Both the position numbers and the translations under genes were made by a program. Under the pieces are notes generated by a model. The model did not search any database and had not been told where the DNA came from. It saw only the letters and a program-made list of their open reading frames with translations. This document shows positions 1 through 64,000 of a stretch of 64,000 nt of DNA, in pieces. The DNA is taken from NCBI RefSeq assembly GCF_014279655.1, contig NZ_CP047946.1, positions 682,001 through 746,000 on the forward strand, written 5' to 3'. This DNA comes from Synechococcus sp. ROS8604. GTDB taxonomy: Bacteria; Cyanobacteriota; Cyanobacteriia; PCC-6307; Cyanobiaceae. Position 1 is the stretch's first letter; each line of letters opens with the position of its first letter.

Positions 1-402
1 CAAAATCACCGTGACCGGTAGGCCGAGATCGCAAATTTTCGCAAGCTCTTCCGCATAGGCCTCCGCCCGCCCCGCTGTGATGGCAGCGAGGTTTGGCACC
101 ACATCAAGGGCATCCGCTCCCCTGGCTGCGGCCCATTCCGCCTGCGCCCGTTTGAGCTCCGCTGGAATCGTTCCGAAGGGGAAGTCCACAACAGCAAACA
201 GGCGAAGACGACCGCTTGGTCCAAGGCGATTTCGGACCGCTTCCAGGTGGCAGAGGCTGGTGCAGAGCCCCCCGAAGCCGAGCAACCTCCCCGCATCGCA
301 AAGGTTGTGCAGGGCCTCCTCTTCCAAGAGTGGATCTAAAACGGCTTGATGGATCAAGGGCGGCAGCTCAGGAAGCTCCCGCTGACGCGGCGACGCGGTC
401 AT
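1..402 (-). CDS. deoC: deoxyribose-phosphate aldolase (3' end cut off by the window)
   Basis: The reverse strand is open from an ATG at 402 to the window edge, giving the first 134 residues. DeoC is a class I (Schiff base) aldolase that splits 2-deoxyribose 5-phosphate into glyceraldehyde 3-phosphate and acetaldehyde in nucleoside salvage. Family features seen are the N-terminal helix around IHQAVLDP, the strand LCTSLCHL, VVDFPFGT and the segment GADALDVVPN, which corresponds to the conserved GAxEID-type region. The Schiff-base lysine lies beyond the edge. It sits 22 bases downstream of the ribosome hibernation factor gene on the same strand and is probably co-transcribed with it, a pairing I recall from other marine picocyanobacteria. 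Confidence 0.85.
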   Translation of the reverse strand, partial: MTASPRQRELPELPPLIHQAVLDPLLEEEALHNLCDAGRLLGFGGLCTSLCHLEAVRNRLGPSGRLRLFAVVDFPFGTIPAELKRAQAEWAAARGADALDVVPNLAAITAGRAEAYAEELAKICDLGLPVTVIL

Positions 403-424
403 CGTTGTGGGGCAAGCACTGGCT

Positions 425-1000
425 TTAATTCCGCGCTTGGATCACGCCAAAACCACCGTGATTGCGGTGATAAATCACCTGGAGCTCACCACTTTCTTTG
501 TCTCGGAAGAGGTAAAAGTCGTGGTCGATCATCTCGAGTTGATGGCGTGCCTCTTCGAGACTCATCGCTGGCATCGCGAAATATTTGCGCCGAACACCTG
601 GGCTTGGGAGCTGCGCTTCTTTCCCTTCGAGCAGGGAGTCTTCCGTGGGACGTTCCGTGAGCAGGACGTCATTCGCCGCCGTAGGGGTGGTCCGATGGCC
701 ATGGTCGCTGTGGCGTTCCTTAAACCGTCGCAGCTGGCGCGCCAGCTTGCTCGCGACCAGATCGATGCTGGCGTAAAGGTTTTCGCTTCTCTCCTGGGCG
801 CGGATCACCGTGCCGTTGGCAAACACGGTGACTTCAGCGGTTTGTTGCGGCACCCGGGGGTTTCTGGCGACGGATAGGTGCACATCTGCTTCCTTGACGA
901 GGTCGTCGAAGTGATGGATGGCCCGTTCCAGTTTTGTTTCGGTGTATTCCCGCAATGCGGGCGTCACATCCAAATTGCGACCATGGATCAGAAGCTTCAT
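425..1000 (-). CDS. hpf: long-form ribosome hibernation promoting factor (LrtA)
   Basis: 191 residues, the usual length of long HPF. The N-terminal domain (about 1-95) starts [14 protein letters not shown] and has the conserved run [14 protein letters not shown] variable linker follows (about 100-135). The C-terminal dimerisation domain (about 136-191) contains [15 protein letters not shown] and [12 protein letters not shown]. The protein binds the 30S decoding region and pairs 70S ribosomes into 100S dimers in slow growth. The cyanobacterial orthologue, LrtA, was named for a transcript that is repressed by light. ATG start at 1000; the gene points away from lipB, so its promoter must lie in or near the start of lipB. 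Confidence 0.93.
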
Positions 1001-1011
1001 GGCGGTCCCCT

Positions 1012-1734
1012 TTGCCTGGTTCTACCGGCAACCTACTAACTGCCCTAGACGCAGGAAAGCGGTCTGCGGCATTTCTTTTTGAGCCTGTTGCGCCCGTGCC
1101 GTTCCTCCAGGCCTGGGAGTGGCAACGTCTCTGGCAGCAGCGATTGTTTGCTGCGGAAGGCTCAGACAGGGAAGCGGTGTGGATTCTTCAACATCCGTCT
1201 TGCTTCACCCTTGGTCGGGGAGCGACGGAGGATCATTTGCGCTTTGAGCCAGACCATCCGCCAGCTCCCCTGCATCGCATCGATCGTGGCGGGGAGGTCA
1301 CCCATCACGCTCCAGGGCAGCTGGTGGTCTATCCGGTGTTGGACCTGCGCCGGCGTGAACCCGATCTGCATTGGTACATGCATCAGCTCGAACAGGTGGT
1401 GATCGATGTGTTGGCGGCATTGGGCTTGACGGGGCACCGCATCTCAGGCCTCACGGGGGTTTGGCTTGAGGGGCGAAAGGTGGCGGCCATCGGGGTGGGA
1501 TGTCGTCGCTGGATCACGCAGCACGGCCTTGCTCTCAACGTGTCGTGTGCCATGGAAGGGTTTGCGCAGGTTGTGCCCTGTGGCATTTCCGATCGTCCGG
1601 TGGATCGTTTGCAGCGTTGGATTCCTGGCATCACCCCTGCGGTCGTGCAGCCACTGCTGCGGGATGCACTGGCCCAGCGTCTGTCCCTCATCTGGTGCGA
1701 CCTTGCTGGTCTTGATTCTGGGTGGTACTCCTAG
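1012..1734 (+). CDS. lipB: lipoyl(octanoyl) transferase
   Basis: LipB moves the octanoyl group from acyl carrier protein to lipoyl domains such as that of the E2 encoded at 4274. The LipB signature [20 protein letters not shown] is present (about residues 90-110), as are [18 protein letters not shown] with the catalytic-region lysine, HGLALNV, and the late PCGI motif. The frame is open further upstream, into the antisense of hpf, but no ATG stands at a sensible place. TTG at 1012 is the only usual start codon between the hpf start and the first conserved residues (FLFEPVAPV), so the start is tentative. A purine stretch at 1051-1059 hints that an unusual later start could also be used. Confidence 0.88.
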
Positions 1735-1755
1735 GCGCAAGCTGAAAACAACGTT

Positions 1756-3702
1756 GTGGGTTCGTTTGCACAGGCCAGCTGGCGACCAACGCCTTGGGAG
1801 TTGAAATCACTCGCCCGGCAGCAGCATGTGCAAGGCCTGGGGCGCGTGGATCAACTTTGGCCCAGGCTTGAGCAACGCCATGGAGCGTTGTTGGCTGTGG
1901 ATGCTCCCCATGCTGTCCATCCGGAGCATTTCACCTATGCGGAGTTGTCGCAACGGATTGCAACGGCGGCGGCAGGGTTTCGTTCCTTGGGGATTCGTGA
2001 GGGAGATGTGGTGGGACTGTTTGCCGAAAACAGTCCTCGCTGGCTGATGGCTGATCAGGGTTTGATGCGCGCTGGTGCGGCCGATGCGGTGCGTGGCGCC
2101 TCGGCTCCTGTCGAGGAGCTGCGCTACATCCTCGAAGACGCCAAGGCCGTGGCTCTGGTGGTTCAAAACGCGGACCTGTGGCAACGGCTGCAATGGCCTG
2201 ATCAGCTGCGCAGCCAGCTGCGCTTTGTGCTGCAGCTCGAGGGCGATGCTGTGGATCAAGACGTGATCACTTGGGCTGATCTTTTGGCGGCTGGTGCCGG
2301 GCAACAGGCACCGGATCCAGACGCTGGCCGAGATGCCGCCAGCGCTGCCAGCACGACAGCCACCATCCTCTACACCTCTGGAACCACCGGTCAGCCCAAG
2401 GGCGTTCCGCTCACTCACGCCAACCTGCTGCATCAGATGCGCAGCTTGAGTTGCGTCGCTCGGCCAGATCCCGGCGCTCCCGTTCTCAGCGTGTTGCCGA
2501 TCTGGCATGCCTATGAACGCAGTGCGGAGTATTACTTCTTTTCCTGCGCCTGTTCGCAGAGCTACACCACGATCAAACAGCTCAAACGTGATCTCCCCAG
2601 GGTGAAGCCTGTGGTGATGGTCACGGTGCCGCGTCTGTGGGAGGCGGTGCAAGCCGGGTTTGAGGATGTCCTCAAAACATTTCCTGCCTCCAGGCAGCGC
2701 CTTTTGCGCGCGGCGCTCGCCAACAGCAGTGCCTATTGCTTGGCCCGGCGTCAGCGTCGCAACCTGATGCTGATCCCCCTGGGTCGCCGTCAGCGCTTGA
2801 TGGCGCGCTTGAAATCTGCCGGACGCTGGCCCGCTCATGCCCTGGCAGCCAAGCTGATTTGGCCAAAGCTGAGGTTGCAGCTCAGTGGTGGTCAGCTGCG
2901 CTTCCCTATCAATGGAGGAGGAGCGATCGCTCCTCACGTGGATTCCTTTTTTGAAGCGGTGGGGATTGAGTTGTTGGTGGGCTATGGCCTCACTGAAACC
3001 AGCCCGGTCGTGAGTTGCCGGCGTCCGTGGCGCAACATTCGCGGAAGTTCAGGCCAGCCCTTGCCGGATACGGAGTTCCGGATCGTGGATGCTGAGACGC
3101 GTCAGCCGCTCGGCTTTCGTGAATGTGGTGTTGTTTTGGTGCGCGGTCCCCAGGTGATGGCTGGCTATTTGCGTCGGCCAGAGGCCACAGCAAAAGTGCT
3201 CGATGCCGATGGCTGGTTTGATACCGGTGATCTGGGCATGCTCTTGCCCGACGGGTCGGTGGTCCTGACGGGGCGTGCCAAGGACACGATCGTGCTCAGC
3301 AGCGGTGAAAATATTGAGCCGGCACCTTTGGAGGAGGAGCTGGTTTCAAGCCCCTTGATTGAACAGGTGATGCTTGTTGGTCAAGATCAACGCCAGCTGG
3401 CGGCCTTGGTTGTGCCGCGCCTCGAGGCGATGTTGGCCTGGGGGGCAGAGCAGGGTCTCCGTTTGCAGGCTGATCTCGGGGGGACTCCAGGCGATCAAGA
3501 CTTGCGACGTCTGCTGCGTGGGGAACTGAATCGTCTGCTGAGTTTGCGGGTTGGAGCCCGCTCGGATGAACGGGTGATGGGTGTGGTGTTGGTGGCGCCG
3601 TTCACGATCGAAAACGGCTTGCTCACGCAGACCTTGAAGCAGCGTCGCGATCGGATCAGCGGGCGTGACCGGGAGTCGATTAACGCTCTTTACGGAAGCT
3701 GA
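1756..3702 (+). CDS. aas: acyl-ACP synthetase / long-chain-fatty-acid ligase (AMP-forming)
   Basis: 648-residue ANL-superfamily adenylate-forming enzyme. The phosphate loop YTSGTTGQPKG is at about 206-216, the A5 motif GYGLTETSP at about 409-417 and the A7 motif GWFDTGDLG at about 485. In cyanobacteria the main member of this family (slr1609 type) loads recycled free fatty acids onto acyl carrier protein rather than CoA, so the acyl-ACP reading is preferred by lineage. The start is a GTG; there is no ATG nearby. It follows lipB on the same strand after 21 bases, suggesting a shared transcript with two acyl-handling enzymes. It could equally be annotated as FadD. Confidence 0.88.
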   Translation: MGSFAQASWRPTPWELKSLARQQHVQGLGRVDQLWPRLEQRHGALLAVDAPHAVHPEHFTYAELSQRIATAAAGFRSLGIREGDVVGLFAENSPRWLMADQGLMRAGAADAVRGASAPVEELRYILEDAKAVALVVQNADLWQRLQWPDQLRSQLRFVLQLEGDAVDQDVITWADLLAAGAGQQAPDPDAGRDAASAASTTATILYTSGTTGQPKGVPLTHANLLHQMRSLSCVARPDPGAPVLSVLPIWHAYERSAEYYFFSCACSQSYTTIKQLKRDLPRVKPVVMVTVPRLWEAVQAGFEDVLKTFPASRQRLLRAALANSSAYCLARRQRRNLMLIPLGRRQRLMARLKSAGRWPAHALAAKLIWPKLRLQLSGGQLRFPINGGGAIAPHVDSFFEAVGIELLVGYGLTETSPVVSCRRPWRNIRGSSGQPLPDTEFRIVDAETRQPLGFRECGVVLVRGPQVMAGYLRRPEATAKVLDADGWFDTGDLGMLLPDGSVVLTGRAKDTIVLSSGENIEPAPLEEELVSSPLIEQVMLVGQDQRQLAALVVPRLEAMLAWGAEQGLRLQADLGGTPGDQDLRRLLRGELNRLLSLRVGARSDERVMGVVLVAPFTIENGLLTQTLKQRRDRISGRDRESINALYGS

Positions 3703-3785
3703 ATAGATGCTGATACCTGCATCCCCTGATTTGGGTTGACCTGCAGCCAGTGGACTGGGACCCTTGGCACCACGTCATTAATTTC

Positions 3786-4229
3786 ATGTCGGACGGCAAC
3801 ACCCTCACGATTAAGCGCTCGATCACCATTCGTGCGGTGGTGACTCCCTCATGGAAGGAGGAGGCTGAGCGCGAGTTGAGCAATGGCATCGCCACCACGG
3901 ATCAGCAGCTTGCCCAGCTGGAGCAAGAGGGACAGCAAGTGGTGGACGAAGTGCGTCGTCAAAGTGCGAATCCGCTCGACCCCCGTGTGCAGGATCAGGT
4001 GGCACAGGTGCAGCAACAGGTGGCGGCCAAACGCTCTGAGCTGGAGGAACAAAAGCGAAACCTGCTGCAACAACAGGCTCAAGTTCGTGAGCTAGAGATG
4101 GATCAGATCGTTGAACAGGGTCAACTCGATAGCTTTTGCGACGTCAAAGTTGGCGATAATTTGGTTAGCAAGATGCAGGTCTCTGTCGTTGTGCGCGATG
4201 GCGTGATCGAGTCGATCGATCAGGGCTGA
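3786..4229 (+). CDS. YlqD-like coiled-coil protein
   Basis: 147 residues from the ATG at 3786; an in-frame GTG at 3750 would add 12 residues. The N-terminal strand LTIKRSITIRAVVTPSWKEE and the C-terminal part DVKVGDNLVSKMQVSVVVRDG flank a long central coiled coil rich in Gln, Glu and Arg (about 25-105). This layout matches the YlqD family (PF11068), conserved in cyanobacteria and Firmicutes and without a firm function. No signal peptide or membrane segment is present, so it is probably cytosolic. It lies 44 bases upstream of pdhC on the same strand. Confidence 0.7.
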   Translation: MSDGNTLTIKRSITIRAVVTPSWKEEAERELSNGIATTDQQLAQLEQEGQQVVDEVRRQSANPLDPRVQDQVAQVQQQVAAKRSELEEQKRNLLQQQAQVRELEMDQIVEQGQLDSFCDVKVGDNLVSKMQVSVVVRDGVIESIDQG

Positions 4230-4273
4230 CCCGGGCCGTAAAATCTCTCTGATTAGCTCTTCTGGAGACGGTT

Positions 4274-5611
4274 TTGGCAACCCACGACATTTTTATGCCT
4301 GCCCTCAGCTCCACCATGACGGAGGGCAAAATCGTGGAGTGGCTCAAACAGCCCGGAGACAAGGTGGCGCGAGGCGAATCCGTTCTCGTTGTTGAGTCAG
4401 ACAAAGCCGATATGGATGTGGAGTCCTTTCAGGAGGGCTACCTGGCCGCCGTGTTGATGCCTGCGGGAAGCACGGCCCCGGTGGGTGAAACCATCGGCTT
4501 GATCGTTGAGACGGAATCCGAGATTGCGGACGCCAAGGCCAAAGCCCCCACCGCAGCCCCTTCAGCAGCCCCAGCGGCTGCGCCAACCGCCCCAGCCGCT
4601 GCGGTACCTCCTGCTGCGGCACCTACCGCGGCGCCCGTTGCCCCAGCGCCCGTGGCGGCTCCCGCTCCCGTCTCAGCTCCCGTGGCCGCACCCGCGAGCA
4701 ATGGACGTTTGATCGTGAGCCCCCGCGCCCGCAAGCTGGCCTCCCAAATGGGCGTAGACCTTGCCGGTCTGCGCGGCACTGGCCCCAATGGCCGGATCCA
4801 GGCAGAAGACGTTGAAAAGGCGGCCGGACGTCCGGTGACCCCCCCAAGAGTGGGAGAGGGCACGTCCGCCGCTGTTGTGACTGGTGGCACGGTTGCGGCT
4901 TCGCCGTCGGCTCCTGCAGGCAACAGTTTTGGGGCTCCGGGCGACACCGTGGCCTTTAACACCCTTCAGGCGGCCGTGAACCGCAATATGGAGGCCAGCC
5001 TGGCGGTGCCCTGTTTCCGCGTTGGATACACGATCACCACCGACAAACTGGATGCGTTTTACAAGCAGGTGAAGCCCAAAGGCGTCACGATGACGGCGCT
5101 CCTGGCCAAAGCCGTGGCCGTGACCTTGGCACGCCATTCGCAGGTGAATGCCGCCACCACGGCCTCTGGCATGAGCTACCCCGCTGAGGTGAATGTGGCT
5201 GTTGCTGTGGCGATGGAAGACGGCGGATTGATTACGCCTGTGTTGCGCAATGCCGATCGCACCGATCTGTATGAGTTGTCGCGTCAGTGGGGGGATCTTG
5301 TGAAGCGTTCCCGCAGCAAGCAGCTGAAGCCGGAGGAATACAGCACCGGCACCTTCACCCTCTCCAACTTGGGAATGTTTGGAGTGGATCGCTTTGACGC
5401 CATCCTGCCCCCTGGCACCGGCGCGATCCTGGCGGTTGCGGCATCTCGCCCCACCGTGGTGGCAGGCAAAGACGGCTCCATCGCTGTGAGGCGTCAGATG
5501 CAGGTGAACCTCACCGCTGATCATCGGGTGATTTATGGCGCCGACGGTGCTGCCTTCCTCAAGGATCTGGCGGAGCTCATCGATACGCGTCCGGAGAGTT
5601 TGGCTCTGTAA
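4274..5611 (+). CDS. pdhC: pyruvate dehydrogenase E2, dihydrolipoamide acetyltransferase
   Basis: 445 residues with the full E2 layout: one lipoyl domain (about 1-80, lipoyl lysine K44 in ESDKADM), a long Ala/Pro linker (about 90-145), a peripheral-subunit-binding domain (about 147-183) and a catalytic domain. The active-site region near 416 reads DHRVIYGADG, so the usual HxxxDG aspartate is Tyr. Plastid E2 (LTA2) carries the same change, so this marks the cyanobacterial/plastid lineage rather than loss of function. The enzyme makes acetyl-CoA. TTG start at 4274, chosen because the lipoyl domain begins at once (ATHDIFMPALSS). LipB in this window probably supplies its lipoyl group. Confidence 0.92.
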   Translation: MATHDIFMPALSSTMTEGKIVEWLKQPGDKVARGESVLVVESDKADMDVESFQEGYLAAVLMPAGSTAPVGETIGLIVETESEIADAKAKAPTAAPSAAPAAAPTAPAAAVPPAAAPTAAPVAPAPVAAPAPVSAPVAAPASNGRLIVSPRARKLASQMGVDLAGLRGTGPNGRIQAEDVEKAAGRPVTPPRVGEGTSAAVVTGGTVAASPSAPAGNSFGAPGDTVAFNTLQAAVNRNMEASLAVPCFRVGYTITTDKLDAFYKQVKPKGVTMTALLAKAVAVTLARHSQVNAATTASGMSYPAEVNVAVAVAMEDGGLITPVLRNADRTDLYELSRQWGDLVKRSRSKQLKPEEYSTGTFTLSNLGMFGVDRFDAILPPGTGAILAVAASRPTVVAGKDGSIAVRRQMQVNLTADHRVIYGADGAAFLKDLAELIDTRPESLAL

Positions 5612-5620
5612 GCCTCAGCT

Positions 5621-7540
5621 GTGTTGGCTGCTTCGTTGCTGTCACGCCTGATTGGCCGAGCCTTGCCTCGGGCTCAAGTCGCCCATGAGCGACTGCCCAA
5701 CCTGCAGGCTTTGCCGATTCTCTCGTCGGATGCTCTCTCCTCTGTGGCTTACGCCACAGAGGCTTCGCTTGGTGTGCTCGTCTTAGCGGGGAGTTCGGCC
5801 CTCAAGCTGTCGCTCCCCATCACCCTGGCGATCATCGCTTTGATCGTGATTGTGGTGCTGTCCTATCGGCAGGCGATCTCCGCCTATCCCAATGGTGGAG
5901 GGTCTTACGTGGTGGCTCGTGAAAACCTTGGACGCAACGTCAGCCTCGTGGCCGCGGCAGCCCTTCTCATCGACTACGCGCTCACAGCCGCCGTGAGCTT
6001 GATGGCTGGAACCCAGGCCCTGTCGTCTTTGCTGCCCTCGTTGCTGCCCCATGAGTTGGCGTTGTCCATGCTGTTGCTGGCCCTGGTGGGTTGGGCCAAT
6101 TTGCGTGGCCTTCGTGAGGCGGGCAGAGTTTTTGCGATTCCCACCTACGTCTTCGTGGTGATGATCCTGTTGCTCACCCTTGTAGGGGTGAGCAACCTCA
6201 GCTTGCACCATGGCTGGACGCCGGAGCCGCCGCCTTTGGAGGCCGCTCTGCAGCCCTTAGGGCTGTTTTTGATCTTGCGCGCATTCAGCTCTGGCTGTTC
6301 GGCGATGACCGGGATTGAGGCCATCTCCACCGGCGTGCAGGTGTTTCGTGAACCCGCAGCACGCAATGCCCGCGTGACGCTGCTTGTGATGGGTGGATTG
6401 CTTGCATCGATGCTTTTGGCGGTGACGGGCCTGGGCTTCATGTATGGCGTTGCCCCAGATCCTCAAGTCACCGTTTTGGCTCAGATCGGTGTTCGTGTGT
6501 TTGGCAGCGGCAGCCTCTTGTTTTGGTTGCTGCAACTCTCCACCCTGCTGATTCTGGTCTTGGCCGCCAATACGGCCTTCGCTGGGTTTCCTCTGTTGGC
6601 GGCGATGCTTGCGGAAGACCGTTGCCTGCCGCCGCAGATGCGCTGGTTGGGAGACCGTTTGGTGTATCAGAACGGCATTGGCGTTCTGTTGGCGGTGTCG
6701 GCGTTGATCATTTGGATCTGCCATGGAGACACCACCGTGGCGGTCAATTTGTATGCCCTTGGCGTGTTTACGGCGTTCACGCTGTCGCAGCTGGGACTGG
6801 TGCTGCATTGGTGGCGCTTGCGTGAACCGGGTTGGCAGGGGCGGATGGCGCTCAATGCCTTGGGTGCCTTCTCCACGTTCGTGGTGTTGTTGGTGATCAT
6901 CGTGAGCAAGTTCAGCGAAGGCGCCTGGACGGTGGTGATCGCTCTGCCCCTGGTGGTGTGGGGGCTCGCTGTGATTCGCAAGCGCTCTCGAGAGGTTCAG
7001 GCTTTATTGGCGCCTGATCCGGGCATGGAGCCTCTTTACCTAGAACCGAATGCGTCGCCACGCCATCAGGCCATCGTTTGGCTTGGTGGTCTCAACCAGC
7101 CCTCCTTTGAAGCCGTCCGTTATGCCTGTTCCATTGCCGATCAGGTCACGGCTGTGATGGTGGTGGTTGATCAGGATGAAGCGGGTCAACTCAGCCAGGA
7201 ATGGGATCGTCTAGCGGGATCTCAGACAGGCGCCTTGGAGCTCAAATTGCTTGAGAGTCCATTCAGCTCACTCCTGAAGCCCTTTTGTGATTTTGTTGTT
7301 GATCAGGAGCAGCTTCATCCTGAGCAGTGCACAACGGTTGTGATGCCATTTGTCATTCCGAGGGATCACCTGGATCAAACCCTTCTGAACCAGAGGGCTT
7401 TCAACCTGTTTCGTGCTCTTTCCGATGGCAAAAGTCGCGTGTTTTCGATGGTGAGGTACTACATCCCGACCGCTGGGACTCCAGGTGACTGCGTGCGGGC
7501 AGCATGGGCTGATGTTGTGGTGGAGCCAGATCATGCCTGA
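5621..7540 (+). CDS. APC-superfamily transporter of the KimA (YdaO) type
   Basis: 639 residues, with about twelve membrane segments in the first 470 followed by a soluble C-terminal domain of about 165. The start of the membrane domain, [17 protein letters not shown], and [12 protein letters not shown] closely match the KimA/YdaO potassium importers of Firmicutes rather than ordinary amino acid permeases; the soluble tail also fits KimA. The likely job is proton-coupled K+ uptake, although automatic annotation usually calls these amino acid permeases. In Firmicutes KimA answers to cyclic di-AMP; nothing here shows that directly. GTG start, 9 bases after pdhC. Its 3' end overlaps queA by 8 bases. 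Confidence 0.78.
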
Positions 7541-8678
7541 CTCACGCGATCTCCAGCTCAGCGCGTATGACTACGTGCTGCCGGAAGAAAGGATTGCGCA
7601 GGCGCCGGTGGAGCCGCGGCACGATGCGCGTCTGTTGGTGGTGCCCCCTGTAGGGAGTTCCCTGTCCGAGCTGAGGCACAAGCGCGTTTGGGATTGGCAG
7701 CAGGAGTTGCAGTCCGGCGACCTTTTGGTGGTCAATGACACCCGCGTGCTGAAGGCCCGTCTTCGCGTTCGGCGCAGCGGTGGTGGCTTGGGTGAATTGC
7801 TTGTGTTGGAGCCTCGTGGTGATGGGCGCTGGTTGTGTCTGGCAAGGCCTGCCAAACGCATGCGGCCTGGAGATCAGCTCTGGCTTGAAGCCTTGGAGCA
7901 GGATTCGCTTCCCCTTAACGTCTTGGCCAGCGATGGTACGAGTGGAGGACGCATTGTGCAGTTTCCTCCGGATTGTTTCGATGCTCAAGCGTTGGAACAC
8001 TTACTGGATCGCTATGGAGAGGTGCCTCTTCCGCCTTACATCACCCGGCACGACATTTCAGATCAAGAGCGTTATCAAACCCGTTACGCCAAACGGCCTG
8101 GGGCAGTAGCAGCTCCAACTGCAGGACTTCATCTCAGTGATGCTCTTCTTGCATCGATTGCCGAGCGGGGAGTGGAGCTGGCGCATGTCACTTTGCATGT
8201 TGGTTTGGGCACCTTCAGGCCGGTAGAAATCGAAGACCTCACGGATCTGACCCTGCACAGCGAGTGGGTGGAGGTGCGCCCTGAGGTAGTGGAGGCCGTT
8301 TCAGCCTGTCGCGAACGGGGCGGCCGGGTGATTGCCGTGGGAACCACGAGCGTGCGAGCCTTGGAGGGGGCTTCTGTTGCGGGTGGAGGACGTCTACAAC
8401 CGTTGAAGGGGCCTGTGGATCTGGTGATTCAGCCTGGTTATCGCTTCCAGGTTGTGCAAGGTTTACTGACGAATTTTCACCTTCCCAAAAGTTCACTTTT
8501 ATTGCTTGTGAGTGCGCTGATTGGCAGGCAACGTTTGCTTGATCTGTATGAAGAAGCCGTCAAAAATGAATACCGATTTTATTCATATGGAGATGCGATG
8601 TGGATTGGACCTGATGCAGTTCTTTCCACTGTAAAACCTGATTTAACGCTAAAAACTAAAGGGATTGTCGTAGCATAG
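7533..8678 (+). CDS. queA: S-adenosylmethionine:tRNA ribosyltransferase-isomerase
   Basis: 381 residues. QueA transfers and rearranges the ribosyl part of SAM onto preQ1 at tRNA position 34, giving epoxyqueuosine. Family motifs seen are [15 protein letters not shown] at the N-terminus, [40 protein letters not shown] and the late [21 protein letters not shown]. The ATG at 7533 was chosen because the conserved N-terminus starts there; it overlaps the end of the transporter gene by 8 bases. Codon use turns AT-rich over the last 60 codons, at the boundary with the accessory island. Confidence 0.95.
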
Positions 8679-8979
8679 TGAATTTTAAATCCTGAAAGAC
8701 GGTATTAGTTGATCATTCGAAAAACAGAAAATAAGGCTATTTTGTTGATTAGTATATGATGTTTTAACGGATGATGTGGTCTTGGGGAAATTATTTTTGT
8801 TTGACAGTAATAGTTTAAATTAATAAAAAGTCAGTGTATTAGCAGCATGCAGGTTGAGAATGGCTTGTGCATCCAGAGTTTGGATTACAAGTTTTTTTAA
8901 AATATGATCTTGCCCTCATCCTCAACTTTCTTATATCGGTCGATGGAAATGATTTGAACAGTTGTTGCTAAATTGTTAT
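8679..8979. other. AT-rich gap at the left edge of the island
   Basis: About 300 bases with no convincing gene. Composition drops sharply compared with the queA side. I see no integrase, tRNA or clear terminator. It lies between the 3' ends of queA and the first minus-strand island gene, so it must hold the ends of both transcripts. Confidence 0.6.
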
Positions 8980-9747
8980 TTATTGCCCATAATAAAGTCC
9001 CGATTTATCAGAAAAGGAGTTCTGGAACATTTCGTCTTGAAAGTCTTGGTTGATCAAAACCAGAGAATCGACTTTTTCCTGATGATTAACCGTAAAATTA
9101 TTTTTTGTATGGTTGACTAATCCAGTCAGTGAGGCATTGCCTTCTATTTTAGACTCACCTTGTAAAGAAACTCCCCTGCTTTCAGAGATCTCAAGTTGGC
9201 GCAAATTAAGTTGATCATCGCTATTCTCTTTCAGTAGGTTTTCTTTGTCATTTATTGGTGCTATTAATCGAGATATAAATCCCTCTGAATAAATCTCATT
9301 ATTATCACTAGATAATGAAAATGAGACTGATTCCATATCAATTTTGCTTTGATTTGAGCTTCGTGCTTTTCTCTCGATTCTACGTTTTTCTTTACCACTA
9401 CGGTTCCGTTCCATGATTGCTGAGTTTTGACTCTTAAATACAGTTCCTTCTTCTTTGGAGTGACATGGGTGTTGAATAAGGCTGATAATCAATCCTATAA
9501 ATAGAATGCTAGCAATGTAAATTTTTTTTGTTACAATTAAATCTTTTCTTGGGATGTCAATGCCCAACTGAGGTGTGAAAAATTGTAGGCCGTGGAGCAT
9601 GAGCCAATCTGCTGCTACTTGACTAATGTAAGAAGCATCAATCAAACAAAAAGCACTTTTGCTGGTCATGCGCCAAATCCCCAAGGCTCCTTTGCTGCTT
9701 GCCTTTTTTGTCTTTGCCGTTTTTGATTTCTTCCTTGCGGCGTACAT
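8980..9747 (-). CDS. hypothetical protein with internal membrane anchor, island paralogue set
   Basis: Not a recognised family. 255 residues if it starts at the ATG at 9747. The first 20 residues are very Lys/Ala-rich, and a hydrophobic stretch (about 74-90, IYIASILFIGLIISLI) is followed by a polar, Ser/Asn/Glu-rich region. The true product may begin just before the hydrophobic stretch, which would make it a signal peptide, but no ordinary start codon stands there. The C-terminus (DEMFQNSFSDKSGLYYGQ) resembles the ends of four other island proteins. Probably exported; function unknown. Confidence 0.5.
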   Translation of the reverse strand: MYAARKKSKTAKTKKASSKGALGIWRMTSKSAFCLIDASYISQVAADWLMLHGLQFFTPQLGIDIPRKDLIVTKKIYIASILFIGLIISLIQHPCHSKEEGTVFKSQNSAIMERNRSGKEKRRIERKARSSNQSKIDMESVSFSLSSDNNEIYSEGFISRLIAPINDKENLLKENSDDQLNLRQLEISESRGVSLQGESKIEGNASLTGLVNHTKNNFTVNHQEKVDSLVLINQDFQDEMFQNSFSDKSGLYYGQ

Positions 9748-10319
9748 GCATTAAGCTTTTAAAGTTGCTTGATTAAAGAATAAGCTGAATAGATTTATTT
9801 TTCGAGTTCTTTCGTGTTTACTGAAAGGAGGCCAGTGCTATCTTGAACAAAGCGCTAATCTAATGTGCAAATCTTTATACTTTAAATCTGTATTACCCGC
9901 GAAATTAAATTCTTGTTGCCCACTTTCAGTGGACTTATGATTGATGAATTGCGCTTAAGGGCAGAAGTCAAGCAATGAAAATCGGCCATTGAATTTGTTT
10001 TGAGCCACTCCGGAAATTTTATATATGGAAAAATTTGATAGTTGACAAGATCTGAGCGGTTTTCAATACCTCGAGGATGTGTTAATTGCTGACGCTCAGA
10101 ATTATGAAAACCAGAGTTGGGTTATATTCATGAAGCTTATTCTTTACGACAACTCTGGTCTATATTTATCAGAAAAGATGAATCAGTGTTCAGGTGTGGG
10201 TTGCTAAGATGCAAAAAATATCTTACTGATTCAGTGAATATGAATTCCAATGTGTTTGTCATGTGAAAAGCGGTCATCAACCCTACTTAATAAAACAAAT
10301 CACATCTATGTTAATCTAT
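9748..10319. other. long non-coding AT-rich gap inside the island
   Basis: Some 570 bases with no open frame worth calling on either strand. A Shine-Dalgarno-like AAGGAGG at about 9825-9831 has no good frame after it. The stretch presumably holds the promoter of the gene at 8980 and possibly decayed coding sequence; I see no recognisable relic. Confidence 0.5.
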
Positions 10320-10901
10320 TCAATCATAATTAAATATTTTCAATGCTCCAGTGTTGCTGTTCCAAGCTTCTGTGAATATATCTTCAACAAAATGAGTGTC
10401 AATTTGATTAAAGATTTTTTCTGAAGCTTGTTTTGAAAGTGTGGTGTCGCTTTTTACATGACTAATTTTTCCAATTAAAGCATTCTCATGATTAGACTTT
10501 GAATTTACAGTGATCGATCCACTGAGATTCTGCTTGGGATTATCAGTATTGATGACTTCCGTTAGTCCATTTTGATTCTGCAGGGTCTCTTGTTGATTGG
10601 GCAGCGCCATTGCTTCTTCGCTATGGAAGACATCTATTTGCTGTTTAGTGCTGTGAAAATTTTCCTGATCTGATTGATCCTGCCTAACAATGCTTAATTC
10701 CAAGTTTTGCGATTGAACATTCGATTGTATATCTGTAAGGCCTTCTGATTTAAATTCAATTTTTTCTCTTCCCCACTTATTTCGATTTTGGCCTGAGATG
10801 TTCGAATTTCCGAATTTGGAAAGTTTCATGGCCTGAGAGTGAACATGCTTGGGGTAAAGAAATGGGGTGAATAGCAATATCAATAAAATTCTTTTTTTCA
10901 T
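10320..10901 (-). CDS. small secreted protein, island paralogue set
   Basis: 193 residues, ATG at 10901. A clear signal peptide (KKRILLILLFTPFLYP, cleavage probably after HVHSQA) precedes a polar, Gln/Asn/Ser-rich mature chain with no cysteine. The chain suggests repeated beta structure (alternating polar residues, segments such as NQNGLTEVINTDN and NLSGSITVNSKSN). The C-terminal FTEAWNSNTGALKIFNYD resembles the ends of the proteins at 8980, 12728, 13738 and 15789. No known domain is recognised. AT-rich codon use unlike the core genes. Confidence 0.6.
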   Translation of the reverse strand: MKKRILLILLFTPFLYPKHVHSQAMKLSKFGNSNISGQNRNKWGREKIEFKSEGLTDIQSNVQSQNLELSIVRQDQSDQENFHSTKQQIDVFHSEEAMALPNQQETLQNQNGLTEVINTDNPKQNLSGSITVNSKSNHENALIGKISHVKSDTTLSKQASEKIFNQIDTHFVEDIFTEAWNSNTGALKIFNYD

Positions 10902-10961
10902 TGTTCAATTGTTGGAAAAGATTGATTTGTTTTTGGATTGGTTAGAGATTTTTTACTCATT

Positions 10962-11579
10962 CTAGGTCGGAGCGTCTGGCATCACTAAGTCTGTGCTTTG
11001 ATCTAGTGCAACTGCTTGATTCCAGATTGGCTTGCAATTTGTATATAAGCCTGGGAAGGAAGCTTTCAAATGCTTCGTGTCAAGATTGACGCTTTGAGTT
11101 AAGTTTAATGTTTTAATGCATTGCTCAATAATTCCCCTTTCAGTGATGATTTGTGTTTTTTTTGCTTGTTCTTTCATTGCCTGAACGCAACTAGCTACTT
11201 GCTTGCCTATAGGTATTTGAAATCCAATTCGCCCTTGTGGCATCCACTCTTTTTCTTTCCAGTTATCACCGAAACTGCCAAAGTACTGACTGCTATAGGG
11301 AAGAATACCAAGATTGAGAAAAAGACTCGGTGATCGACAGCTGATTGCTTTTGTACCAACAGTCATATCACCCAGACGACCTTGACCAGTATTCCTCTTG
11401 TAACTATAAAGACCTACGCCAATTGACTCTGAACGCGATTGGTTTTGCTGTGAACTAACAGGTGATGTTGAGGAATTATTGGTGTTACTTTGAGTGGAAC
11501 TTGATGTCTGAGCCAATACAGGATTGCTCATCATCAACAATGTAGATACACAGGTTGCGCATTGTCTAAAGATTGACAT
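10962..11579 (-). CDS. secreted cysteine-containing protein, paralogue of the gene at 16631
   Basis: About 205 residues from the ATG at 11579; an in-frame TTG at 11612 would add 11. A signal peptide ends near NPVLAQ. The mature part starts with a Ser/Thr/Asn linker and then QNQSRSESIGVGLYSY. It also has GTKAISCRSPS, LGILPYSSQYFGSF and four spaced cysteines (AISC, ASC, EQC, TNC) that are all kept in the paralogue at 16631. The pattern suggests two disulfides in an exported protein. The motif NQS..SIG also appears in the protein at 19331. Function unknown. Confidence 0.65.
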   Translation of the reverse strand: MSIFRQCATCVSTLLMMSNPVLAQTSSSTQSNTNNSSTSPVSSQQNQSRSESIGVGLYSYKRNTGQGRLGDMTVGTKAISCRSPSLFLNLGILPYSSQYFGSFGDNWKEKEWMPQGRIGFQIPIGKQVASCVQAMKEQAKKTQIITERGIIEQCIKTLNLTQSVNLDTKHLKASFPGLYTNCKPIWNQAVALDQSTDLVMPDAPT

Positions 11580-11612
11580 TGGTGCAATGTGTTTTCGTAT
11601 CAAATATGGCAA

Positions 11613-12011
11613 AGGATTTTGATGACTACACGCAAATGATGCTTAGTAGTAAAAGCTCAAAACCTCTTTTGCGCAAAAGAGGTTTTGTTTGGTCTCAATC
11701 CCAACGGCCCGTCGATTGCGTTGAGCTTCTGCGGGATTATTTCGATTTAATTTAATGGACGAATTCTGGTCAATCCAGTGAAGTCGAAGGCAACCATTTT
11801 TATCGATTGTTAATCTTTGGTACGAGTTTGCCCTTTCAAGCTTTGTTGGCGATATTGATTTAAAGAAAGGAGTTTGATGGACTCTGTTGCGTTTACGCTT
11901 TTGGTTGTTGATCATTTTGAGGCTTAAGCGGTAAACGCTAAAGATCCTTGGATGCTTTGATTATTCTATTGATTGCCGGTAATGAGTCTTTATTTGCGAG
12001 GCGGATGTATT
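11613..12011. other. gap with a perfect palindrome and no convincing gene
   Basis: An open frame exists here on the minus strand (11643-11915), but the 30-base palindrome at 11658 runs through its 3' end and its composition looks random, so I do not call it. No other feature was seen. Confidence 0.4.
11658..11687. repeat. perfect 30-base palindrome (terminator-like)
   Basis: CAAAACCTCTTTTGC followed by its exact reverse complement GCAAAAGAGGTTTTG, centred on GCGC. It would form a 13-15 bp hairpin with T-rich flanks on both strands, so it can act as a bidirectional terminator. It lies about 80 bases before the start of the gene at 10962 and could instead be an operator for a dimeric regulator such as the RHH proteins of this island. 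The two readings cannot be separated by eye. Confidence 0.55.
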
Positions 12012-12389
12012 CTATTGCGCTAATAGATGTGAAATTTCTTCGATTTTACGCTGGTGAATGCCGGCCGACAGGCTATTTAATCGCTGGCTATTGAGCTTGT
12101 TGGATTTCACCTGTCTTGCTATGATTGAAATGTCGTTTGCTTCTGATTTGCAACCTAGGGCAGCATTTTTGCACTCTCCTTGGGCCAATAGAGCCACTTT
12201 GTATCGCTGGGAAAGTTGTTGTAGCCCTTCCTTCTTATTCATCAAAATCAACCAACATCTAATTTGTGCGCTGAATTGTGTTTGGGCTAAGCCACTTGAT
12301 TTCAGGCTTGGGTTTTTCTTATGCAATATTGAAACAGTTGTACAAAAATAAACCCCAACACCCAACCAATGAAACACACAAAATTTCAA
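12012..12389 (-). CDS. hypothetical protein
   Basis: 125 residues if read from the ATG at 12389; the first 25 are hydrophobic (FHWLGVGVYFCTTVSI) and may be a signal sequence or anchor. The rest is basic and helical, with three further cysteines (IRCW, GECKN, LGCKS). Codon use and length are plausible for a gene, but no family is recognised and an opposite-strand frame covers the same stretch. Its start overlaps the divergent gene at 12369 by 21 bases. Confidence 0.35.
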   Translation of the reverse strand: MKFCVFHWLGVGVYFCTTVSILHKKNPSLKSSGLAQTQFSAQIRCWLILMNKKEGLQQLSQRYKVALLAQGECKNAALGCKSEANDISIIARQVKSNKLNSQRLNSLSAGIHQRKIEEISHLLAQ

Positions 12390-12644
12390 GCTTCAAGATC
12401 CCTTAACCAACTAATATCTTTGATCGTAGGTGCTTCTACGGCTAGAGCAACTGCTCAATATGAGAATAATATCAAGAAAAGAATCAAGGAGTGCCATGCA
12501 CTTGTTTTATCTGAGATGGATGATGCATTTGCAAGTGGTGACACCTACAAGACTGAAGGCTGCAAAAGAAAAATTAACAGCATGGAATCTTTAATGATAT
12601 TGTGTGAGATTGTGGAATGTGCAGATTATCAGGCCCAGGATTGA
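12369..12644 (+). CDS. small secreted cysteine-rich protein
   Basis: 91 residues, ATG at 12369. A signal-like stretch (NQLISLIVGASTARATAQ) is followed by a charged helical chain with four cysteines (KECHA, EGCKR, LCEIVEC), as in small periplasmic or inhibitor-type proteins. It is the only plus-strand member in this half of the island. No family is recognised; whether it is real rests on the signal peptide and the cysteine spacing. Confidence 0.45.
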   Translation: MKHTKFQASRSLNQLISLIVGASTARATAQYENNIKKRIKECHALVLSEMDDAFASGDTYKTEGCKRKINSMESLMILCEIVECADYQAQD

Positions 12645-12727
12645 TATATGCTAGACGTGATAATCCCATTATTTAAGTATGTGGTTTTTGTCGATAGATA
12701 GATCCTCTATTGTTGTTCACTCTTTGT

Positions 12728-13408
12728 TTAGAATGACATTGTCGTGAACGAGCTTGCTGTATTTCCAAAGCTTTTGTCATTGTTGAAGGTGTCGACCACT
12801 ATATCAGTCTTAGTTGTTCCAGACTCTCTTATCATTCCTTCGGTAGACGTGTAGCCACTTCCTACTGATACACTAAGTGAACCATCAATGTAACCTTCGG
12901 ATTGTATACCTTCCCAAGTGTTGGTAGATCCTGCCCCCGATAGTTGATTGGTGGTCGTCTCAATATTTTGATTGGCGTTATTTATTTGCCCTTCTGCCGA
13001 GTTGAGTTGTAATGAATCGGATCGATTACCTGTCCTTTGATCGATGCTTTCTTCTAGTGCTAATGATTCAGAACTATATCCTGAATCAGTTAAGTCATAG
13101 TCATTATATGGAGCAAGTGAATTGTCTGCTATGGCACCAGTGGCTTCTATCAATGTTGAATCTCCTTCATCCCTGATGCCTATCCTCGCATTTTCAGCAC
13201 TTATATCGATTTGATAATTACTCGAATAAGATTTAACGTTGAGTTCATTGTCCTGATAAATTTCTCCAGTTACGGTTCCAGTCGTATTACCCCAACTATT
13301 CCCGATTACACTTGTTGCTGAAACACCATTCTGAGAAGTAATAGCGCCTGCATGTGCTGTAATCGGAACGAACAGAGCCAATAGACCAACTGTTGAAATG
13401 AGTTTCAT
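12728..13408 (-). CDS. secreted beta-rich protein, paralogue of the gene at 13738
   Basis: 226 residues from the ATG at 13408 (an adjacent ATG is at 13411), chosen because a signal peptide follows directly: MKLISTVGLLALFVPITAHA. The frame is open further upstream but that part has no signal character. The mature chain is Ser/Thr/Gly/Asn-rich, acidic and free of cysteine. Its last 60 residues align with the product of 13738: WEGIQSE..DGSLSVSVGSG.T, then ESG.T.T and SFGNTASSFTTMSF at the very end. Likely a surface or secreted fibre-like protein; no known domain. Confidence 0.65.
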   Translation of the reverse strand: MKLISTVGLLALFVPITAHAGAITSQNGVSATSVIGNSWGNTTGTVTGEIYQDNELNVKSYSSNYQIDISAENARIGIRDEGDSTLIEATGAIADNSLAPYNDYDLTDSGYSSESLALEESIDQRTGNRSDSLQLNSAEGQINNANQNIETTTNQLSGAGSTNTWEGIQSEGYIDGSLSVSVGSGYTSTEGMIRESGTTKTDIVVDTFNNDKSFGNTASSFTTMSF

Positions 13409-13683
13409 CATGGCGCCAAGACTCATCAGATAAATTTGATTGATGCCTGATACACAGGCTCTTTTTGTATAGCTGCGCTTCTGAACCACAAGAACTAAAC
13501 CCGCATTTTCCCGCATTATTCATCTAGATGCAATTCACTTTGCCTCCTAGACGCATTGCCTTCATGCCGCTTTTTTGCCGATGGCAATTCAGCTGGTTAT
13601 GGAGTTTCAGTTTGCCTTGGTCCAGAAGAGAGGGAATGAACTGGGCGTCTGGATGTGGGGTCTATTGCAAGGTGGAGAGGCAT

Positions 13684-13708
13684 AAAAAAAGGGGGCTTTT
13701 CGCCCCCC
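13684..13708 (-). terminator. intrinsic terminator of the gene at 13738
   Basis: Read on the minus strand: a GC-only stem (GGGGGCGAAAAGCCCCC) directly followed by seven T. It lies 30 bases after the TGA of the secreted-protein gene and is a textbook rho-independent terminator. A degraded copy is at 14922. Confidence 0.85.
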
Positions 13709-13737
13709 GTCTGCCGTGTTGATCAGATCAGGAGAGA

Positions 13738-14535
13738 TCAGAAAGAACTGTTGCGGAACGAGGATGCTTTAGATCCAAAGCTCGTGCCGGTTGTAATTGA
13801 CGTGAGATCAACAGTCGTCGAGGTGAGTCCAGTTTCCTTGATGGTCCCACCAATCGTAGTGGTTCCACTTTGGACGGAACCACTTATCTGGCCATCCACA
13901 GCGATTTCACTTTGGAGTCCTGCCCAGCCCGTGCCCTGCGTGGAGAACGAGCCGCCCCCTGTCGCATCTCCACTTACTGAGCCCTGGTTGGTGTCAACAG
14001 TGGAGGAGGAGGTGGACTCTACAACAGCGACATCGGCCTCTCCTTCAACAGAGCCACTGGCTTCGACGCTACCTGATCCTGCCAGGATTCCGGCAAAAGG
14101 ACTAAGGGCCCCGGCTCCTGTTGCTGCACCAGAAGCTTCGCCCTCTACTGTGACGTCAGCTGAACCCTCAGCAGCGAAGCCCTCTTGAGAGCTTTCGGTG
14201 TCTGTGAATACGAAATTACCTTCACCTTCAAACTCGATTGCACCCGCTGCCATGCCAGAACTTTGGTTGTAAGCGGCTGCGCCAGGTGCGCGGGTCATGA
14301 ATCGTCCATTATTGGCATCCAGATCCAAGCTGGTTGTGGATGTTTCGGAAGCGATATTCACCACATTGTCAATTGTGATGTCAGATTGCACCTTGATGAC
14401 ACTTGATCCAGTGCTGGTTCCTGTGAATTCGCTGCTTGATGCACCAAAGTCGTTGTTGAGGCTTCCAGCCATGGCACCAGTTGGGAACATCAGGCCGATG
14501 CCTGCAAGGCCAGAGATGATGAGTGCTTTTTTCAT
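13738..14535 (-). CDS. secreted Gly/Ser/Thr/Glu-rich beta protein, island paralogue set
   Basis: 265 residues, ATG at 14535, with a strong signal peptide (ALIISGLAGIGLMFPTGAMA). The mature protein is acidic, low in aromatic residues and free of Cys and Lys over long stretches, with internal similarity between segments such as EGSADVTVEGEASGAATG and SGSVEASGSVEGEADVAV, which suggests a repeated beta fold. The C-terminus TSFGSKASSFRNSSF is shared with the protein at 12728. GC content and codon use are closer to the core genome than its neighbours, so it may be older here or well expressed; its strong terminator fits that. Confidence 0.7.
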   Translation of the reverse strand: MKKALIISGLAGIGLMFPTGAMAGSLNNDFGASSSEFTGTSTGSSVIKVQSDITIDNVVNIASETSTTSLDLDANNGRFMTRAPGAAAYNQSSGMAAGAIEFEGEGNFVFTDTESSQEGFAAEGSADVTVEGEASGAATGAGALSPFAGILAGSGSVEASGSVEGEADVAVVESTSSSTVDTNQGSVSGDATGGGSFSTQGTGWAGLQSEIAVDGQISGSVQSGTTTIGGTIKETGLTSTTVDLTSITTGTSFGSKASSFRNSSF

Positions 14536-14921
14536 TTGTTGCTTGGTTGAGGTTTTTTTAATGGCGCTGATCTGAAAGGCTGAAATAATTCAGATAATCA
14601 GATGACTCATGTCTAGACCGCCCTGTTCCCTGAGCCCCGAAGTTTCACATCTTGGTGTTGAATAATTTTTAAACGCAGTGAAATTTGCCTTGTATTGATT
14701 ATTTTATTTTTGACGTGTATATGGTTTGTGATTTTGATTAGTTTTGAGCTTTATGCAACAATCAACTCTTGCAATGTAATATTCAATCGCTCTTTTGCTT
14801 TTTCTCGCAATTGCGCATTGGCTATCAGGAGTGGGGTAAGGGTTTGGAAGCTAGTGTTCAGAAGAGATTGACAGGAACAGGCCTGTTGGATGCGCGTGCC
14901 AAGGCAAGGTGCACACGCATC

Positions 14922-14949
14922 ACAAAAGGGGGTTTTTCTCCCCTTTTGT
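14922..14949 (-). terminator. second copy of the secreted-gene terminator
   Basis: ACAAAAGGGG and CCCCTTTTGT form a 10-bp stem around an 8-base loop. Position and flanking bases (GCAAGGTG upstream, CGTGTTG.TCAGATCA.GA.AGAT downstream on the plus strand) match the terminator at 13684, so the two are copies of the same gene end. Confidence 0.65.
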
Positions 14950-14957
14950 CGTGTTGT

Positions 14958-15044
14958 TCAGATCAAGAAAGATTGGAAACAAGCATTCCATAATGAGGAT
15001 GCTGAAGCCCCAAAGCCTGTTCCCGATGTGGCTGATTCATCACA
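14958..15044 (-). pseudogene. relic of the 3' end of a secreted-protein paralogue
   Basis: Read on the minus strand between two stops, the 28 codons give TSGTGFGASASSLWNACF, which lines up with the last residues of the gene at 13738 (TTGTSFGSKASSFRNSSF). Nothing recognisable is left upstream, so this is the stub of a further tandem copy that was mostly deleted. It is followed by the copied terminator at 14922. Confidence 0.6.
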
Positions 15045-15788
15045 TCAGGAAACTACGAATCGGAACTCCTACTCGTTCAATTCCGAGAAATAATTGATGA
15101 GGGTATCAGTGCTTGCATGTGTCGCTGTGAATTTGCAAATGTCTCGTAACTTCTTTCAGCAAACTGATTAAAAGCGGTATGGCTTAATTAAAATAAAGCT
15201 TAATCATGAAGTTATTACTCATTGCTTTTGTAGTTGTATTGATAGGTCTGTATGTGGCTCATTGAAGCTCGTTGCCTTAGTTGTTGATACTGAGGGCTTT
15301 TTAGGCATGGGGTTAGAAAATCAGATTCATATCGAATATCAATGTAATTCTTCATTCATGACTTTTTGCCCTGTTATTATCAGCTTTTCATAACTTCTTT
15401 GATCGTGACGATTGCAGTCATTAACTGACGTGTTTTCCTATTGCTTGCAAAAATCCTGTCTACATTATGACCCAAGACTGTATGTTGAACCTTTCTCTGC
15501 TTGATATCGTTTTACTACTCTATTGAGTAGATTGTATTTTGTTTCTGTGTTTATTCGAGAGTATTGAATTGAATGTTGCAGGACAAAAAATAATTAAAAT
15601 CTACTGTGCTCTTTGAGCTAAAATGCAATTGACTTTGAGGTTAATGATCTCATGAATTTTGGTAAGATTCAATATCTTTTCTCATCCCAATGATTGAACA
15701 CACCTTAAAGCATTAATCTAAAATTATTGATTTTAAAATATAACTTCTTTAAGTTATATTTTGAGGGGAATTTAAATGGCTAATCAGC
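15045..15788. other. gap of about 740 bases without a supported gene
   Basis: AT-rich, with no long frame on either strand. The only noteworthy reading is a 19-codon hydrophobic frame at 15206-15265 on the plus strand (KLLLIAFVVVLIGLYVAH). It could be a tiny membrane peptide, but no clear ribosome-binding site precedes it. Confidence 0.5.
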
Positions 15789-16301
15789 CTAGAGTCCATT
15801 GTAATTGCCGGCTTCAGATGCAAACGATTCTGTGAAAGAATCTATGACAAAATCTTCATCCCTAGTGATTTCAGTATTACCACTCTCATTGGAAGTAAAA
15901 TCCATGTTTGCTGAAACCTGATTGATTTGTCCCGAGATCGAGAAGCTAGGATCATTACCATCAACTTCTAAAATACCATTAAGGGCAGCATCAAAACTTT
16001 CTGTTGGGACACCAGTATCTTGAATGTCATTTGAATCGACTAAGTCAAGAACAAATTCATTGATACTTCCTGTTACTCCATTGCCGGCTAAATTAAAAGA
16101 CATGGTATCTGATACGGATCCGCCAGACATAACCGTTTCTTTATTGGTATTAATTTTGATTACTTCATTGCCTTCACTGACTTTTGTTGTTGTATTTGTA
16201 TTACCGCTGCTAAAAACAGTAGTCTTTAGGCCTTGAGCACAAAGGCTTTGTTGAGATAAAATTAAAGAAGCGAGAACAAGTGATGTTTTGAAGTTAACCA
16301 T
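15789..16301 (-). CDS. small secreted protein, island paralogue set
   Basis: 170 residues, ATG at 16301, signal peptide FKTSLVLASLILSQQSLCAQ. The mature chain of about 148 residues is acidic, rich in Asn/Ser/Thr/Asp, free of cysteine and made of alternating beta-type segments (MSFNLAGNGVTGSINEF, FSISGQINQVSANMDF). The last residues DSFTESFASEAGNYNGL share the spacing of aromatic and small residues with the ends of the other island proteins. No known domain. A long gap separates it from the duplicated gene end at 15.0 kb. Confidence 0.65.
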   Translation of the reverse strand: MVNFKTSLVLASLILSQQSLCAQGLKTTVFSSGNTNTTTKVSEGNEVIKINTNKETVMSGGSVSDTMSFNLAGNGVTGSINEFVLDLVDSNDIQDTGVPTESFDAALNGILEVDGNDPSFSISGQINQVSANMDFTSNESGNTEITRDEDFVIDSFTESFASEAGNYNGL

Positions 16302-16351
16302 TGTGAATTTTAAGATGATTAAGTTAGGATTGAATGGTGATTATATGTTTA

Positions 16352-16591
16352 TTACTCTTCTAAATTGTACCCTTCTTCTTCAAATTTTGCCAATATTAGT
16401 TGGGTGACATAGTCTTTGATGCTGATGTCTGATTTGATCGTGTGGAGCTTAATTGCTTTGTGCATTTCCTTGGAAATTAGAATCGATATTTTTTTAAGAG
16501 ATTGAGATGACTTATTGCAATTTTCATTAAGTTTGTTTCTTTCATTTTCTTCCTCGTTGCCTGTGATTTGTGCTGGGTTTAACGTTGTCAT
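16352..16591 (-). CDS. ribbon-helix-helix (CopG-like) DNA-binding protein
   Basis: 79 residues. After a polar N-terminus of about 30, the stretch LKKISILISKEMHKAIKLHT is the beta strand and first helix of a CopG/Arc-type domain, and DISIKDYVTQLILAKF is the second helix. Such proteins bind operators as dimers and act as small repressors or antitoxins. No toxin-like partner is next to it. It sits 50 bases upstream of the secreted gene at 15789 on the same strand and could control or be co-transcribed with it. Confidence 0.65.
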   Translation of the reverse strand: MTTLNPAQITGNEEENERNKLNENCNKSSQSLKKISILISKEMHKAIKLHTIKSDISIKDYVTQLILAKFEEEGYNLEE

Positions 16592-16630
16592 GTTGAAAAA
16601 TGGTGTTTTTTAAATAGATTTAGATTGAAT

Positions 16631-17263
16631 TTATTTTTTGTTGATGACTCTCATCTCCGCCGGATTTAATTTTGCGTTTTCCCATATGCTTTTACAGTTT
16701 GTATATAAGCCCGAAAAGTTTTTCTCAAGTATAGAAATGTCCATTTTGATTTGATTTGCAACTTTCATTGTTTCTATGCATTTAGCGAGAACACCACTTT
16801 CGGTTGTCATTTGAGTTTGTAATGTTTGATATTTCATCGCACTGATGCAACTAGCTACTTGAGGACCAAATGGCATTTGCAATCCAAGTGTTCCTTGTGG
16901 CATCCAGTCTTTTTCGCGTGAATTATTATCAAAGGTTCCAAAATATTGATTATCGTAGGGAAGAATGCCTGCGTTGGCAAAAAAGCTAGGTGATTGACAA
17001 CTGATTGCTCGAGCTCCTACTGTCATTTCCCCCAAATCTCCTTGTGCAGGATTCAGCTGATAGTTGTAGATACCGCCACCAATTGATTCTGATCTTGATT
17101 GATTTTGCTGAGAATTAACTGGTTGTGAAATAGCATTGTTATCGTTGGTTTGTGAAGGGTTAGCCTGTTGAGCTTGTACTTCTACTCCAAGAGATGAAGT
17201 AAGGATGAGTAGTGTTGTGAGCTTGCGGAGCATTTCGGATTTAATCTTTGCGCGAATATTCAT
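16631..17263 (-). CDS. secreted cysteine-containing protein, paralogue of the gene at 10962
   Basis: 210 residues. The ATG at 17263 has an AGAGG about ten bases before it; a second ATG at 17233 would start directly at the signal peptide (LRKLTTLLILTSSLGVEVQAQ). Close to the product of 10962 over the whole mature chain: QNQSRSESIGGGIYNY, GARAISCQSPS, NAGILPYDNQYFGTF, WMPQGTLGLQMPFG, and four conserved cysteines. The pair frames the block of C-terminal-motif proteins. Likely exported with disulfides; function unknown. Confidence 0.68.
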   Translation of the reverse strand: MNIRAKIKSEMLRKLTTLLILTSSLGVEVQAQQANPSQTNDNNAISQPVNSQQNQSRSESIGGGIYNYQLNPAQGDLGEMTVGARAISCQSPSFFANAGILPYDNQYFGTFDNNSREKDWMPQGTLGLQMPFGPQVASCISAMKYQTLQTQMTTESGVLAKCIETMKVANQIKMDISILEKNFSGLYTNCKSIWENAKLNPAEMRVINKK

Positions 17264-17512
17264 AAGATGGCAAGCCTCTTTGGCGCTGACTGTACTTTTT
17301 GTGTGGATGCGCTTTAGCGCTTATGCGTGTAAACATATATGGAGACGACTAAGGCTTTAGTGATATCTTAATTTTTTATTTACAAATAACAGATCGTGGA
17401 TTTACTTCTATTGATAGATTATGAAATGGCTTGCATTTATTAACGCTAGTACCTTGCGCTGATTCATAGAATCCTTGTAGAGCATTTTGTGTTGAGGGTT
17501 GCTTTAGTTCGG

Positions 17513-17667
17513 TTAAGAATTTTCTTTGAGGTAGGTTGTTATCATTGTTGTAATTAAATCCGTAAGAGTTGTGTCTTGAGCTAAGGCTTTTTCTTAATCT
17601 CTTTATGAAGTTCTTTGTCAATCAAAATCGAAAGTTTTTTAAGTGTGCAGCTAGTATTAGATTCCAA
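17513..17667 (-). pseudogene. ribbon-helix-helix protein gene with a -1 frameshift
   Basis: From a TTG at 17667 the frame reads LESNTSCTLKKLSILIDKEL and then HKEIKKKP and a stop. A one-base backward shift at the A5 run (G AAA AAG) continues the family pattern as ALAQDTTLTDLITTMITTYL and KENS before TAA at 17513. Together these give a complete RHH domain much like the one at 16352. It may be a dead gene, a sequencing slip in a homopolymer, or programmed slippage. A second problem is that no ATG lies in frame; the only ATG-led frame upstream stops after ten codons. Confidence 0.6.
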
Positions 17668-17712
17668 TTTGATCGTCTTAATGGTCAGATGTTGTTGAGC
17701 AATGATTCATAT

Positions 17713-17985
17713 TCAGCGCTTGAGTCGGATGCGCAACTTTTCATTTCTAGCCTCTAATTCGTCGATTTCTTTTAAATAACGCTTTAAAGCAAAAACAATC
17801 AAGGAATTCATAGTTTCTTCTCTTTCTAATGCGATTTCTCGGAATCTTTTGTGCATGCTGCTTGTTACCTGTAGAGATATTCTTTTGACTGCCCTCTTGC
17901 TCAATGATACATTTGTATGACTGAGAGCAGAAGTCTCCGCACCTGTCAGTTTGGAGATTTCAGCTGACAATGATTGATTTTCCAT
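17713..17985 (-). CDS. ribbon-helix-helix DNA-binding protein
   Basis: 90 residues, ATG at 17985. The RHH core is VKRISLQVTSSMHKRFREIA followed by EREETMNSLIVFALKRYLKE, and ends in a basic, charged helix (DELEARNEKLRIRLKR). The N-terminal 30 residues are polar. It lies just upstream of the frameshifted RHH gene on the same strand, so the two look like a tandem pair. Probable transcriptional repressor; target unknown. Confidence 0.65.
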   Translation of the reverse strand: MENQSLSAEISKLTGAETSALSHTNVSLSKRAVKRISLQVTSSMHKRFREIALEREETMNSLIVFALKRYLKEIDELEARNEKLRIRLKR

Positions 17986-18108
17986 ATGTAAGTTGAATTT
18001 TTATATACTGATTAGGACAGACCTCATCTTAATCAGATTCTCAGAAAACTCTCAGCCTTTAGGCGCCTTTCATGATGTCTTTAGCTTTAATATACAATTT
18101 CATAAGGT

Positions 18109-18621
18109 TTGAGTCTGGTTTTGCCGCCTTTTCGTCTCCTGCAGTGTTGGCAAATTTTTGATCTTCGTATTGCTGTTCGGTTTGTTGCCCTTTTCTCATT
18201 CGTTCAAGTTTCTTCAGCAATGGCCTCTGTTGGTCCATCCACCGACTTTCTCAACTCACCGAGTCGATATTTGTTTCGTTTCAATAGCTTTTACAATGGT
18301 TTAGCGAACTCCCCTACTTGTATTTTTACTCAAATATGTATTGATTTTGATGAAACAAAGGTGTCTTATCTTAATTGCGACGATCCTTCTTATCAATCAT
18401 ATAGAAATCTTAGCAATGATCTCGTTAGTCTTGGTTTAGTCAATAATCGGGATCAGTACCTTGACCTTTCCTGCGGTGTTAATTTTCGATTTGATTCGAA
18501 GCTGTCAGTGTTTGATCTTGATTTCTTTGATCAAACACTTCTTTCGGATCAATTCAGTCCTATTGGTTCTCTATACCAATTCGAGATCGAGAATTTAGAC
18601 GCAAGTTTTTATATTTATTAG
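18109..18621 (+). CDS. secreted hypothetical protein
   Basis: 170 residues from a TTG at 18109. A hydrophobic stretch (IAVRFVALFSFVQVSSAMA) looks like a signal peptide, with cleavage before SVGPST. The mature chain is rich in Asp, Ser, Phe and Tyr, with four cysteines (PTCIFTQICID, LNCDD, LSCGV). No family is recognised. One of the few plus-strand island genes. Its 3' end overlaps the convergent RHH gene by four bases. Confidence 0.5.
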   Translation: MSLVLPPFRLLQCWQIFDLRIAVRFVALFSFVQVSSAMASVGPSTDFLNSPSRYLFRFNSFYNGLANSPTCIFTQICIDFDETKVSYLNCDDPSYQSYRNLSNDLVSLGLVNNRDQYLDLSCGVNFRFDSKLSVFDLDFFDQTLLSDQFSPIGSLYQFEIENLDASFYIY

Positions 18622-18803
18622 GCTTTTAATTGATGGCTCTCGACCTCTTTTTCTATTATTTTTGTAATATAGTCGCTTAATAGCATGTCAGCATTTATGG
18701 CGCTTATGCGTAGACATCGATGTAATTCTTTTGGTAATAGTACTGAAATCCGTTTTTTTTCTGTACAGTTTGATGGGTTTGCTTCGTGGGTTCCTGAGAC
18801 CAT
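18618..18803 (-). CDS. ribbon-helix-helix DNA-binding protein
   Basis: 61 residues from the ATG at 18803; a TTG at 18827 would add eight. KKRISVLLPKELHRCLRISA is the strand and first helix of a CopG-type domain, and MLLSDYITKIIEKEVESHQL the second helix. It is the fourth RHH-type frame in under 2.5 kb. Its 3' end overlaps the end of the convergent secreted-protein gene. Confidence 0.58.
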   Translation of the reverse strand: MVSGTHEANPSNCTEKKRISVLLPKELHRCLRISAINADMLLSDYITKIIEKEVESHQLKA

Positions 18804-18827
18804 TTTTTTTGTCCTTGTGATTTGCAA

Positions 18828-19330
18828 TCCTTGGATCTATTAATCCTTGGATTAGCTTACATTTGTAATTTAGCAATACAGTTTCAAGCCCCCCTCTAAA
18901 TCACATTTTGGCTTATATGCTTCTATCTTCTAGGGCTTTTCATCGCTGAACGTCTACATGCGGAAAAGCGCTTTTGGTTTTTGCTAATTGATCTACTTTT
19001 TCGTTTCCCCCATGTTGTCTCATATGGATTATGCTTTTTCGACCATCTGCTCTATAATAGTTTAACATTTCCTGTCGTTTTTATTTAAGCTTCATGCTAG
19101 AGCGTTAATATTTGTGGCATTCTCTTTTCGTTGCATACTTGAGTATTTTGGCACGATCCTTTTAGACTGTTTTTGCATGTCTTTAGGATGTATGATGATG
19201 CATGCATTGAGTTTACTTTGCATGATCTTCGTTAAGGACTTTATTGTCGCGATAGTGGTTTCTACCAAGCACCTCGATGATCTTCAAGTGTAATACTGTT
19301 GTAGTTGTGTATACGGTTTTTTCTTAGTCA
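18828..19330. other. AT-rich gap without a supported gene
   Basis: Around 500 bases with only short frames. I see no repeat, terminator hairpin or RNA gene I would defend. Confidence 0.5.
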
Positions 19331-19765
19331 CTAAAACGCATTGTCTATAAAGCTGTTGTTTTCTTTGATGCTATTTTCGCATTCACCTGTACCAGCACTG
19401 CCTGCTGCGCTCTTCAAATACCATTCCCTTGTAATGATATATGTTTGAAGGTTTATCGTTAATTTTTTTCCTGGTTGTCTTGGCGTTAGGACAACGGATT
19501 CAGCTCCATGTAATGCCGTATAAAGCATCGGTGATCCGTCGTTAATTTGACCCATTGCTAGATTTGAACCAGGCTGGATTGTTAGTGAGATCCACTTACC
19601 CTGCCCAAACTGACAATCTAGGTAAATATTTCCTATGCTTTGATTCTGCGTACTTTGAGCATCAAAATTATTTTGAGAAAATTTCTGTGGCTCCTGGGTG
19701 AATTGTGCAGTTGCTACCTGAGCATTCATTAATGCAAGTATCAATGAATTCAATAAGACTTTCAT
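19331..19765 (-). CDS. small secreted hypothetical protein
   Basis: 144 residues from the ATG at 19765, chosen because the signal peptide follows at once (KVLLNSLILALMNAQVATAQ); an in-frame ATG at 19789 is also open. The mature part begins with a Gln/Asn-rich linker, then STQNQSIGNIYLDCQFGQGK, recalling the QNQS..SIG element of the proteins at 10962 and 16631. It has two cysteines and a C-terminal Phe. Probably exported; no known domain. Confidence 0.55.
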   Translation of the reverse strand: MKVLLNSLILALMNAQVATAQFTQEPQKFSQNNFDAQSTQNQSIGNIYLDCQFGQGKWISLTIQPGSNLAMGQINDGSPMLYTALHGAESVVLTPRQPGKKLTINLQTYIITREWYLKSAAGSAGTGECENSIKENNSFIDNAF

Positions 19766-19861
19766 CGTAATTATTAAGGTTTGGCTCAAAGGGTTTTGGC
19801 TTAATAATATAAAATAGTGGGTTGTGAAGGAGTTTTACGCCATTTTCTTTTGGCTGTTGAT

Positions 19862-20848
19862 TCAGGCCAATATTGGCTGTTCGATTATTCCTGTTGGTAC
19901 TTCTGCAAACATTGCTGATGATAAATAGCGCTCAGCTAAATCTGGGAGTACAACTACAATCGTTTTCCCGGCATATTCATCTCGTTTTGCTAGGCGAATT
20001 GCTGCAGCTGTTGCAGCTCCACAAGAAATTCCAACAAGCAAGCCTTCTTCCTTAGCAAGTCGTAGAGCCATTTCGATTGATTCTTCATTAGTCACTTGTT
20101 CAACCAGATCAACTATCGAAAGATCAAGGTTCTTTGGAACGAAGCCTGCTCCTATTCCTTGGATTTTGTGAGGACCTGGTTTGAGATCTTCTCCGTTGAG
20201 AGTCTGCGTGATGACCGGACTGTGGCTTGGCTCAACAGCAACTGAGGTTATTTTCTTGCCTTTCTGATTCTTGATATAGCGTGAGACGCCTGTGATAGTT
20301 CCTCCGGTACCTACTCCTGATACAAGAACATCGATTGTCCCATCACAATCGTTCCAAATTTCTGGCCCAGTCGTTTTTTCGTGGATTTCGGGATTGGCTG
20401 GGTTGTCAAACTGACCCGGCATGAAATACTTTTTGGGATCACTTGCCACAATGCTATTTGCTTTGGAGATAGCACCTGGCATCCCCTTAGCTGCCTCTGT
20501 CAAGATGATCTCAGCACCAAGCACAGCCATCACTCGACGTCTTTCAATTGACATCGATTCAGGCATTGTAAGGATTAATTTGTAACCTCTGGCTGCAGCT
20601 GTGAAAGCCAGTGCTATTCCAGTATTTCCAGAAGTTGGCTCAACGATGGTTTGGCCATCGCTCAATTTTCCTTTTTTTTCAGCATCCCAAATCATGTTTG
20701 CGCCAATGCGGCACTTAACACTGAAAGCAGGATTGCGTCCTTCGATTTTTGCGAGGACAGTAGCTTTGCAGTCCTTTGTGAGGTGGTTCAGGCGTACGAG
20801 AGGTGTATTTCCAATAGCCTGGCTGTTATCAGCGTAAACCCGTGTCAT
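19862..20848 (-). CDS. cysK: cysteine synthase (O-acetylserine sulfhydrylase)
   Basis: 328 residues, ATG at 20848. PLP enzyme that makes cysteine from O-acetylserine and sulfide. Visible motifs are GNTPLVRLN, the PLP lysine in NPAFSVKCR, the substrate loop [11 protein letters not shown], the phosphate-binding [10 protein letters not shown], and [11 protein letters not shown]. All key residues are present, so it should work. Its codon use is AT-rich compared with core genes. A GC-richer 5' scrap of a second cysK lies 650 bases upstream (21497-21565), so this copy may have come in with the island and displaced the native one. Cysteine feeds the trans-sulfuration genes at 22.5-25.1 kb. Confidence 0.94.
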
Positions 20849-21096
20849 GGTCAACGTTCGTATTCAGTTATTCTAAAAGAAAGCGCAAAAACCATCCAGA
20901 AACTTTATGTCTTGTTAAGGATCAGAACAGTCGCGATGAACCGTCTGTGCTTTTCTTTATTTTACGATCCCAGAAACTATTCCTCTATGAACCTGTTTTG
21001 AGTTGCTTTCTTGATATTGTTTTCAATGCCACCTCTACCGGGAAAGTTGAAGCCTCTGCATTTCGAGCACGCAAGTGGGCTTGATGCAGCAGTGCT

Positions 21097-21279
21097 ATGC
21101 GTCGGTACAGCGAGGCTGTCAAGGTAGATTTGAGGCGGCGTATGAGTCCGCCACAGCTGCATCAAATTCATGAGCAGGCTCGCCAGCGAAACCCACGTCG
21201 CTGGTCAAGATCCACACGCTGCTGGCGTCAGCCAGAAGTTGTTTGGATCAATCCACCACCAATGGAAGACGAATTCTAA
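21097..21279 (+). mobile_element. decayed IS3-type transposase, start of orfA joined to end of orfB
   Basis: The 60-codon frame starts MRRYSEAVKVDLRRRMSPP, the typical opening of an IS3-type OrfA helix-turn-helix protein. It then jumps to QARQRNPRRWSRSTRCW and VVWINPPP, which is how the DDE protein OrfB of the same kind of element ends. The whole middle, including the DDE catalytic core, is missing. It cannot be an active transposase; it is an internal-deletion relic marking the right side of the island next to the cysK duplication. Confidence 0.6.
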
Positions 21280-21496
21280 CCATTTTAGATGGCGGTTGCT
21301 GGGCCTGTGTTAATTGGAACGAGTGCTCGGAGTCTGTTGGTTGGTTTAAGTTTCAATTTGCACAAGAAGACCTCCTGAGCATTGAATGATTATTGTCTTA
21401 AATACGTTTGGTGTCTGCGGCTAAGAGTTTTACCTTTTGGCTACTTGGTTGCAACTGGTCAGTAAAGTGAATTTTTTTAATTTGATTGACTTGTTG

Positions 21497-21565
21497 TTAT
21501 GGGTTGAGTCGAACGAGCGGAGTGTTGCAAATCGCTTGGCTGTTATCGGCGTAGACGCTGGACAT
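21497..21565 (-). pseudogene. 5' fragment of a second cysteine synthase gene
   Basis: Read from the ATG at 21565 this gives [20 protein letters not shown] and then P and a stop. The intact CysK starts [20 protein letters not shown], so 17 of 20 residues after Met agree. Codons are GC-richer (GTC TAC GCC GAT AAC) than in the intact gene (GTT TAC GCT GAT AAC). The rest of the gene is gone. Best read as the stump of the native cysK. Confidence 0.75.
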
Positions 21566-21566
21566 G

Positions 21567-21618
21567 AAGCTGGAATTACTTTCTAGTAATTGCCATTAAT
21601 GGCACGTCATTCCAGCTT
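21567..21618. repeat. inverted repeat upstream of the cysK stump
   Basis: AAGCTGGAAT at 21567 and its exact complement ATTCCAGCTT at 21609 are separated by 32 bases that contain further dyad-like bases. It could be an end of a lost element, an operator of the former cysK promoter, or chance. Confidence 0.35.
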
Positions 21619-21688
21619 TAGGCCTTGTTAAGACTTCGATGTCTGTTGCAATGAGTTTGTCTATGCAGAGCCACTCATTTTGTTTTCG

Positions 21689-22471
21689 ATGAACACGCGC
21701 CAAGCGTCGTTTCTGGTGTGCGCATTGATTGCTGGTGCTCCTTCTGCAGTTCGGGCGGACTCTGAAGAGGAGATGGGTGGCCCCTATCTGCGACTCGGTG
21801 CGGGGATGCAATGGCCTGAGAACAGTGATCTGAAGGATCAGAGTTGTTCCAGCAGGAACCCACCTGCCTTATTTGGGTGTGGGCCAGGAGACGATGGACG
21901 GAGCCTGGGTGCCTACGGCGGTTTTGAACAGTCCCCGATGGTGGATGCTGCCGTTGGTTACCGCTGGGCCTCATGGCTGCGGACGGAAGCGCTGCTCAAC
22001 TGGTCGCCCCAGCTCAACTTGTCCAGCACCAGCAATTTCCTTGGTCGGGGTTCCAACCAGCCGGTGAGTGCGTCCGGGAATGCCTTAGCGGGGTTTGGCG
22101 TTGTTTATGTGGATGGCCCTGAGCTTGCCACTGTGCGTCCTTACATCGGAGCTGGCCTGGGTGCTGCCAGCACCTCCCTCGGGCAGGTCACCTATCGCAT
22201 TCCAGCGATTTCTAATGATGCCGTCACGGTGACCTCTGGAGGGAGTTCCACCTCATTCGCCTATTTGCTCACGGCTGGTGTAAGCATCCCTGTCAGCGAG
22301 AGGCTTGATCTTGATCTGGCCTATCGCTGGACCGATCTGGGAACGGTGAAAACCAATGCAGGATCCGCAACGATTGTGCGGCCTGCGGGCCGTTCCAACC
22401 TGGAGATTGCTGGCACTCAGATTGATCTTCAATCGCAAGCCGTTCTGGCGAGTTTCCGTTTCCGCTTCTAG
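21689..22471 (+). CDS. outer-membrane beta-barrel protein (OmpW/opacity type)
   Basis: 260 residues, ATG at 21689. A signal peptide (RQASFLVCALIAGAPSAVRA) is followed by alternating amphipathic strands: GGPYLRLGAGMQW, VDAAVGYRWASWLRTEALLN, VRPYIGAGLGAAS, LDLDLAYRWTDLG, and a C-terminal strand ending in AVLASFRFRF. The terminal Phe after alternating aromatic and basic residues is the usual BAM recognition signal. It fits the eight-stranded OMP_b-brl family (PF13505), which acts as small pores or adhesins. Composition is core-like. Its stop codon overlaps the convergent gene at 22468 by four bases. Confidence 0.82.
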   Translation: MNTRQASFLVCALIAGAPSAVRADSEEEMGGPYLRLGAGMQWPENSDLKDQSCSSRNPPALFGCGPGDDGRSLGAYGGFEQSPMVDAAVGYRWASWLRTEALLNWSPQLNLSSTSNFLGRGSNQPVSASGNALAGFGVVYVDGPELATVRPYIGAGLGAASTSLGQVTYRIPAISNDAVTVTSGGSSTSFAYLLTAGVSIPVSERLDLDLAYRWTDLGTVKTNAGSATIVRPAGRSNLEIAGTQIDLQSQAVLASFRFRF

Positions 22472-23961
22472 GGCATGGAATGCGATAGGGCTCGCTCAAA
22501 CCGTTGCCAGAGCTCGTCGGGTTGTTCGAGACCCACCGACACGCGCAGGAGGTGAGAGGGAACCCCGCAGGCCTGGGCCCAATCCAGTTCGTCGTAGTGA
22601 GCTAAGAGCACGTAAGGGCACATCAGGGTGAACGGTGTGCCTAGGCTTGGTCCTTTACAGACCGCCAGCCCGTCGTAAACAGCTTGGGCTTGATCGCTAC
22701 CGCCCTTGAGCTCAAACGAAAGCAGGCAGCCATGTCCAGCGTCGGGGCGCATGAGTCTGCGGAAATTGGCGCATTGATCGGGGTAATACACGCGAGCCAC
22801 TGCCGGATGGTTGCTGAGTCGCGCAGCTAGGGCTTGGGCATGGCGATTCAGTTGAGGAACGCGCTCTTGGATATCGCGGCTGCCTTGTTCCAAGGCCATC
22901 GCATCGGCATTGCCAAGGCCGATGAACCCCCTTGTTGAGCGCTGTTCGCGGAAGGTTTGTTCCCATCGCGACCAAGGGCTCACGACCAGGGATCCGGCTA
23001 ACACATCACCACGACCGGCAAAACTTTTCGTGAGTGAACTGAAGATCACGTCTGCGTAAGGCAGGGGGTCGATGTTCAAGCAAGAGCCGATTGTGTCGTC
23101 TGCGATCAATGGAATCCCGCGGGCGTGGGCTAGGCGGGCGAGGGTGGAGAGATCCACACACTGAAGAAGTGGATTGCTGGGTAGTTCCACAATCACAGCT
23201 GCTGGATCGATGCGATCAAGAGCGGCTTCTACGGCTGCGTTGCTGCTGTCGAGGAGCAGTTCGCTGCCGGCAAAGACCACCTGAGGCAGTTTCAGCACAT
23301 CCACGTAAGGGAAGCCGATTTGGAGGGTGGGGCGTCCGGGGCGCAATGCCGTGACCCATTGAAGAGCGGTGTGCAGAGCCGCCATCCCGGAGGGATGCAG
23401 GCTCAATTGCTGGGTTTCACACCCATAGATGGCGGCCAGTCGTTCGATCACAAGAGCCTGGGCTTGATCAGCGCTCCCGGCTGCTGGTGCTGCTTCCTTG
23501 TTCAAGCTGATCGCGGCCCGTCGCGACGAGGCTCCTAAACCAGCGTGTTGCCAGAAAGCCTTGGCATGGGGGCTTGCTTCAGCGTTGGCAATCAAGACGG
23601 CGAGTCCGAGTTGATCCACGATTTGGGTGGAAGCATGGGGAGCCACCCCATGGCAATGGTCCTGGGCGAGCTGGGCGGCAGCTCTGTTGGGGTATGGCCA
23701 AGCACTGGATCCAGCCGAAGCCTTGCCGGCAGGCAGCATCGTTAGGGCTTTGCGGGCAACCTCCGCAACCAAGGGATGGAGCGCAAAGCGTGGATAAAAC
23801 GCTCGTAATTGCGAGCGGCATTGCGGATCGTTGTCTTCGTAGGCGATGACGTCGCGCCAGCGCGGTAAGGCCACCGATACGGCGTGGGTGCTGTCAGGCA
23901 AGGGATGGCCGAGGTCCTCGCCTTGCCAGCAGGGATTGCGCAGGAGATCGCGGGGACTCAC
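22468..23961 (-). CDS. trans-sulfuration PLP enzyme with long N-terminal extension (cystathionine gamma-synthase-like)
   Basis: 497 residues, roughly 110-130 more than usual Cys/Met-metabolism PLP enzymes. The extension (about 1-130) includes a Trp/Pro-rich start (PRWRDVIAYEDNDP). The catalytic part has a SLHPSGMAALHTAL cofactor loop, the aspartate segment IPLIADDTIGSCLN and the PLP lysine in SSLTKSFAGRGDVLAGS. The probable role is joining O-acyl-homoserine and cysteine to cystathionine, or a related step (metB-like). GTG start overlaps the stop of the gene before it (GTGA), so the two are translationally coupled. Confidence 0.8.
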   Translation of the reverse strand: MSPRDLLRNPCWQGEDLGHPLPDSTHAVSVALPRWRDVIAYEDNDPQCRSQLRAFYPRFALHPLVAEVARKALTMLPAGKASAGSSAWPYPNRAAAQLAQDHCHGVAPHASTQIVDQLGLAVLIANAEASPHAKAFWQHAGLGASSRRAAISLNKEAAPAAGSADQAQALVIERLAAIYGCETQQLSLHPSGMAALHTALQWVTALRPGRPTLQIGFPYVDVLKLPQVVFAGSELLLDSSNAAVEAALDRIDPAAVIVELPSNPLLQCVDLSTLARLAHARGIPLIADDTIGSCLNIDPLPYADVIFSSLTKSFAGRGDVLAGSLVVSPWSRWEQTFREQRSTRGFIGLGNADAMALEQGSRDIQERVPQLNRHAQALAARLSNHPAVARVYYPDQCANFRRLMRPDAGHGCLLSFELKGGSDQAQAVYDGLAVCKGPSLGTPFTLMCPYVLLAHYDELDWAQACGVPSHLLRVSVGLEQPDELWQRFERALSHSMP

Positions 23962-25148
23962 GGAAGCAGGCTGAGGGCGTGGTCAAGATCGATCAAGAGG
24001 TCCGTGATGTCTTCGCAGCCAAGCGAGAGACGAATCAGTCCATCGCTGATTCCTAAGGCTGTTTTGATCTCGGCAGAAACGGCGGCGTGGGTCATGGTGG
24101 CTGGATGGCAGATCAAGCTCTCAACTCCGCCAAGGCTTTCGGCCATCGTGAACCAACGCAGGGCTTTACACATGGCATAGGCCTGTTCAAGGCTCGCATT
24201 TAATCCAATCGTCACGATCGCTCCGCCTCCGTTCATCTGGCGCAAAGCCACAGCCCTCTGCGGATGATCGTCTCGTCCTGGGTAACGCACCCACGACACG
24301 GCGGGATGGGATGCCAAATGATCTGCCACCGCAGCGGCATTCGCCATCTGTTGGTTCAGGCGCAGGGGCAGCGTTTTGATGCCTCGGGTGATCAGCCAAC
24401 AGTCGAAAGGGGAGGGCATCAGCCCCAATGCTTTTTGGGCAAACACCATCTTTTGGTGCCAGCTGGGCTCATCGGTGCAAACCGCACCACCGAGGGCATC
24501 GGAATGGCCATTGATATATTTCGTGGTGCTGGTGAGGGACAGGGTGGCGCCGAGTTCCAGAGGACGTTGCACCAAGGCGGTCGCGAAGGTGTTGTCGACC
24601 ACGACGGGGACGCCGGCGGAGCGGGCAGCGCTGCAGACCGCATCGAGGTCAATCACCTTGAGCAGTGGATTGGTGGGACTCTCCAGCCAGACCATCGCTG
24701 GCTGCCGCTCAATGATGCCGGCTGCCGCCTCGGGGTTGGTGAAATCCACCCATTCGGTGCGCACCCCAAACTTGGCAAACACCTGTTCGAACAAGCGCAC
24801 GGTGCAGCCGTAGAGGTTCTCTTCGCAGACCACCAAATCTCCCTGGCTCAGGGTGGAGGCAATCGCGGTGATCGCACTGACTCCTGAACCAAACACCGTG
24901 GCATGGCTACACGCCTCTACGGAGGCCAACACCGTTTCAAGAATGCGGAAGTTGGGGTTGCCCGAGCGGGTGTAATCGAATCCGCCTGGGTTGCCATGCT
25001 CAAACGTGGAGGTGGCGTAGATGGGTGGCATCACCGTGCCGGTTTCGCTAGCGAAGCTTTCGCCGTGGTGAATGGCCCGGGTGGCTGTCGCCGGTTCTGG
25101 GACAGGACGCTGCAAGGCGTTGATGCGATCTATCGCAAGGCTATTCAA
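23958..25148 (-). CDS. cystathionine gamma-synthase / gamma-lyase family enzyme
   Basis: 396 residues, TTG start at 25148. Normal-length member of the Cys/Met-metabolism PLP family: YTRSGNPNFRILE, the cofactor loop VFGSGVSAITAIAST, WLESPTNPLLKVIDL, VVVDNTFATALVQRPL and the PLP lysine in LTSTTKYINGHSDALGG. In marine Synechococcus this gene and the longer one after it are paired as the two steps from cysteine to homocysteine; which does which cannot be told from motifs alone. It overlaps the following gene by four bases. Four tandem copies of an 11-base repeat lie directly before its start. Confidence 0.85.
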   Translation of the reverse strand: MNSLAIDRINALQRPVPEPATATRAIHHGESFASETGTVMPPIYATSTFEHGNPGGFDYTRSGNPNFRILETVLASVEACSHATVFGSGVSAITAIASTLSQGDLVVCEENLYGCTVRLFEQVFAKFGVRTEWVDFTNPEAAAGIIERQPAMVWLESPTNPLLKVIDLDAVCSAARSAGVPVVVDNTFATALVQRPLELGATLSLTSTTKYINGHSDALGGAVCTDEPSWHQKMVFAQKALGLMPSPFDCWLITRGIKTLPLRLNQQMANAAAVADHLASHPAVSWVRYPGRDDHPQRAVALRQMNGGGAIVTIGLNASLEQAYAMCKALRWFTMAESLGGVESLICHPATMTHAAVSAEIKTALGISDGLIRLSLGCEDITDLLIDLDHALSLLP

Positions 25149-25157
25149 CGGACCTTT

Positions 25158-25201
25158 GTTGAAGGGGTGTTGAAGGGGTGTTGAAGGGGTGTTGAAGGGG
25201 C
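25158..25201. repeat. four tandem copies of an 11-base unit
   Basis: GTTGAAGGGGT occurs at 25158, 25169 and 25180, followed by a fourth copy with one change (25191). The array sits 10 bases upstream of the TTG start of the trans-sulfuration gene on the minus strand, within its leader. Because the unit is not a multiple of three, slippage would shift spacing or any frame running through it. Confidence 0.8.
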
Positions 25202-25383
25202 TGGCTGGCCTTCAAGATGAGGAACGACAACGGAGTGTTGATGGGCGCAACGAACGCGAAAGATCTACGGCAGTTGTTGTTGCCTTTTTCGTCAATGGCA
25301 CGGATCGGCGCTCGCTACAGCTGTTTATCGCTTTGATGAGTGCGGTGATTGCTGTGTCTCTTGGCTTAATGGCCTGGGTGTGA
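25189..25383 (+). CDS. possible small membrane protein upstream of the ABC relic
   Basis: 64 residues as an open frame beginning within the repeat array. Only the last part looks gene-like: DRRSLQLFIALMSAVIAVSL, one membrane helix. Its TGA overlaps the ATG of the ABC relic, a coupling often seen in real operons. The N-terminal half may be fortuitous. Low certainty. Confidence 0.25.
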   Translation: MLKGLAGLQDEERQRSVDGRNERERSTAVVVAFFVNGTDRRSLQLFIALMSAVIAVSLGLMAWV

Positions 25384-27037
25384 TGGTCGATTTTGCTGGC
25401 TGGCTTGTACAAAGCCGCGCCTTGGCTGCGCTCACGGTGTTGTCTGTTTTGGCGAGTGGTTTGGCTGCATGGCCTCTTCGGGGGATGGACTCTCGTCGGC
25501 GTGTGGCTTGGTTGTATGTACTTGGTAGTTTTTGGTTGTTGTTAATTGTCAACGCAGTCGTTGTTCTTTTTACGTACTTCTTAAGGGATCTCACGGATTC
25601 ATTTGTGGCGAGAAATATTGAGGGTTCTCGATTGGGCTTGATTCAGGTTTTTGTCTTTTTGGGTGTCTTTATCCCAGCAATTTATGCCTATAATTTTACT
25701 AAAAGTGCGTTTGCTAATTTTTGTTGTGAAGCGATGACTCTGCGCTTCTTTGGTGGCTGTCTAGGTGGTGGATTTTTCTATCGGCTTAGCTCTACCGGTT
25801 CGGTTGATGGCGTTCCGATTGATAACCCTGACCAGAGTATTGCTCAAGATATTGATAAGTTTACGGAGAAAAGCTCGGAGTTGTTTTTTTGAGCTTGTTG
25901 ACTCTTGTGTTTCGGCTGCAAGTTTTGCTGTTGTTTTGATCACCATTGATGCGTAAATTCTTTTTTATGTGCTTGTGTATGCGGCATTTTTGTCTGGACT
26001 TATCGCCTTTGTTGGTAGGAAATTCGTTCGACTGAATTGTGTTCAATTGAGATTGAATGTTGATTTCGCTTTGGTCGGTTTATTTTAAGGACGAGATTGA
26101 GTTTGGAGTTTTCACCCAAGTATCGATAGCGTTCTCTGTCGTGAAGAGAGTTTTCAGCTTCATTGTGGATAATTTCCCTGACATTGCAAATTTGATTTCC
26201 AATGGTCAACGCTTAAGTGAAATTGGTCATGGTTTCGATCTCAGCGTTCATGATTTTGAGACCGGACCTTCATTGTCTGCATCGCATTCAGCTCCCGAAG
26301 CCAAATTGCTAGCTCCTGGGGTGATGATTCATGTGGAGTCTGCAACTCTGAAGATTCCATCCGGGGAGCGCACGTTAGTGCGCAACCTCAGCATCGATCT
26401 CGATCAGGAGAGCCGTTTTCTTATTGTGGGTTCATCGGGATGTGGGAAAACGTCGTTGCTGCGGACGTTCAGCGGCCTTTGGTCTCCCGCTTCTGGAGTG
26501 GTGGCATCACGGGGATTTCGTGATGGGGTAATCTTTGTTCCCCAAAAGCCCTATGTGTTTTCAGGCTCCTTGCGCGAGCAGCTGCTCTTCTATCCCGATG
26601 TTGAGTTGGATCTCAACCAGGAGCGGATGTACACACTGCTCGACTCGGTCTCTCTTTCCTCCGTCCACCAGACCCTTGAGTCATCGGAGGCCTTTATTGA
26701 TTGGCCAAAAGTGCTCTCTGTGGGAGAGCAGCAGAGAATTGCATTTGCGAGGGTTTTGCTGGCCAAGGTGAAATTTGTGCTTCTCGATGAATCCACCAGC
26801 GCGTTAGACATCCCAACGGAACGGGCGGTGTGTCAGCTGCTGCAGGATGCTGGAGCTGGGTATGTGAGTGTGGGACATCGGTCTTCTCTGCTGCCCTTTA
26901 ACGACTCTGTGCTGGAGCTTGGCTTGATCGTGACGGCGGCTGGAGCTTGTGTGATGCCCATGACTATGCCTTCCCGCAGGCTTGATGGTTTGCCTCAGGG
27001 CGTCTTAGCGTTCAAAGATTGTTGGGATGCATCGTGA
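25383..27037 (+). pseudogene. SbmA/BacA-like ABC transporter (fused permease-ATPase), inactivated
   Basis: The membrane half starts well (to about 25885: FTYFLRDLTDSFVARNIEGS, then NPDQSIAQDIDKFTEKSSEL) and then breaks. One extra T in a T7 run near 25884 shifts the frame. The new frame meets TAA at 25954, reads on as YVLVYAAFLSGLIAFVGRKF and stops again near 26089. About 70-80 residues of the family are missing before the frame resumes at 26057. The ATPase half is intact: Walker A GSSGCGKTS, signature LSVGEQQRIAFA, Walker B FVLLDESTSALD. With at least three lesions it cannot make a transporter, although the 326-residue ATPase part could still be translated. Confidence 0.8.
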
Positions 27038-27291
27038 AGGAAAGCCAGGTACAGCAAAGTGACAAGGATGAATGGCGCGATCATGTGCTTCAGGAGATTG
27101 TAGATTTTTTAAGTAAGAACAAAGAAGAGATCCATGGGCGTTATCTCGATCAACGAAGTGGCAAGCTTCCACGAGATTTCATTGAAGAGAAAGGCTTGAT
27201 GGATTTTGAATTGGCGATCACATTTCTAGAGGATAAGCCCAAGGGAATGGGGTTAGGTCTTGGCTTTTTCAAGGCGACTCTGATTCGCTGA
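27034..27291 (+). CDS. hypothetical protein coupled to the ABC relic
   Basis: 85 residues from a GTG at 27034 that overlaps the stop of the ABC gene (GTGA). A small charged soluble protein (WRDHVLQEIVDFLSKNKEE, LPRDFIEEKGLMDFELAITF) ending GLGFFKATLIR. No family is recognised. The overlap suggests that it once worked with the transporter. Confidence 0.5.
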   Translation: MKESQVQQSDKDEWRDHVLQEIVDFLSKNKEEIHGRYLDQRSGKLPRDFIEEKGLMDFELAITFLEDKPKGMGLGLGFFKATLIR

Positions 27292-27362
27292 ATGTAAGAA
27301 AACTCTCTTGATTCCTCCAATCAAGACGTTGTGAGATAAATGAGATGCTGTGTGGTTAGGGC

Positions 27363-27764
27363 CTAAAATCCCAAACCGCTAAATAGTTCTTGATGCACAA
27401 CATAGGTGTGGTATAAAGTTGTGCCCGCATTGGGCGAAAGTTCGATGCCATCACTGTTGAAGGCGATGTTGCAAATCAAGTTTCCTTTCCAGGCAATCTT
27501 GTCTTCACTTTGCTCTGATGACCATTCCATTGCAGCGCTGAAATGATCAGGAATGATGGCTCCGATTTTTTCGCAGATGTTTGAAAGCCTGCAGAGGGCA
27601 GGGGGCTTGGCAGGTAGCGATAAACCTTTCCTTAGTATTAATTCGTCAATCACTCCTGTATATCTCACAAATTCGATGAATGCCTGTTCCTGTTCTGTGA
27701 GTGAGGCCTTGGAGAGTGCTTGATCAAAGAGATCGGCCGGAAGGATTGGCCTGGTTTTAATCAT
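27363..27764 (-). CDS. hypothetical cytosolic protein
   Basis: 133 residues, ATG at 27764. Begins IKTRPILPADLFDQALSKAS, then LTEQEQAFIEFVRYTGVIDE; the end contains NAGTTLYHTYVVHQELFSGL. No signal peptide or membrane segment. No family is recognised, but length and codon use look genuine. It lies in the degraded patch with other small genes. Confidence 0.5.
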   Translation of the reverse strand: MIKTRPILPADLFDQALSKASLTEQEQAFIEFVRYTGVIDELILRKGLSLPAKPPALCRLSNICEKIGAIIPDHFSAAMEWSSEQSEDKIAWKGNLICNIAFNSDGIELSPNAGTTLYHTYVVHQELFSGLGF

Positions 27765-27791
27765 TTTGTAGAAACGCTTTGTTGCAGGGAA

Positions 27792-28088
27792 ATGACTGTA
27801 GTGACGAGGGTTGGATTTTTGAATATCTCCCGTGGGTACGCTCTCGTTATTCAGTGCAAAGGGTTGTGTGTCATTGATTGCACGACCAGCAATTGTTTGC
27901 CACAGTACTTGGAAAGGGTCAATTCCATGGGTCTGAGGAAATCACTTAAAAAAGCCATGGTTTATTTGCTTGGCGTTGTCGATGAGTACTGGGCGATGCG
28001 AGAGCCTAGTCAGTACGGCAAAAAGGATCCAGAATGTTCTATCTCTGCTGAGAGTCAGGATTGTGTGAGCAAGAGTGTGCCCCATTGA
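27792..28088 (+). CDS. small hypothetical protein
   Basis: 98 residues from the ATG at 27792 (AGGGA just before it). A second ATG at 27927, preceded by GGAAAGG, would give a 53-residue product starting GLRKSLKKAMVYLLGVVDEY. The shorter form looks more protein-like. Function unknown. Confidence 0.35.
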   Translation: MTVVTRVGFLNISRGYALVIQCKGLCVIDCTTSNCLPQYLERVNSMGLRKSLKKAMVYLLGVVDEYWAMREPSQYGKKDPECSISAESQDCVSKSVPH

Positions 28089-28194
28089 TAGCATTGATAG
28101 CTGATGAGAGAAAATGGTTATGGAGAAAAATATTGTAATTATTGAGCAGTCTTGTGGGGTTAGCGTTATAATCCTGTTGAATTGAGAATTTAAG

Positions 28195-28458
28195 TTGAAT
28201 CAAGCCAGTATCCGCCGATTTATATTTACTTTGATTACGGGCTATTTGGCGATTTTTGGTGTTCAGCAGATCCCCTATGAATTTCCAAATCAATGGGCTG
28301 TGTTGATACCGGTTTTGATCGTTGTTTACATCATCACCGTATGGCTGGATGGAGTTTTCTTTAAGGATGATCAACCTCTTGAAAAGCTTCCTGCTTCCGT
28401 GACAAAGGCTAACAAGAAGAAATCATCTAAAAAGTCGAATGGATTTGGAGACACTTAA
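28195..28458 (+). CDS. small two-helix membrane protein
   Basis: 87 residues, TTG start. Two hydrophobic segments (FIFTLITGYLAIFGV and WAVLIPVLIVVYIITVWL) followed by a cytosolic-type Lys/Ser-rich tail (KANKKKSSKKSNGF). No family name is recognised. It is followed by the convergent rpsD. Confidence 0.55.
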   Translation: MNQASIRRFIFTLITGYLAIFGVQQIPYEFPNQWAVLIPVLIVVYIITVWLDGVFFKDDQPLEKLPASVTKANKKKSSKKSNGFGDT

Positions 28459-28495
28459 AAGATATTTGATTGGCTTGAAAGGTGTGTGTGGGCAC

Positions 28496-28532
28496 AAAAA
28501 AACCTGCTGGCTTGATCTCCAAGGCCAACAGG
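28496..28532 (-). terminator. intrinsic terminator of rpsD
   Basis: On the minus strand CCTGTTGGC pairs with GCCAGCAGG (one G-T pair) around a 12-base loop, followed by seven T. It lies 50 bases after the rpsD stop. Confidence 0.75.
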
Positions 28533-28581
28533 AATAGGCATGGATTGAGAACAGTCCCAGATCGAAACCTGGGCTTGAACA

Positions 28582-29190
28582 TCAGACTTTTCTGGAGTAG
28601 TACTCAACCACTAGCAGTTCGTTGATCTCAAGGGCCACCCATTCGCGCTCAGCGCGGCCAACCACTTTCGCGCTCAGCTTTGGTTTGTCGAGTTCAAGGT
28701 GGGGAGGCACGTTGGCCAATCCTGGGAATTGAAGATTCGCTTCAGCGAGCAATTTGCTGCACTTGCGTTCGCGAATGGCGATCACATCACCAGCCTTGCA
28801 CTGATAACTAGCGATATCAGTGACCCGTCCATTCACGGTGACGTGGCCATGATTCACCAATTGGCGTGCTCCGGGCACGGTTGGGCCAAATCCAATGCGG
28901 AAACAAACATTGTCGAGACGGTTCTCGAGCAGTTTGAGCAGGTTGGTTCCTGTTGAACCTTCCTGAGCACGCGCTTTCTTCACGTAGCGCACAAGTTGAC
29001 GTTCGGAAACGCCGTAATTGAAGCGAAGCTTTTGCTTCTCTTCTAAGCGGATTGCGTATTCGGAGCGCTTGCGACGGGCTTGGCCGTGCTGACCGGGTGG
29101 ATAGGACCGTTTTGCGGCCTTCCGGGTGAGACCAGGGAGGTCTCCCAAGCGCCGCGTGATCCTCAGGCGAGGGCCGCGGTATCTGGACAT
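28582..29190 (-). CDS. rpsD: 30S ribosomal protein S4
   Basis: 202 residues from the ATG at 29190, the normal start ([20 protein letters not shown]); the frame is open 30 codons further but that part is unrelated to S4. The S4 RNA-binding domain shows [28 protein letters not shown] and PSYQ-type residues (ASYQCKAGD). A primary 16S rRNA binder that nucleates 30S assembly; in many bacteria it also represses its own operon. Here it stands alone. Confidence 0.97.
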
Positions 29191-29372
29191 AGGTCGATTG
29201 AGATCGGTAGTGGGTTGTTCGTGTCGACTCTGTCCATAATCACCGATTGCATACGGTGCGAGACGATCGACAAGAACCATTTAATATACCCCTAGACTGG
29301 CCTTGCTTCAAAAAAGCGTTTCTCTCAGGAGTCCATACAAATTTTGGATTCCATGAATAAATATTTTTTATT

Positions 29373-30257
29373 GTGAAAGCTAACCAATCCTCGTCGGCTC
29401 TTACTGGTTTCCTTCTCCGTTTTGTTGGCCTGCAATTTGTTGCTCTTATTTTAGCACTAGTTTTAATTGTCTCGGGGTATACCTTGGTGACAAGAACCTA
29501 CGTTCGCTTTCAGGCTTCGCAGGTGATGGACGTTATGTTGGCTGTTCGTGAATATACTTCTAGGAAAATTAATCCATTGATTGCCCCTATCAATGACACT
29601 TCTGATGAGGCATTTATTCCTGAAGCTGTTCCAAGTTATTCTGCTACGAAGGTATTCGAATATCTAAGATTGAATAATGCATATTCTGATTTCCAATATC
29701 GAGAAGCTGCACTCAATCCAACAAGTCCCTCGGATCGCGCGAGTGCTACTGAAGCGGAAATTATTGGTCGGTTTGAAGGCAACCCTCGTTTAAGAGAGAT
29801 TAGCGGTATTTTAAATGATAATAGTGATCATAATCAATATTTTCTCGCCAAGCCCATTCGGCTTTCAAAAGAAAGTTGTTTGGTCTGTCACTCAACACCC
29901 GATAGAGCTCCTAAAAGCCAACTTATAGCCTATGGAGATAAGAATGGATTTGGATGGAAGCTGGGTGATGTTGTTGGTGCTCAGATCGTGTCAATTCCGA
30001 TTGATTCCGGTTTGCCGTCTCCAGCGCGTTTTGTCCTTCTGCTTGTTTTAGCTGTTGGACTTATGTCTTTGGCTGTGGTTGTGGTGGGTCAACGCTTTTT
30101 TGAAGCTCTTATTGCTCGTCCACTAAGACAAGTCTTGCGACTTGTGAGTGATGAGTCTTGTGGGGCCGATGAAGATTCAAGGCATCTGCATCAACGTCAA
30201 GATGAGTTTGGTAAGTTGTCTCGATGGATTTCCAGCCTTCGTGATTCCTTGAAGTGA
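29373..30257 (+). CDS. membrane sensor with DUF3365 (Tll0287-like) haem domain
   Basis: 294 residues, GTG start. One N-terminal membrane helix (about 14-40), an extracytoplasmic domain (about 45-215) carrying a single c-type haem motif CLVCHS (around 170), a second helix (about 222-245) and a short HAMP-like cytosolic tail (RPLRQVLRLV, then EFGKLSRWISSLRDSL). DUF3365 domains with CxxCH bind haem and are thought to sense redox state or gas. No kinase or output domain follows, so a partner would be needed. The gene is convergent with the ligand-gated channel homologue, 48 bases apart. Confidence 0.75.
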   Translation: MKANQSSSALTGFLLRFVGLQFVALILALVLIVSGYTLVTRTYVRFQASQVMDVMLAVREYTSRKINPLIAPINDTSDEAFIPEAVPSYSATKVFEYLRLNNAYSDFQYREAALNPTSPSDRASATEAEIIGRFEGNPRLREISGILNDNSDHNQYFLAKPIRLSKESCLVCHSTPDRAPKSQLIAYGDKNGFGWKLGDVVGAQIVSIPIDSGLPSPARFVLLLVLAVGLMSLAVVVVGQRFFEALIARPLRQVLRLVSDESCGADEDSRHLHQRQDEFGKLSRWISSLRDSLK

Positions 30258-30305
30258 GCCTTAAGATTCTTTGTATAGGATCAATTGGCTTCTTGCCTTT
30301 TCTTT

Positions 30306-31463
30306 TTAACTTAGCGCAATCCAAGCAAAAAGACCTTGAGATGCTATGAAGGTTGCTGGAAGGAAGATTTCCATGATTCTTTCGAGTGTTGGAACGCGTT
30401 CTGAGCCTTCTTTTGCAATTGTTTGTGAGATGTAATAAGCGATGAAGACTTCTGAAATCATAAACACGAATAGAAAGATTGTATAAGTATCGCCTAGGGT
30501 TAGATACGGGACTCTTGGTACTGAACTTGTGATAATGATTTGGTAAGCAAGAGTTGTAAACAGCAGTCCGGAAATGAATGCCAGTCTGTCCGCAAATGCC
30601 TCTAAAGGGATGGCTAGGAAAAAGATACTTGTGAAGGTGAGAATCCCTAGTGGTAGGAATATTTTGTAGATAAAGTGGCCTGACCGTCTTGAGATTGTTA
30701 TCGTCGCTGATAATCTTGAGAATTCGTTGCTTCCTTGCTCAGGGTCGTCATGGTTGCGAATTATATAATCTAAATTTTTAATTTTCCATTCTGGAAGCTT
30801 GGAGTTTTTGCTTAGGCTTACGACATCTCCAAGTTCGACTAGCTTGATTACATTCTTGTCCCAGCTAAAGGACTGTACATATAAGTGCAGGAGTTGCTGG
30901 TCAAAGGGGAATTTTTCGAGTCTAAATTCTGAGCCAAGTCCTTCCTCAAAACGCGCTTTCCTTTCAACTGCTCCACTGCGATGCAGCGTGATGGTTTGAG
31001 TTTGGTAAAAGGCTTCGCTGACGCGATTTGTAAATTCAAGCTGAGGAACCCAATGGGATCCCATCCAGTCCTCCGCAGCGGATTTGAACAGAACGAGCTC
31101 ATCTTCATCCTCCGGAAGATCGCTGATGATGCGTGGATCGCACCATGTGGAAGTCAGTAATCCATCAAGCTGAAAATTATTGTGTGTATCGGAGATTGAA
31201 GGCAATTCATTGATGTGGATGCTGACTCCCACAGGAATGGGTTTGAGCTTTGAGATTGGTTGCGGCGGCGCCAATGGATGAGTGGGTAAAAGCTCTTTCT
31301 CTGGGCAGCCGTATTCGGAAATATTGAGCTGAGATAAATCTTTGATTCTATTCGCTTGTCCAGGGATATATTCAACTGCACCTGATGGAGAATGGACTCC
31401 TATCCATAGACAGAAGGATATCAATGCTGCAAAAAATGCACCAATTTGCTTTCTTCGTGCCAC
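30306..31463 (-). CDS. pentameric ligand-gated ion channel homologue (GLIC-type, Cys-loop superfamily)
   Basis: 385 residues. Signal peptide (about 1-30), then a beta-sandwich ligand domain (about 75-260) with VSIHINELPSISDTHNNF, the Trp-containing TSTWCDPR, WVPQLEF and the hallmark Pro-loop FPFDQQLLHLY at 185-195. As in other prokaryotic members, the flanking disulfide cysteines are absent. Four membrane helices follow (about 266-285, 291-313, 324-346, 363-384). The M2 region RLAFISGLLFTTLAYQIIIT followed by SSVPRVPYLT lines up well with the pore helix of GLIC. It should form a homopentameric plasma-membrane channel opened by a ligand or protons. Ligand and ion selectivity cannot be read from sequence. 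Confidence 0.88.
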   Translation of the reverse strand: MARRKQIGAFFAALISFCLWIGVHSPSGAVEYIPGQANRIKDLSQLNISEYGCPEKELLPTHPLAPPQPISKLKPIPVGVSIHINELPSISDTHNNFQLDGLLTSTWCDPRIISDLPEDEDELVLFKSAAEDWMGSHWVPQLEFTNRVSEAFYQTQTITLHRSGAVERKARFEEGLGSEFRLEKFPFDQQLLHLYVQSFSWDKNVIKLVELGDVVSLSKNSKLPEWKIKNLDYIIRNHDDPEQGSNEFSRLSATITISRRSGHFIYKIFLPLGILTFTSIFFLAIPLEAFADRLAFISGLLFTTLAYQIIITSSVPRVPYLTLGDTYTIFLFVFMISEVFIAYYISQTIAKEGSERVPTLERIMEIFLPATFIASQGLFAWIALS

Positions 31464-31568
31464 GTATAAAAAGCACTACAGGATTTTGAAACGATAATCC
31501 CTGATTGGGGGGCAAAATATTTTGCGTTTAAGCACACCTCGTTAAGATGTAAGCATCTATTTGGTCTG

Positions 31569-31802
31569 TTGGCCGTGATCGAGACATGGATCAGCCGGTT
31601 GATGCTCGGCTTGATCGGCATCTATCGCACTTGGATTTCACCCTTGATCGGCCCTCGGTGTCGGTTTATCCCAACCTGTAGTGCTTACGGGATCGAGGCG
31701 ATTCAGCGCCATGGCCCTTGGCGTGGTGGTTGGTTAACCCTGCGTCGTTTGCTGCGCTGCCATCCCTTTACTCCCTGCGGCTGTGACCCCGTCCCCGATT
31801 GA
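31569..31802 (+). CDS. yidD: membrane protein insertion efficiency factor YidD
   Basis: 77 residues. The YidD signature is complete: [20 protein letters not shown], then [18 protein letters not shown] and [12 protein letters not shown]. It is a membrane-associated helper of YidC in inserting inner-membrane proteins. Start is TTG at 31569 or GTG at 31575. Its 3' end overlaps the next gene by 20 bases. Confidence 0.92.
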
Positions 31803-32091
31803 TTCACGGCGATTGTTGCTCTTTAGCAGGGCTGGTTGTTGTCTCTGTGAGGGGCTCGAACAGCGCTTGCGAGATCTCAATCTTGAGCAAGATGTTCATC
31901 CCCTACAGCTTGAGGTGGTGGATATTGATTCACCCGAATGTCCAGTGTCATTGCGCGCGCGTTATGACCTCGAGGTTCCCGTTTTGGTCTTGGACGACAC
32001 GGAGCTCCCTCGCGTTTCCCCCAGATTGAGTGGGGATGGATTGCGCAATTGGTTGCAGCGGGTCTGTTCCACTGGGACAGGTTCGGATTAG
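31783..32091 (+). CDS. glutaredoxin-like thioredoxin-fold protein
   Basis: 102 residues, GTG start inside the end of yidD. The redox centre is [12 protein letters not shown] (CxxC near residue 19), followed by the cis-Pro segment [20 protein letters not shown]. It belongs to the glutaredoxin-like DUF836 group found next to yidD or murE in cyanobacteria. Probable role in thiol-disulfide exchange; partner unknown. Confidence 0.78.
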
Positions 32092-32116
32092 AAAACCCTC
32101 CTGTGGTGCCCCAGCG

Positions 32117-33640
32117 ATGACCCAGACACTCCATGCTTTGCTCCATTCGGTGGGTTTGCCTGTCCCCCAGGGCTCGGTCGATGTCGTGATCGAATCGATC
32201 ACCTGTGATTCACGTGGCGTAGGGCCTGGGAGTTTGTTCATCGGTCTTCCCGGCGGAAGGGTGGATGGAGGCAGCTTTTGGCCTAATGCTCTCGCTGATG
32301 GTGCTGCCGCTGTACTGATTGGCTCAGCTGCCGCTGCTGCTAAGCCTCCTGAACACAGCGACGCTGTGGTGGTGGTGCCTGATCCAGTTGCTCTCTGGGC
32401 TGGTGAGCTGGCAGCAGCTTTTTGGAATTACCCCAGTGATCGCATCGGCTTGATTGGGGTTACGGGCACCAATGGCAAAACCACCACGACGCATTTGATT
32501 GAACATTTGAGTTCGGCCTGTGGGCGTCCTTCTGCTCTGTTTGGAACCCTTCTGAATCGCTGGCCTGGCCATAGCGTGACCGCAACGCACACCACCGCTG
32601 TGGCTGATCGGCTGCAGGCTCAGCTCGCTGAGGCCTGTGCCGCTGGCGCTGAGATCACGGCCATGGAGGTGAGTTCCCACGCCCTTGATCAGCATCGGGT
32701 GGCTGGATGCCGCTTCTCTGGTGCTGTGTTCACCAATCTCACTCAGGACCATCTCGATTATCACGAGACGATGGCGTCTTATTTTGAAGCCAAAGCTCGC
32801 CTGTTTGCCACACCGCTTGCCCCACCTCTGGTCGCTGATCGTGGGGCTCAATTTGTCGTGAATGTGGACGACCCTTGGGGAAAACAACTAGCGGAGCGGT
32901 TGGGCGATCGTTGTTGGCGGAGTTCGTTATCCGAGGGCTCAGTTTCTGCAGAATTGACGATGTCTGATTTGGTGATGGGCTCGTCTGGGGTTGAAGGCCG
33001 CCTGTTGAGTCCGGTTGGTGAGGGCTCGTTTCACTCTCCACTGCTGGGTCGATTCAATGTGATGAATCTGTTGCAGGCCGTAGGGGTCTTGCTTCAGCAA
33101 GGTCTCCCTTTGGAGCCGCTCCTTGAAGCCATCAGCACATTCGGGGGCGTTCCTGGTCGGATGGAACGGGTTGTTGTGACCTCAAAGGGGGGAGCGCTGC
33201 CCACGGTCTTGGTGGATTACGCCCATACGCCAGATGGATTACGCAGCGCTTTGAAGGCCTGTCGCCCTTTCGCGGACGGCAAACTGATTTGTGTGTTTGG
33301 TTGCGGCGGTGATAGGGATCGTGGCAAGCGTCCGCAGATGGCTGCGATTGCGTCAGAGCTTGCTGATGGTGTGGTGGTGACTTCTGATAATCCACGCACA
33401 GAAAATCCTCAACAAATCCTGGATGATGTTGTGAGTGGAATTCCTAATGGAACTGCGTTAACGGTGACCCTGGATCGAGCTGAAGCCATTGCGGAAGCGA
33501 TTCAGAATGCTGGCTCACAAGACCTTGTTCTCATTGCTGGTAAAGGTCATGAGGATTATCAAATTCTGGGTACCGAAAAAATTCATTTTGATGACCGTGA
33601 ACAGGCTTTAAAAGCCCTGCAAGATAAATTGAGCTCTTAA
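32117..33640 (+). CDS. murE: UDP-MurNAc-L-Ala-D-Glu:meso-diaminopimelate ligase
   Basis: 507 residues from the ATG at 32117. The Mur ligase P-loop [14 protein letters not shown] is at about 114-127, [11 protein letters not shown] and [15 protein letters not shown] follow, and the C-terminal domain has DYAHTPDGL and [14 protein letters not shown]. The specificity motif DNPR (about 424-427) marks meso-diaminopimelate as the substrate, as expected for a Gram-negative wall. Adds the third residue to the peptidoglycan stem. It follows the glutaredoxin-like gene by 25 bases. Confidence 0.96.
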
Positions 33641-33658
33641 ACGTCTATTCTTAAACTT

Positions 33659-34804
33659 CTAACTTGGGTAGTAGTAAAAAGCTGCTCCGAAAATCGAAAA
33701 CATTCCTAGGAGCAAAACACCTTCCAGCCAATTTGATTTTGCGTCCATATTGACAAGGTTCACAATTAAGACGCTAAAGATGAGTGCGATGACTTCGAAG
33801 GCTGTGAAGTCAAGATTCATGGGCTGACCGATCACAGATCCAATCATGATCAGTGCTGGCGCGATTAGTAGGGCAACAAGCAAGCTGGATCCCATCGCTA
33901 AAGAAATGGGGAGATCCATTTGATTTTTTAAGGCCCCTTTAACGGCAGGCACATACTCTGAAAACCCCCCAATGATCGGAATGATGATGATTCCGGTGAA
34001 TAGGGCGCTGAAACCGAGCTGTTCTGTGGCAGGCTCTAAAAAATGAACAAAGCTTTCAGATTGATAAGCCAAGCACGCCGTGCTAAGAATTAATTGAATA
34101 ATCCAAGGTCCTAAGTTTATTTTTTTTACTGCATCTTGAGGCGAGTCAGCGTCATCGCTTTGGATGTAGTTGGGGTCAAATAGATGGCTGTGGGTTGCGA
34201 GTGAGAATGTTAGCGTTAAGAAGTAAATAACAATAAGGATCGCCGCGACAGTCATTGATAGGCCATGAATTGCGATGGGATCATCGATTCCTGATGTGCT
34301 GATGAGGGATGCAGGTAGGGCCATCGCCATGACAGCTAAGGTCATAGCCGCACCGTTGGTGCGAACCATGGTTTCCTGAAAACTTTGTTCGCTGTATTTC
34401 AAACCACCTACAAGCATCGCCACGCCCGTAACGAGAAGTAGATCGGAGAGAATCGCTCCAGTAATACTCGCTTTGACAACATCGATAAGGCCCAACCTTA
34501 GAGCCGATAGGGCAATAATAAATTCAGCACAATTGCCAAACACTGCGGTGCAGATGGCTCCAATCGTTGCTCCGCTATGTTCTGCAATCTCTTCCGTTGC
34601 ATCGCTAAGCAACAGGGCGATCGGAATGATGCCTGTCGCTGAAACAATGAAACAAAGCAGAGTTGGCCAACCCTGCATCGAGGCCAGCTGTGTTAGCCCC
34701 AGCATGAGTAGCGCTGGAATCAGCTTCCAGCGTCCGGATTGGACGAAGGAGGATATCAAGCTTTGGGGTATGAGTTCGTCGACTTTATGAAGGGCTGAGC
34801 GCAT
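33659..34804 (-). CDS. Ca2+/H+ antiporter (CAX/ChaA family)
   Basis: 381 residues with about eleven membrane helices. The first alpha repeat carries GAICTAVFGNCAEFIIALSA and the second GGFSEYVPAVKGALKNQMDL, the two acidic motifs that bind the cation in the CAX family. A polar acidic loop (about 220-235, SDDADSPQD) separates the halves, as usual. It should export Ca2+ in exchange for protons. It lies 49 bases after the periplasmic binding protein gene on the same strand, so the two probably share a transcript. Confidence 0.88.
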   Translation of the reverse strand: MRSALHKVDELIPQSLISSFVQSGRWKLIPALLMLGLTQLASMQGWPTLLCFIVSATGIIPIALLLSDATEEIAEHSGATIGAICTAVFGNCAEFIIALSALRLGLIDVVKASITGAILSDLLLVTGVAMLVGGLKYSEQSFQETMVRTNGAAMTLAVMAMALPASLISTSGIDDPIAIHGLSMTVAAILIVIYFLTLTFSLATHSHLFDPNYIQSDDADSPQDAVKKINLGPWIIQLILSTACLAYQSESFVHFLEPATEQLGFSALFTGIIIIPIIGGFSEYVPAVKGALKNQMDLPISLAMGSSLLVALLIAPALIMIGSVIGQPMNLDFTAFEVIALIFSVLIVNLVNMDAKSNWLEGVLLLGMFSIFGAAFYYYPS

Positions 34805-34853
34805 GTATTGTTTGATGTTGGAATGGGGTTGAGATCCTTGCTACGGCAGAAGT

Positions 34854-36062
34854 TTAGGGCTCCCATTGTTGTGCTCCAAAAAATGTGAGCTCAACGTAAT
34901 TGCTAGCTTGGTTGTTATTGCTTGATAAGTCTAGCTGAAATCCTCCCAAGTCTACTTTTTTAATCGACTTAAGGCTTGTGAGGAGAGTTTCTTTTGTGAG
35001 TGGCCCTTGGACATTTTTGATCCCTTCTGTGATTAATTTGGCTGCCATAAATCCTTCCAGGCTTGTGAAGCCAAAACGGGCTGAAGGATTGTTTACGCGC
35101 ATGAGGCGTTGATACTCTGCGACAACAGGAATCCAGCGGTCCCAGGGAAAGGGAACGACTTGGCTAACCCCAATGCCATTGGCTTGTCCTACAGGCAGTG
35201 ATTGTTCAAGGGCTCTGGTGCCAACAAAAGACACATTCATGATTTGGGCTTTTGTATCTCGTTTTAGTAACTCTTTGCTTAACGCTGCTGAGCTGACGTA
35301 TGTCGAAATGATGATGATGGCGTTTGGTTGAGTGGATGTTAGGACTTGAAGTGCTGATTGTATTTGTGCAGAGTTCCTTTGAACTGTGGAGATTGCATAT
35401 GGTTTTAGGCCGTGCCTTTTTAGTGCTGATTCTGCAGATTTAAGTCCATCTTTCCCGAAGGCGTCATCTTGATAGATAATGGCTATTTTCTGTCTCGCAT
35501 TTCGAACAAGACTATCCACAATTTTATCGATTTCCATTTGATAGCTGGCCCTTAAATTCACCACCATTTTCAATTCGTTGTCTCGCAGGATTGAAGCGCC
35601 TGTTAGAGGGGCGATGAGGGGGACTTTTCTTTTTTCAATGACGGGAAGGATCTCTTTTGTTGTTGGTGTGCCTACGTACCCAAATAAGGCGAGAAGGTTG
35701 GGGCGGTCCAGCAGGGTTTTCGTGTTTCTGATGGTTTGCTCAGGCTCATACTGGTCGTCGAGGCTAATCAAGCGGATTTTTTTTCCGTTGATTCCTCCCT
35801 GTCGATTCACTTCGTTAAACCATGCTTCCGCTCCAGCTTGATATTTTTTCCCGATTTGAGCTGAAGGTCCGCTCAGTGGTAAGGATTGACCGAGGAGGAT
35901 CGTGCTTTTGCTATCAGAGTATGTTTGGGATTCTTTTTGTTGGGCTGATGTGGAGGCGATCGATAGACTGAGTCCAATTACTATAAGGGTATTTCTATGA
36001 AGAATCGTTGCTATTGGCTTAACCCGTAAAACACTTGTTTGATTCGCTGCTTTTTTTTTCAT
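34854..36062 (-). CDS. stand-alone type I periplasmic binding protein (Leu/Ile/Val-binding type)
   Basis: 402 residues from the ATG at 36062; the frame is open 25 codons further into the antisense of the next gene. A signal region (LIVIGLSLSIASTSAQ) is followed by a Peripla_BP_6 fold: LLGQSLPLSGPSAQIGKKYQ, WFNEVNRQGGINGKKIRLIS, DDQYEPEQTIRNTKTLL and FGYVGTPTTKEILPV. Binds amino acids or similar small ligands. No permease or ATPase gene is near, so it is more likely a receptor than a transporter part. It is divergent from the channel-like gene at 36061: their ATG codons share two bases. Confidence 0.82.
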   Translation of the reverse strand: MKKKAANQTSVLRVKPIATILHRNTLIVIGLSLSIASTSAQQKESQTYSDSKSTILLGQSLPLSGPSAQIGKKYQAGAEAWFNEVNRQGGINGKKIRLISLDDQYEPEQTIRNTKTLLDRPNLLALFGYVGTPTTKEILPVIEKRKVPLIAPLTGASILRDNELKMVVNLRASYQMEIDKIVDSLVRNARQKIAIIYQDDAFGKDGLKSAESALKRHGLKPYAISTVQRNSAQIQSALQVLTSTQPNAIIIISTYVSSAALSKELLKRDTKAQIMNVSFVGTRALEQSLPVGQANGIGVSQVVPFPWDRWIPVVAEYQRLMRVNNPSARFGFTSLEGFMAAKLITEGIKNVQGPLTKETLLTSLKSIKKVDLGGFQLDLSSNNNQASNYVELTFFGAQQWEP

Positions 36063-37299
36063 GACGAAGGTTCGAAGACGGAGAAAGTGGAACATCTTGG
36101 CGATCGCGTCAGTTGTGCTGGCAGCCTTGCTTTCCATCGTTGGAGTTACTAGTTTAAATGTTGATCAAGTGCCAGGTCGTGATTCCCTGCGCCTTTCTTC
36201 AGCTTCTCGTGCTTTGACGACATCAGTGGATCGTCTTCCTCGAGATGGCTGGAGTTCTCAGCGAGGAGAATCGTTGAGTGGAGGTGAAATTCAAGCTGAT
36301 ATTGATGCCTTGGATGATGCGCTATATCATGTAAAGATTGGGGTGTATTCAAATAGTACTTATGATTTAGATTTAAGTATTCCTAGCTTTTCGTCAAACG
36401 GCTATGTATGGATGCGTTGGAAGCAGCCTCTTCAGGATTACTTAGAGGCAAACGATACGGATTTGCAAGAGCATATTTCGTTGCTGAATGCGTTGTTGTC
36501 TGACGCGGATCCTGTGTTGCATCCTGTGCAAGATAAGCCAGCAATTTTGTCTGATGGTACCTACTATCAGCTTTATACTTATGTTGGACGTTTTTATATC
36601 GATCGAGCAAGCTTTAGACATTTTCCTTTCCTTACAATTAGTTTGCCGATTGCGATCGAGGCTGATGATGTAGCTGGTGGTCTTGGCTATGGAACACTAC
36701 GTTTTGAACCTGATAGTCGTAATAGCGGGATGGGTCTCTATGCGGGTACGGGAATCATTGGTTGGTTGAACCGAGGCTGGTCGATTGCTGAGTACCGCCA
36801 TAACTATGCTACCAATTTTGGCCTGGGTGGACTTGATCGAGACTATAGTCTTATTCTTTATGATATTACGTTTGGAACCTCATCCTGGTCCTCTTTTTGG
36901 CGCTTGATGTTGCCTTTGTTGGTGGTCATGGTGATGGTCCTACTCGTATTCAAAATCCGTCCAGATGAACAAGACGCCCGAGCCGGAATTCCGGTAACAG
37001 TTTTGTTGACTTTGGTTTTCTTGCAGCAGGTCTATCGAGGGGAACTTCCTGATCTTCCCTTCCTGACATTTCTGGATCAGGTCTATGTGATTGCTTATGT
37101 CATTACTTTGTTGGCGTTTGTTTTGTTGGTATGGATTGGACGTCGTTATGCCGATATGGAGAGTATGCCGCTTGGAGAGGCGCGCGATAATCTTTCGAAA
37201 AGACTTGAATTCTTAGATGAGGTTTGGCCGCTTTCTATGGTGTTGTTTTGCTCTATTGCTGTGGTGACTTCTTGGTACTTAATACCCGCAGGGGCTTAA
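36061..37299 (+). CDS. divergent pentameric ligand-gated channel-like membrane protein
   Basis: 412 residues. A membrane or signal segment (about 12-29) precedes a large beta-rich outer domain (about 75-275) that contains DALYHVKIGVYSNSTYDLDL and SNGYVWMRWKQPL, then FRHFPFLTISLPI (185-197), which recalls the FPF part of the Pro-loop. Four C-terminal helices follow (about 279-297, 307-326, 338-359, 388-408). The connector GELPDLPFLTFLDQVYVIAY resembles the M2-M3 linker of ligand-gated channels. The family link is weaker than for 30306 and should be read as a structural suggestion. An alternative is an unrelated sensory membrane protein. Confidence 0.55.
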   Translation: MTKVRRRRKWNILAIASVVLAALLSIVGVTSLNVDQVPGRDSLRLSSASRALTTSVDRLPRDGWSSQRGESLSGGEIQADIDALDDALYHVKIGVYSNSTYDLDLSIPSFSSNGYVWMRWKQPLQDYLEANDTDLQEHISLLNALLSDADPVLHPVQDKPAILSDGTYYQLYTYVGRFYIDRASFRHFPFLTISLPIAIEADDVAGGLGYGTLRFEPDSRNSGMGLYAGTGIIGWLNRGWSIAEYRHNYATNFGLGGLDRDYSLILYDITFGTSSWSSFWRLMLPLLVVMVMVLLVFKIRPDEQDARAGIPVTVLLTLVFLQQVYRGELPDLPFLTFLDQVYVIAYVITLLAFVLLVWIGRRYADMESMPLGEARDNLSKRLEFLDEVWPLSMVLFCSIAVVTSWYLIPAGA

Positions 37300-37302
37300 T
37301 GA

Positions 37303-38511
37303 TTAGATGCCCGTCAGCTCTTTAAGAGCCTTCACGAAGGATGTGAGTTCGCGTTCTTCTGTGGTGATGTGGGTACAGGCTCTTAGGCAGATGGGTTCTT
37401 CCAGGTTGCGGATCCAAATCCCTTTGCTACCAAGTATTTTTACGATGTCAGTTGTGCTTCGGGAGCATGAATCGTTGAGCTGGAAGCTCACCAATCCTGC
37501 GGGGGGCTCCTCCTCGAGTAAGGGAGTGGTTCCCGGAAGCTCATTCAGCTTTCTCCAGAGCTCGCCGCTAAGAGATTGGATGGCTTCGAGGCGCTGTTGC
37601 TCGCTCGCCTCACTTGCGAGCAAGCTCAACGATTGACGCAGCCCTGCCATCAATGGCACACAGCTCGTTGCAATTTCAAAGCGCCGGCTGTCGTGGTGAA
37701 ACGGGTCTGGATCATCGATCACGGCGCGTGTTTCATCGCGCAGGCTGCGCCAGCCAATCAGGGTTGGATTGGCTTGGTTGAGGATTCTTTCTGATAAGGC
37801 CACACCTCCAAGCCCCTCGGGACCGCAAGCCCATTTGTGGCCAGTAAATGCATAAATATCAGCCGCCTGGGCTGCTGCTTCCACAGGGATTTGACCCATG
37901 CTTTGGGCTGCATCCACGAGCAGAAAAGGTTGCTGAGCATGCTGATGAAGCTGCTCTGCCACCGCAGGGATGGGCATCAGCTGCCCGGTGTTCCAGAGCA
38001 GATGAGACAGCACCACCACTTTGGTGCGTGGCTGTAGAGAGTTCTCCAAGGCTTGAAGCACGCCTGCGTCGGTGTCGTGTTGGGTCTCACGTCCTTGCCT
38101 GAACTGCTGAACAGGGAGGTTGTCGACCTCCAGCTGTTCCCGTCTGGCGAGTTCATGGCATGCCGCGACGACTCCTGGGTGCTCGCAATCACTGATTAGG
38201 AGGCGATCACCTGCTTCAAAGGGAAGTCCCCAAAGGGGCAACACGCAACCGCTGGTGACGTTTTCGGTGAGTGCAAGGCGATGGGGAGCTACACCACACA
38301 TGCGACTCAGCACCGCACGCGTTTTGTTTGTTTCTGAACTGATGTACGGCCACACATCTGTAGTGAAGGGCCCCAGTTCTTGGATGCGCTGCCAGCTTTG
38401 GGTCATGGCCTCCAACGACGGCGTTGGCAACGGTCCCTGTCCGCCGTAGTTCAAGTAGGTCTTGTTGCCCAGTGCTGGACAGAGATCGCGGAGGGAGTTT
38501 CGAATGTCCAT
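37303..38511 (-). CDS. cystine C-S lyase (C-DES type, class V aminotransferase fold)
   Basis: 402 residues. It resembles the Synechocystis cystine lyase C-DES closely: NKTYLNYGGQGPLPTPSLEA, LALTENVTSGCVLPLWGLPF, SDCEHPGVVAACHELA, VVVLSHLLWNTGQLMPI and the PLP lysine in YAFTGHKWACGPEG. These enzymes cut L-cystine to pyruvate, ammonia and cysteine persulfide, giving sulfane sulfur for Fe-S assembly in vitro. A general cysteine desulfurase role is less likely because the desulfurase active-site cysteine loop is absent. It is convergent with the gene at 36061. Confidence 0.82.
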   Translation of the reverse strand: MDIRNSLRDLCPALGNKTYLNYGGQGPLPTPSLEAMTQSWQRIQELGPFTTDVWPYISSETNKTRAVLSRMCGVAPHRLALTENVTSGCVLPLWGLPFEAGDRLLISDCEHPGVVAACHELARREQLEVDNLPVQQFRQGRETQHDTDAGVLQALENSLQPRTKVVVLSHLLWNTGQLMPIPAVAEQLHQHAQQPFLLVDAAQSMGQIPVEAAAQAADIYAFTGHKWACGPEGLGGVALSERILNQANPTLIGWRSLRDETRAVIDDPDPFHHDSRRFEIATSCVPLMAGLRQSLSLLASEASEQQRLEAIQSLSGELWRKLNELPGTTPLLEEEPPAGLVSFQLNDSCSRSTTDIVKILGSKGIWIRNLEEPICLRACTHITTEERELTSFVKALKELTGI

Positions 38512-38800
38512 GGTGTCGATCAGGTATGGATCACGAGAGGCTTCTGATGAGCACCAAGCTATCTACCAGGACTTGCGCCAGTGATTAAGCATGGTTTTGG
38601 CCATTCATTTATGGATGATTTTGAGGGGAATTGTTGTGTGAATCATTCTTGCTAACGACGCGATTGCGTTGTCTTGATGTTGCTTTTTTGTCCCTTTTTG
38701 CTCGGCACCATTGAGTCTTTGAGGGCTACGACGATGCCTACAGGTGGCTTCGGCATGTTTGGGCAGCGTGGCTACGTTTTGCGTTGATGCTCTGTTGGTG

Positions 38801-39511
38801 ATGGCCGGCGTTGATTGGTTGTGGATCTTGCATCCTTTTCTTGCCGTGGTTTTGGTTTATCCACTGGTGGGTGTGGTGGTGCGCTTGGCCGTCCAGACGC
38901 GTGCACGTCGGCTCCAGAAACAGAATCTCCCCGTCACGGTTGGGCGCGACCACAGCGACCTGGGTCGTTGGCTTGCAGCGGCTGTGGTGATTGTGGTGTT
39001 GATTGCCCTCTCTGTTGTGATTGGCACGAAGGTTCCTGTCGCTGAGTTCAAAGGGGGTCTGGGGCGTGCGATCCAGCTGTTGCTGGTGTTGGTTGGAACG
39101 ATCGTGAGCCTCCTCGCCCTTTGGCGTTGCAAGAGGCCTGGATTGAGGTTGGCTTTCTCTCTCATCACCTGGGCCGGAGTGTTGGGGCTTGGCGCCCAGC
39201 CTGAGGTTTGGCGGCTTTCGGATAATCCCCTTACGCCTGCGTTTTGGCAGTCCCATTACTGGGCTGGTGTTGGAGTAACGGGCTTGATGTTGTTTTCCCT
39301 GGGTGCTCGCGCTGAGATACTGCGCGACATTCGCATGCGTCGATTGCATGTTACCGCCAACGTGCTGGCGGCCTTGTTGTTTTTGACGCAAGGCCTCACA
39401 GGAACCCGTGACCTTCTCGAGATTCCGCTCGGTTGGCAGAAGTCCACCATTTATGCCTGTGATTTCAATGCGAAGACCTGTCCTTCACTGGATCCCAATG
39501 CACAGCCCTGA
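38801..39511 (+). CDS. DUF4079 membrane protein
   Basis: 236 residues from the ATG at 38801; the frame is open 19 codons upstream. Membrane segments at about 3-28, 58-80, 92-112, 120-140, 158-178 and 190-210. WLWILHPFLAVVLVYPLVGV and the histidine-containing FWQSHYWAGVGVTGLMLFSL fit DUF4079, a cyanobacterial and plant family related to cytochrome b561-like four-helix proteins. Paired membrane histidines (HPF, SHYW, LHVTANV) could carry haem. Function not known. Confidence 0.7.
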   Translation: MAGVDWLWILHPFLAVVLVYPLVGVVVRLAVQTRARRLQKQNLPVTVGRDHSDLGRWLAAAVVIVVLIALSVVIGTKVPVAEFKGGLGRAIQLLLVLVGTIVSLLALWRCKRPGLRLAFSLITWAGVLGLGAQPEVWRLSDNPLTPAFWQSHYWAGVGVTGLMLFSLGARAEILRDIRMRRLHVTANVLAALLFLTQGLTGTRDLLEIPLGWQKSTIYACDFNAKTCPSLDPNAQP

Positions 39512-39540
39512 CTGACCCATCTGGCTAAAGAGAGAGGGTT

Positions 39541-40494
39541 GTGGCTTCAACCCATGGATTCTTCAGCGTTGAAGGCACTGTTTTTGCAACGTGTGAGCTT
39601 GGGGGGCATGAGCTTGAGGCCATGTCGCGAGCTTTTTCTGCGCTCTATCGAAGCTTTCAGACGGATGTTATTGGGCGTGAGCGCTGCTCTCCTATCAAGG
39701 GCATGATCTACACCTGGATTGATCCTCCCTCGGGCCGTAGCGAACATGTGTGTTTGTTTTTCCATGGTGGGGGATACACCATGGGATCGACGGATGATCA
39801 CTTGCAATTGATTGCCTCACTTGTAGAGGATTCAGGGATCAGTTTTCTAGGGGTTGATTATCGTTTGTGCCCGAACGATTGTTTTCCAGCTGCTCTCGAT
39901 GATATAGAAGATGCTTATCGCTGGCTGTTAGCGCAGGGCTATCGAGCAGAGGCGATTGGTACGACAGGAATTTCTGCTGGGGCCACATTGGTGACGCAAT
40001 TGCTGCATCGCTGTAAAAGGAAGGGCTTGCCGATGCCCGCTGTGGCATTGGTGATGGCAGGGGTTATGGACTTCAGCTGTGGGAGAGAATCTGTTGCTTT
40101 TAATGCCAACGATGATCTTGTGTCGTTGCAGCGACTCGAAGCTATCTCTTCCCATTATTTGCCAGAGGATGGTTCATATGATTCACGAGATCTTGACTGT
40201 TTGCAGCAGGATTACCGCTCTTATCCCCGTACATTATTCCAGGTTGGTGATCGTGAAGTGTTGCTCAGTGATGCGATCGCCTGTTTTTCAATTTTAAAAA
40301 CAGCAGGACATGATGTGGCTTTGCCTGTTGTGCCTGGAATGATTCATTGCGGGCAGCTCTTTTCACGGGAATTTACGCCTGGTCAACGTGCAACGGCTGA
40401 GGCAGCCCTTTTTCTGCGTGAAGGATTCGTTGCTTGCAATCCATACTCAGTGCGTGGCATGGGTGAGCGCAAGAAGCAGAAGACTGGTCATTGA
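39541..40494 (+). CDS. alpha/beta hydrolase of the hormone-sensitive lipase group
   Basis: 317 residues, GTG start. The oxyanion motif CLFFHGGGYTMGS and the nucleophile elbow GISAG (serine near 148) are typical of HSL-type carboxylesterases. The acid is probably in FQVGDREVLLSDA and the histidine in GMIHCGQLF. It should hydrolyse short or medium acyl esters in the cytosol; no signal peptide. The C-terminus runs 48 bases into the convergent gene on the other strand. Confidence 0.8.
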   Translation: MASTHGFFSVEGTVFATCELGGHELEAMSRAFSALYRSFQTDVIGRERCSPIKGMIYTWIDPPSGRSEHVCLFFHGGGYTMGSTDDHLQLIASLVEDSGISFLGVDYRLCPNDCFPAALDDIEDAYRWLLAQGYRAEAIGTTGISAGATLVTQLLHRCKRKGLPMPAVALVMAGVMDFSCGRESVAFNANDDLVSLQRLEAISSHYLPEDGSYDSRDLDCLQQDYRSYPRTLFQVGDREVLLSDAIACFSILKTAGHDVALPVVPGMIHCGQLFSREFTPGQRATAEAALFLREGFVACNPYSVRGMGERKKQKTGH

Positions 40495-41196
40495 TGCGGT
40501 GCCAGCCACAAACCAACCAAGACGGGCGCGATCAATGGCCGGGAGTTCTTCTCGGAACACGGCCATGAGCAGTCCCCCTCCCAGAAATGCTGTGGCGATG
40601 GCGAGATGGAGGTCGTCCACGGGGTGGAGGAGTGCTGCATGCAACAGCCCCAAGACCAGGGCAGCGGTTCCCACCCAGCGCATGCGTGTTCGGTAGATGG
40701 CTGGATGCCGAGCGTCCATGGTCCGATCGGCTAGGAGGACATGGGCGCTGATGGCGATGGTGAACAAGATTCCATAGGCCAATCCGGTGCTGATCAGGGA
40801 CGGAAGCGAATAGGCATAGAGGTAGCTGATCGCAGCGAAATTAAGCGTGTGCAGTGATCTCGCAACCCTGCCAGCCTTGCGTTCATGGGTGGCGAGCACA
40901 TCAAGGCTGTACGTCACCATGATTCCTGCTAGGGCGATCAGAAATAGCAATGCCTCTGTGATGGGGGTAGGGGCAAAGGTTTCCATCCCAGGGGCTTTAG
41001 ATAAGGCTTGTCCATGACTGGCAAGTTCTGGCAATAGGTGCACAAATACGTAGGCGATTCCTGCTCCGCCTCCAAAGGAGGCCCAGCGCACCTGTTCGCG
41101 ATCAGGTCGCGTTGCCACCTTGGCTGCGAGCCAGTGCGCACTTGCAATCGCAGTCACGCAGAGAATGGAAGAGATCCAGAGCATCACGGCCGACAC
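40447..41196 (-). CDS. polytopic membrane protein, ZIP-like
   Basis: 249 residues with about eight membrane helices. FGGGAGIAYVFVHLLPEL (about 41-58) and LLHAALLHPVDDLHLAIATA near the C-terminus place histidine and glutamate inside helices in the way of ZIP metal transporters, but the canonical HxxxE motifs are incomplete, so a metal-transport role is only a suggestion. ATG start at 41196, or the nearby one at 41184. The 3' end overlaps the convergent hydrolase gene. Confidence 0.6.
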   Translation of the reverse strand: MSAVMLWISSILCVTAIASAHWLAAKVATRPDREQVRWASFGGGAGIAYVFVHLLPELASHGQALSKAPGMETFAPTPITEALLFLIALAGIMVTYSLDVLATHERKAGRVARSLHTLNFAAISYLYAYSLPSLISTGLAYGILFTIAISAHVLLADRTMDARHPAIYRTRMRWVGTAALVLGLLHAALLHPVDDLHLAIATAFLGGGLLMAVFREELPAIDRARLGWFVAGTASMTSLLLLALTHATH

Positions 41197-41610
41197 CTGA
41201 AGACTGTTTCAGTGTGGCCTCTCATCGCAAGACAAACATTCTTTTGAATTGCTGAGTTCTATCGCCTTGAAAGACTGCCTCAAAGTTTAAGTTTGAAATA
41301 CCGACATGCCTAGATGGCATGTCGGTCATTGGCCATCAAAGTTCAATTAGGGGTTGTGTGGCTTTTGTTCTGTGCAATATTGCCAATCCTTTGAAAGCAG
41401 TGAACGTCATGGAAACTTAAATGGTCGCACCTTTGGATCGCATGAAAGTGTTGAAGGGAAAACGAAATCAGAGGATACGCATAATAATTTAAACTCATCT
41501 TAGAAATTAGCCTTGTCGGGATTAAGGTATAAGACGCTAATAAGTGATTTTAATAATCTCTTGATTGCTGTTGTTAAGGCTGTGTCTTGAGTTAGGTTTA
41601 ATAAATGGTT
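41197..41610. other. intergenic stretch with a strong hairpin
   Basis: Over 400 bases between two minus-strand genes without an open frame I would call. It holds the promoter of the ZIP-like gene and the 3' end of the NFU transcript, plus the hairpin at 41301. A small RNA is possible but not shown. Confidence 0.4.
41301..41325. repeat. perfect 10-bp stem hairpin
   Basis: CCGACATGCC, five bases, then GGCATGTCGG. No T run follows on either strand, so it is not a classical terminator. It could be the 3' hairpin of a small RNA or a regulatory dyad about 105 bases upstream of the ZIP-like gene. Confidence 0.55.
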
Positions 41611-41856
41611 TCAGAGAACTTGGACCACTTCGCTCACCTCAGGAATCGATTCGCGCATCTTGCGTTCAATCCCCATTTTTAAAGTCATCGTGCTGCTCGG
41701 GCAGCTTCCGCAAGCGCCCTGCAGGCGAACTTTCACGATCGGACCATCGATCTCAACGACTTCCACGTTGCCACCATCGGCCATCAGGAAGGGGCGAAGT
41801 TCATCGAGCACCTTTTCCACGTTCTCGTTGGTGAGGGCCATGGTCTCGGTGCTCAT
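41611..41856 (-). CDS. NFU-type iron-sulfur cluster scaffold
   Basis: 81 residues, a stand-alone NifU C-terminal domain: [20 protein letters not shown] and the cluster motif [20 protein letters not shown] with CxxC. It holds and passes on Fe-S clusters, chiefly for photosystem I in cyanobacteria. Within the window it fits with the cystine lyase, a possible sulfur source. Confidence 0.92.
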
Positions 41857-41940
41857 CGTTCAATATTCAGACTGAGCCAATCCTAGGCATTTCTAAGCCG
41901 CTCGGCCTCATAGCCTGTCGACAGCAGATCTGTTCGCCCC

Positions 41941-43410
41941 TTGGACCGCTACGACGTTGTGCTCGTGGGTGCTGGGATCATGAGTGTCACCCTGGCAACC
42001 CTCCTGCATGAACTCGATCCAGACTTGCGGTTGTTGGTTGTTGAACGGTTAGAGGCACCCGCTTTAGAAAGCAGCGCTGCGGGAAATAACGCTGGCACCG
42101 GCCATGCTGCCAACTGTGAGCTCAATTACACCCCTCTTCAGGCTGATGGCACGATTTCAATGGCGAAACCGCTGGCGATCAATGCCAGTTTTGAGTGCAG
42201 CCTCGAGTTTTGGTCGTCCCTCTGTGAGCAGGGTCGTTTAGATCCCTCTGGGTTTATTCACCGCGTGCCCCACATCAGTTTTGTGTGGGGTGAGGGCGAT
42301 GTGGCCTACCTGCGCCAGCGCTATGAGCAGTTGAAGCCGCTGCCTGCTTTTGCGGCCATGGAGTGGAGCCGCGATGAGGCTGAGCTCGCTTCCTGGATTC
42401 CGCTCGTGATGGCCGGGCGAGATCCTAAAAAAGCAGTTGCAGCCACCAGGATTGAGCGCGGCACAGACGTGGATTTCGGGGCTTTGTCTCGCTCTCTGTT
42501 TGTTCCCTTGCAAGCGTCTGGGGCCCTTGATCTGGTGTTCGGGACTTCGGTGTCTGATCTCAACCGTCGCGCAGAGGGCTGGGAGCTGCAATTGCGTGGC
42601 CCCTCTGGACGCCGCGACGTGATGACGCCGTTTGTGTTTCTCGGTGCCGGTGGTGGGGCCCTACCTCTCCTCCAACGTTCGGGCATTCCTGAAGCGGCTG
42701 CTTACGCCGGGTTTCCCGTGAGCGGGCAATGGCTTGTCTGCAATGACCCGGATTTATCGGAGCATCACTTCGCCAAGGTGTATGGCAAAGCCAAGGTGGG
42801 GGCTCCGCCGATGTCGGTGCCCCACCTCGACTCCCGCTGGATCGATGGCCGTCGCTCCCTCCTGTTTGGGCCCTATGCCGGCTTTAGCAGCAAGTTTTTG
42901 AAGCAGGGGTCTTTGCTGGATCTTCCTCGTTCTGTGCGCACCTCCAATGTGTTGCCCATGCTTCAAGTTGGGGTCAACAACATCCCCTTGGTTCGTTATC
43001 TCGTGAATCAACTGCGCCAAAGCAGTGAGGATCGGATGGAGGCGTTAAAGGCTTTTCTCCCAACGGCTCGCGCGGACGATTGGGCTTTGTCGGTGGCTGG
43101 TCAGCGCGTTCAGATCATCAAACGCACCCCCACTGGAGGCCGTTTGCAATTGGGTACGGAGGTGGTTGCTTCTGGCGATGGTTCGTTGGCTGCCCTGCTT
43201 GGTGCCTCTCCTGGCGCGAGCACCTCCGTCACGATCATGTTGGAAATTCTTCAACGCTGTTTGCCTGATCGCTTGGCTTCGCAAGCGTGGCAGCAGCGCT
43301 TGCAAGCGTTACTGCCGAGCTATGGGCAAGATCTCAATGCGGATAGAGAGCTCCTTCAGCGCAGCCGAGATCGCAGTGATGCGCTGCTTGGTTTGCAGAT
43401 TGCACGCTAG
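41941..43410 (+). CDS. mqo: malate:quinone oxidoreductase
   Basis: 489 residues, TTG start. FAD-binding [20 protein letters not shown] at the N-terminus, the Mqo-specific [20 protein letters not shown], then [20 protein letters not shown] and [15 protein letters not shown]. Membrane-associated FAD enzyme that oxidises malate to oxaloacetate and gives electrons to quinone. It stands alone, divergent from the NFU gene. Confidence 0.93.
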
Positions 43411-43459
43411 TTAGGCGCAGGCGCGCTCCGATGAATCGGCGGAAGCCCCATTGTGGAGT

Positions 43460-43762
43460 TCAGGGATGCTTGCCAGTGAGATTCACGATGATCCCCCCAG
43501 CTGTGATCATGGCGATTCCCGTAAGCTGACCTGGTGAGGGAATTTGCTTGTAGGCAAGCAAGGCAACCAGCACAATCGCGATAATACCGATCCCACTCCA
43601 GGGGGCATAAGTGATGCCAAGCGAAATCGTTTGCACGACGCGAGAGAGCAACAGCATCAAGGTGGAGTAAGCGGCTTGCATAACGATTGCGGAAATAGGT
43701 CTGCTGAACCCTTGAGAGTGTTTGAGAAAAGAGGTTCCCATCACTTCGGAAGCGATCGCCAA
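43460..43762 (-). CDS. SMR-family multidrug transporter, 5' end damaged
   Basis: From a TTG at 43762 this gives 100 residues with the essential membrane glutamate (AIASEVMGTSFLKHSQGF), helices 2-4, the SMR segment LGITYAPWSGIGIIAIVLVA and the end GIAMITAGGIIVNL. EmrE-type pumps are 105-110 residues with a start six to nine residues earlier. Here an ATG at 43790 would give MPPPWIL as the normal first residues but is followed by TGA, and the frame then differs by one base. Either a truncated first helix is used or the gene is dead. The usual YAIWSG is YAPWSG here. Confidence 0.6.
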   Translation of the reverse strand: MAIASEVMGTSFLKHSQGFSRPISAIVMQAAYSTLMLLLSRVVQTISLGITYAPWSGIGIIAIVLVALLAYKQIPSPGQLTGIAMITAGGIIVNLTGKHP

Positions 43763-43876
43763 GCAATCACAGAATCCAGGGTGGGGGCATGCAGCGTTTC
43801 TCTCATCGAATTGGTGGCGGCTCCTTAGGATTGGCGCATTGCCTTCTGAAGCCCGAGCCGGGATTTCGCCAACCGC

Positions 43877-45691
43877 ATGACCGACGCTCCCGTCAAAAGG
43901 ATTCGCAACTTCTGCATCATTGCCCACATCGACCATGGCAAGTCGACGTTGGCCGACCGGTTGCTGCAAGACACCGGCACGGTGGCCAATCGGGATATGC
44001 AAGAGCAGTTCCTCGACAACATGGAGCTGGAGAGGGAACGGGGGATCACGATCAAGCTCCAAGCGGCCCGCATGAACTACAAGGCGGCGGATGGTGAGGA
44101 GTATGTGCTCAACCTCATTGATACCCCCGGCCACGTGGACTTCTCCTATGAGGTGAGCCGCAGCCTGCAGGCCTGTGAAGGGGCCTTACTGGTGGTGGAT
44201 GCAAGCCAAGGCGTTGAAGCTCAGACCTTGGCCAACGTCTACATGGCGCTGGAGAACGATCTTGAGATCATTCCTGTGCTCAACAAGATTGATCTGCCTG
44301 GTGCCGACCCGGATCGCATTAAGGAGGAGATCGAGGCGATCATCGGCTTGGATTGCTCGAATGCGATTCCGTGCTCCGCCAAAACGGGTCTAGGCGTTCC
44401 GGAAATTCTTCAAGCGGTGGTGGATCGGGTGCCACCTCCTGCCGACACAGTGGAAGAGCCCACCAAAGCGCTGATCTTTGATTCTTATTACGACCCTTAC
44501 CGAGGCGTGATTGTTTACTTCCGTGTGATGAGCGGAAGGATTAGTCGCAAAGACAAGGTGTTGCTCATGGCGAGCAACAAAACCTATGAACTTGACGAAG
44601 TCGGGATCATGGCCCCGGATGAGAAAAAGGTGGATGAGCTCCATGCTGGAGAGGTGGGTTATCTCGCGGCCTCAATCAAGGCGGTGGCGGATGCACGGGT
44701 GGGAGATACGATTACGTTGCTGAACGAGCCGGCAGATGCACCGCTGCCTGGCTATGCAGAAGCCAAACCGATGGTTTTTTGTGGCTTGTTTCCTACAGAA
44801 GCCGATCAATACCCGGATTTACGAGAAGCTCTGCACAAATTGCAGCTCTCTGATGCAGCGCTGAAATTTGAACCCGAAACCAGCAGTGCGATGGGCTTTG
44901 GATTCCGTTGCGGATTCCTCGGCCTGTTGCACATGGAGATTGTGCAGGAGCGCTTGGAACGTGAATACAACCTGGATCTGATTGTTACTGCGCCATCAGT
45001 GATTTACACCGTGAATCTCACCAATGGTGAGCAAATCATGGTGGATAATCCGGCCACACTCCCAGATCCTCAGCAACGTGAATCGATTGAGGAGCCCTAT
45101 GTGCGCATGGAAATTTATGCGCCGAATGAGTTCAATGGAGCATTGATGGGGCTGTGCCAGGAGAGACGAGGTGACTACATCGATATGAAATACATCACCA
45201 AGGAACGGGTGACCTTGATTTATGAATTGCCCTTAGCAGAAGTGGTGACTGATTTCTTCGATCAAATGAAGACCCGCACCCAGGGCTATGCCTCGATGGA
45301 GTATCACCTGATCGGCTATCGCAAGAACGAGCTTGTGCGCTTGGATGTGTTGATTAATGCAGAACGCGCTGATCCTCTTACCACGATCGTTCACCGCGAT
45401 AAGGCCTACAACGTGGGCAAGGGCTTAGTTGAAAAGCTCAAGGAATTGATTCCGCGCCAGCAATTTAAAATTCCTTTGCAAGCTTCTATCGGGAGCCGGA
45501 TTATTGCCAGTACGAGTATTAGCGCGATCCGTAAGGATGTGCTTGCGAAGTGCTACGGCGGTGATATTTCGCGTAAGAAGAAACTGTTGAAGAAACAGGC
45601 AAAGGGTAAGAAACGGATGAAGGCGATGGGCAAAGTCGATGTACCGCAAGAGGCCTTTATGGCTGTATTGAAACTGAATCAAACCTCTTGA
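43877..45691 (+). CDS. lepA: translation elongation factor 4
   Basis: 604 residues, standard for LepA. GTPase motifs are [15 protein letters not shown] (G1), ERERGITI (G2), DTPGHVDF (G3) and [10 protein letters not shown] (G4). The LepA-specific region includes [20 protein letters not shown], and the C-terminal domain ends with the basic stretch [20 protein letters not shown]. It back-translocates or rescues stalled ribosomes and aids initiation. Confidence 0.97.
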
Positions 45692-45744
45692 TTTTGATCG
45701 TTTTGTTGTCGCTTGAGGCTGATCTGAGGCTGATCGGTCAGCCC

Positions 45745-46770
45745 TTACGCTGATAAACGTTCAATCACTGAGAAATAAAGAGGAATGCCAACAATGATAT
45801 TGAACGGAAAGGTCACTCCCAGGGCTGCTGATAGATAAAGGCTCGGATTGGAATGGGGAAGAGCTGTTTTCATGGCTGCCGGAACAGCGATGTAGGAGGC
45901 GCTGGCGCAAAGGATCACGAACAACAGCGCATTGCCAGGATCCAGTTTGAATAACGACGCTAAAGCGATCGCAACGAATGCATTCAGAACAGGGAAGAGA
46001 ATCGAGAAGGCAATCAAGAAGAGTCCACTTTTCTTTAATTCGCCGATTCTTGAGGCGGCTGATATCCCCATTTCCAAGAGAAACAGGCACAACACGCCAT
46101 AAAAAATCTGGTTGGTGAATGGAGCGATCTTCTCAACACCGGAATGATCGAATGTTTCCGATAAGGCACCAACAACAAGGGACCCCAAGAGTAAATAAAC
46201 AGATGTATTCAGGATGGATGTTTGGATGATCGTGCTCAGCTGTGGCGATGTGCTGGGCGTGTTCTTGGATTGGCTTTGTGACCTTCCGTTCAGGATCAAT
46301 CCCATCACAATGGCCGGAGACTCCATCAAGGCGAGTGCGGCAATCATGAATCCAGAATGTTCCACTTTGATTTCATTGAGAAAGGAACTTGCGGTGATGA
46401 ACGTCACGGCACTGATCGATCCAAATGAGGCTGCAAGGGCTGCAGAATCCTCAGGCCCAAAGCGTCGCCTGAGAATGGGAAAGCCATAGAGGGGCACAAC
46501 GATGGCCATCATCAAGCACATCAGCAGAACCGTGACAACGGATCCACTGAGCCCGCTGCGAACAAGCTCCACGCCACCTTTGAATCCAATGGCGATCAAC
46601 AGATAGATGGACAGTAATTTGGAGATGGGCGGTGGTATCTCCAGGTTGATTCGCAGACAGACGGCAGCGGCTCCCATGAAAAAGAACAGGACAGCGGGTG
46701 AAAATATATTTTCAAGAATGAGGCTTTGATTCAATGGATTGATGTGGCTTTGTCCAAGGTAGCTTGCCAC
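45745..46770 (-). CDS. sbtA: SbtA-family sodium-dependent bicarbonate transporter
   Basis: 341 residues with two similar halves of about five helices each (IGFKGGVELVRSGLSGSVVT in the first, EMGISAASRIGELKKSGLFL in the second). Family marks are AASFGSISAVTFITASSFLN and ALALMESPAIVMGLIL. SbtA takes up bicarbonate with Na+ at the plasma membrane for the carbon-concentrating mechanism. The cytosolic loop (NGRSQSQSKNTPSTSPQ) is short. The regulatory partner gene sbtB, usually next to it, is not in this window. Confidence 0.82.
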   Translation of the reverse strand: MASYLGQSHINPLNQSLILENIFSPAVLFFFMGAAAVCLRINLEIPPPISKLLSIYLLIAIGFKGGVELVRSGLSGSVVTVLLMCLMMAIVVPLYGFPILRRRFGPEDSAALAASFGSISAVTFITASSFLNEIKVEHSGFMIAALALMESPAIVMGLILNGRSQSQSKNTPSTSPQLSTIIQTSILNTSVYLLLGSLVVGALSETFDHSGVEKIAPFTNQIFYGVLCLFLLEMGISAASRIGELKKSGLFLIAFSILFPVLNAFVAIALASLFKLDPGNALLFVILCASASYIAVPAAMKTALPHSNPSLYLSAALGVTFPFNIIVGIPLYFSVIERLSA

Positions 46771-46893
46771 TTGGGTGACACGCCACTTGTATGCGTTTGA
46801 ATCAATCGTTTTGATCAGCCTGCTTCAGTTTCAACACTTTTATCTGCAACAGAAGCTATCTTCGACACTTTATCTGGCTCGCTTATGCTTCAA

Positions 46894-48588
46894 TTAAGGT
46901 GTTTTTCCGGAGAGTTCAATGTCATCTTCGTTATTGCAATGATCAAAATTGGCACTCGGATTGCTGGGGTCGCAATCATCAAGATTGTTGCCATGGCCAT
47001 TGTTGCTGTTATTCGCAACGGTGATTTCATCGATTTGGTTGTAACTACCGTTGGTCAGCAACGCCAGTTGGGTCAGCCAGCTTGATTCCATGCCAATGGA
47101 GGTGGTGTTCACAATCAGCGGTTGATTGCTTCCATTGTGCGTGCGGCCTTCATTTTTAGAGGAGTAGCGCTCGGCCGTGCGTGTTTCATCTTTCCTGGAC
47201 CATTTGCCTCCGTTAGGGTCCTTATTGGGTTTGCCATCAGTGAGGAAATAAAGAGTGTCTGTTTCGGTGTCATCAAAGCTCTGCTGAATCGAATCCCAGG
47301 GGTCCGTTCCACCCCAGCTGGTGACTTTGTCGTCATTCAAGGTGTTGACAAACTCAATCGCTGAATCTCGCTTTCCATCCGCGCCAAGGCTCACCAGGTT
47401 GGTGGTTGAATCGGTCCAGGATTTGTGGTTGGTGTACCCATCCGAACTGAACGATGTGATGCCCATCTTGGTGGTGTTCGGCAGTGCACCGATCAGCATG
47501 GTCATTTCGCTGATCAGGGCCTCCATGCGGGTGAGTGCACAGATTCGGTTCGTTTCTTTGTAGCGACCTTTTTTCGGGTCATAAAACGTTCGGTAGATTC
47601 CGTAACCGTCTCCCCACATCACACAGGCGCTCATCGATCCGGAGCCATCGATCACAAAGCGCACATTGCTACTGGTGATGTTCTGGAAGAAGGCTCCGCT
47701 CAGAACGCCTCCTTCCATGACTTCATCGGTGTTGTTCAGCCGTTTGTCGGCACGTGCGAAGGCAGTAAAATAAACATTTTGCTTGGTAATATCCACGCCA
47801 TTTTTTGTTTTTTGTAAATAGCTGGCTGTAATCGGAAATGGCTGACTCGTCGGTTCATTGTCCGTGTCCGGGGTGGGATCAATGAATTTCATCAGCTTGA
47901 AGTTGGAATCGGTCTCCATCCTCAGGGCCGGTTCCCGTGGGCTCCGAAATGGGGTCACCCCTTGATTGAAGGAGAAATCGATTTGAGACAGAATCTCGTT
48001 CACGGGTTGGGGGGGGCAAGGCTCCTCTCCACACATCGATGGAAGAGCAGCGATTTGTTCCAGGATGTTGGAGAGGAAGAGCTCTTCTGTTTCATCGAAG
48101 GAACCATCGAGTTTCAAGGGTGGGCCGCAACGCTGGATGGTGTAGCCATAGCTGTTGTTGTTACTCGCGAGCCCGTAAACCACGGGTTTGGACAGTTCCA
48201 CCATTTTGATCCCAAACAGTGGCTTGAACAGTTTGGTTCCAGCCAGGTTGGTGCATTTGCTGAGAACATCTGAATAACGTGGATTTTGAAGATTGAGATG
48301 TTGTTCAGCGTCTGGAAACGGATTGGCGTTGTGAACTATCAGATGAAGCCCCCGCTCCACCTCCGTTCGCATCAAGCGCATTCCATTCACCGTGTTCTGC
48401 CGGAGTGTTGCCTTATCAGCGGAGGTATTGATGATTTTTGCCGTGGATTGCATCGATAGAGCTGTAGCCCCCACAATCAAGGTTGAGGCAACTCCTGCCA
48501 CCATGGCCTCGGTGAGACTGATCTGACCAGCTTCCTGTTTGCGACGACCACGCTTGGATGTTTTGAGGGCAACTTGCAGACTGGTCAT
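46894..48588 (-). CDS. type IV minor pilin fused to a von Willebrand factor A domain
   Basis: 564 residues. A basic leader (SKRGRRKQEAG) runs into a pilin-type hydrophobic helix QISLTEAMVAGVASTLIVGA, with the Glu at +6 rather than +5 after the likely cleavage. The region 60-300 has paired cysteines. From about 305 a vWA domain follows with the MIDAS motif DGSGSMS (about 314-320), FLTDGKPNKDP later and a threonine/aspartate between them. The C-terminus is Asn/Asp-rich (NNSNNGHGNNLDDCDPSNPS). The likely role is a metal-dependent tip adhesin, as for PilC of Streptococcus sanguinis or vWA-bearing PilY1. Last gene of the minus-strand minor-pilin operon. Confidence 0.75.
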   Translation of the reverse strand: MTSLQVALKTSKRGRRKQEAGQISLTEAMVAGVASTLIVGATALSMQSTAKIINTSADKATLRQNTVNGMRLMRTEVERGLHLIVHNANPFPDAEQHLNLQNPRYSDVLSKCTNLAGTKLFKPLFGIKMVELSKPVVYGLASNNNSYGYTIQRCGPPLKLDGSFDETEELFLSNILEQIAALPSMCGEEPCPPQPVNEILSQIDFSFNQGVTPFRSPREPALRMETDSNFKLMKFIDPTPDTDNEPTSQPFPITASYLQKTKNGVDITKQNVYFTAFARADKRLNNTDEVMEGGVLSGAFFQNITSSNVRFVIDGSGSMSACVMWGDGYGIYRTFYDPKKGRYKETNRICALTRMEALISEMTMLIGALPNTTKMGITSFSSDGYTNHKSWTDSTTNLVSLGADGKRDSAIEFVNTLNDDKVTSWGGTDPWDSIQQSFDDTETDTLYFLTDGKPNKDPNGGKWSRKDETRTAERYSSKNEGRTHNGSNQPLIVNTTSIGMESSWLTQLALLTNGSYNQIDEITVANNSNNGHGNNLDDCDPSNPSANFDHCNNEDDIELSGKTP

Positions 48589-48698
48589 GATGGAAGATGC
48601 AAACTTTTTTGTTCCTGATTCAAATCAACGGTTCCTTGATCAGTATGCATCTGCTGAATTGTTGAGTGATTGAGGTGTGGGTTGGTGTTCACTGAGAG

Positions 48699-49361
48699 TT
48701 AGGTGATTTCTATTAATTTTTCTTCTATGCACTGATTGTTCAGCCACTTGCCTCGCATGAGGTTTCCGGTTCCTGAAATCTCAATACAACGTTCCACTAA
48801 TCGGTTGGATCCGTCCCCCTTGAGCATTGCAGGGTCCATTTGCTTCAGGGAACGGATGCGGAAGGTGAGGTTACCTGTTTCAGCACTGGTTCCCGGTGGC
48901 GTGAGGGAGTAGCTGCTTTGTGAGACGGCCACTTCAACATTGGTGCGGTCGCTGGATCCTTCCCGTTGAATCAGGCGAAAGGTTGGGGGAAAAAGCGGAT
49001 CAAGGTTATTGAGGCATCCCTCGTCAAGATTTGCTGTTGCGAAGTCTGAATTGCAGCATTCCATTCTTGTATTGGTGGCGCTACTACCATTAGGTTGTTG
49101 AAATTCGAGGATGTCCCAAGTGGGTTGAAAGCTTTTGCTTACAGGAAAAGTTAGGGTGCAACTGGATCGCGTGGTTCCCAGCTTTCGCATCAGCTTCAGC
49201 ATTCCGGCTTCCACTGTCTGTGTGTAGCGATCCACTTCCCCCTGCCAGACTTTGCGCAGAAAACTGGGTGCACTCCATGATGTGACTAGGGATAAAATCG
49301 TAACCACAACTAATAGCTCAACAAGGGTAAATCCATTCAGTTTTGGGTTGAGTTGATTCAT
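48699..49361 (-). CDS. type IV minor pilin (GspH/FimT-like)
   Basis: 220 residues from the ATG at 49361. Prepilin leader NQLNPKLNG, then FTLVELLVVVTILSLVTSWS with Glu at +5, a canonical PilD substrate. The globular part has paired cysteines (MECCNSDF, EGCLNN, ERCIEI). Its start overlaps the end of the gene upstream by four bases, so both are made together. Confidence 0.82.
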   Translation of the reverse strand: MNQLNPKLNGFTLVELLVVVTILSLVTSWSAPSFLRKVWQGEVDRYTQTVEAGMLKLMRKLGTTRSSCTLTFPVSKSFQPTWDILEFQQPNGSSATNTRMECCNSDFATANLDEGCLNNLDPLFPPTFRLIQREGSSDRTNVEVAVSQSSYSLTPPGTSAETGNLTFRIRSLKQMDPAMLKGDGSNRLVERCIEISGTGNLMRGKWLNNQCIEEKLIEIT

Positions 49362-49885
49362 GAGATTGTTGTGTAGCAACGGGAGGAAAAATTAGGGTTC
49401 ATTTCCATGGTGCGCTTTTCTTTGTAATTGGAAGAGTCCGGTTCTCCTAGATATTCTGGTGCAGTAAAGGTGTATTCAACAATGAGGATGTCCAGATCAT
49501 TTTTGGATAGTGGTCTGAGCACTCTTTGGATGGTTTGATTGATGCCTTCAGCCGTTGGTAAAGGAACCTTGGCTGTGATGATATCGGTTAGTTTCTGTGT
49601 GGGATTTGAGCAGGCTGTTTTCTTCTCTGCTTCACTGCCAAGGTTCTTAAGAGTTAGATAGGCGTCTTCTTTCTGAATGAGTTGAATATTGTCGTTAATC
49701 GCATTTTCAATACGAGTACGCTCCTGTTGGTTGGCCCCAGATGCCAACGAGGAGATGCTGAACCGGCTTACGCCTGCCATCACAAATGCCATGATCACGC
49801 CTGCAATCATCACCTCAACCAAGGTGAACCCCTGTTGCACAACGTTGTTTTGTTTTGTCTTTAAGGTGTGAAGATTGGAGAGCAT
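49358..49885 (-). CDS. type IV minor pilin (PilV-like)
   Basis: 175 residues from the ATG at 49885 (an upstream in-frame start at 49912 is less likely). The leader ends VVQQG and is followed by FTLVEVMIAGVIMAFVMAGV with Glu at +5. The two cysteines in the globular part (KTACSN, SSRCYTTIS) form the usual C-terminal pilin disulfide. Part of the minus-strand minor-pilin operon. Confidence 0.82.
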   Translation of the reverse strand: MLSNLHTLKTKQNNVVQQGFTLVEVMIAGVIMAFVMAGVSRFSISSLASGANQQERTRIENAINDNIQLIQKEDAYLTLKNLGSEAEKKTACSNPTQKLTDIITAKVPLPTAEGINQTIQRVLRPLSKNDLDILIVEYTFTAPEYLGEPDSSNYKEKRTMEMNPNFSSRCYTTIS

Positions 49886-50049
49886 GGAGGGCTTGCCTCC
49901 CTCATAAGCCACTTGAGACTGTTGATTTCAGAGGTGGGTGTTGACTCCTTTATTCTCTTCTCTTGCATTGGTGGTTAGGTTTGTGTAGAGCTAGATGTAT
50001 TGATGGTTATGGTTATGGTTGTCTGAGAATGTACTGAAGCAAGAAATCT

Positions 50050-51861
50050 TTACCAGCGGCGGAAGATATCAAATCCTGTGCCTCTGATCCCTCGCGCCAC
50101 CATGCGTCCATAACCTGGGAATCCCTTCTCGGTCCATTTCCAGAGGGAATCGCTCGCCTTGATTACCGTTTCACCGTTGTTTTCTGTGACTAACTGGATG
50201 TTCCCATCATTGGCGCAGATGCTGTGGGCCCAGATCACGCCATGAAGGTAGGCGTCACTGAACGGTTTCACCGTTCCTCTCGGGAGATGTACGATTGCAT
50301 GAGGCAGTGTGGAACTGCTCTTGGAGCTTCCTTCCCAGCGCAACATATGCGGACGGTCGGACTCACAATTCATATCCGAAGTGCCAGCACTGGCGCTGAT
50401 GATCAGTTTTGCGGGCTGCTGGTTGCAGCTTGAGCTGCCGTTATTGACGCCACAGAGAAGACTGCCGTTGCGCAGTTGAATCGCCCCACTGAGATTGGGG
50501 TTGATGGTGTCGTTGAGCGGTTTTTCCAAATGAAGAACAACCGGTCGATCACCGTTTTCAATCAGCAGCTTGGTTTTGCTTAGATCGAGATGTTCAACAT
50601 ACAGGTGGCATTCGAAACTGCTTTGTTGTGTGCAGATGTCTTCAGCGTGGAGGGTGATCACATTGTTGGCAATCGTGACCCCTTCCGGTTGACTGAAAGT
50701 GGTGCTGTCCTGAGAACGTACACAGACAATCCCTTCGTCTGGACATTGTGCGTGAAAAGTCAAATGCGCTGAACTGAGCGTATTGGAGGTGCTGTCTCCA
50801 TCACTTTCAGTGTTATCAGTGCTTCCGCTTTCAGCAGTGCTTCCGCTATCAGTAGTGCTTCCGCTTTCATCAATGCTTTCGTCGATAACAACCCTTTCGC
50901 TGTCATCGAAACTCCAGATCCTTGGGAGTCCGTTGTTACCGACATCGAATGCATTGTCCTGAACAAACAGGGATCCCAGAGGCAGTCCTCGATTGAGTGT
51001 GGGCCAGATTTTGTCGCTCAGTTCATTGCTCTCTGCATTCACCAGGTCCTTTCTTTTGAGGATGTTGCAATCAATTGTGTCGAATCCTGATGCGTCGGTC
51101 ATGTCCAACAGGATCAATCCTGGGCCTTCTGCACCTGTGTGATCGGTAACGCGGGAACCCACGAGTTCCATGTAATTCCCACCCATCACGGCCCAGTCCT
51201 TTTCAGCGGGAACGATGGATTGCACGTAAAGAGATCGCCGGAGCAGGGTTCGAGCCAGATAGCTATCGGTGGTTTGATTGTCACGTTTCACGATCCCCTC
51301 CACTTCGAAGATGCCCTCTCCGATCCCGCCTTTGCCTGGGCTGGAGTAACCCCTCAGGCGATAGAACAGCTGGATGGGGGCTTTGCCGTCGTTGCGTTGG
51401 GAGGTTCCTTCGGTGATTTGAACGCCGGAGCCTGTTCTCGGCCAATCCGCTGCTTGTGATTCGGGAACTCGGTTGCTGATATCGGTGCAGAGTTCTTCCA
51501 GTTTGGGAGAAGAGGCGTCAGCACTGCCAAGAGCCTCCCATAGCCAGACGTCGCCGCTATCGGGCTCAACGTTGTCGAGAGTTAATAAATAACCGCGGTA
51601 ATTATCGGGATTATTGTTATTCAGGGCTCCAAGAATGCGGTTGAATCCGTTTAGCGCGGCCGTTTCCGCCATCTGTTGATAACTCTCGAGCGCACCCAGT
51701 TTTCGGGTCATCAATTGCCTGGCGAGCAAGCCACTGGCACCGGCGAACAGCACCATTCCCATCATTAAGGCAGTGACCATCGCCAGGCCCTGCTCTTGCT
51801 TGGCAATGCGTTGCACGCATCGGCTTTGGGAAGGGAGGAATGAACGGCGGCGTTTGCTCAT
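50050..51861 (-). CDS. large PilX-like minor pilin or pilus-associated surface protein
   Basis: 603 residues. A basic cytosolic start, then EQGLAMVTALMMGMVLFAGA, a PilX-type hydrophobic helix lacking the Glu+5, as in GspK/PilX proteins. A large outer part follows, with several cysteine pairs (ECHLYVEH, LLCGVNNGSSSCNQ) and beta-rich character. About residues 325-355 form a Ser/Thr/Glu/Asp linker coded by 18-base repeats (50818-50871). Three bases separate its start from the stop of the upstream pilin gene. It probably sits at or near the pilus tip. Confidence 0.7.
   Translation of the reverse strand: MSKRRRSFLPSQSRCVQRIAKQEQGLAMVTALMMGMVLFAGASGLLARQLMTRKLGALESYQQMAETAALNGFNRILGALNNNNPDNYRGYLLTLDNVEPDSGDVWLWEALGSADASSPKLEELCTDISNRVPESQAADWPRTGSGVQITEGTSQRNDGKAPIQLFYRLRGYSSPGKGGIGEGIFEVEGIVKRDNQTTDSYLARTLLRRSLYVQSIVPAEKDWAVMGGNYMELVGSRVTDHTGAEGPGLILLDMTDASGFDTIDCNILKRKDLVNAESNELSDKIWPTLNRGLPLGSLFVQDNAFDVGNNGLPRIWSFDDSERVVIDESIDESGSTTDSGSTAESGSTDNTESDGDSTSNTLSSAHLTFHAQCPDEGIVCVRSQDSTTFSQPEGVTIANNVITLHAEDICTQQSSFECHLYVEHLDLSKTKLLIENGDRPVVLHLEKPLNDTINPNLSGAIQLRNGSLLCGVNNGSSSCNQQPAKLIISASAGTSDMNCESDRPHMLRWEGSSKSSSTLPHAIVHLPRGTVKPFSDAYLHGVIWAHSICANDGNIQLVTENNGETVIKASDSLWKWTEKGFPGYGRMVARGIRGTGFDIFRRW
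50818..50871. repeat. three 18-base in-frame repeats in the PilX-like gene
   Basis: AGTGCTTCCGCTTTCAGC-type units start at 50818, 50836 and 50854 with one to three changes. They encode the Glu/Ser/Gly/Thr linker on the minus strand. Being in frame, copy-number change would alter only linker length. Confidence 0.7.
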
Positions 51862-51864
51862 GGT

Positions 51865-52353
51865 TCAGGGGCAGGTGAGATCGGTAGTGGCGGCGGCTGT
51901 TGTTCCATCTCCGGTTTGAATATTGCTGGCTCCTGTCCGAACATTGATGCAGCCGAGCACATTGAAACCGCTTGCTTTGGATTCAGTTGGGGTTGCCGTG
52001 AACACGTATCTGGGCTCTAGCCCTCCTCCAGTGGCAGTAAGGGTGTAGTTGGCTCCGGGCAGTGTGATCTCCGAAAAGGTTGCCCCGGAAGCAACCCCTG
52101 TGTCCGTCATGAAATCCCGCCTGAAGTCATTCCATCCATTCGGCAAAATATTGTCTTCTTCGTCGTAAGTTGTTATCACTAAATCCATCGCTTGGGTCAC
52201 GGTTGTGACTGTTTCCCGCTGATGTGTGCGTTGCATTTGGCCCATGAAGCTTGGAAGTGATATGGAACTCAGAATCCCGATGATGGATACCGTTACTAGC
52301 ACTTCTGACATGCTGAAACCGGCACTTTGAACTACAGAGTTTGTCGAATTCAT
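51865..52353 (-). CDS. type IV pilin-like protein
   Basis: 162 residues, ATG at 52353. Leader NSTNSVVQSAG, then FSMSEVLVTVSIIGILSSIS with Glu at +5, so a PilD substrate. The globular region ends with a two-cysteine loop (LGCINV, DLTCP), much like the major pilin. First gene of the five-gene minor-pilin operon. Confidence 0.82.
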   Translation of the reverse strand: MNSTNSVVQSAGFSMSEVLVTVSIIGILSSISLPSFMGQMQRTHQRETVTTVTQAMDLVITTYDEEDNILPNGWNDFRRDFMTDTGVASGATFSEITLPGANYTLTATGGGLEPRYVFTATPTESKASGFNVLGCINVRTGASNIQTGDGTTAAATTDLTCP

Positions 52354-52665
52354 CAGGCTTCACCTCGACCTCAATTCCTAAATTTTGCTTCAATGGTGGG
52401 AATCCTTAATGAATGACGCCTGAGAGTTTTGTGATAATCTATTGATTAATTGGCGCCTCATTTATTTTATTTGTTGTGTATTTTGCGATGATGTGAGAAA
52501 ATCGTAAATATTGAAAATTTGCTTAATATGCTTTGATTAGCATTTACGAGAATTTTCCTCCTGTCTGGTTGTGTAGGAGGATTGAATGTTTTTTTTGGCT
52601 TTTTGGATTGCCGTAAAAAGGCAGCCTTCGGACTGCCTTTTTGTCTAATTTTAATGCTACTATTA
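52354..52665. other. pilin promoter and terminator region
   Basis: About 310 AT-rich bases between pilA and the minor-pilin operon. It contains the pilA terminator (52615-52642) and must carry the promoter of the minor-pilin operon. No gene is seen. Confidence 0.55.
52615..52642 (-). terminator. intrinsic terminator of pilA
   Basis: AAAAAGGCAG and CTGCCTTTTT form a 10-bp stem around an 8-base loop, with T-rich ends on both strands. It lies just after the pilA stop and separates pilA from the minor-pilin operon. Confidence 0.8.
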
Positions 52666-53142
52666 TTATGCACAGGTTGGCGCATCAGGCGCTGCTTCGG
52701 TGGAGGTCACGAGTTCTCTGGATCCAGTTGTTGAATTCACGCAACCGGCTGCAAAGTATTCACCAGCCAGGTCATCTTTACCTGTGGCGGATATAGCAAG
52801 TACTCCAGTATTACCGGCATCGGTGGGTGCGGCAATCGTGCAATATTCGGACGTTGTTGTTTCATTCTCGGCTTGAGCCACGGCGCTAGCAAGAGCTTCA
52901 ACCTTGTTTCCAGCAGCGTCGGCGCCAAAGGCTGAAAGGATTGATCCCACTTTCGTGGTGCATTCAGTTGCCTTGGCTTTGTTGGCCTGGCCCAGGAAAC
53001 TCGGAAGTGCTATTCCTGAAAGGATTCCAACGATCACAGTCACGACCATCAGCTCCACAAGGGTGAAGCCTTTTTCCAGAAGATTGCGACCTTTTTTGCG
53101 GTTGAGAAGGGACAGCTGAAGACGGCTCTTGAGAGTAGTCAT
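52666..53142 (-). CDS. pilA: major type IV pilin
   Basis: 158 residues from the ATG at 53142. The frame is open much further upstream, but that is antisense of the kinase gene. Leader of about 24 ending RNLLEKG, then FTLVELMVVTVIVGILSGIA with Glu at +5. The globular domain carries cysteines at TECTTKV, EYCTIAA, AGCVNS and the final APTCA. It is the likely main subunit of the pilus, given its own terminator and separation from the minor pilins. Assembly ATPases and the secretin are not in this window. Confidence 0.88.
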   Translation of the reverse strand: MTTLKSRLQLSLLNRKKGRNLLEKGFTLVELMVVTVIVGILSGIALPSFLGQANKAKATECTTKVGSILSAFGADAAGNKVEALASAVAQAENETTTSEYCTIAAPTDAGNTGVLAISATGKDDLAGEYFAAGCVNSTTGSRELVTSTEAAPDAPTCA

Positions 53143-53271
53143 GATTGTTCGTTGAGAGAGAAAACGGATCGGTGCACGTCGTGCCCACAGATCAATCATT
53201 CCCCCGGCCAGTGGCCGATAAAGAAGGAAACGGCTAGAGCTTGCTAAGAAGGTTCTTATGTAAAGAATGTT

Positions 53272-54567
53272 TTGAATCACCCTCGTCCGTTGCCATCCCT
53301 CCGGATTTGGCTGCAGTCTTCGGCCTTGCTCACGGTGATCGCTGGCTACGCCGTGCTTCTGGCGGTTCATTCTGCCTTTGCCACGGCCCAACGGAACAAC
53401 AACCATCAGGATCTGGCGGCTTCTATTGCCCGCCTTCTTTCCCTGCATTCCACCGCAATTGCCCCTCCCAGCAACACACAACTTCATGTGGAGCTGCAGC
53501 CTGCAGGACCTGCCTTGGCTCCCCAGCTGCAGGAATTCACAGGGAATCAGCAATGGTTGGTGAGTCGTCGCCGTTTGCCGGAGCCGATCGACGGGTTGGA
53601 TTGGCTGGAGCTGCGTCAGAACGTCACCCGTTCTCTGCAGCAGGAGCGTTTGAGTCAGTTGCTGCTGATCGCAGCAGCCGGTGTGTCGATCCTGCTCACA
53701 TCCCTGTTGCTGCGTCCTGTGTTGTATCGCGGCCTGGTGATCCCTCTCAATGCCCTTGTGGATCAACTGCAGGCCCTGGAGGCGAACACCCTGGGTCAGG
53801 ACTTGGTGGATGCCGAGCTTCAGCCGCAGGAGTTGCGGCCGATCGTGCTCGCCTTCAATCAGCTGCAACAGCGATTGGCGGCGGCCTGGCAGCGGGAGAA
53901 GGAGTTTGTGGATGGTGCCGCCCATGAGCTGCGCACCCCGATCACCGTGATTTCCGGTCATGCGCAACGGCTCAACCGTGACCTGCTCCCCTCTGCCACG
54001 CAGCGCTCTGCAGCTGTGATGGCTTCAGAAGCGGAGCGGATGGCCAGCATTCTTGATGCGCTCAGGGATCTTTCACGCCTTGATTCAGGTCGATTGCCTT
54101 TGCAGATCGAAACCCTGGATGCCGAGGAGCAGCTGCTGATGGCCTACGAGCGCTGCTTCGCTGCCGCAGCTGATCGCTTGCGGCTTCCGCCACCCAGATC
54201 AGAACCGGTGCTGCTGTTCAGGGCCGATAGCCAGCGCCTGCAGCAATGCCTGAAGGCCCTGATCTCCAATGCCATGCTCTACAGCCCAGGCCTGGTGCAG
54301 TTGCAGGCTGAGTGGAGAATCGATCAGTTGGTTCTGCATGTTCTGGATCATGGACCCGGCATCCCAGAAGCGGAGCGTGAGCAGGTTTTCAGGCGGTTTG
54401 CACGGGGAGCGATGGCCGGTCCAACCCGAGGGGTGGGGCTTGGGCTGGCCCTGGTTGATCAGTTGCTTCAGGCGATGGGAGGGGCGTTATCGATTCGCGA
54501 TGCACCCGGTGGTGGTGCCGATGTTCAATTGCAGTTCAGGGTTGTGTCTCATCCACCCGCGCCATGA
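53272..54567 (+). CDS. sensor histidine kinase
   Basis: 431 residues, TTG start. Membrane segment (about 14-35), extracytoplasmic domain (about 36-125), second helix (about 128-150), a HAMP-like linker, HisKA with DGAAHELRTPITVISGHA (His near 218), and HATPase_c with NAMLYSP (N box), DHGPGIP (G1) and GVGLGLALVDQL (G2). It is probably paired with the response regulator at 54536, encoded on the other strand with a 32-base 3' overlap. Its place between pilA and the second pilin operon suggests pilus control. Confidence 0.82.
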   Translation: MNHPRPLPSLRIWLQSSALLTVIAGYAVLLAVHSAFATAQRNNNHQDLAASIARLLSLHSTAIAPPSNTQLHVELQPAGPALAPQLQEFTGNQQWLVSRRRLPEPIDGLDWLELRQNVTRSLQQERLSQLLLIAAAGVSILLTSLLLRPVLYRGLVIPLNALVDQLQALEANTLGQDLVDAELQPQELRPIVLAFNQLQQRLAAAWQREKEFVDGAAHELRTPITVISGHAQRLNRDLLPSATQRSAAVMASEAERMASILDALRDLSRLDSGRLPLQIETLDAEEQLLMAYERCFAAAADRLRLPPPRSEPVLLFRADSQRLQQCLKALISNAMLYSPGLVQLQAEWRIDQLVLHVLDHGPGIPEAEREQVFRRFARGAMAGPTRGVGLGLALVDQLLQAMGGALSIRDAPGGGADVQLQFRVVSHPPAP

Positions 54568-55249
54568 AACCAACCCCCCGGATGGTGTGAACCAGGGGGG
54601 GCGAACCCTGTTGCTTGAGTTTGCGGCGCAGATAGCCCAGATACACATCCAGGGTGTTGGGGTCGCCCACAAACGGTGCTCCCCAGACCCCTTCCAGGAT
54701 CGCTTGCCGGGTTAACACCTGGCCTGAGCGCTCCACCAGGAAGTGCAGCAGATTAAATTCCCGTTGCGACAGCGACAGTGCCTTGTCCTTGAAGCGCACA
54801 GCACGGCTGAGCACATCGATGCTCAGGTCTCCGAGCGAGAGCGTCTCGCTTTGTTGTTCCGCTTTTTCCACGTGCCCGCGTCTCAGTCGGGCACGCACCC
54901 TGGCGTGGAGTTCCTTGAGCTCAAACGGTTTGGTGAGGTAGTCGTCTGCCCCCAGATCCAGGGCCTGCACCTGTTCGTCCAGATCGTCATGGGCGGTCAG
55001 CATCAACACCGGTGTCTGGTCACCGCTGCTGCGCAGCCGCCGGCAGATTTCAATGCCATCAAAGTCCGGCAGTGTCCAATCCAGAATGAGGAGATCAAAC
55101 CGGCTCTGACGCAGGTGTTGGAGTGCTTCGGTGCCGTTGATCGCGCCGATGCACTCCGCCTGTTCACGAGAGAACTCATCCAGCAAAAATTGCAGCAGTT
55201 CTGGATCGTCATCAACGACGAGCAGCCGGGAGCGGGTCTCCTGCAACAA
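54536..55249 (-). CDS. OmpR/PhoB-family response regulator
   Basis: 237 residues from a TTG at 55249, which puts the phospho-acceptor at D57 (LLILDWTLPD), a normal position. The frame is open upstream to 55357. The receiver has LVVDDDPE (acidic pair), MLTAHDD and KPFELKELHAR. The winged-helix output domain follows from about 140 (LSLSQREFNLLHFLVERSGQ, then TLDVYLGYLRRKL and IRGVGFMA). Likely regulator of the neighbouring pilin genes. Convergent with its probable kinase. Confidence 0.84.
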   Translation of the reverse strand: MLQETRSRLLVVDDDPELLQFLLDEFSREQAECIGAINGTEALQHLRQSRFDLLILDWTLPDFDGIEICRRLRSSGDQTPVLMLTAHDDLDEQVQALDLGADDYLTKPFELKELHARVRARLRRGHVEKAEQQSETLSLGDLSIDVLSRAVRFKDKALSLSQREFNLLHFLVERSGQVLTRQAILEGVWGAPFVGDPNTLDVYLGYLRRKLKQQGSPPLVHTIRGVGFMARVDETQP

Positions 55250-55294
55250 GGTGCTGGCACCATCTGCCGAAACCCTACGTTGATGGTTGGGGGA

Positions 55295-55816
55295 ATGTTT
55301 GAAACCGTTGCGTTGATTCCTGTGGTTTCGTGGTTTGGCAGACGCCCACCCTCCCAATCCGGCTTCGTGATGCCGTTGGCGATCACCGCTTCAGCGGTGT
55401 TGTTGCTGGGCAGTGCCTCGATCCATACGCTCAGCCTCCAGAAACGCTTGCGGGTCCATGCCTCTGGTCAGAGAGAGCAAAGTGCTGATCAGTTGCGCTC
55501 TGCGGCCCAGGCCTTTGTTGTTGCTTCCCGTGGGCCTCAAGCTTGTTTGCTGCAGTGGCCATCGCATGATTGGCCTGCTGCCGTTCACGATTGCAAAGCA
55601 TCCGATCCATCCCAGCTGAGTCGTGGTGTGGTGGGAGAGAAGCTATGGTCCCTGCTCGATTGGACTCCCCATGGTGAAAACGGGGCGTTGCGATTGCAGT
55701 TAGCGGATGGACGAACTGGTCGTTTCCGACTTGCGCTTGATCCTCTTGCTCCTGCGGTCCTGGGCATCAGTGATGTGGGGTTGCAGGCTCGCGTTCCTCA
55801 GCTGAAGGGTGAGTGA
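55295..55816 (+). CDS. PilX/GspK-like minor pilin
   Basis: 173 residues from the ATG at 55295 (ATG at 55283 also possible). A leader-like start (VVSWFGRRPPSQSG) is followed by FVMPLAITASAVLLLGSASI, a pilin-type helix with no Glu at +5, typical of PilX/GspK. The rest has two cysteines (QACLLQW, HDCKAS). First gene of the plus-strand minor-pilin operon; its TGA overlaps the next ATG. The upstream part of the open frame is antisense of the response regulator gene. Confidence 0.65.
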   Translation: MFETVALIPVVSWFGRRPPSQSGFVMPLAITASAVLLLGSASIHTLSLQKRLRVHASGQREQSADQLRSAAQAFVVASRGPQACLLQWPSHDWPAAVHDCKASDPSQLSRGVVGEKLWSLLDWTPHGENGALRLQLADGRTGRFRLALDPLAPAVLGISDVGLQARVPQLKGE

Positions 55817-56244
55817 TGAGCTTGCTTGAAGTGCTGGTCTCATCGGTTGTGTTGGCTGGAAGCAGCAGTGCCGCCCTCGGCGTATGGAATCAGGCTGCCA
55901 CTGAAGTTCAACGCGCCATGCAGTTGGATGCGCTTGCTCTTCAGTTGGAGACGGCGAGGATCGCGACTGATCGTTGGCTTCAGTCGGATGAGGCATCATC
56001 TGCCGTGATTGATTCCAGCTCGCCTGATTGCAGGTTTAACCCTGAAGCCTTAGAGGCAGCTGTTGCTGAGCGCTTGCCGCTTGGATCTGATGTGAGCAGC
56101 CGTTGGAGTGTTGATCCCCAGGGCCTTGGCCATTGGCTTGAGCTCAGTGCGACTTCTCAGCACGTAATGCCTCCATTCAAGAGGCGTTTGCTGTTGTCGC
56201 CTGCTGCCTATGGCCTCTGCAAGCAGGAAGAGGTGAGTTCATGA
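55816..56244 (+). CDS. PilV/GspI-like pilin lacking a leader peptide
   Basis: 142 residues from the ATG at 55816 (GTG one codon earlier). The sequence begins at once with SLLEVLVSSVVLAGSSSAAL, so if Met is residue 1 the Glu is at position 5, exactly where it sits in a processed pilin. An in-frame TGA at 55810 rules out a longer leader. Two cysteines (PDCRFN, GLCKQE) could close the C-terminal loop. It ends overlapping the next gene by four bases. Confidence 0.68.
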   Translation: MSLLEVLVSSVVLAGSSSAALGVWNQAATEVQRAMQLDALALQLETARIATDRWLQSDEASSAVIDSSSPDCRFNPEALEAAVAERLPLGSDVSSRWSVDPQGLGHWLELSATSQHVMPPFKRRLLLSPAAYGLCKQEEVSS

Positions 56245-56759
56245 GCTTGATTGAGCAAATCATGGTGGTGAGCTTGGTGGGGATGTTGGCGTCGATTCCA
56301 GTCGTGACGGGTCGCGGCGATCGCGATCAGCTTCAGCTCGATGCCAGTGCGCGCCGCTTGCAGAGCGGTTTGGACCGGGCCCGGAGCATTGCTCGGCGTG
56401 AGCAGACCGCTTGCGGACTTTCCCTGAACGAAGAGGGATTCATGGCTCCTGATGATGGGATCCTGCCGGTTTCTCTTCCTGCCTGTCCTGGGATTGGGAT
56501 GGCCTTGCAGGAAGCGTTTGAACAGGGGCCAATCGAGTTGAGCACCAACTTGCCCCCGGTGTTGCGCTTCACCGCCAACGGTTTGCTCTTGGATGGCGGC
56601 ATCGCGGTGCTCAGTCATCAGCGCTTGGCAAAAGCGCGTTGTTTGGTGGTGAGTTTGCCCTTGGGCGTGAGCCGGATTGGTTCCTATCAGGCCCCTCTTC
56701 CATCTGATGGAGGGCGTCTGCTTAGTAGCCGTTGTTTGCCAGATGTCGCTGCGAGCTAA
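56241..56759 (+). CDS. GspH/FimU-like pilin lacking a leader peptide
   Basis: 172 residues, ATG at 56241. It starts SLIEQIMVVSLVGMLASIPV, again with Glu at position 5 counted from Met. The frame is open upstream, inside the previous gene, but has no usual start codon. The GspH-type globular part has QLDASARRLQSGLDRARSIA and cysteines at TACGLS, PACPGI, ARCLVV and SRCLPD. Third gene of the operon. Confidence 0.65.
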   Translation: MSLIEQIMVVSLVGMLASIPVVTGRGDRDQLQLDASARRLQSGLDRARSIARREQTACGLSLNEEGFMAPDDGILPVSLPACPGIGMALQEAFEQGPIELSTNLPPVLRFTANGLLLDGGIAVLSHQRLAKARCLVVSLPLGVSRIGSYQAPLPSDGGRLLSSRCLPDVAAS

Positions 56760-56763
56760 GCCG

Positions 56764-57351
56764 ATGATCAAGCGAATTTCCGAAACACGAGCTGAGAAAG
56801 GCTTCACGCTGATCGAGCTGATGCTTTCGCTCAGCCTTGGGAGCCTGCTGTTTGTTGTGATGCTGCAGCTGATTGGTGCTGATCTACGCCTCGGCAACAC
56901 CATGGCGAGTCGGTTGCGTGAATCAGCGCAGCAACGCCAAACCTTGGAGTTGATTCGAGGTGAGTTGGCGATTGGAACTGGCTGGGAGGTGGATCCTGTT
57001 AATTCCGATCAATGGTCCTGCGGCATGGCTGGCCGCCAGCCCGTGCTCGCCATCGGCCTGGATTCCAGCAAGTTCCAGGTGTCTGCTCCAACCATTGTTT
57101 ACAGCGTGGGAGCAGCGCCTTCAGCGATTTGGCGCGGGCAGGTGTTGATGCGCTGCGGGCCTGCCTACGGCCTTGATGGTGTGATCAGACCAGGGGGAAC
57201 AGCTCAAAACCGCGTTCTTATTGATGGCTTAGCCAAGGACGATTTGGGGTTTCAAGTCCGCCAGGATCCTCACTCCAAGGTGCTGCATCTCGCGTTGGAA
57301 CAGGAGGCTGATCATGGCTCCAAACGCCTTCGCTCTGCTGCCGTGTTCTGA
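56764..57351 (+). CDS. PilW/GspJ-like minor pilin
   Basis: 195 residues from the ATG at 56764, four bases after the previous stop. Leader IKRISETRAEKG, then FTLIELMLSLSLGSLLFVVM with Glu at +5, a full prepilin signal. Cysteines at WSCGMAG and LMRCGPA. It completes a K-I-H-J set (55295, 55816, 56241, 56764), the four minor pilins that prime pilus or type II pseudopilus assembly. Confidence 0.78.
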   Translation: MIKRISETRAEKGFTLIELMLSLSLGSLLFVVMLQLIGADLRLGNTMASRLRESAQQRQTLELIRGELAIGTGWEVDPVNSDQWSCGMAGRQPVLAIGLDSSKFQVSAPTIVYSVGAAPSAIWRGQVLMRCGPAYGLDGVIRPGGTAQNRVLIDGLAKDDLGFQVRQDPHSKVLHLALEQEADHGSKRLRSAAVF

Positions 57352-57367
57352 ATCAAGTGCTTTCTAC

Positions 57368-57613
57368 TTAATCGTTGAAATAGACCTTGATTCTGATCTT
57401 CACCCAGCGCTTGTATGGAAACACTCTCCAGAATCGCCATAACCCCCAGGCCAGTAGCCAGCCAAACAGGCCCACCACCAGTCCCACTAGGAATGAATGT
57501 CCAACCAAAAAGGGTCCGCTGTATTCCAAGTGAAACAGTTCAACCAAAAAAGCAGAGGAAACTGCCACCAAATAGGTGGGAATTTGCGGGTGCTGATTGG
57601 TTGGAGTTTGCAA
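57368..57613 (-). CDS. small two-helix membrane protein
   Basis: 81 residues. YLVAVSSAFLVELFHLEY and LVGHSFLVGLVVGLFGWLLA form two helices, with a basic tail (YKRWVKIRIKVYF). No family is recognised. Convergent with the pilin operon, 16 bases from its end. Confidence 0.5.
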   Translation of the reverse strand: MQTPTNQHPQIPTYLVAVSSAFLVELFHLEYSGPFLVGHSFLVGLVVGLFGWLLAWGLWRFWRVFPYKRWVKIRIKVYFND

Positions 57614-57682
57614 GTTTTTTGAGCCTTATTCACTCAACTCTAGGTATGTGCCCAGTGCAGGTCTTCCCTTGTCACACCAGTG

Positions 57683-58066
57683 TCAGACTGCATCGATGCC
57701 TTCTGCTTGGTCAAGCTTTTCAGCTGCAGGTACAGGCATGCACAGGAAGTAGACTTCCACACTCATGGCTGCCAGGGCCAGAAAGAGGTGATCAATCCAG
57801 CCGTTGCGCACTCCCATGCCCATGAAGGCAATCCAGGTGTTGATCACCACCATCACGCTTAGGAACGTGCTCAAAATGAAGCTAATAAAATGATTGAGAC
57901 GTTTGCGTTGGGTCCAGAGACTCACTAACAGGGGCAGCAAGATCAGGGTGGACGTTGCATGCAGGATTTGCATGCTCAGATCACTATGTAAATGCGGAGT
58001 AATGGCTGCCCATAAATTCACAGGAATCAGCAGGGAACAAAAAATTATGTAATAGATCATCATCAC
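57683..58066 (-). CDS. four-helix membrane protein
   Basis: 127 residues with hydrophobic segments at about 3-21, 35-52, 62-84 and 92-110. HLHSDLSMQILHATSTLILL carries several histidines near the membrane. It overlaps the stop of the histidine kinase gene by four bases and so is translated with it; it may be an accessory of that kinase. No family is recognised. Confidence 0.55.
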   Translation of the reverse strand: MMMIYYIIFCSLLIPVNLWAAITPHLHSDLSMQILHATSTLILLPLLVSLWTQRKRLNHFISFILSTFLSVMVVINTWIAFMGMGVRNGWIDHLFLALAAMSVEVYFLCMPVPAAEKLDQAEGIDAV

Positions 58067-59532
58067 GTTGCACTCGCCGTTGACGTTGGTTTCGGAAGGA
58101 TCACGGAGAAGCAGCTTCCCTCTCCTTCTTTGCTTTGCACGTGCACTTTCCCTCCCATAGCGGACATCAGCAGGGCCACAACAGACAGCCCGAGCCCGGT
58201 GCCGCTGCTGCCTGAGCTGTTTTTAGCCCGATGAAAGCGCTTGAAAATATGGGGGAGATCACTCTCCGGAATGCCGATTCCTTCGTCTTTCACATCGATG
58301 ACGATCCCATTTGGATGAGGATAAAGAATCAGCGAAATCAGAGAGTCTTCTGCGGAGTATTTGGCAGCGTTATCGATTAAATCCAAGAGCACTTGTTGGA
58401 GGCGACCAGGGTCAGCTAGTGCCTCACTGTTTTCATCAATAGGAATGTTGTTGAGCACTTCAAGCCTGCGATCGGTGAGATTGCTTTGGCTGAGATCAGC
58501 CACTTTCTCCACTAAGGGCCCAAGATCCACCACTTCTTGGTTGAGTTGGAGTTGGCCGGAGTCCCCGCGCGAGAGGTCGAGGAGATCGTCGAGCAGCATC
58601 CGCATGCGAATGCTTTCCTCTTCTGCCGTTTTCAGTCCGCGACGTTCGTCGTCGCTTAACCCATTGCTGCGTTTGATTGTGCGATGCAGATACCCCTGAA
58701 CAATGGTGAGCGGTGTTCGCAACTCATGGCTCACGGCACTCACAAAGCGCTGCTGATCATTCCATGACAGCGCCAGCCGTTCCATTAATTCGGAATAGGT
58801 CCTTGCCAGTTGCCGCACTTCCTTTGGTGCCGCCGTCATCTCTGGAATCGGATCTTGATTGAGGGTGTCGGCGGTGAGGGCGGCACTGCGCTCACTGAGA
58901 TGCAGCAGAGGCCTCACGATCCGTCTCACCATCACGGTGATCGTGATCAGTGAGAGCAACATCGATCCCACCCCGATAGCAATCATCCAACCCAAAAATT
59001 CGTTTTGGATGCGGCCCGAGTTAATCGCTTTGGCACTACTCCAAAGCCGTTCCCCTGTGGGATAGGAGCGACCAAGCAACGTGAGGTAATCCGCGTCTTC
59101 AACGCTGATCAGCCGAGTTTTGGGATCCTGTTTGTGAGCCTGCATGGTGGCTCTCATCATCTTTTGAGGGATGGCGATGGGGCCAAGCGTTGGCAGCACT
59201 AGGCGTCCATCTGCCAGCTCAATCCAGAGGGTGGTGCGCACGCTGGAGTGATCGCGCAGCGCCTGGCGCACTTCCTCCTCAATCGTTGGGCTCCAATCGC
59301 GGGCTGAATGGCCTTGGCCGAGGTGCCGATGGGCCACCAGGTGGTTGTTCAGATGGTCCGCATTGGCCTGCAAATCCGCTTCTCCGTTGCGGATTTGATT
59401 GCGGTTACTCAGCCAGAGCCCTGTGGTGGTGGCCCCAGTGAATCCAATCAGCACGGCGGTGTAGGTGGCCAGCTGAAGTTGGCCCTCAAGGCTTCCAAGA
59501 AGTTTTGATCGCCAGTTGGACCCAGATGCCAC
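58063..59532 (-). CDS. sensor histidine kinase with HAMP domain
   Basis: 489 residues. Two membrane helices (about 20-42 and 183-205) enclose a periplasmic domain of about 140; then HAMP (VRRIVRPLLHLSERSAAL), HisKA with SAVSHELRTPLTIVQGYL (His near 269), and HATPase_c with IDNAAKYS, DEGIGIPESDLPHIFKRFHR and GTGLGLSVVALL. All catalytic boxes are intact. No response regulator gene lies next to it, so it works with a partner elsewhere. The overlapping small membrane gene downstream may modulate it. Confidence 0.85.
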   Translation of the reverse strand: MASGSNWRSKLLGSLEGQLQLATYTAVLIGFTGATTTGLWLSNRNQIRNGEADLQANADHLNNHLVAHRHLGQGHSARDWSPTIEEEVRQALRDHSSVRTTLWIELADGRLVLPTLGPIAIPQKMMRATMQAHKQDPKTRLISVEDADYLTLLGRSYPTGERLWSSAKAINSGRIQNEFLGWMIAIGVGSMLLSLITITVMVRRIVRPLLHLSERSAALTADTLNQDPIPEMTAAPKEVRQLARTYSELMERLALSWNDQQRFVSAVSHELRTPLTIVQGYLHRTIKRSNGLSDDERRGLKTAEEESIRMRMLLDDLLDLSRGDSGQLQLNQEVVDLGPLVEKVADLSQSNLTDRRLEVLNNIPIDENSEALADPGRLQQVLLDLIDNAAKYSAEDSLISLILYPHPNGIVIDVKDEGIGIPESDLPHIFKRFHRAKNSSGSSGTGLGLSVVALLMSAMGGKVHVQSKEGEGSCFSVILPKPTSTASAT

Positions 59533-59593
59533 GAAATCGGTTCTCAGCGTGATTGTCTATTTCCCTGAGATTTTGGCAGCTGGACCAGGGAGA

Positions 59594-60493
59594 ATGAAAC
59601 CCCTAGCGCGTTCTCTTGCCTTGAGTTTTGCGGTCTCTCCCTTAGGCATTGCACGGCCCACCCTCTCGGCTCGCATGGCCCGATGGGGGCTTGTGATTGT
59701 GGGGATCTACATCGCCGTTGCCCTGCTCACGCCTGTGTTGATCAGTGTTGGCTTCCTTCCGGATCCCAATGCCGGTTTGGACAATGCGATCTATGCACCG
59801 CCGTCTCCGCAGCATTGGTGTGGCACCGATCGGCTCGGCCGCGATGTGTGTGTGCGCACACTGCAGGGGAGTGGTGTGGCGCTTCAAGTGGTGCTGCTGG
59901 CGGTTGTTCTTGCCTTGGTGGTGGGAGTGCCGGTGGGCATGATCAGCGGCTACCTGGGGGGCGGGGTCGACCGGGTGCTGGTTCTGCTCATGGACACCCT
60001 TTACACCTTGCCGGTGTTGTTGTTGTCTGTGGTCTTGGCGTTTCTGCTGGGCCGAGGGATTCCCAATGCAGCAGCAGCCTTGTGTGTGGTGTACATCCCC
60101 CAGTACTTCCGGGTGGTGCGCAATCAAACGGCCCAGGTGAAATCGGAGCTGTTCGTGGAGGCAGCACAAACCCTTGGTGCTGGTCCCATCTGGATCCTGC
60201 GGCGCTACCTGTTCCGCAATGTGATCACCTCCGTGCCCGTTTTGCTCACCTTGAATGCTGCTGATGCGGTGTTGGTGCTCGGCGGCTTGGGCTTTCTCGG
60301 CCTGGGCTTGCCAGAAACGGTGCCGGAATGGGGGAGTGATCTCAATCTTGCGCTTGCGGCTGTGCCCACGGGCATCTGGTGGACGGCCCTCTACCCAGGA
60401 TTGGCGATGTTTGTGCTGGTGCTGGGTTTGTCGTTCCTTGGAGAAGGACTCGAGTCTTGGGTGAGCAGTACGGGGCGCGACGCGGCAAACTGA
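59594..60493 (+). CDS. ABC transporter permease, dipeptide/oligopeptide (DppC) type
   Basis: 299 residues from the ATG at 59594, with CAGGGAGA before it. One N-terminal helix, the OppC-type stretch HWCGTDRLGRDVCVRTLQGS, and the EAA loop FVEAAQTLGAGPIWILRRYL that contacts the ATPase. Five more helices. It should form half of the channel of a peptide or related importer; the DppB-like partner, ATPases and binding protein are not in the window. In cyanobacteria these subunits are often scattered. Confidence 0.85.
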   Translation: MKPLARSLALSFAVSPLGIARPTLSARMARWGLVIVGIYIAVALLTPVLISVGFLPDPNAGLDNAIYAPPSPQHWCGTDRLGRDVCVRTLQGSGVALQVVLLAVVLALVVGVPVGMISGYLGGGVDRVLVLLMDTLYTLPVLLLSVVLAFLLGRGIPNAAAALCVVYIPQYFRVVRNQTAQVKSELFVEAAQTLGAGPIWILRRYLFRNVITSVPVLLTLNAADAVLVLGGLGFLGLGLPETVPEWGSDLNLALAAVPTGIWWTALYPGLAMFVLVLGLSFLGEGLESWVSSTGRDAAN

Positions 60494-60513
60494 AAATAGT
60501 TGGTGTCTCGCGC

Positions 60514-60774
60514 ATGACGCTCTGGGCCACATTGCTGTTGCTTGGCCTGATGACCTACCTGTGGTTGGCGGGGCGCAGCAATCCCGATGACGTGATCGGT
60601 CTTTTAGAGCAAATCCTGGCCATCACCCTTGGCTTGGTGGTGCTGTTCATCGGACGTAGTTTGTTCCTGGAAGTGCTGGTGCTGGTGTTTGCCCTGCGTT
60701 TGCCCGCTGCCCGGCGCAACCATCCTGTGGTGGCACGCTCCAAGGCTGGAAAAGATATGTTGATGCCGTTCTAA
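60514..60774 (+). CDS. small membrane protein
   Basis: 86 residues, ATG at 60514, 20 bases after the permease gene and probably on the same transcript. Two or three hydrophobic segments (TLWATLLLLGLMTYLWLA, ILAITLGLVVLFIGRSL, LEVLVLVFALRL) and a basic tail. No family is recognised. Confidence 0.55.
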   Translation: MTLWATLLLLGLMTYLWLAGRSNPDDVIGLLEQILAITLGLVVLFIGRSLFLEVLVLVFALRLPAARRNHPVVARSKAGKDMLMPF

Positions 60775-60800
60775 CCCCCCTGCCTGAGGTCAGATCTTGA

Positions 60801-61490
60801 TTAGCAGCGCAGTTTTGCGTTGCGTGGAAGCTCTTCTTGAATCTCCCCCTCCGCGTTGAGGGTTGGATAAGCCCTTTCTCGTTCGCGGCACCACAGGGCA
60901 ACGTCGGGATAGGCCCACTCGAACAACAGATTGTCGTAGTTCTCTGCTGGAATTCCCTCCCCATCGGATGGGGCAAGTCCAGCCGCTTCCCGCTGACGCA
61001 GTGCCTCAAACAAGAGGGTGGCAGTGGCCACCGACACGTTGAGCGACTGCACCATGCCGCGCATCGGGATGAACACGTCGGTGTCCATCAGCTTGGTGGC
61101 GTTTTCGCTGAGTCCCCATTTCTCTGCGCCCAATACAAAGGCGCTAGGACCGGTGAAGTCACAGTCGCGGTAATCGACCGCATCCACGCTCAGATTGGTG
61201 CCATACAGGTGAAAGCCCCTGTCTTTGAGTTGTTTAACAGCTGCCTCGATGTTGGGGTGGTCATGCAAGGGCACCCAGCGTTGGCTGCCTTGGGCCGTGC
61301 TGTTGTACGTGCGTGACCGGCCACTGAGGCTTACGGCATGGGCTTCCAGCACGCCAACCGCATCGCAGCTGCGCAGGATGGCAGAGAGGTTGTGGGGTTT
61401 GTCCACGTGCTCGACCAGAACGGTGAGGTTGGCCATGCGTTGGTTCAAGACCGCACGCAACCGCTCGAAACGACGGGGAAGGATGGGCAT
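60801..61490 (-). CDS. trmH: tRNA (guanosine(18)-2'-O)-methyltransferase
   Basis: 229 residues. SPOUT-class fold with all three TrmH motifs: EHVDKPHNLSAILRSCDAVG (motif 1, catalytic Arg), FVLGAEKWGLS (motif 2) and IPMRGMVQSLNVSVATATLL (motif 3, knot). The C-terminal extension with FEWAYPDVALWCRERERAYP is typical of the TrmH group that modifies G18 of the D loop. Confidence 0.93.
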   Translation of the reverse strand: MPILPRRFERLRAVLNQRMANLTVLVEHVDKPHNLSAILRSCDAVGVLEAHAVSLSGRSRTYNSTAQGSQRWVPLHDHPNIEAAVKQLKDRGFHLYGTNLSVDAVDYRDCDFTGPSAFVLGAEKWGLSENATKLMDTDVFIPMRGMVQSLNVSVATATLLFEALRQREAAGLAPSDGEGIPAENYDNLLFEWAYPDVALWCRERERAYPTLNAEGEIQEELPRNAKLRC

Positions 61491-61619
61491 GGCGCATCGT
61501 TCTCTATCCCTGAGGGTATGGGATGCCGCTCTCGGTCACATCCAGACGCATCGCGGGGCGGGTTCAGTCATCGATTCCCCGTTGGTTTGCAGAACGATGG
61601 AGTTGTTGCTTCTCACTCC

Positions 61620-61955
61620 ATGAAACGCGCCGGGGTCGCTGTTGCTTTGATGTTGATGTCGGCTGCTGCTGCCACTGCACCTGCTTTTGCAAGGCCGAAA
61701 AATAGCTATGACGCTCAATCTGCCTATGTCGATCAGCGGTATGGCGGTTCAGCTCGCGATCCTTGGGTCGGTGCCACTCGTGATGTCTACGTGAACAATC
61801 AAGACACCAATAGTTGCCTGGAAGGCAGTGTGATCGGCGGCTTATTGGGCGCTGGCCTTGGTGCCGCCTTGTCACGGGGCAACGGCCGCTGGGTGGGTGT
61901 TCCCGTTGGTGGTGCCGCTGGCGCCTTGTTGGGTTGCCAAGTGGATGGGGGCTGA
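61620..61955 (+). CDS. secreted glycine-zipper protein
   Basis: 111 residues from the ATG at 61620; the open frame upstream is antisense of trmH. Signal peptide (RAGVAVALMLMSAAAATAPA). The C-terminal part VIGGLLGAGLGAALSRGNGR followed by GVPVGGAAGALLGCQ is a two-helix Gly zipper, as in the 17-kDa antigen and SlyB families. No lipobox is seen. A probable envelope protein. Confidence 0.68.
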   Translation: MKRAGVAVALMLMSAAAATAPAFARPKNSYDAQSAYVDQRYGGSARDPWVGATRDVYVNNQDTNSCLEGSVIGGLLGAGLGAALSRGNGRWVGVPVGGAAGALLGCQVDGG

Positions 61956-61960
61956 TGCCT

Positions 61961-62164
61961 TCAGCGCTCCCCAGTGGAGCCAAAATTGGCTTCCAAAATG
62001 GCGGCTTGTAAGAGGGTTTGCATGGTGTGCAAATCCTCTTGCTCATAAGGTTCCCCTCCTGGCCAGCGCTCGAGTCGGTAGTTCACGGCATCCAGCAGCA
62101 ACCTGAGGTCTGCAGGACTTAAGGAGAGATCAATTCGCAAATCGCCATTGTCTTGGGTTGTCAT
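61961..62164 (-). CDS. small conserved cytosolic protein
   Basis: 67 residues: LRIDLSLSPADLRLLLDAVN, then YRLERWPGGEPYEQEDLHTM and a C-terminal helix. Codon use and composition are core-like. I recall similar short proteins in picocyanobacteria but know no function. Confidence 0.6.
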   Translation of the reverse strand: MTTQDNGDLRIDLSLSPADLRLLLDAVNYRLERWPGGEPYEQEDLHTMQTLLQAAILEANFGSTGER

Positions 62165-62286
62165 ATGGCCTGAAAAGAAAACCGGATCGTTGAGGGGCGT
62201 CGCTCGAACTATCGAAAGGATGGCGTGTGCAGTCAGATTGGCTCGTAACGAGCTACCTAGTGGTGGGTTGATGACGATAAAAACAT

Positions 62287-62667
62287 TTGATTGGGTCCAG
62301 CTGGGAGAGACGTTTTGATGAGCGGGTTTGGCATGCCGTCAGTTTGATTCCGCCTGGTCATTTGGCCACCTATGGCCAGGTGGCTGACTGGCTCGGGGCC
62401 TGGGGCTGCGCGCGTCAGGTGGGATGGGCTTTGCGCCGGCTGAGCTTGCCTTCTGAGGTGCCTTGGCAGCGGGTTGTGAATGCCAAGGGACGGATTTCGA
62501 TGAGCCTGAGCAGGGAGGGATCCGATTGGATGCAGCGGCAGCTTTTGATTGCAGAGGGAATCCCTGTGGATGCAGACGGCCGGCTCCTGTTGCAGCGATT
62601 TCTCTGGAGGCCGGACCTCGAGGCGCTAGCTCTAGAGATCCACCAATTCGCCATTGCCCGTGAGTGA
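62287..62667 (+). CDS. alkyltransferase-like (ATL) DNA-damage protein
   Basis: 126 residues, TTG start. It has the DNA-binding core of O6-alkylguanine transferases (LIPPGHLATYGQVADWLGA, ARQVGWALRRL), but the methyl-acceptor motif PCHRV is PWQRV. Such ATL proteins bind O6-alkylguanine without repairing it and pass the lesion to nucleotide excision repair. The C-terminal extension after ISMSLSREG is longer than in minimal ATLs. Its end overlaps rsmB by eight bases. Confidence 0.85.
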   Translation: MIGSSWERRFDERVWHAVSLIPPGHLATYGQVADWLGAWGCARQVGWALRRLSLPSEVPWQRVVNAKGRISMSLSREGSDWMQRQLLIAEGIPVDADGRLLLQRFLWRPDLEALALEIHQFAIARE

Positions 62668-64000
62668 GCCCGAAGTCAACGGCGCCAAAATTGGTTTACC
62701 GGCGCGTCGTTTGGCCTGGGAGGTACTGGAGGCCGTGGCTGCGGGCGCCTATGCCGACGTAGCCCTAGAGCGGGCCCTTCGTCAAAATCCCCTGTTTCCA
62801 GCGGATCGCGGCCTGGCCACCGAGCTGGCCTATGGATGCATCCGCTGGCGTCAATGGCTGGATGGTTGGTTGGATCGTCTCGGCAAAGTTCCAGCCCATA
62901 AGCAGCCGCCCCGCTTGCGTTGGCTCCTGCATCTCGGCCTGTATCAACTGCTGCGGATGCAGCGCATCCCGGCTGCAGCAGCGGTGGATACCACTGTGGA
63001 GCTAGCCAAGCGCCACCGGCTCTCCAAGCTGTCGCCGGTGGTGAATGGTGTGCTGCGCTCGGCCCTACGCGCCAAGGAGGCCGGCGAGACCCTGGCGGTG
63101 CCCAACCAACCCGCCGAACGACTGGCGTTGAGCCACTCCCTACCCGTTTGGTTTGCTGAGAGCCTCCTGAACTGGACGGGTCCTGATCAGGCCGAGCGGG
63201 TGGCGATCGCCTGCAATCAAGTGCCCCCCTTGGATCTGCGGGTGAATCGCTTGTGCAGCACACCAGAGTTGGTGGCGGCTGAATTGGCTGAGGCTGGGGT
63301 GCCCACGCAGCCGATCGAGGCTTGCCCAGATGGCTTGCAGGTGCTGGCGCCTGCAGGTGATTTGCGCCGTTGGCCAGGTTTTGAACAGGGGCATTGGAGC
63401 GTTCAGGATCGATCGGCCCAGGGGGTTGCTCCGCTCTTAGCGCCTCAGCCTGGAGATCGGGTTCTGGATGCCTGCGCTGCCCCGGGTGGGAAGGCCACCC
63501 ATCTGGCGGAGCTGATGGGGGATGGGGGTGAGATCTGGGCCGTGGATCGCTCCGCTGGTCGTTTAAAGCGAGTGGCCGCGAATGCCTCTCGCTTGGGATG
63601 CGCTTCCATCCAGGCGCTGGCAGCGGATGCGACCGACCTGCTTGCACAACAGCCCCAATGGCGTGGTTTCTTTCAACGGATCCTGCTCGATGTTCCTTGC
63701 TCGGGGCTGGGGACCTTGTCCCGTCATCCCGATGCCCGTTGGCGTGTCACGCCTGCCACGGTGGAGGAGCTGTTGCCGCTGCAAGCGCGCTTACTGGAGG
63801 CGATGCTGCCCTTGCTCGCCCCTGGTGGGCGATTGGTCTATGCGACCTGCACGATCCATCCCGATGAGAACGTGGCGCAGGTCCACAATCTTCTCCAAGG
63901 CCACGCCCGCTATCAGTTGGAGTCTGAGCAGCAGCGCTGGCCTGACCCCGATGGCGGTGATGGGTTTTACACCGCTGTGATCTCGGCACCAGTCACGGCA
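62660..64000 (+). CDS. rsmB: 16S rRNA (cytosine(967)-C(5))-methyltransferase (3' end cut off by the window)
   Basis: Open from a GTG at 62660 to the window edge, 447 codons. The N-terminal NusB-like domain (LPARRLAWEVLEAVAAGAYA, then LATELAYGCIRWRQWLDGWL) is followed by the methyltransferase domain with the SAM loop DACAAPGGKATHLAELMGDG, the catalytic cysteine pair in DVPCSGLGTLSRHPD and YATCTIHPDENV. RsmB usually ends near here (DGGDGFYTAVI), so only a few codons are missing. A long open frame on the opposite strand is its shadow. Confidence 0.93.
   Translation, partial: MSEPEVNGAKIGLPARRLAWEVLEAVAAGAYADVALERALRQNPLFPADRGLATELAYGCIRWRQWLDGWLDRLGKVPAHKQPPRLRWLLHLGLYQLLRMQRIPAAAAVDTTVELAKRHRLSKLSPVVNGVLRSALRAKEAGETLAVPNQPAERLALSHSLPVWFAESLLNWTGPDQAERVAIACNQVPPLDLRVNRLCSTPELVAAELAEAGVPTQPIEACPDGLQVLAPAGDLRRWPGFEQGHWSVQDRSAQGVAPLLAPQPGDRVLDACAAPGGKATHLAELMGDGGEIWAVDRSAGRLKRVAANASRLGCASIQALAADATDLLAQQPQWRGFFQRILLDVPCSGLGTLSRHPDARWRVTPATVEELLPLQARLLEAMLPLLAPGGRLVYATCTIHPDENVAQVHNLLQGHARYQLESEQQRWPDPDGGDGFYTAVISAPVTA

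Follow-up and report, generated by a model that had tools for sequence, protein, structure and literature searches.

Bacterial pentameric ligand-gated ion channels (pLGICs) are main models for nerve receptors, and to our knowledge their natural jobs and ligands are largely unknown. AMPA and NMDA receptors combine a periplasmic binding protein (PBP) fold with an ion channel, the PBP domains being fused and the pore unrelated. These receptors were cited as a parallel by Tasneem et al. (2004; PMC549065), who proposed an association of binding proteins with bacterial channels and described pLGICs with a fused PBP-I domain in Magnetospirillum and Bradyrhizobium, as well as pLGIC genes near stand-alone PBP-II genes. 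Another bacterial pLGIC with an extra periplasmic module is DeCLIC, whose N-terminal module is built from two jelly-roll lobes that are fused and contain Ca2+ sites (PMC9897478, PMC12664993). Annotated pairs of a substrate-binding protein and an MCP, in which the PBP lies directly beside a membrane signalling protein, occur on plasmids of Ruegeria, Phaeobacter, Thioclava and Terrarubrum.

Here we analysed a 64,000-nucleotide stretch of Synechococcus sp. ROS8604 DNA (the window), in which the gene for a type I PBP (34854) lies beside that for a divergent pLGIC homologue (36061). Like the fused forms of PMC549065, this locus brings together a type I PBP and a pentameric channel; unlike them, it consists of two genes, its channel belongs to a divergent subfamily found in small cyanobacteria, and it occurs in two orientations. 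In the PBP-II cases of the same paper, too, the binding protein is encoded on its own and shares a conserved neighbourhood with a pLGIC, but the PBP of the window is of type I (PF13458). In place of the fused lobes of DeCLIC, the additional periplasmic module is here a separate type I PBP. The PBPs of the plasmid MCP pairs belong to the same family (34-37% identity), but their output is an MCP signalling domain, not an ion channel. GLIC, ELIC and sTeLIC have the fold, the M2 pattern and the Pro-loop proline in common with 36061, whereas identity in structural alignment is 17-21%, 36061 carries an extra N-terminal helix and linker, and its family has mostly lost the Pro-loop acid and the pre-M1 basic residue. 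In the literature covered, which included few subscription papers, we found no report of a type I PBP and a channel encoded as two genes, of partner swapping or of the linker motif, nor anything on PBP-channel pairing or bestrophin-like partners beyond PMC549065.

Results

The features of the two genes are collected in Table 1. On the basis of its family profile and predicted model, 36061 is a divergent pLGIC homologue, in agreement with the original prediction. As a single sequence it did not reach the curated Pfam and NCBIfam cut-offs (NF033918 gave E 8e-7, far under that model's cut-off). The family profile matched ELIC at E 1e-20, across the extracellular and membrane parts, and GLIC at about E 1e-14. 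The AlphaFold2 model (pLDDT 81; both AlphaFold2 models are monomers) contained a beta-sandwich extracellular domain and, after it, four membrane helices, the fold of the pLGIC superfamily, and aligned with GLIC and GluCl at Z 21 over residues 82-409 (21.3 for GLIC); structural similarity alone does not show function. Residue conservation was counted over a 49-row alignment. W10 of the N-terminal helix, which is probably uncleaved, was found in 41 rows, the remaining eight being gapped. P189, which sits at the tip of the beta6-beta7 loop, and F190 were present in 49/49 rows, and position 191 was acidic in 3/49. In M2, numbered from an alignment with a GLIC-GlyR chimera, D or E occupied -2' in 48/49 rows, which predicts a cation-selective pore, and R at 0' and L at 9' were invariant (49/49 each). 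With positions read off an ELIC alignment, the Pro-loop acid and the pre-M1 basic residue occurred jointly in 2/49 rows, so this subfamily probably departs from the standard, ELIC-like gating coupling.

Table 1. Coordinates of the PBP-channel pair and of channel features in the window.
Feature	Position	Strand	Basis or pattern
Type I PBP (402 aa from MKKK), receptor half	34854..36062	-	PF13458, predicted fold, homologue adjacency
Divergent pLGIC homologue (412 aa), effector half	36061..37299	+	Profile, predicted fold
Predicted additional membrane anchor ahead of the extracellular domain (N-terminal helix, residues 2-31)	36064..36153	+	Helix in model
Periplasmic linker, residues 40-80, RDxLRLSS-type pattern, candidate PBP docking element	36178..36300	+	
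Pro-loop FPFL, residues 188-191; usual Asp lost	36622..36633	+	
Pore helix M2, residues 305-326	36973..37038	+	Acid -2', Arg 0', Leu 9'

The assignment of 34854 as a type I binding protein was also confirmed. Its PF13458 domain scored 163 bits, above the Pfam gathering cut-off of 31.7, and was preceded by a probable signal peptide. The nearest PDB entries were 4kv7 (E 1e-55) and 3lop (E 2e-54), and the predicted model (pLDDT 83) matched both at Z 43. Translation likely starts at the ATG at 36062 rather than at the longer start of the ORF at 36137, which would mean that the start codons of the divergent PBP and channel genes overlap within one CATG. The two are separate ORFs on opposite strands, with no PBP-I domain in the same polypeptide as the channel. 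When PBPs were aligned to LivJ and LivK, the A4 group carried an invariant Ser at the position of LivJ Glu226; the amino-acid ligand of the original prediction gained no support from this comparison. This PBP was found in 25/201 genomes of the family, and PF13458 proteins overall in at least 154/201. A separate strong PF13458 protein, probably UrtA, was observed at G000:C1:2807163.

We found that the two genes are associated across the 201 genomes of this cyanobacterial family. Types A, B and C were distinguished by bit scores, identity and tree. All 28 PBPs of types A and B adjoined a channel (one 75-aa fragment, G183:C19, was left unassigned in the PBP count), and 28 of the 31 channels of these types had a PBP. 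Counted by genome, 25 held both, three the channel only, none the PBP only and 173 neither (Fisher p 6e-29, from genomes that are not independent). The co-occurrence expected by the original prediction was thus borne out for 34854 and 36061 but not for the second channel, the ELIC-like 30306, which had a clear homologue in 4/201 genomes only. In a quick, long-branched tree of 119 distinct channels, taken from genomes under handles and under names that partly coincide with the first set, the type A clade comprised 41 paired channels, three unpaired ones and one at a contig edge.

Type A pairs were divergent and type B pairs convergent, the latter lying in the genome of the window itself (2617033-2619227), G193, AG-686-F08 and WH7803 (L123). 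One spacing value among 41 (-154) was a motif-mismatch artefact. The pair occurred in about 11 contexts, with 11-12 flanking contexts per side, counts that are approximate because the 50 pairs include one false pair and genomes present under both handle and name. In G101 the pair had been lost jointly, the last 27 channel codons remaining, and tandem duplicates kept matching partners in both the PBP and the channel trees. PBP and channel distances were correlated (r 0.88, 41 divergent pairs), which is weak evidence alone because adjacent genes are inherited together; the comparison used 46 of the 50 detected pairs, the partial L080, L074, L104 and L106 having been dropped, and one of the 46 was false (L106, where a type C channel lies next to an A pair). 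The pairing counts and the varied contexts rule out chance adjacency. Scans for Rfam families, tRNAs, promoters and terminators gave no match. Collectively, 34854 and 36061 are a conserved gene pair that moves as a unit, although neither adjacency nor co-inheritance is proof of contact.

The channel was found without a PBP in G141, G156 and G047, indicating that it can persist alone. Outside types A and B there were 67 channel places, of which 61 were examined as 60 regions, in addition to G101; short or weak places (G074:C114, G009, G180:C45, G137:C70 and G044:C13) were left out. An adjacent PBP of their own was seen in only two of the 60 regions (L147 and L155), and the PBP near L135 belongs to a neighbouring A pair. 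The notion that all pLGICs carry a PBP was rejected, type C channels and nearly all other channels of the family being without one, and a search of the unpaired groups for a shared conserved neighbour returned local, unannotated synteny only.

We consider it probable that the pair forms a two-part chemosensor, in which the PBP docks on the channel and shifts its gating. The secreted PBP would catch a small solute in the periplasm; once ligand-bound, it would dock on the channel, with the conserved linker between the N-terminal helix and the extracellular domain as the most likely site, and thereby shift the open probability of a pore that M2 suggests to pass cations. The linker is a candidate docking site on comparative grounds: in type A lineages that lack the PBP, 10/16 changes in conserved columns fell within residues 32-84, compared with 5/52 changes in 26 paired rows (p about 5e-5, post hoc, for a segment chosen after the alignment had been viewed and a test that rests on two losses). 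One of the two, G047, retained R40 and R44.

The changed linker after PBP loss points, post hoc, to contact between PBP and channel and so speaks against the alternative that fares best, namely that the role of the PBP is confined to concentrating its ligand or delivering it to the binding site of the channel itself, with no need of a stable contact. Delivery was put forward for bacterial forms by Tasneem et al. (PMC549065) and would suit a channel that retains the whole pLGIC extracellular fold; however, the rarity of a joint Pro-loop acid and pre-M1 basic residue makes standard gating coupling improbable, and relatives of the PBP partner receptors with other outer domains. On this evidence delivery alone is unlikely.

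We also considered whether the PBP serves transport. No tblastn match (E 1e-3) to a LivH/LivM-type permease was obtained in 53 neighbourhoods of the pair and its relatives (753 kb), so that the earlier remark on the absence of a transporter around the PBP is true for permeases of this type. The TIGR03407 score, 34 bits, fell far short of the cut-off of 492.75, so the PBP is not the urea-transporter protein UrtA. With this low score and no LivH/LivM nearby, a role as a urea or branched-chain amino-acid importer subunit was not supported. The PBP might instead feed an ABC transporter encoded elsewhere, its adjacency to the channel reflecting shared regulation from a divergent promoter. Its fold is indeed that of ABC substrate-binding proteins, but type A and B PBPs occur only in genomes with the channel, and the type B pair is convergent and hence shares no divergent promoter; together with the permease and UrtA results, this renders the explanation very improbable.

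Relatives of the PBP pointed to signalling. Sensors (chemoreceptor, histidine kinase or other) adjoined them in 11/14 regions. All four distant relatives from the cyanobacterial phylum lay beside a sensor, namely one MCP, one PilJ-HAMP protein and two sCache-HAMP-PAS-SpoIIE proteins. Among ten plasmid regions, which were picked non-randomly across genera (58 of the 73 records were Phaeobacter), the relative was beside an MCP in six and a hybrid kinase in one, and three had no sensor next to the PBP. In the sister group, a bestrophin-like protein adjoined the PBP at 7/7 type C PBP loci. In most of the 14 regions the relative thus sits beside a transmembrane sensor, and the window PBP adjoins a channel instead. 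These arrangements suggest that the PBP is a sensory one and that an ion channel took over as its membrane partner: the family appears to serve chemotaxis-type receptors and sensor kinases elsewhere, and the output partner would have become a pentameric channel in small cyanobacteria and a bestrophin-like channel in the sister group. More generally, sensory PBPs may be an interchangeable receptor head that drives chemoreceptors and kinases elsewhere and was rewired in small cyanobacteria to control the opening of two channels of unrelated type, a pLGIC, through docking on the short linker motif, and a bestrophin-like channel, a proposal that we make tentatively.

A selfish or accessory island, whose genes stay adjacent through joint transfer with no direct cooperation, would agree with the patchy distribution of the pair within a genus and its 11-12 flanking contexts. 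Two orientations and the specific pairing of paralogues argue against this reading, as does the fact that UrtA-like PBPs are separately associated with another pLGIC lineage, and we give it little credence.

The original prediction had joined the pair to further genes. All genes that it named were found where it had placed them: 30306 (minus strand) is a pLGIC (PF02931, E 4e-15; PDB matches to ELIC, E about 1e-28), 33659 (minus strand) a CAX Ca2+/H+ antiporter (TIGR00378, 317 bits, cut-off 211) and 29373 (plus strand) a haem sensor (PF11845, Tll0287-like, E 6e-38), and YidD, glutaredoxin-like and MurE genes lie between the parts. However, gene content and synteny led us to reject the five-gene module and argued against placing CAX and the haem sensor with the pair. 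Only close relatives (L073, L117, G075, G213 and G205) have CAX, murE, yidD and rpsD next to the pair; these genes are absent beside it in 18/18 other type A loci whose sequence runs for 2.5 kb or more past the PBP, many others ending within 2 kb. G101 kept CAX, murE, yidD and rpsD and is devoid of the pair, 30306 and the haem sensor. In G213, CAX and the pair are present, and neither 30306 nor the haem sensor is; 30306 and the haem sensor occur in G141, which has neither CAX nor a PBP. The haem sensor accompanies 30306, not the pair, and CAX, the haem sensor and 30306 look like bystanders. Least credible of all is the idea that the five act as a fast Ca2+ signalling unit: the complete neighbourhood occurs in G000 and, with the same gene order in inverted form, in G205, its parts lie within about 8 kb in G075, and G101 lacks 30306, the haem sensor and the pair together, but nothing in the analysis supports such a unit, and the scarcity of 30306, the restriction of CAX to close relatives and the split gene content of G101, G213 and G141 largely contradict it.

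Discussion

A conserved partner with a definable ligand offers a direct route to what gates a bacterial pentameric channel in its own cell. Synechococcus WH7803 carries a type B pair, making genetics and electrophysiology possible in a named strain. If the interchangeable receptor head is real, the pair would represent a channel that is gated by ligand through a separate binding subunit, soluble and exchangeable. Furthermore, if the partner swap is real, receptor heads of chemotaxis can plug into bacterial ion channels, which would bear on how receptor-channel combinations arose.

Conservation of the PBP-channel pair

All genes named in the original prediction were found where it had placed them in the window, which belongs to a 2.88 Mb single-contig genome (G000) whose named relatives are Synechococcus and Cyanobium. 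We found that the genes for the type I periplasmic binding protein (PBP) 34854 and the channel 36061 are divergent, with likely start codons that share one CATG. The channel is a genuine, though distant, pentameric ligand-gated ion channel (pLGIC). Its family profile matched ELIC over the extracellular and membrane parts (E 1e-20), and structural comparison of its AlphaFold2 model (pLDDT 81, pTM 0.75) with GLIC, GluCl and sTeLIC gave Z 21. The PBP model (pLDDT 83) reached Z 43 against 3lop and 4kv7.

Loci and genes discussed, in the window and in other genomes (G) and loci (L)
Feature	Genome or locus	Position	Strand
PBP (PF13458)	window	34854-36062	-
Divergent pLGIC channel	window	36061-37299	+
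CAX Ca2+/H+ antiporter	window	33659	
ELIC-like channel	window	30306	-
Tll0287-like haem sensor	window	29373	
ELIC-like channel with haem sensor	window	29373-31463	
Type B pair	window's genome	2617033-2619227	
Type B pair	WH7803; AG-686-F08; G193		
27-codon channel relic	G101 (L185)	around 8880	
Type C PBP with bestrophin-like protein	L193-L199, L057, L058		
UrtA-like PBP with another pLGIC lineage	L074	5040-8720	
UrtA-like PBP with another pLGIC lineage	L147; L155 (same place as L200)		

Pairing was counted from search tables over 201 genomes of the same family, with bit scores, identity and tree distinguishing type A (divergent pairs, as in the window), type B (a second subfamily of opposite arrangement, PBP and channel tail to tail) and type C (a sister group). 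Type A/B channels occupied 31 places in 28 genomes and type A/B PBPs 28 places in 25 genomes. A channel adjoined the PBP in 28/28 PBP places, and three channels (in G141, G156 and G047) had no PBP. Fisher's exact test on genomes with both, channel only, PBP only or neither (25/3/0/173) gave p 6e-29, a value that overstates independence because the genomes are related. A quickly built tree included 119 distinct channels from family and named genomes, a sample that overlaps the 201-genome set. In it, divergent pairs formed one clade (41 paired, 3 unpaired, 1 at a contig edge), and one further divergent pair (L029/L105) fell outside it. By flanking genes, the 49 loci with channel-side sequence fell into approximately 12 contexts, and the 43 with PBP-side sequence into approximately 11. 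Across 386 genomes sampled from the phylum, whole-channel matches came only from the window's family, the best matches elsewhere being about 30% identical and starting near residue 84 or later.

The relative G101 had no PBP, and of its channel gene just the final 27 codons remained between the CAX and aminotransferase genes, a relic that marks loss of the whole pair. The rpsD, YidD, Grx, MurE, CAX, aminotransferase, DUF4079 and hydrolase genes were kept, and 30306 and the haem sensor were also absent.

Several single loci were also recorded. Two complete divergent pairs stood in tandem in L090 and L096, and the two trees matched each PBP to the relatives of its own channel. An unpaired type C channel lay near a type A pair in L083 and L106, suggesting clustering of channel genes. 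In L104 the channel beside an intact PBP was broken into two overlapping frames, likely a frameshift or assembly error. The contigs of L082 and L117, labelled Bifidobacterium breve and Phycisphaerae, carried the cyanobacterial pair and have the appearance of mis-binned picocyanobacterial DNA.

Genes that do not travel with the pair

The original prediction had grouped both channels, the PBP, CAX and the haem sensor in one neighbourhood and inferred a fast ion-signalling module in which CAX resets cytosolic Ca2+. The expected co-occurrence held for the PBP and channel 36061, but not for 30306, clear homologues of which were found in 4/201 genomes (G000, G075, G141, G081), with marginal matches (E 1e-7 to 1e-3) in six more. 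The pair was flanked by CAX, MurE, YidD and rpsD in the closest relatives (L073, L117, G075, G213, G205) and in 0/18 other type A loci, these being the ones with at least 2.5 kb beyond the PBP. Gene content therefore argues against the five-part Ca2+ module. Channel 30306 and the Tll0287-like gene, which lie tail to tail, were adjacent in G000, G075, G141 and G205, not in G081. They occurred together in 4/4 same-genus genomes whose channel locus was inspected (window; L063, L064, L065, L187).

Partners of PBP relatives

Type C PBPs were 38-42% identical, and a bestrophin-like membrane protein, called by Pfam (PF14023) in five cases and by a home-made profile in two, stood directly beside them in 7/7 loci examined (one a contig-edge fragment). 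The next gene encoded a second binding protein (PF12849) in all three loci tested. The type C PBP and its neighbour could form a second PBP-channel unit. More distant relatives in the phylum had a sensor neighbour in 4/4 cases (an MCP, a PilJ-HAMP protein and two sCache-HAMP-PAS-SpoIIE sensors). A PBP homologue was present in 73 plasmid records, and 10 of the regions were inspected: an MCP adjoined the homologue in six (H1, H2, H4, H5, H8, H48), a hybrid histidine kinase in one (H7) and no sensor in three, where the neighbours were an HDOD gene 400 bp off (H3), a short-chain dehydrogenase (H49) and a hypothetical protein (H50). A search of 53 neighbourhoods (753 kb in all) gave no LivH/LivM homologue. 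Because its relatives adjoin sensors or bestrophin-like proteins without LivH/LivM nearby, we interpret the window's PBP as a sensory head and not as part of an importer.

UrtA-like PBPs adjoined another pLGIC lineage in three places, apparently independently of the window's pair; the L147 protein scored above the UrtA cut-off and those of L074 and L155 below it. In L074 two tandem channel genes were seen beside the PBP.

Tasneem et al. describe PBP-I fusions with pLGICs as well as stand-alone PBP-II genes as neighbours, and suggest a role in chemoreception (PMC549065); the window's PBP-I, in contrast, is stand-alone. Fusion also characterizes DeCLIC, whose Ca2+-binding lobes are described as part of the channel in two papers (PMC9897478, PMC12664993). 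In a term search, neither 'periplasmic' nor 'operon' turned up in the main text of a later survey (PMC4795631). In the open literature searched, we found no stand-alone PBP-I pair, bestrophin-like pair or partner swap.

Channel features and a candidate docking site

The Pro-Phe of the Pro-loop was invariant; an acid followed it directly in 3/49 rows, and acid and pre-M1 base occurred together in 2/49. M2 carried an acid at -2' in 48/49 rows and Arg at 0' in 49/49. Set beside the GLIC pattern, this suggests that the channel is cation-selective.

An extra helix (residues 2-31) and a linker precede the extracellular domain; of 146 columns that are conserved in paired type A rows, 12 lie in the linker. 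Two lineages have lost the PBP (UW140/UW105; G047). Here 10/16 changes at conserved columns fell within residues 32-84, compared with 5/52 when 26 paired rows were each examined singly (Fisher p 5e-5); the segment was picked after a first look at the alignment, the paired rows are related and the losses are two, so we treat the result as a lead. In alignment A3, R40 and R44 were both present in 29/29 paired rows (27 type A, 2 type B), and a UrtA-neighboured type D row was without R44. Of seven unpaired type C rows, one had R40 and none R44. Of the type A rows without a PBP, those of UW140 and UW105 had neither arginine; G047 kept both and was altered at L45, R50, G69 and D80.

Linker conservation and the changes in PBP-less lineages place the candidate docking site at the linker. 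From the genomics, the PBP most likely docks there, and the channel would most likely be gated by the ligand-bound PBP.
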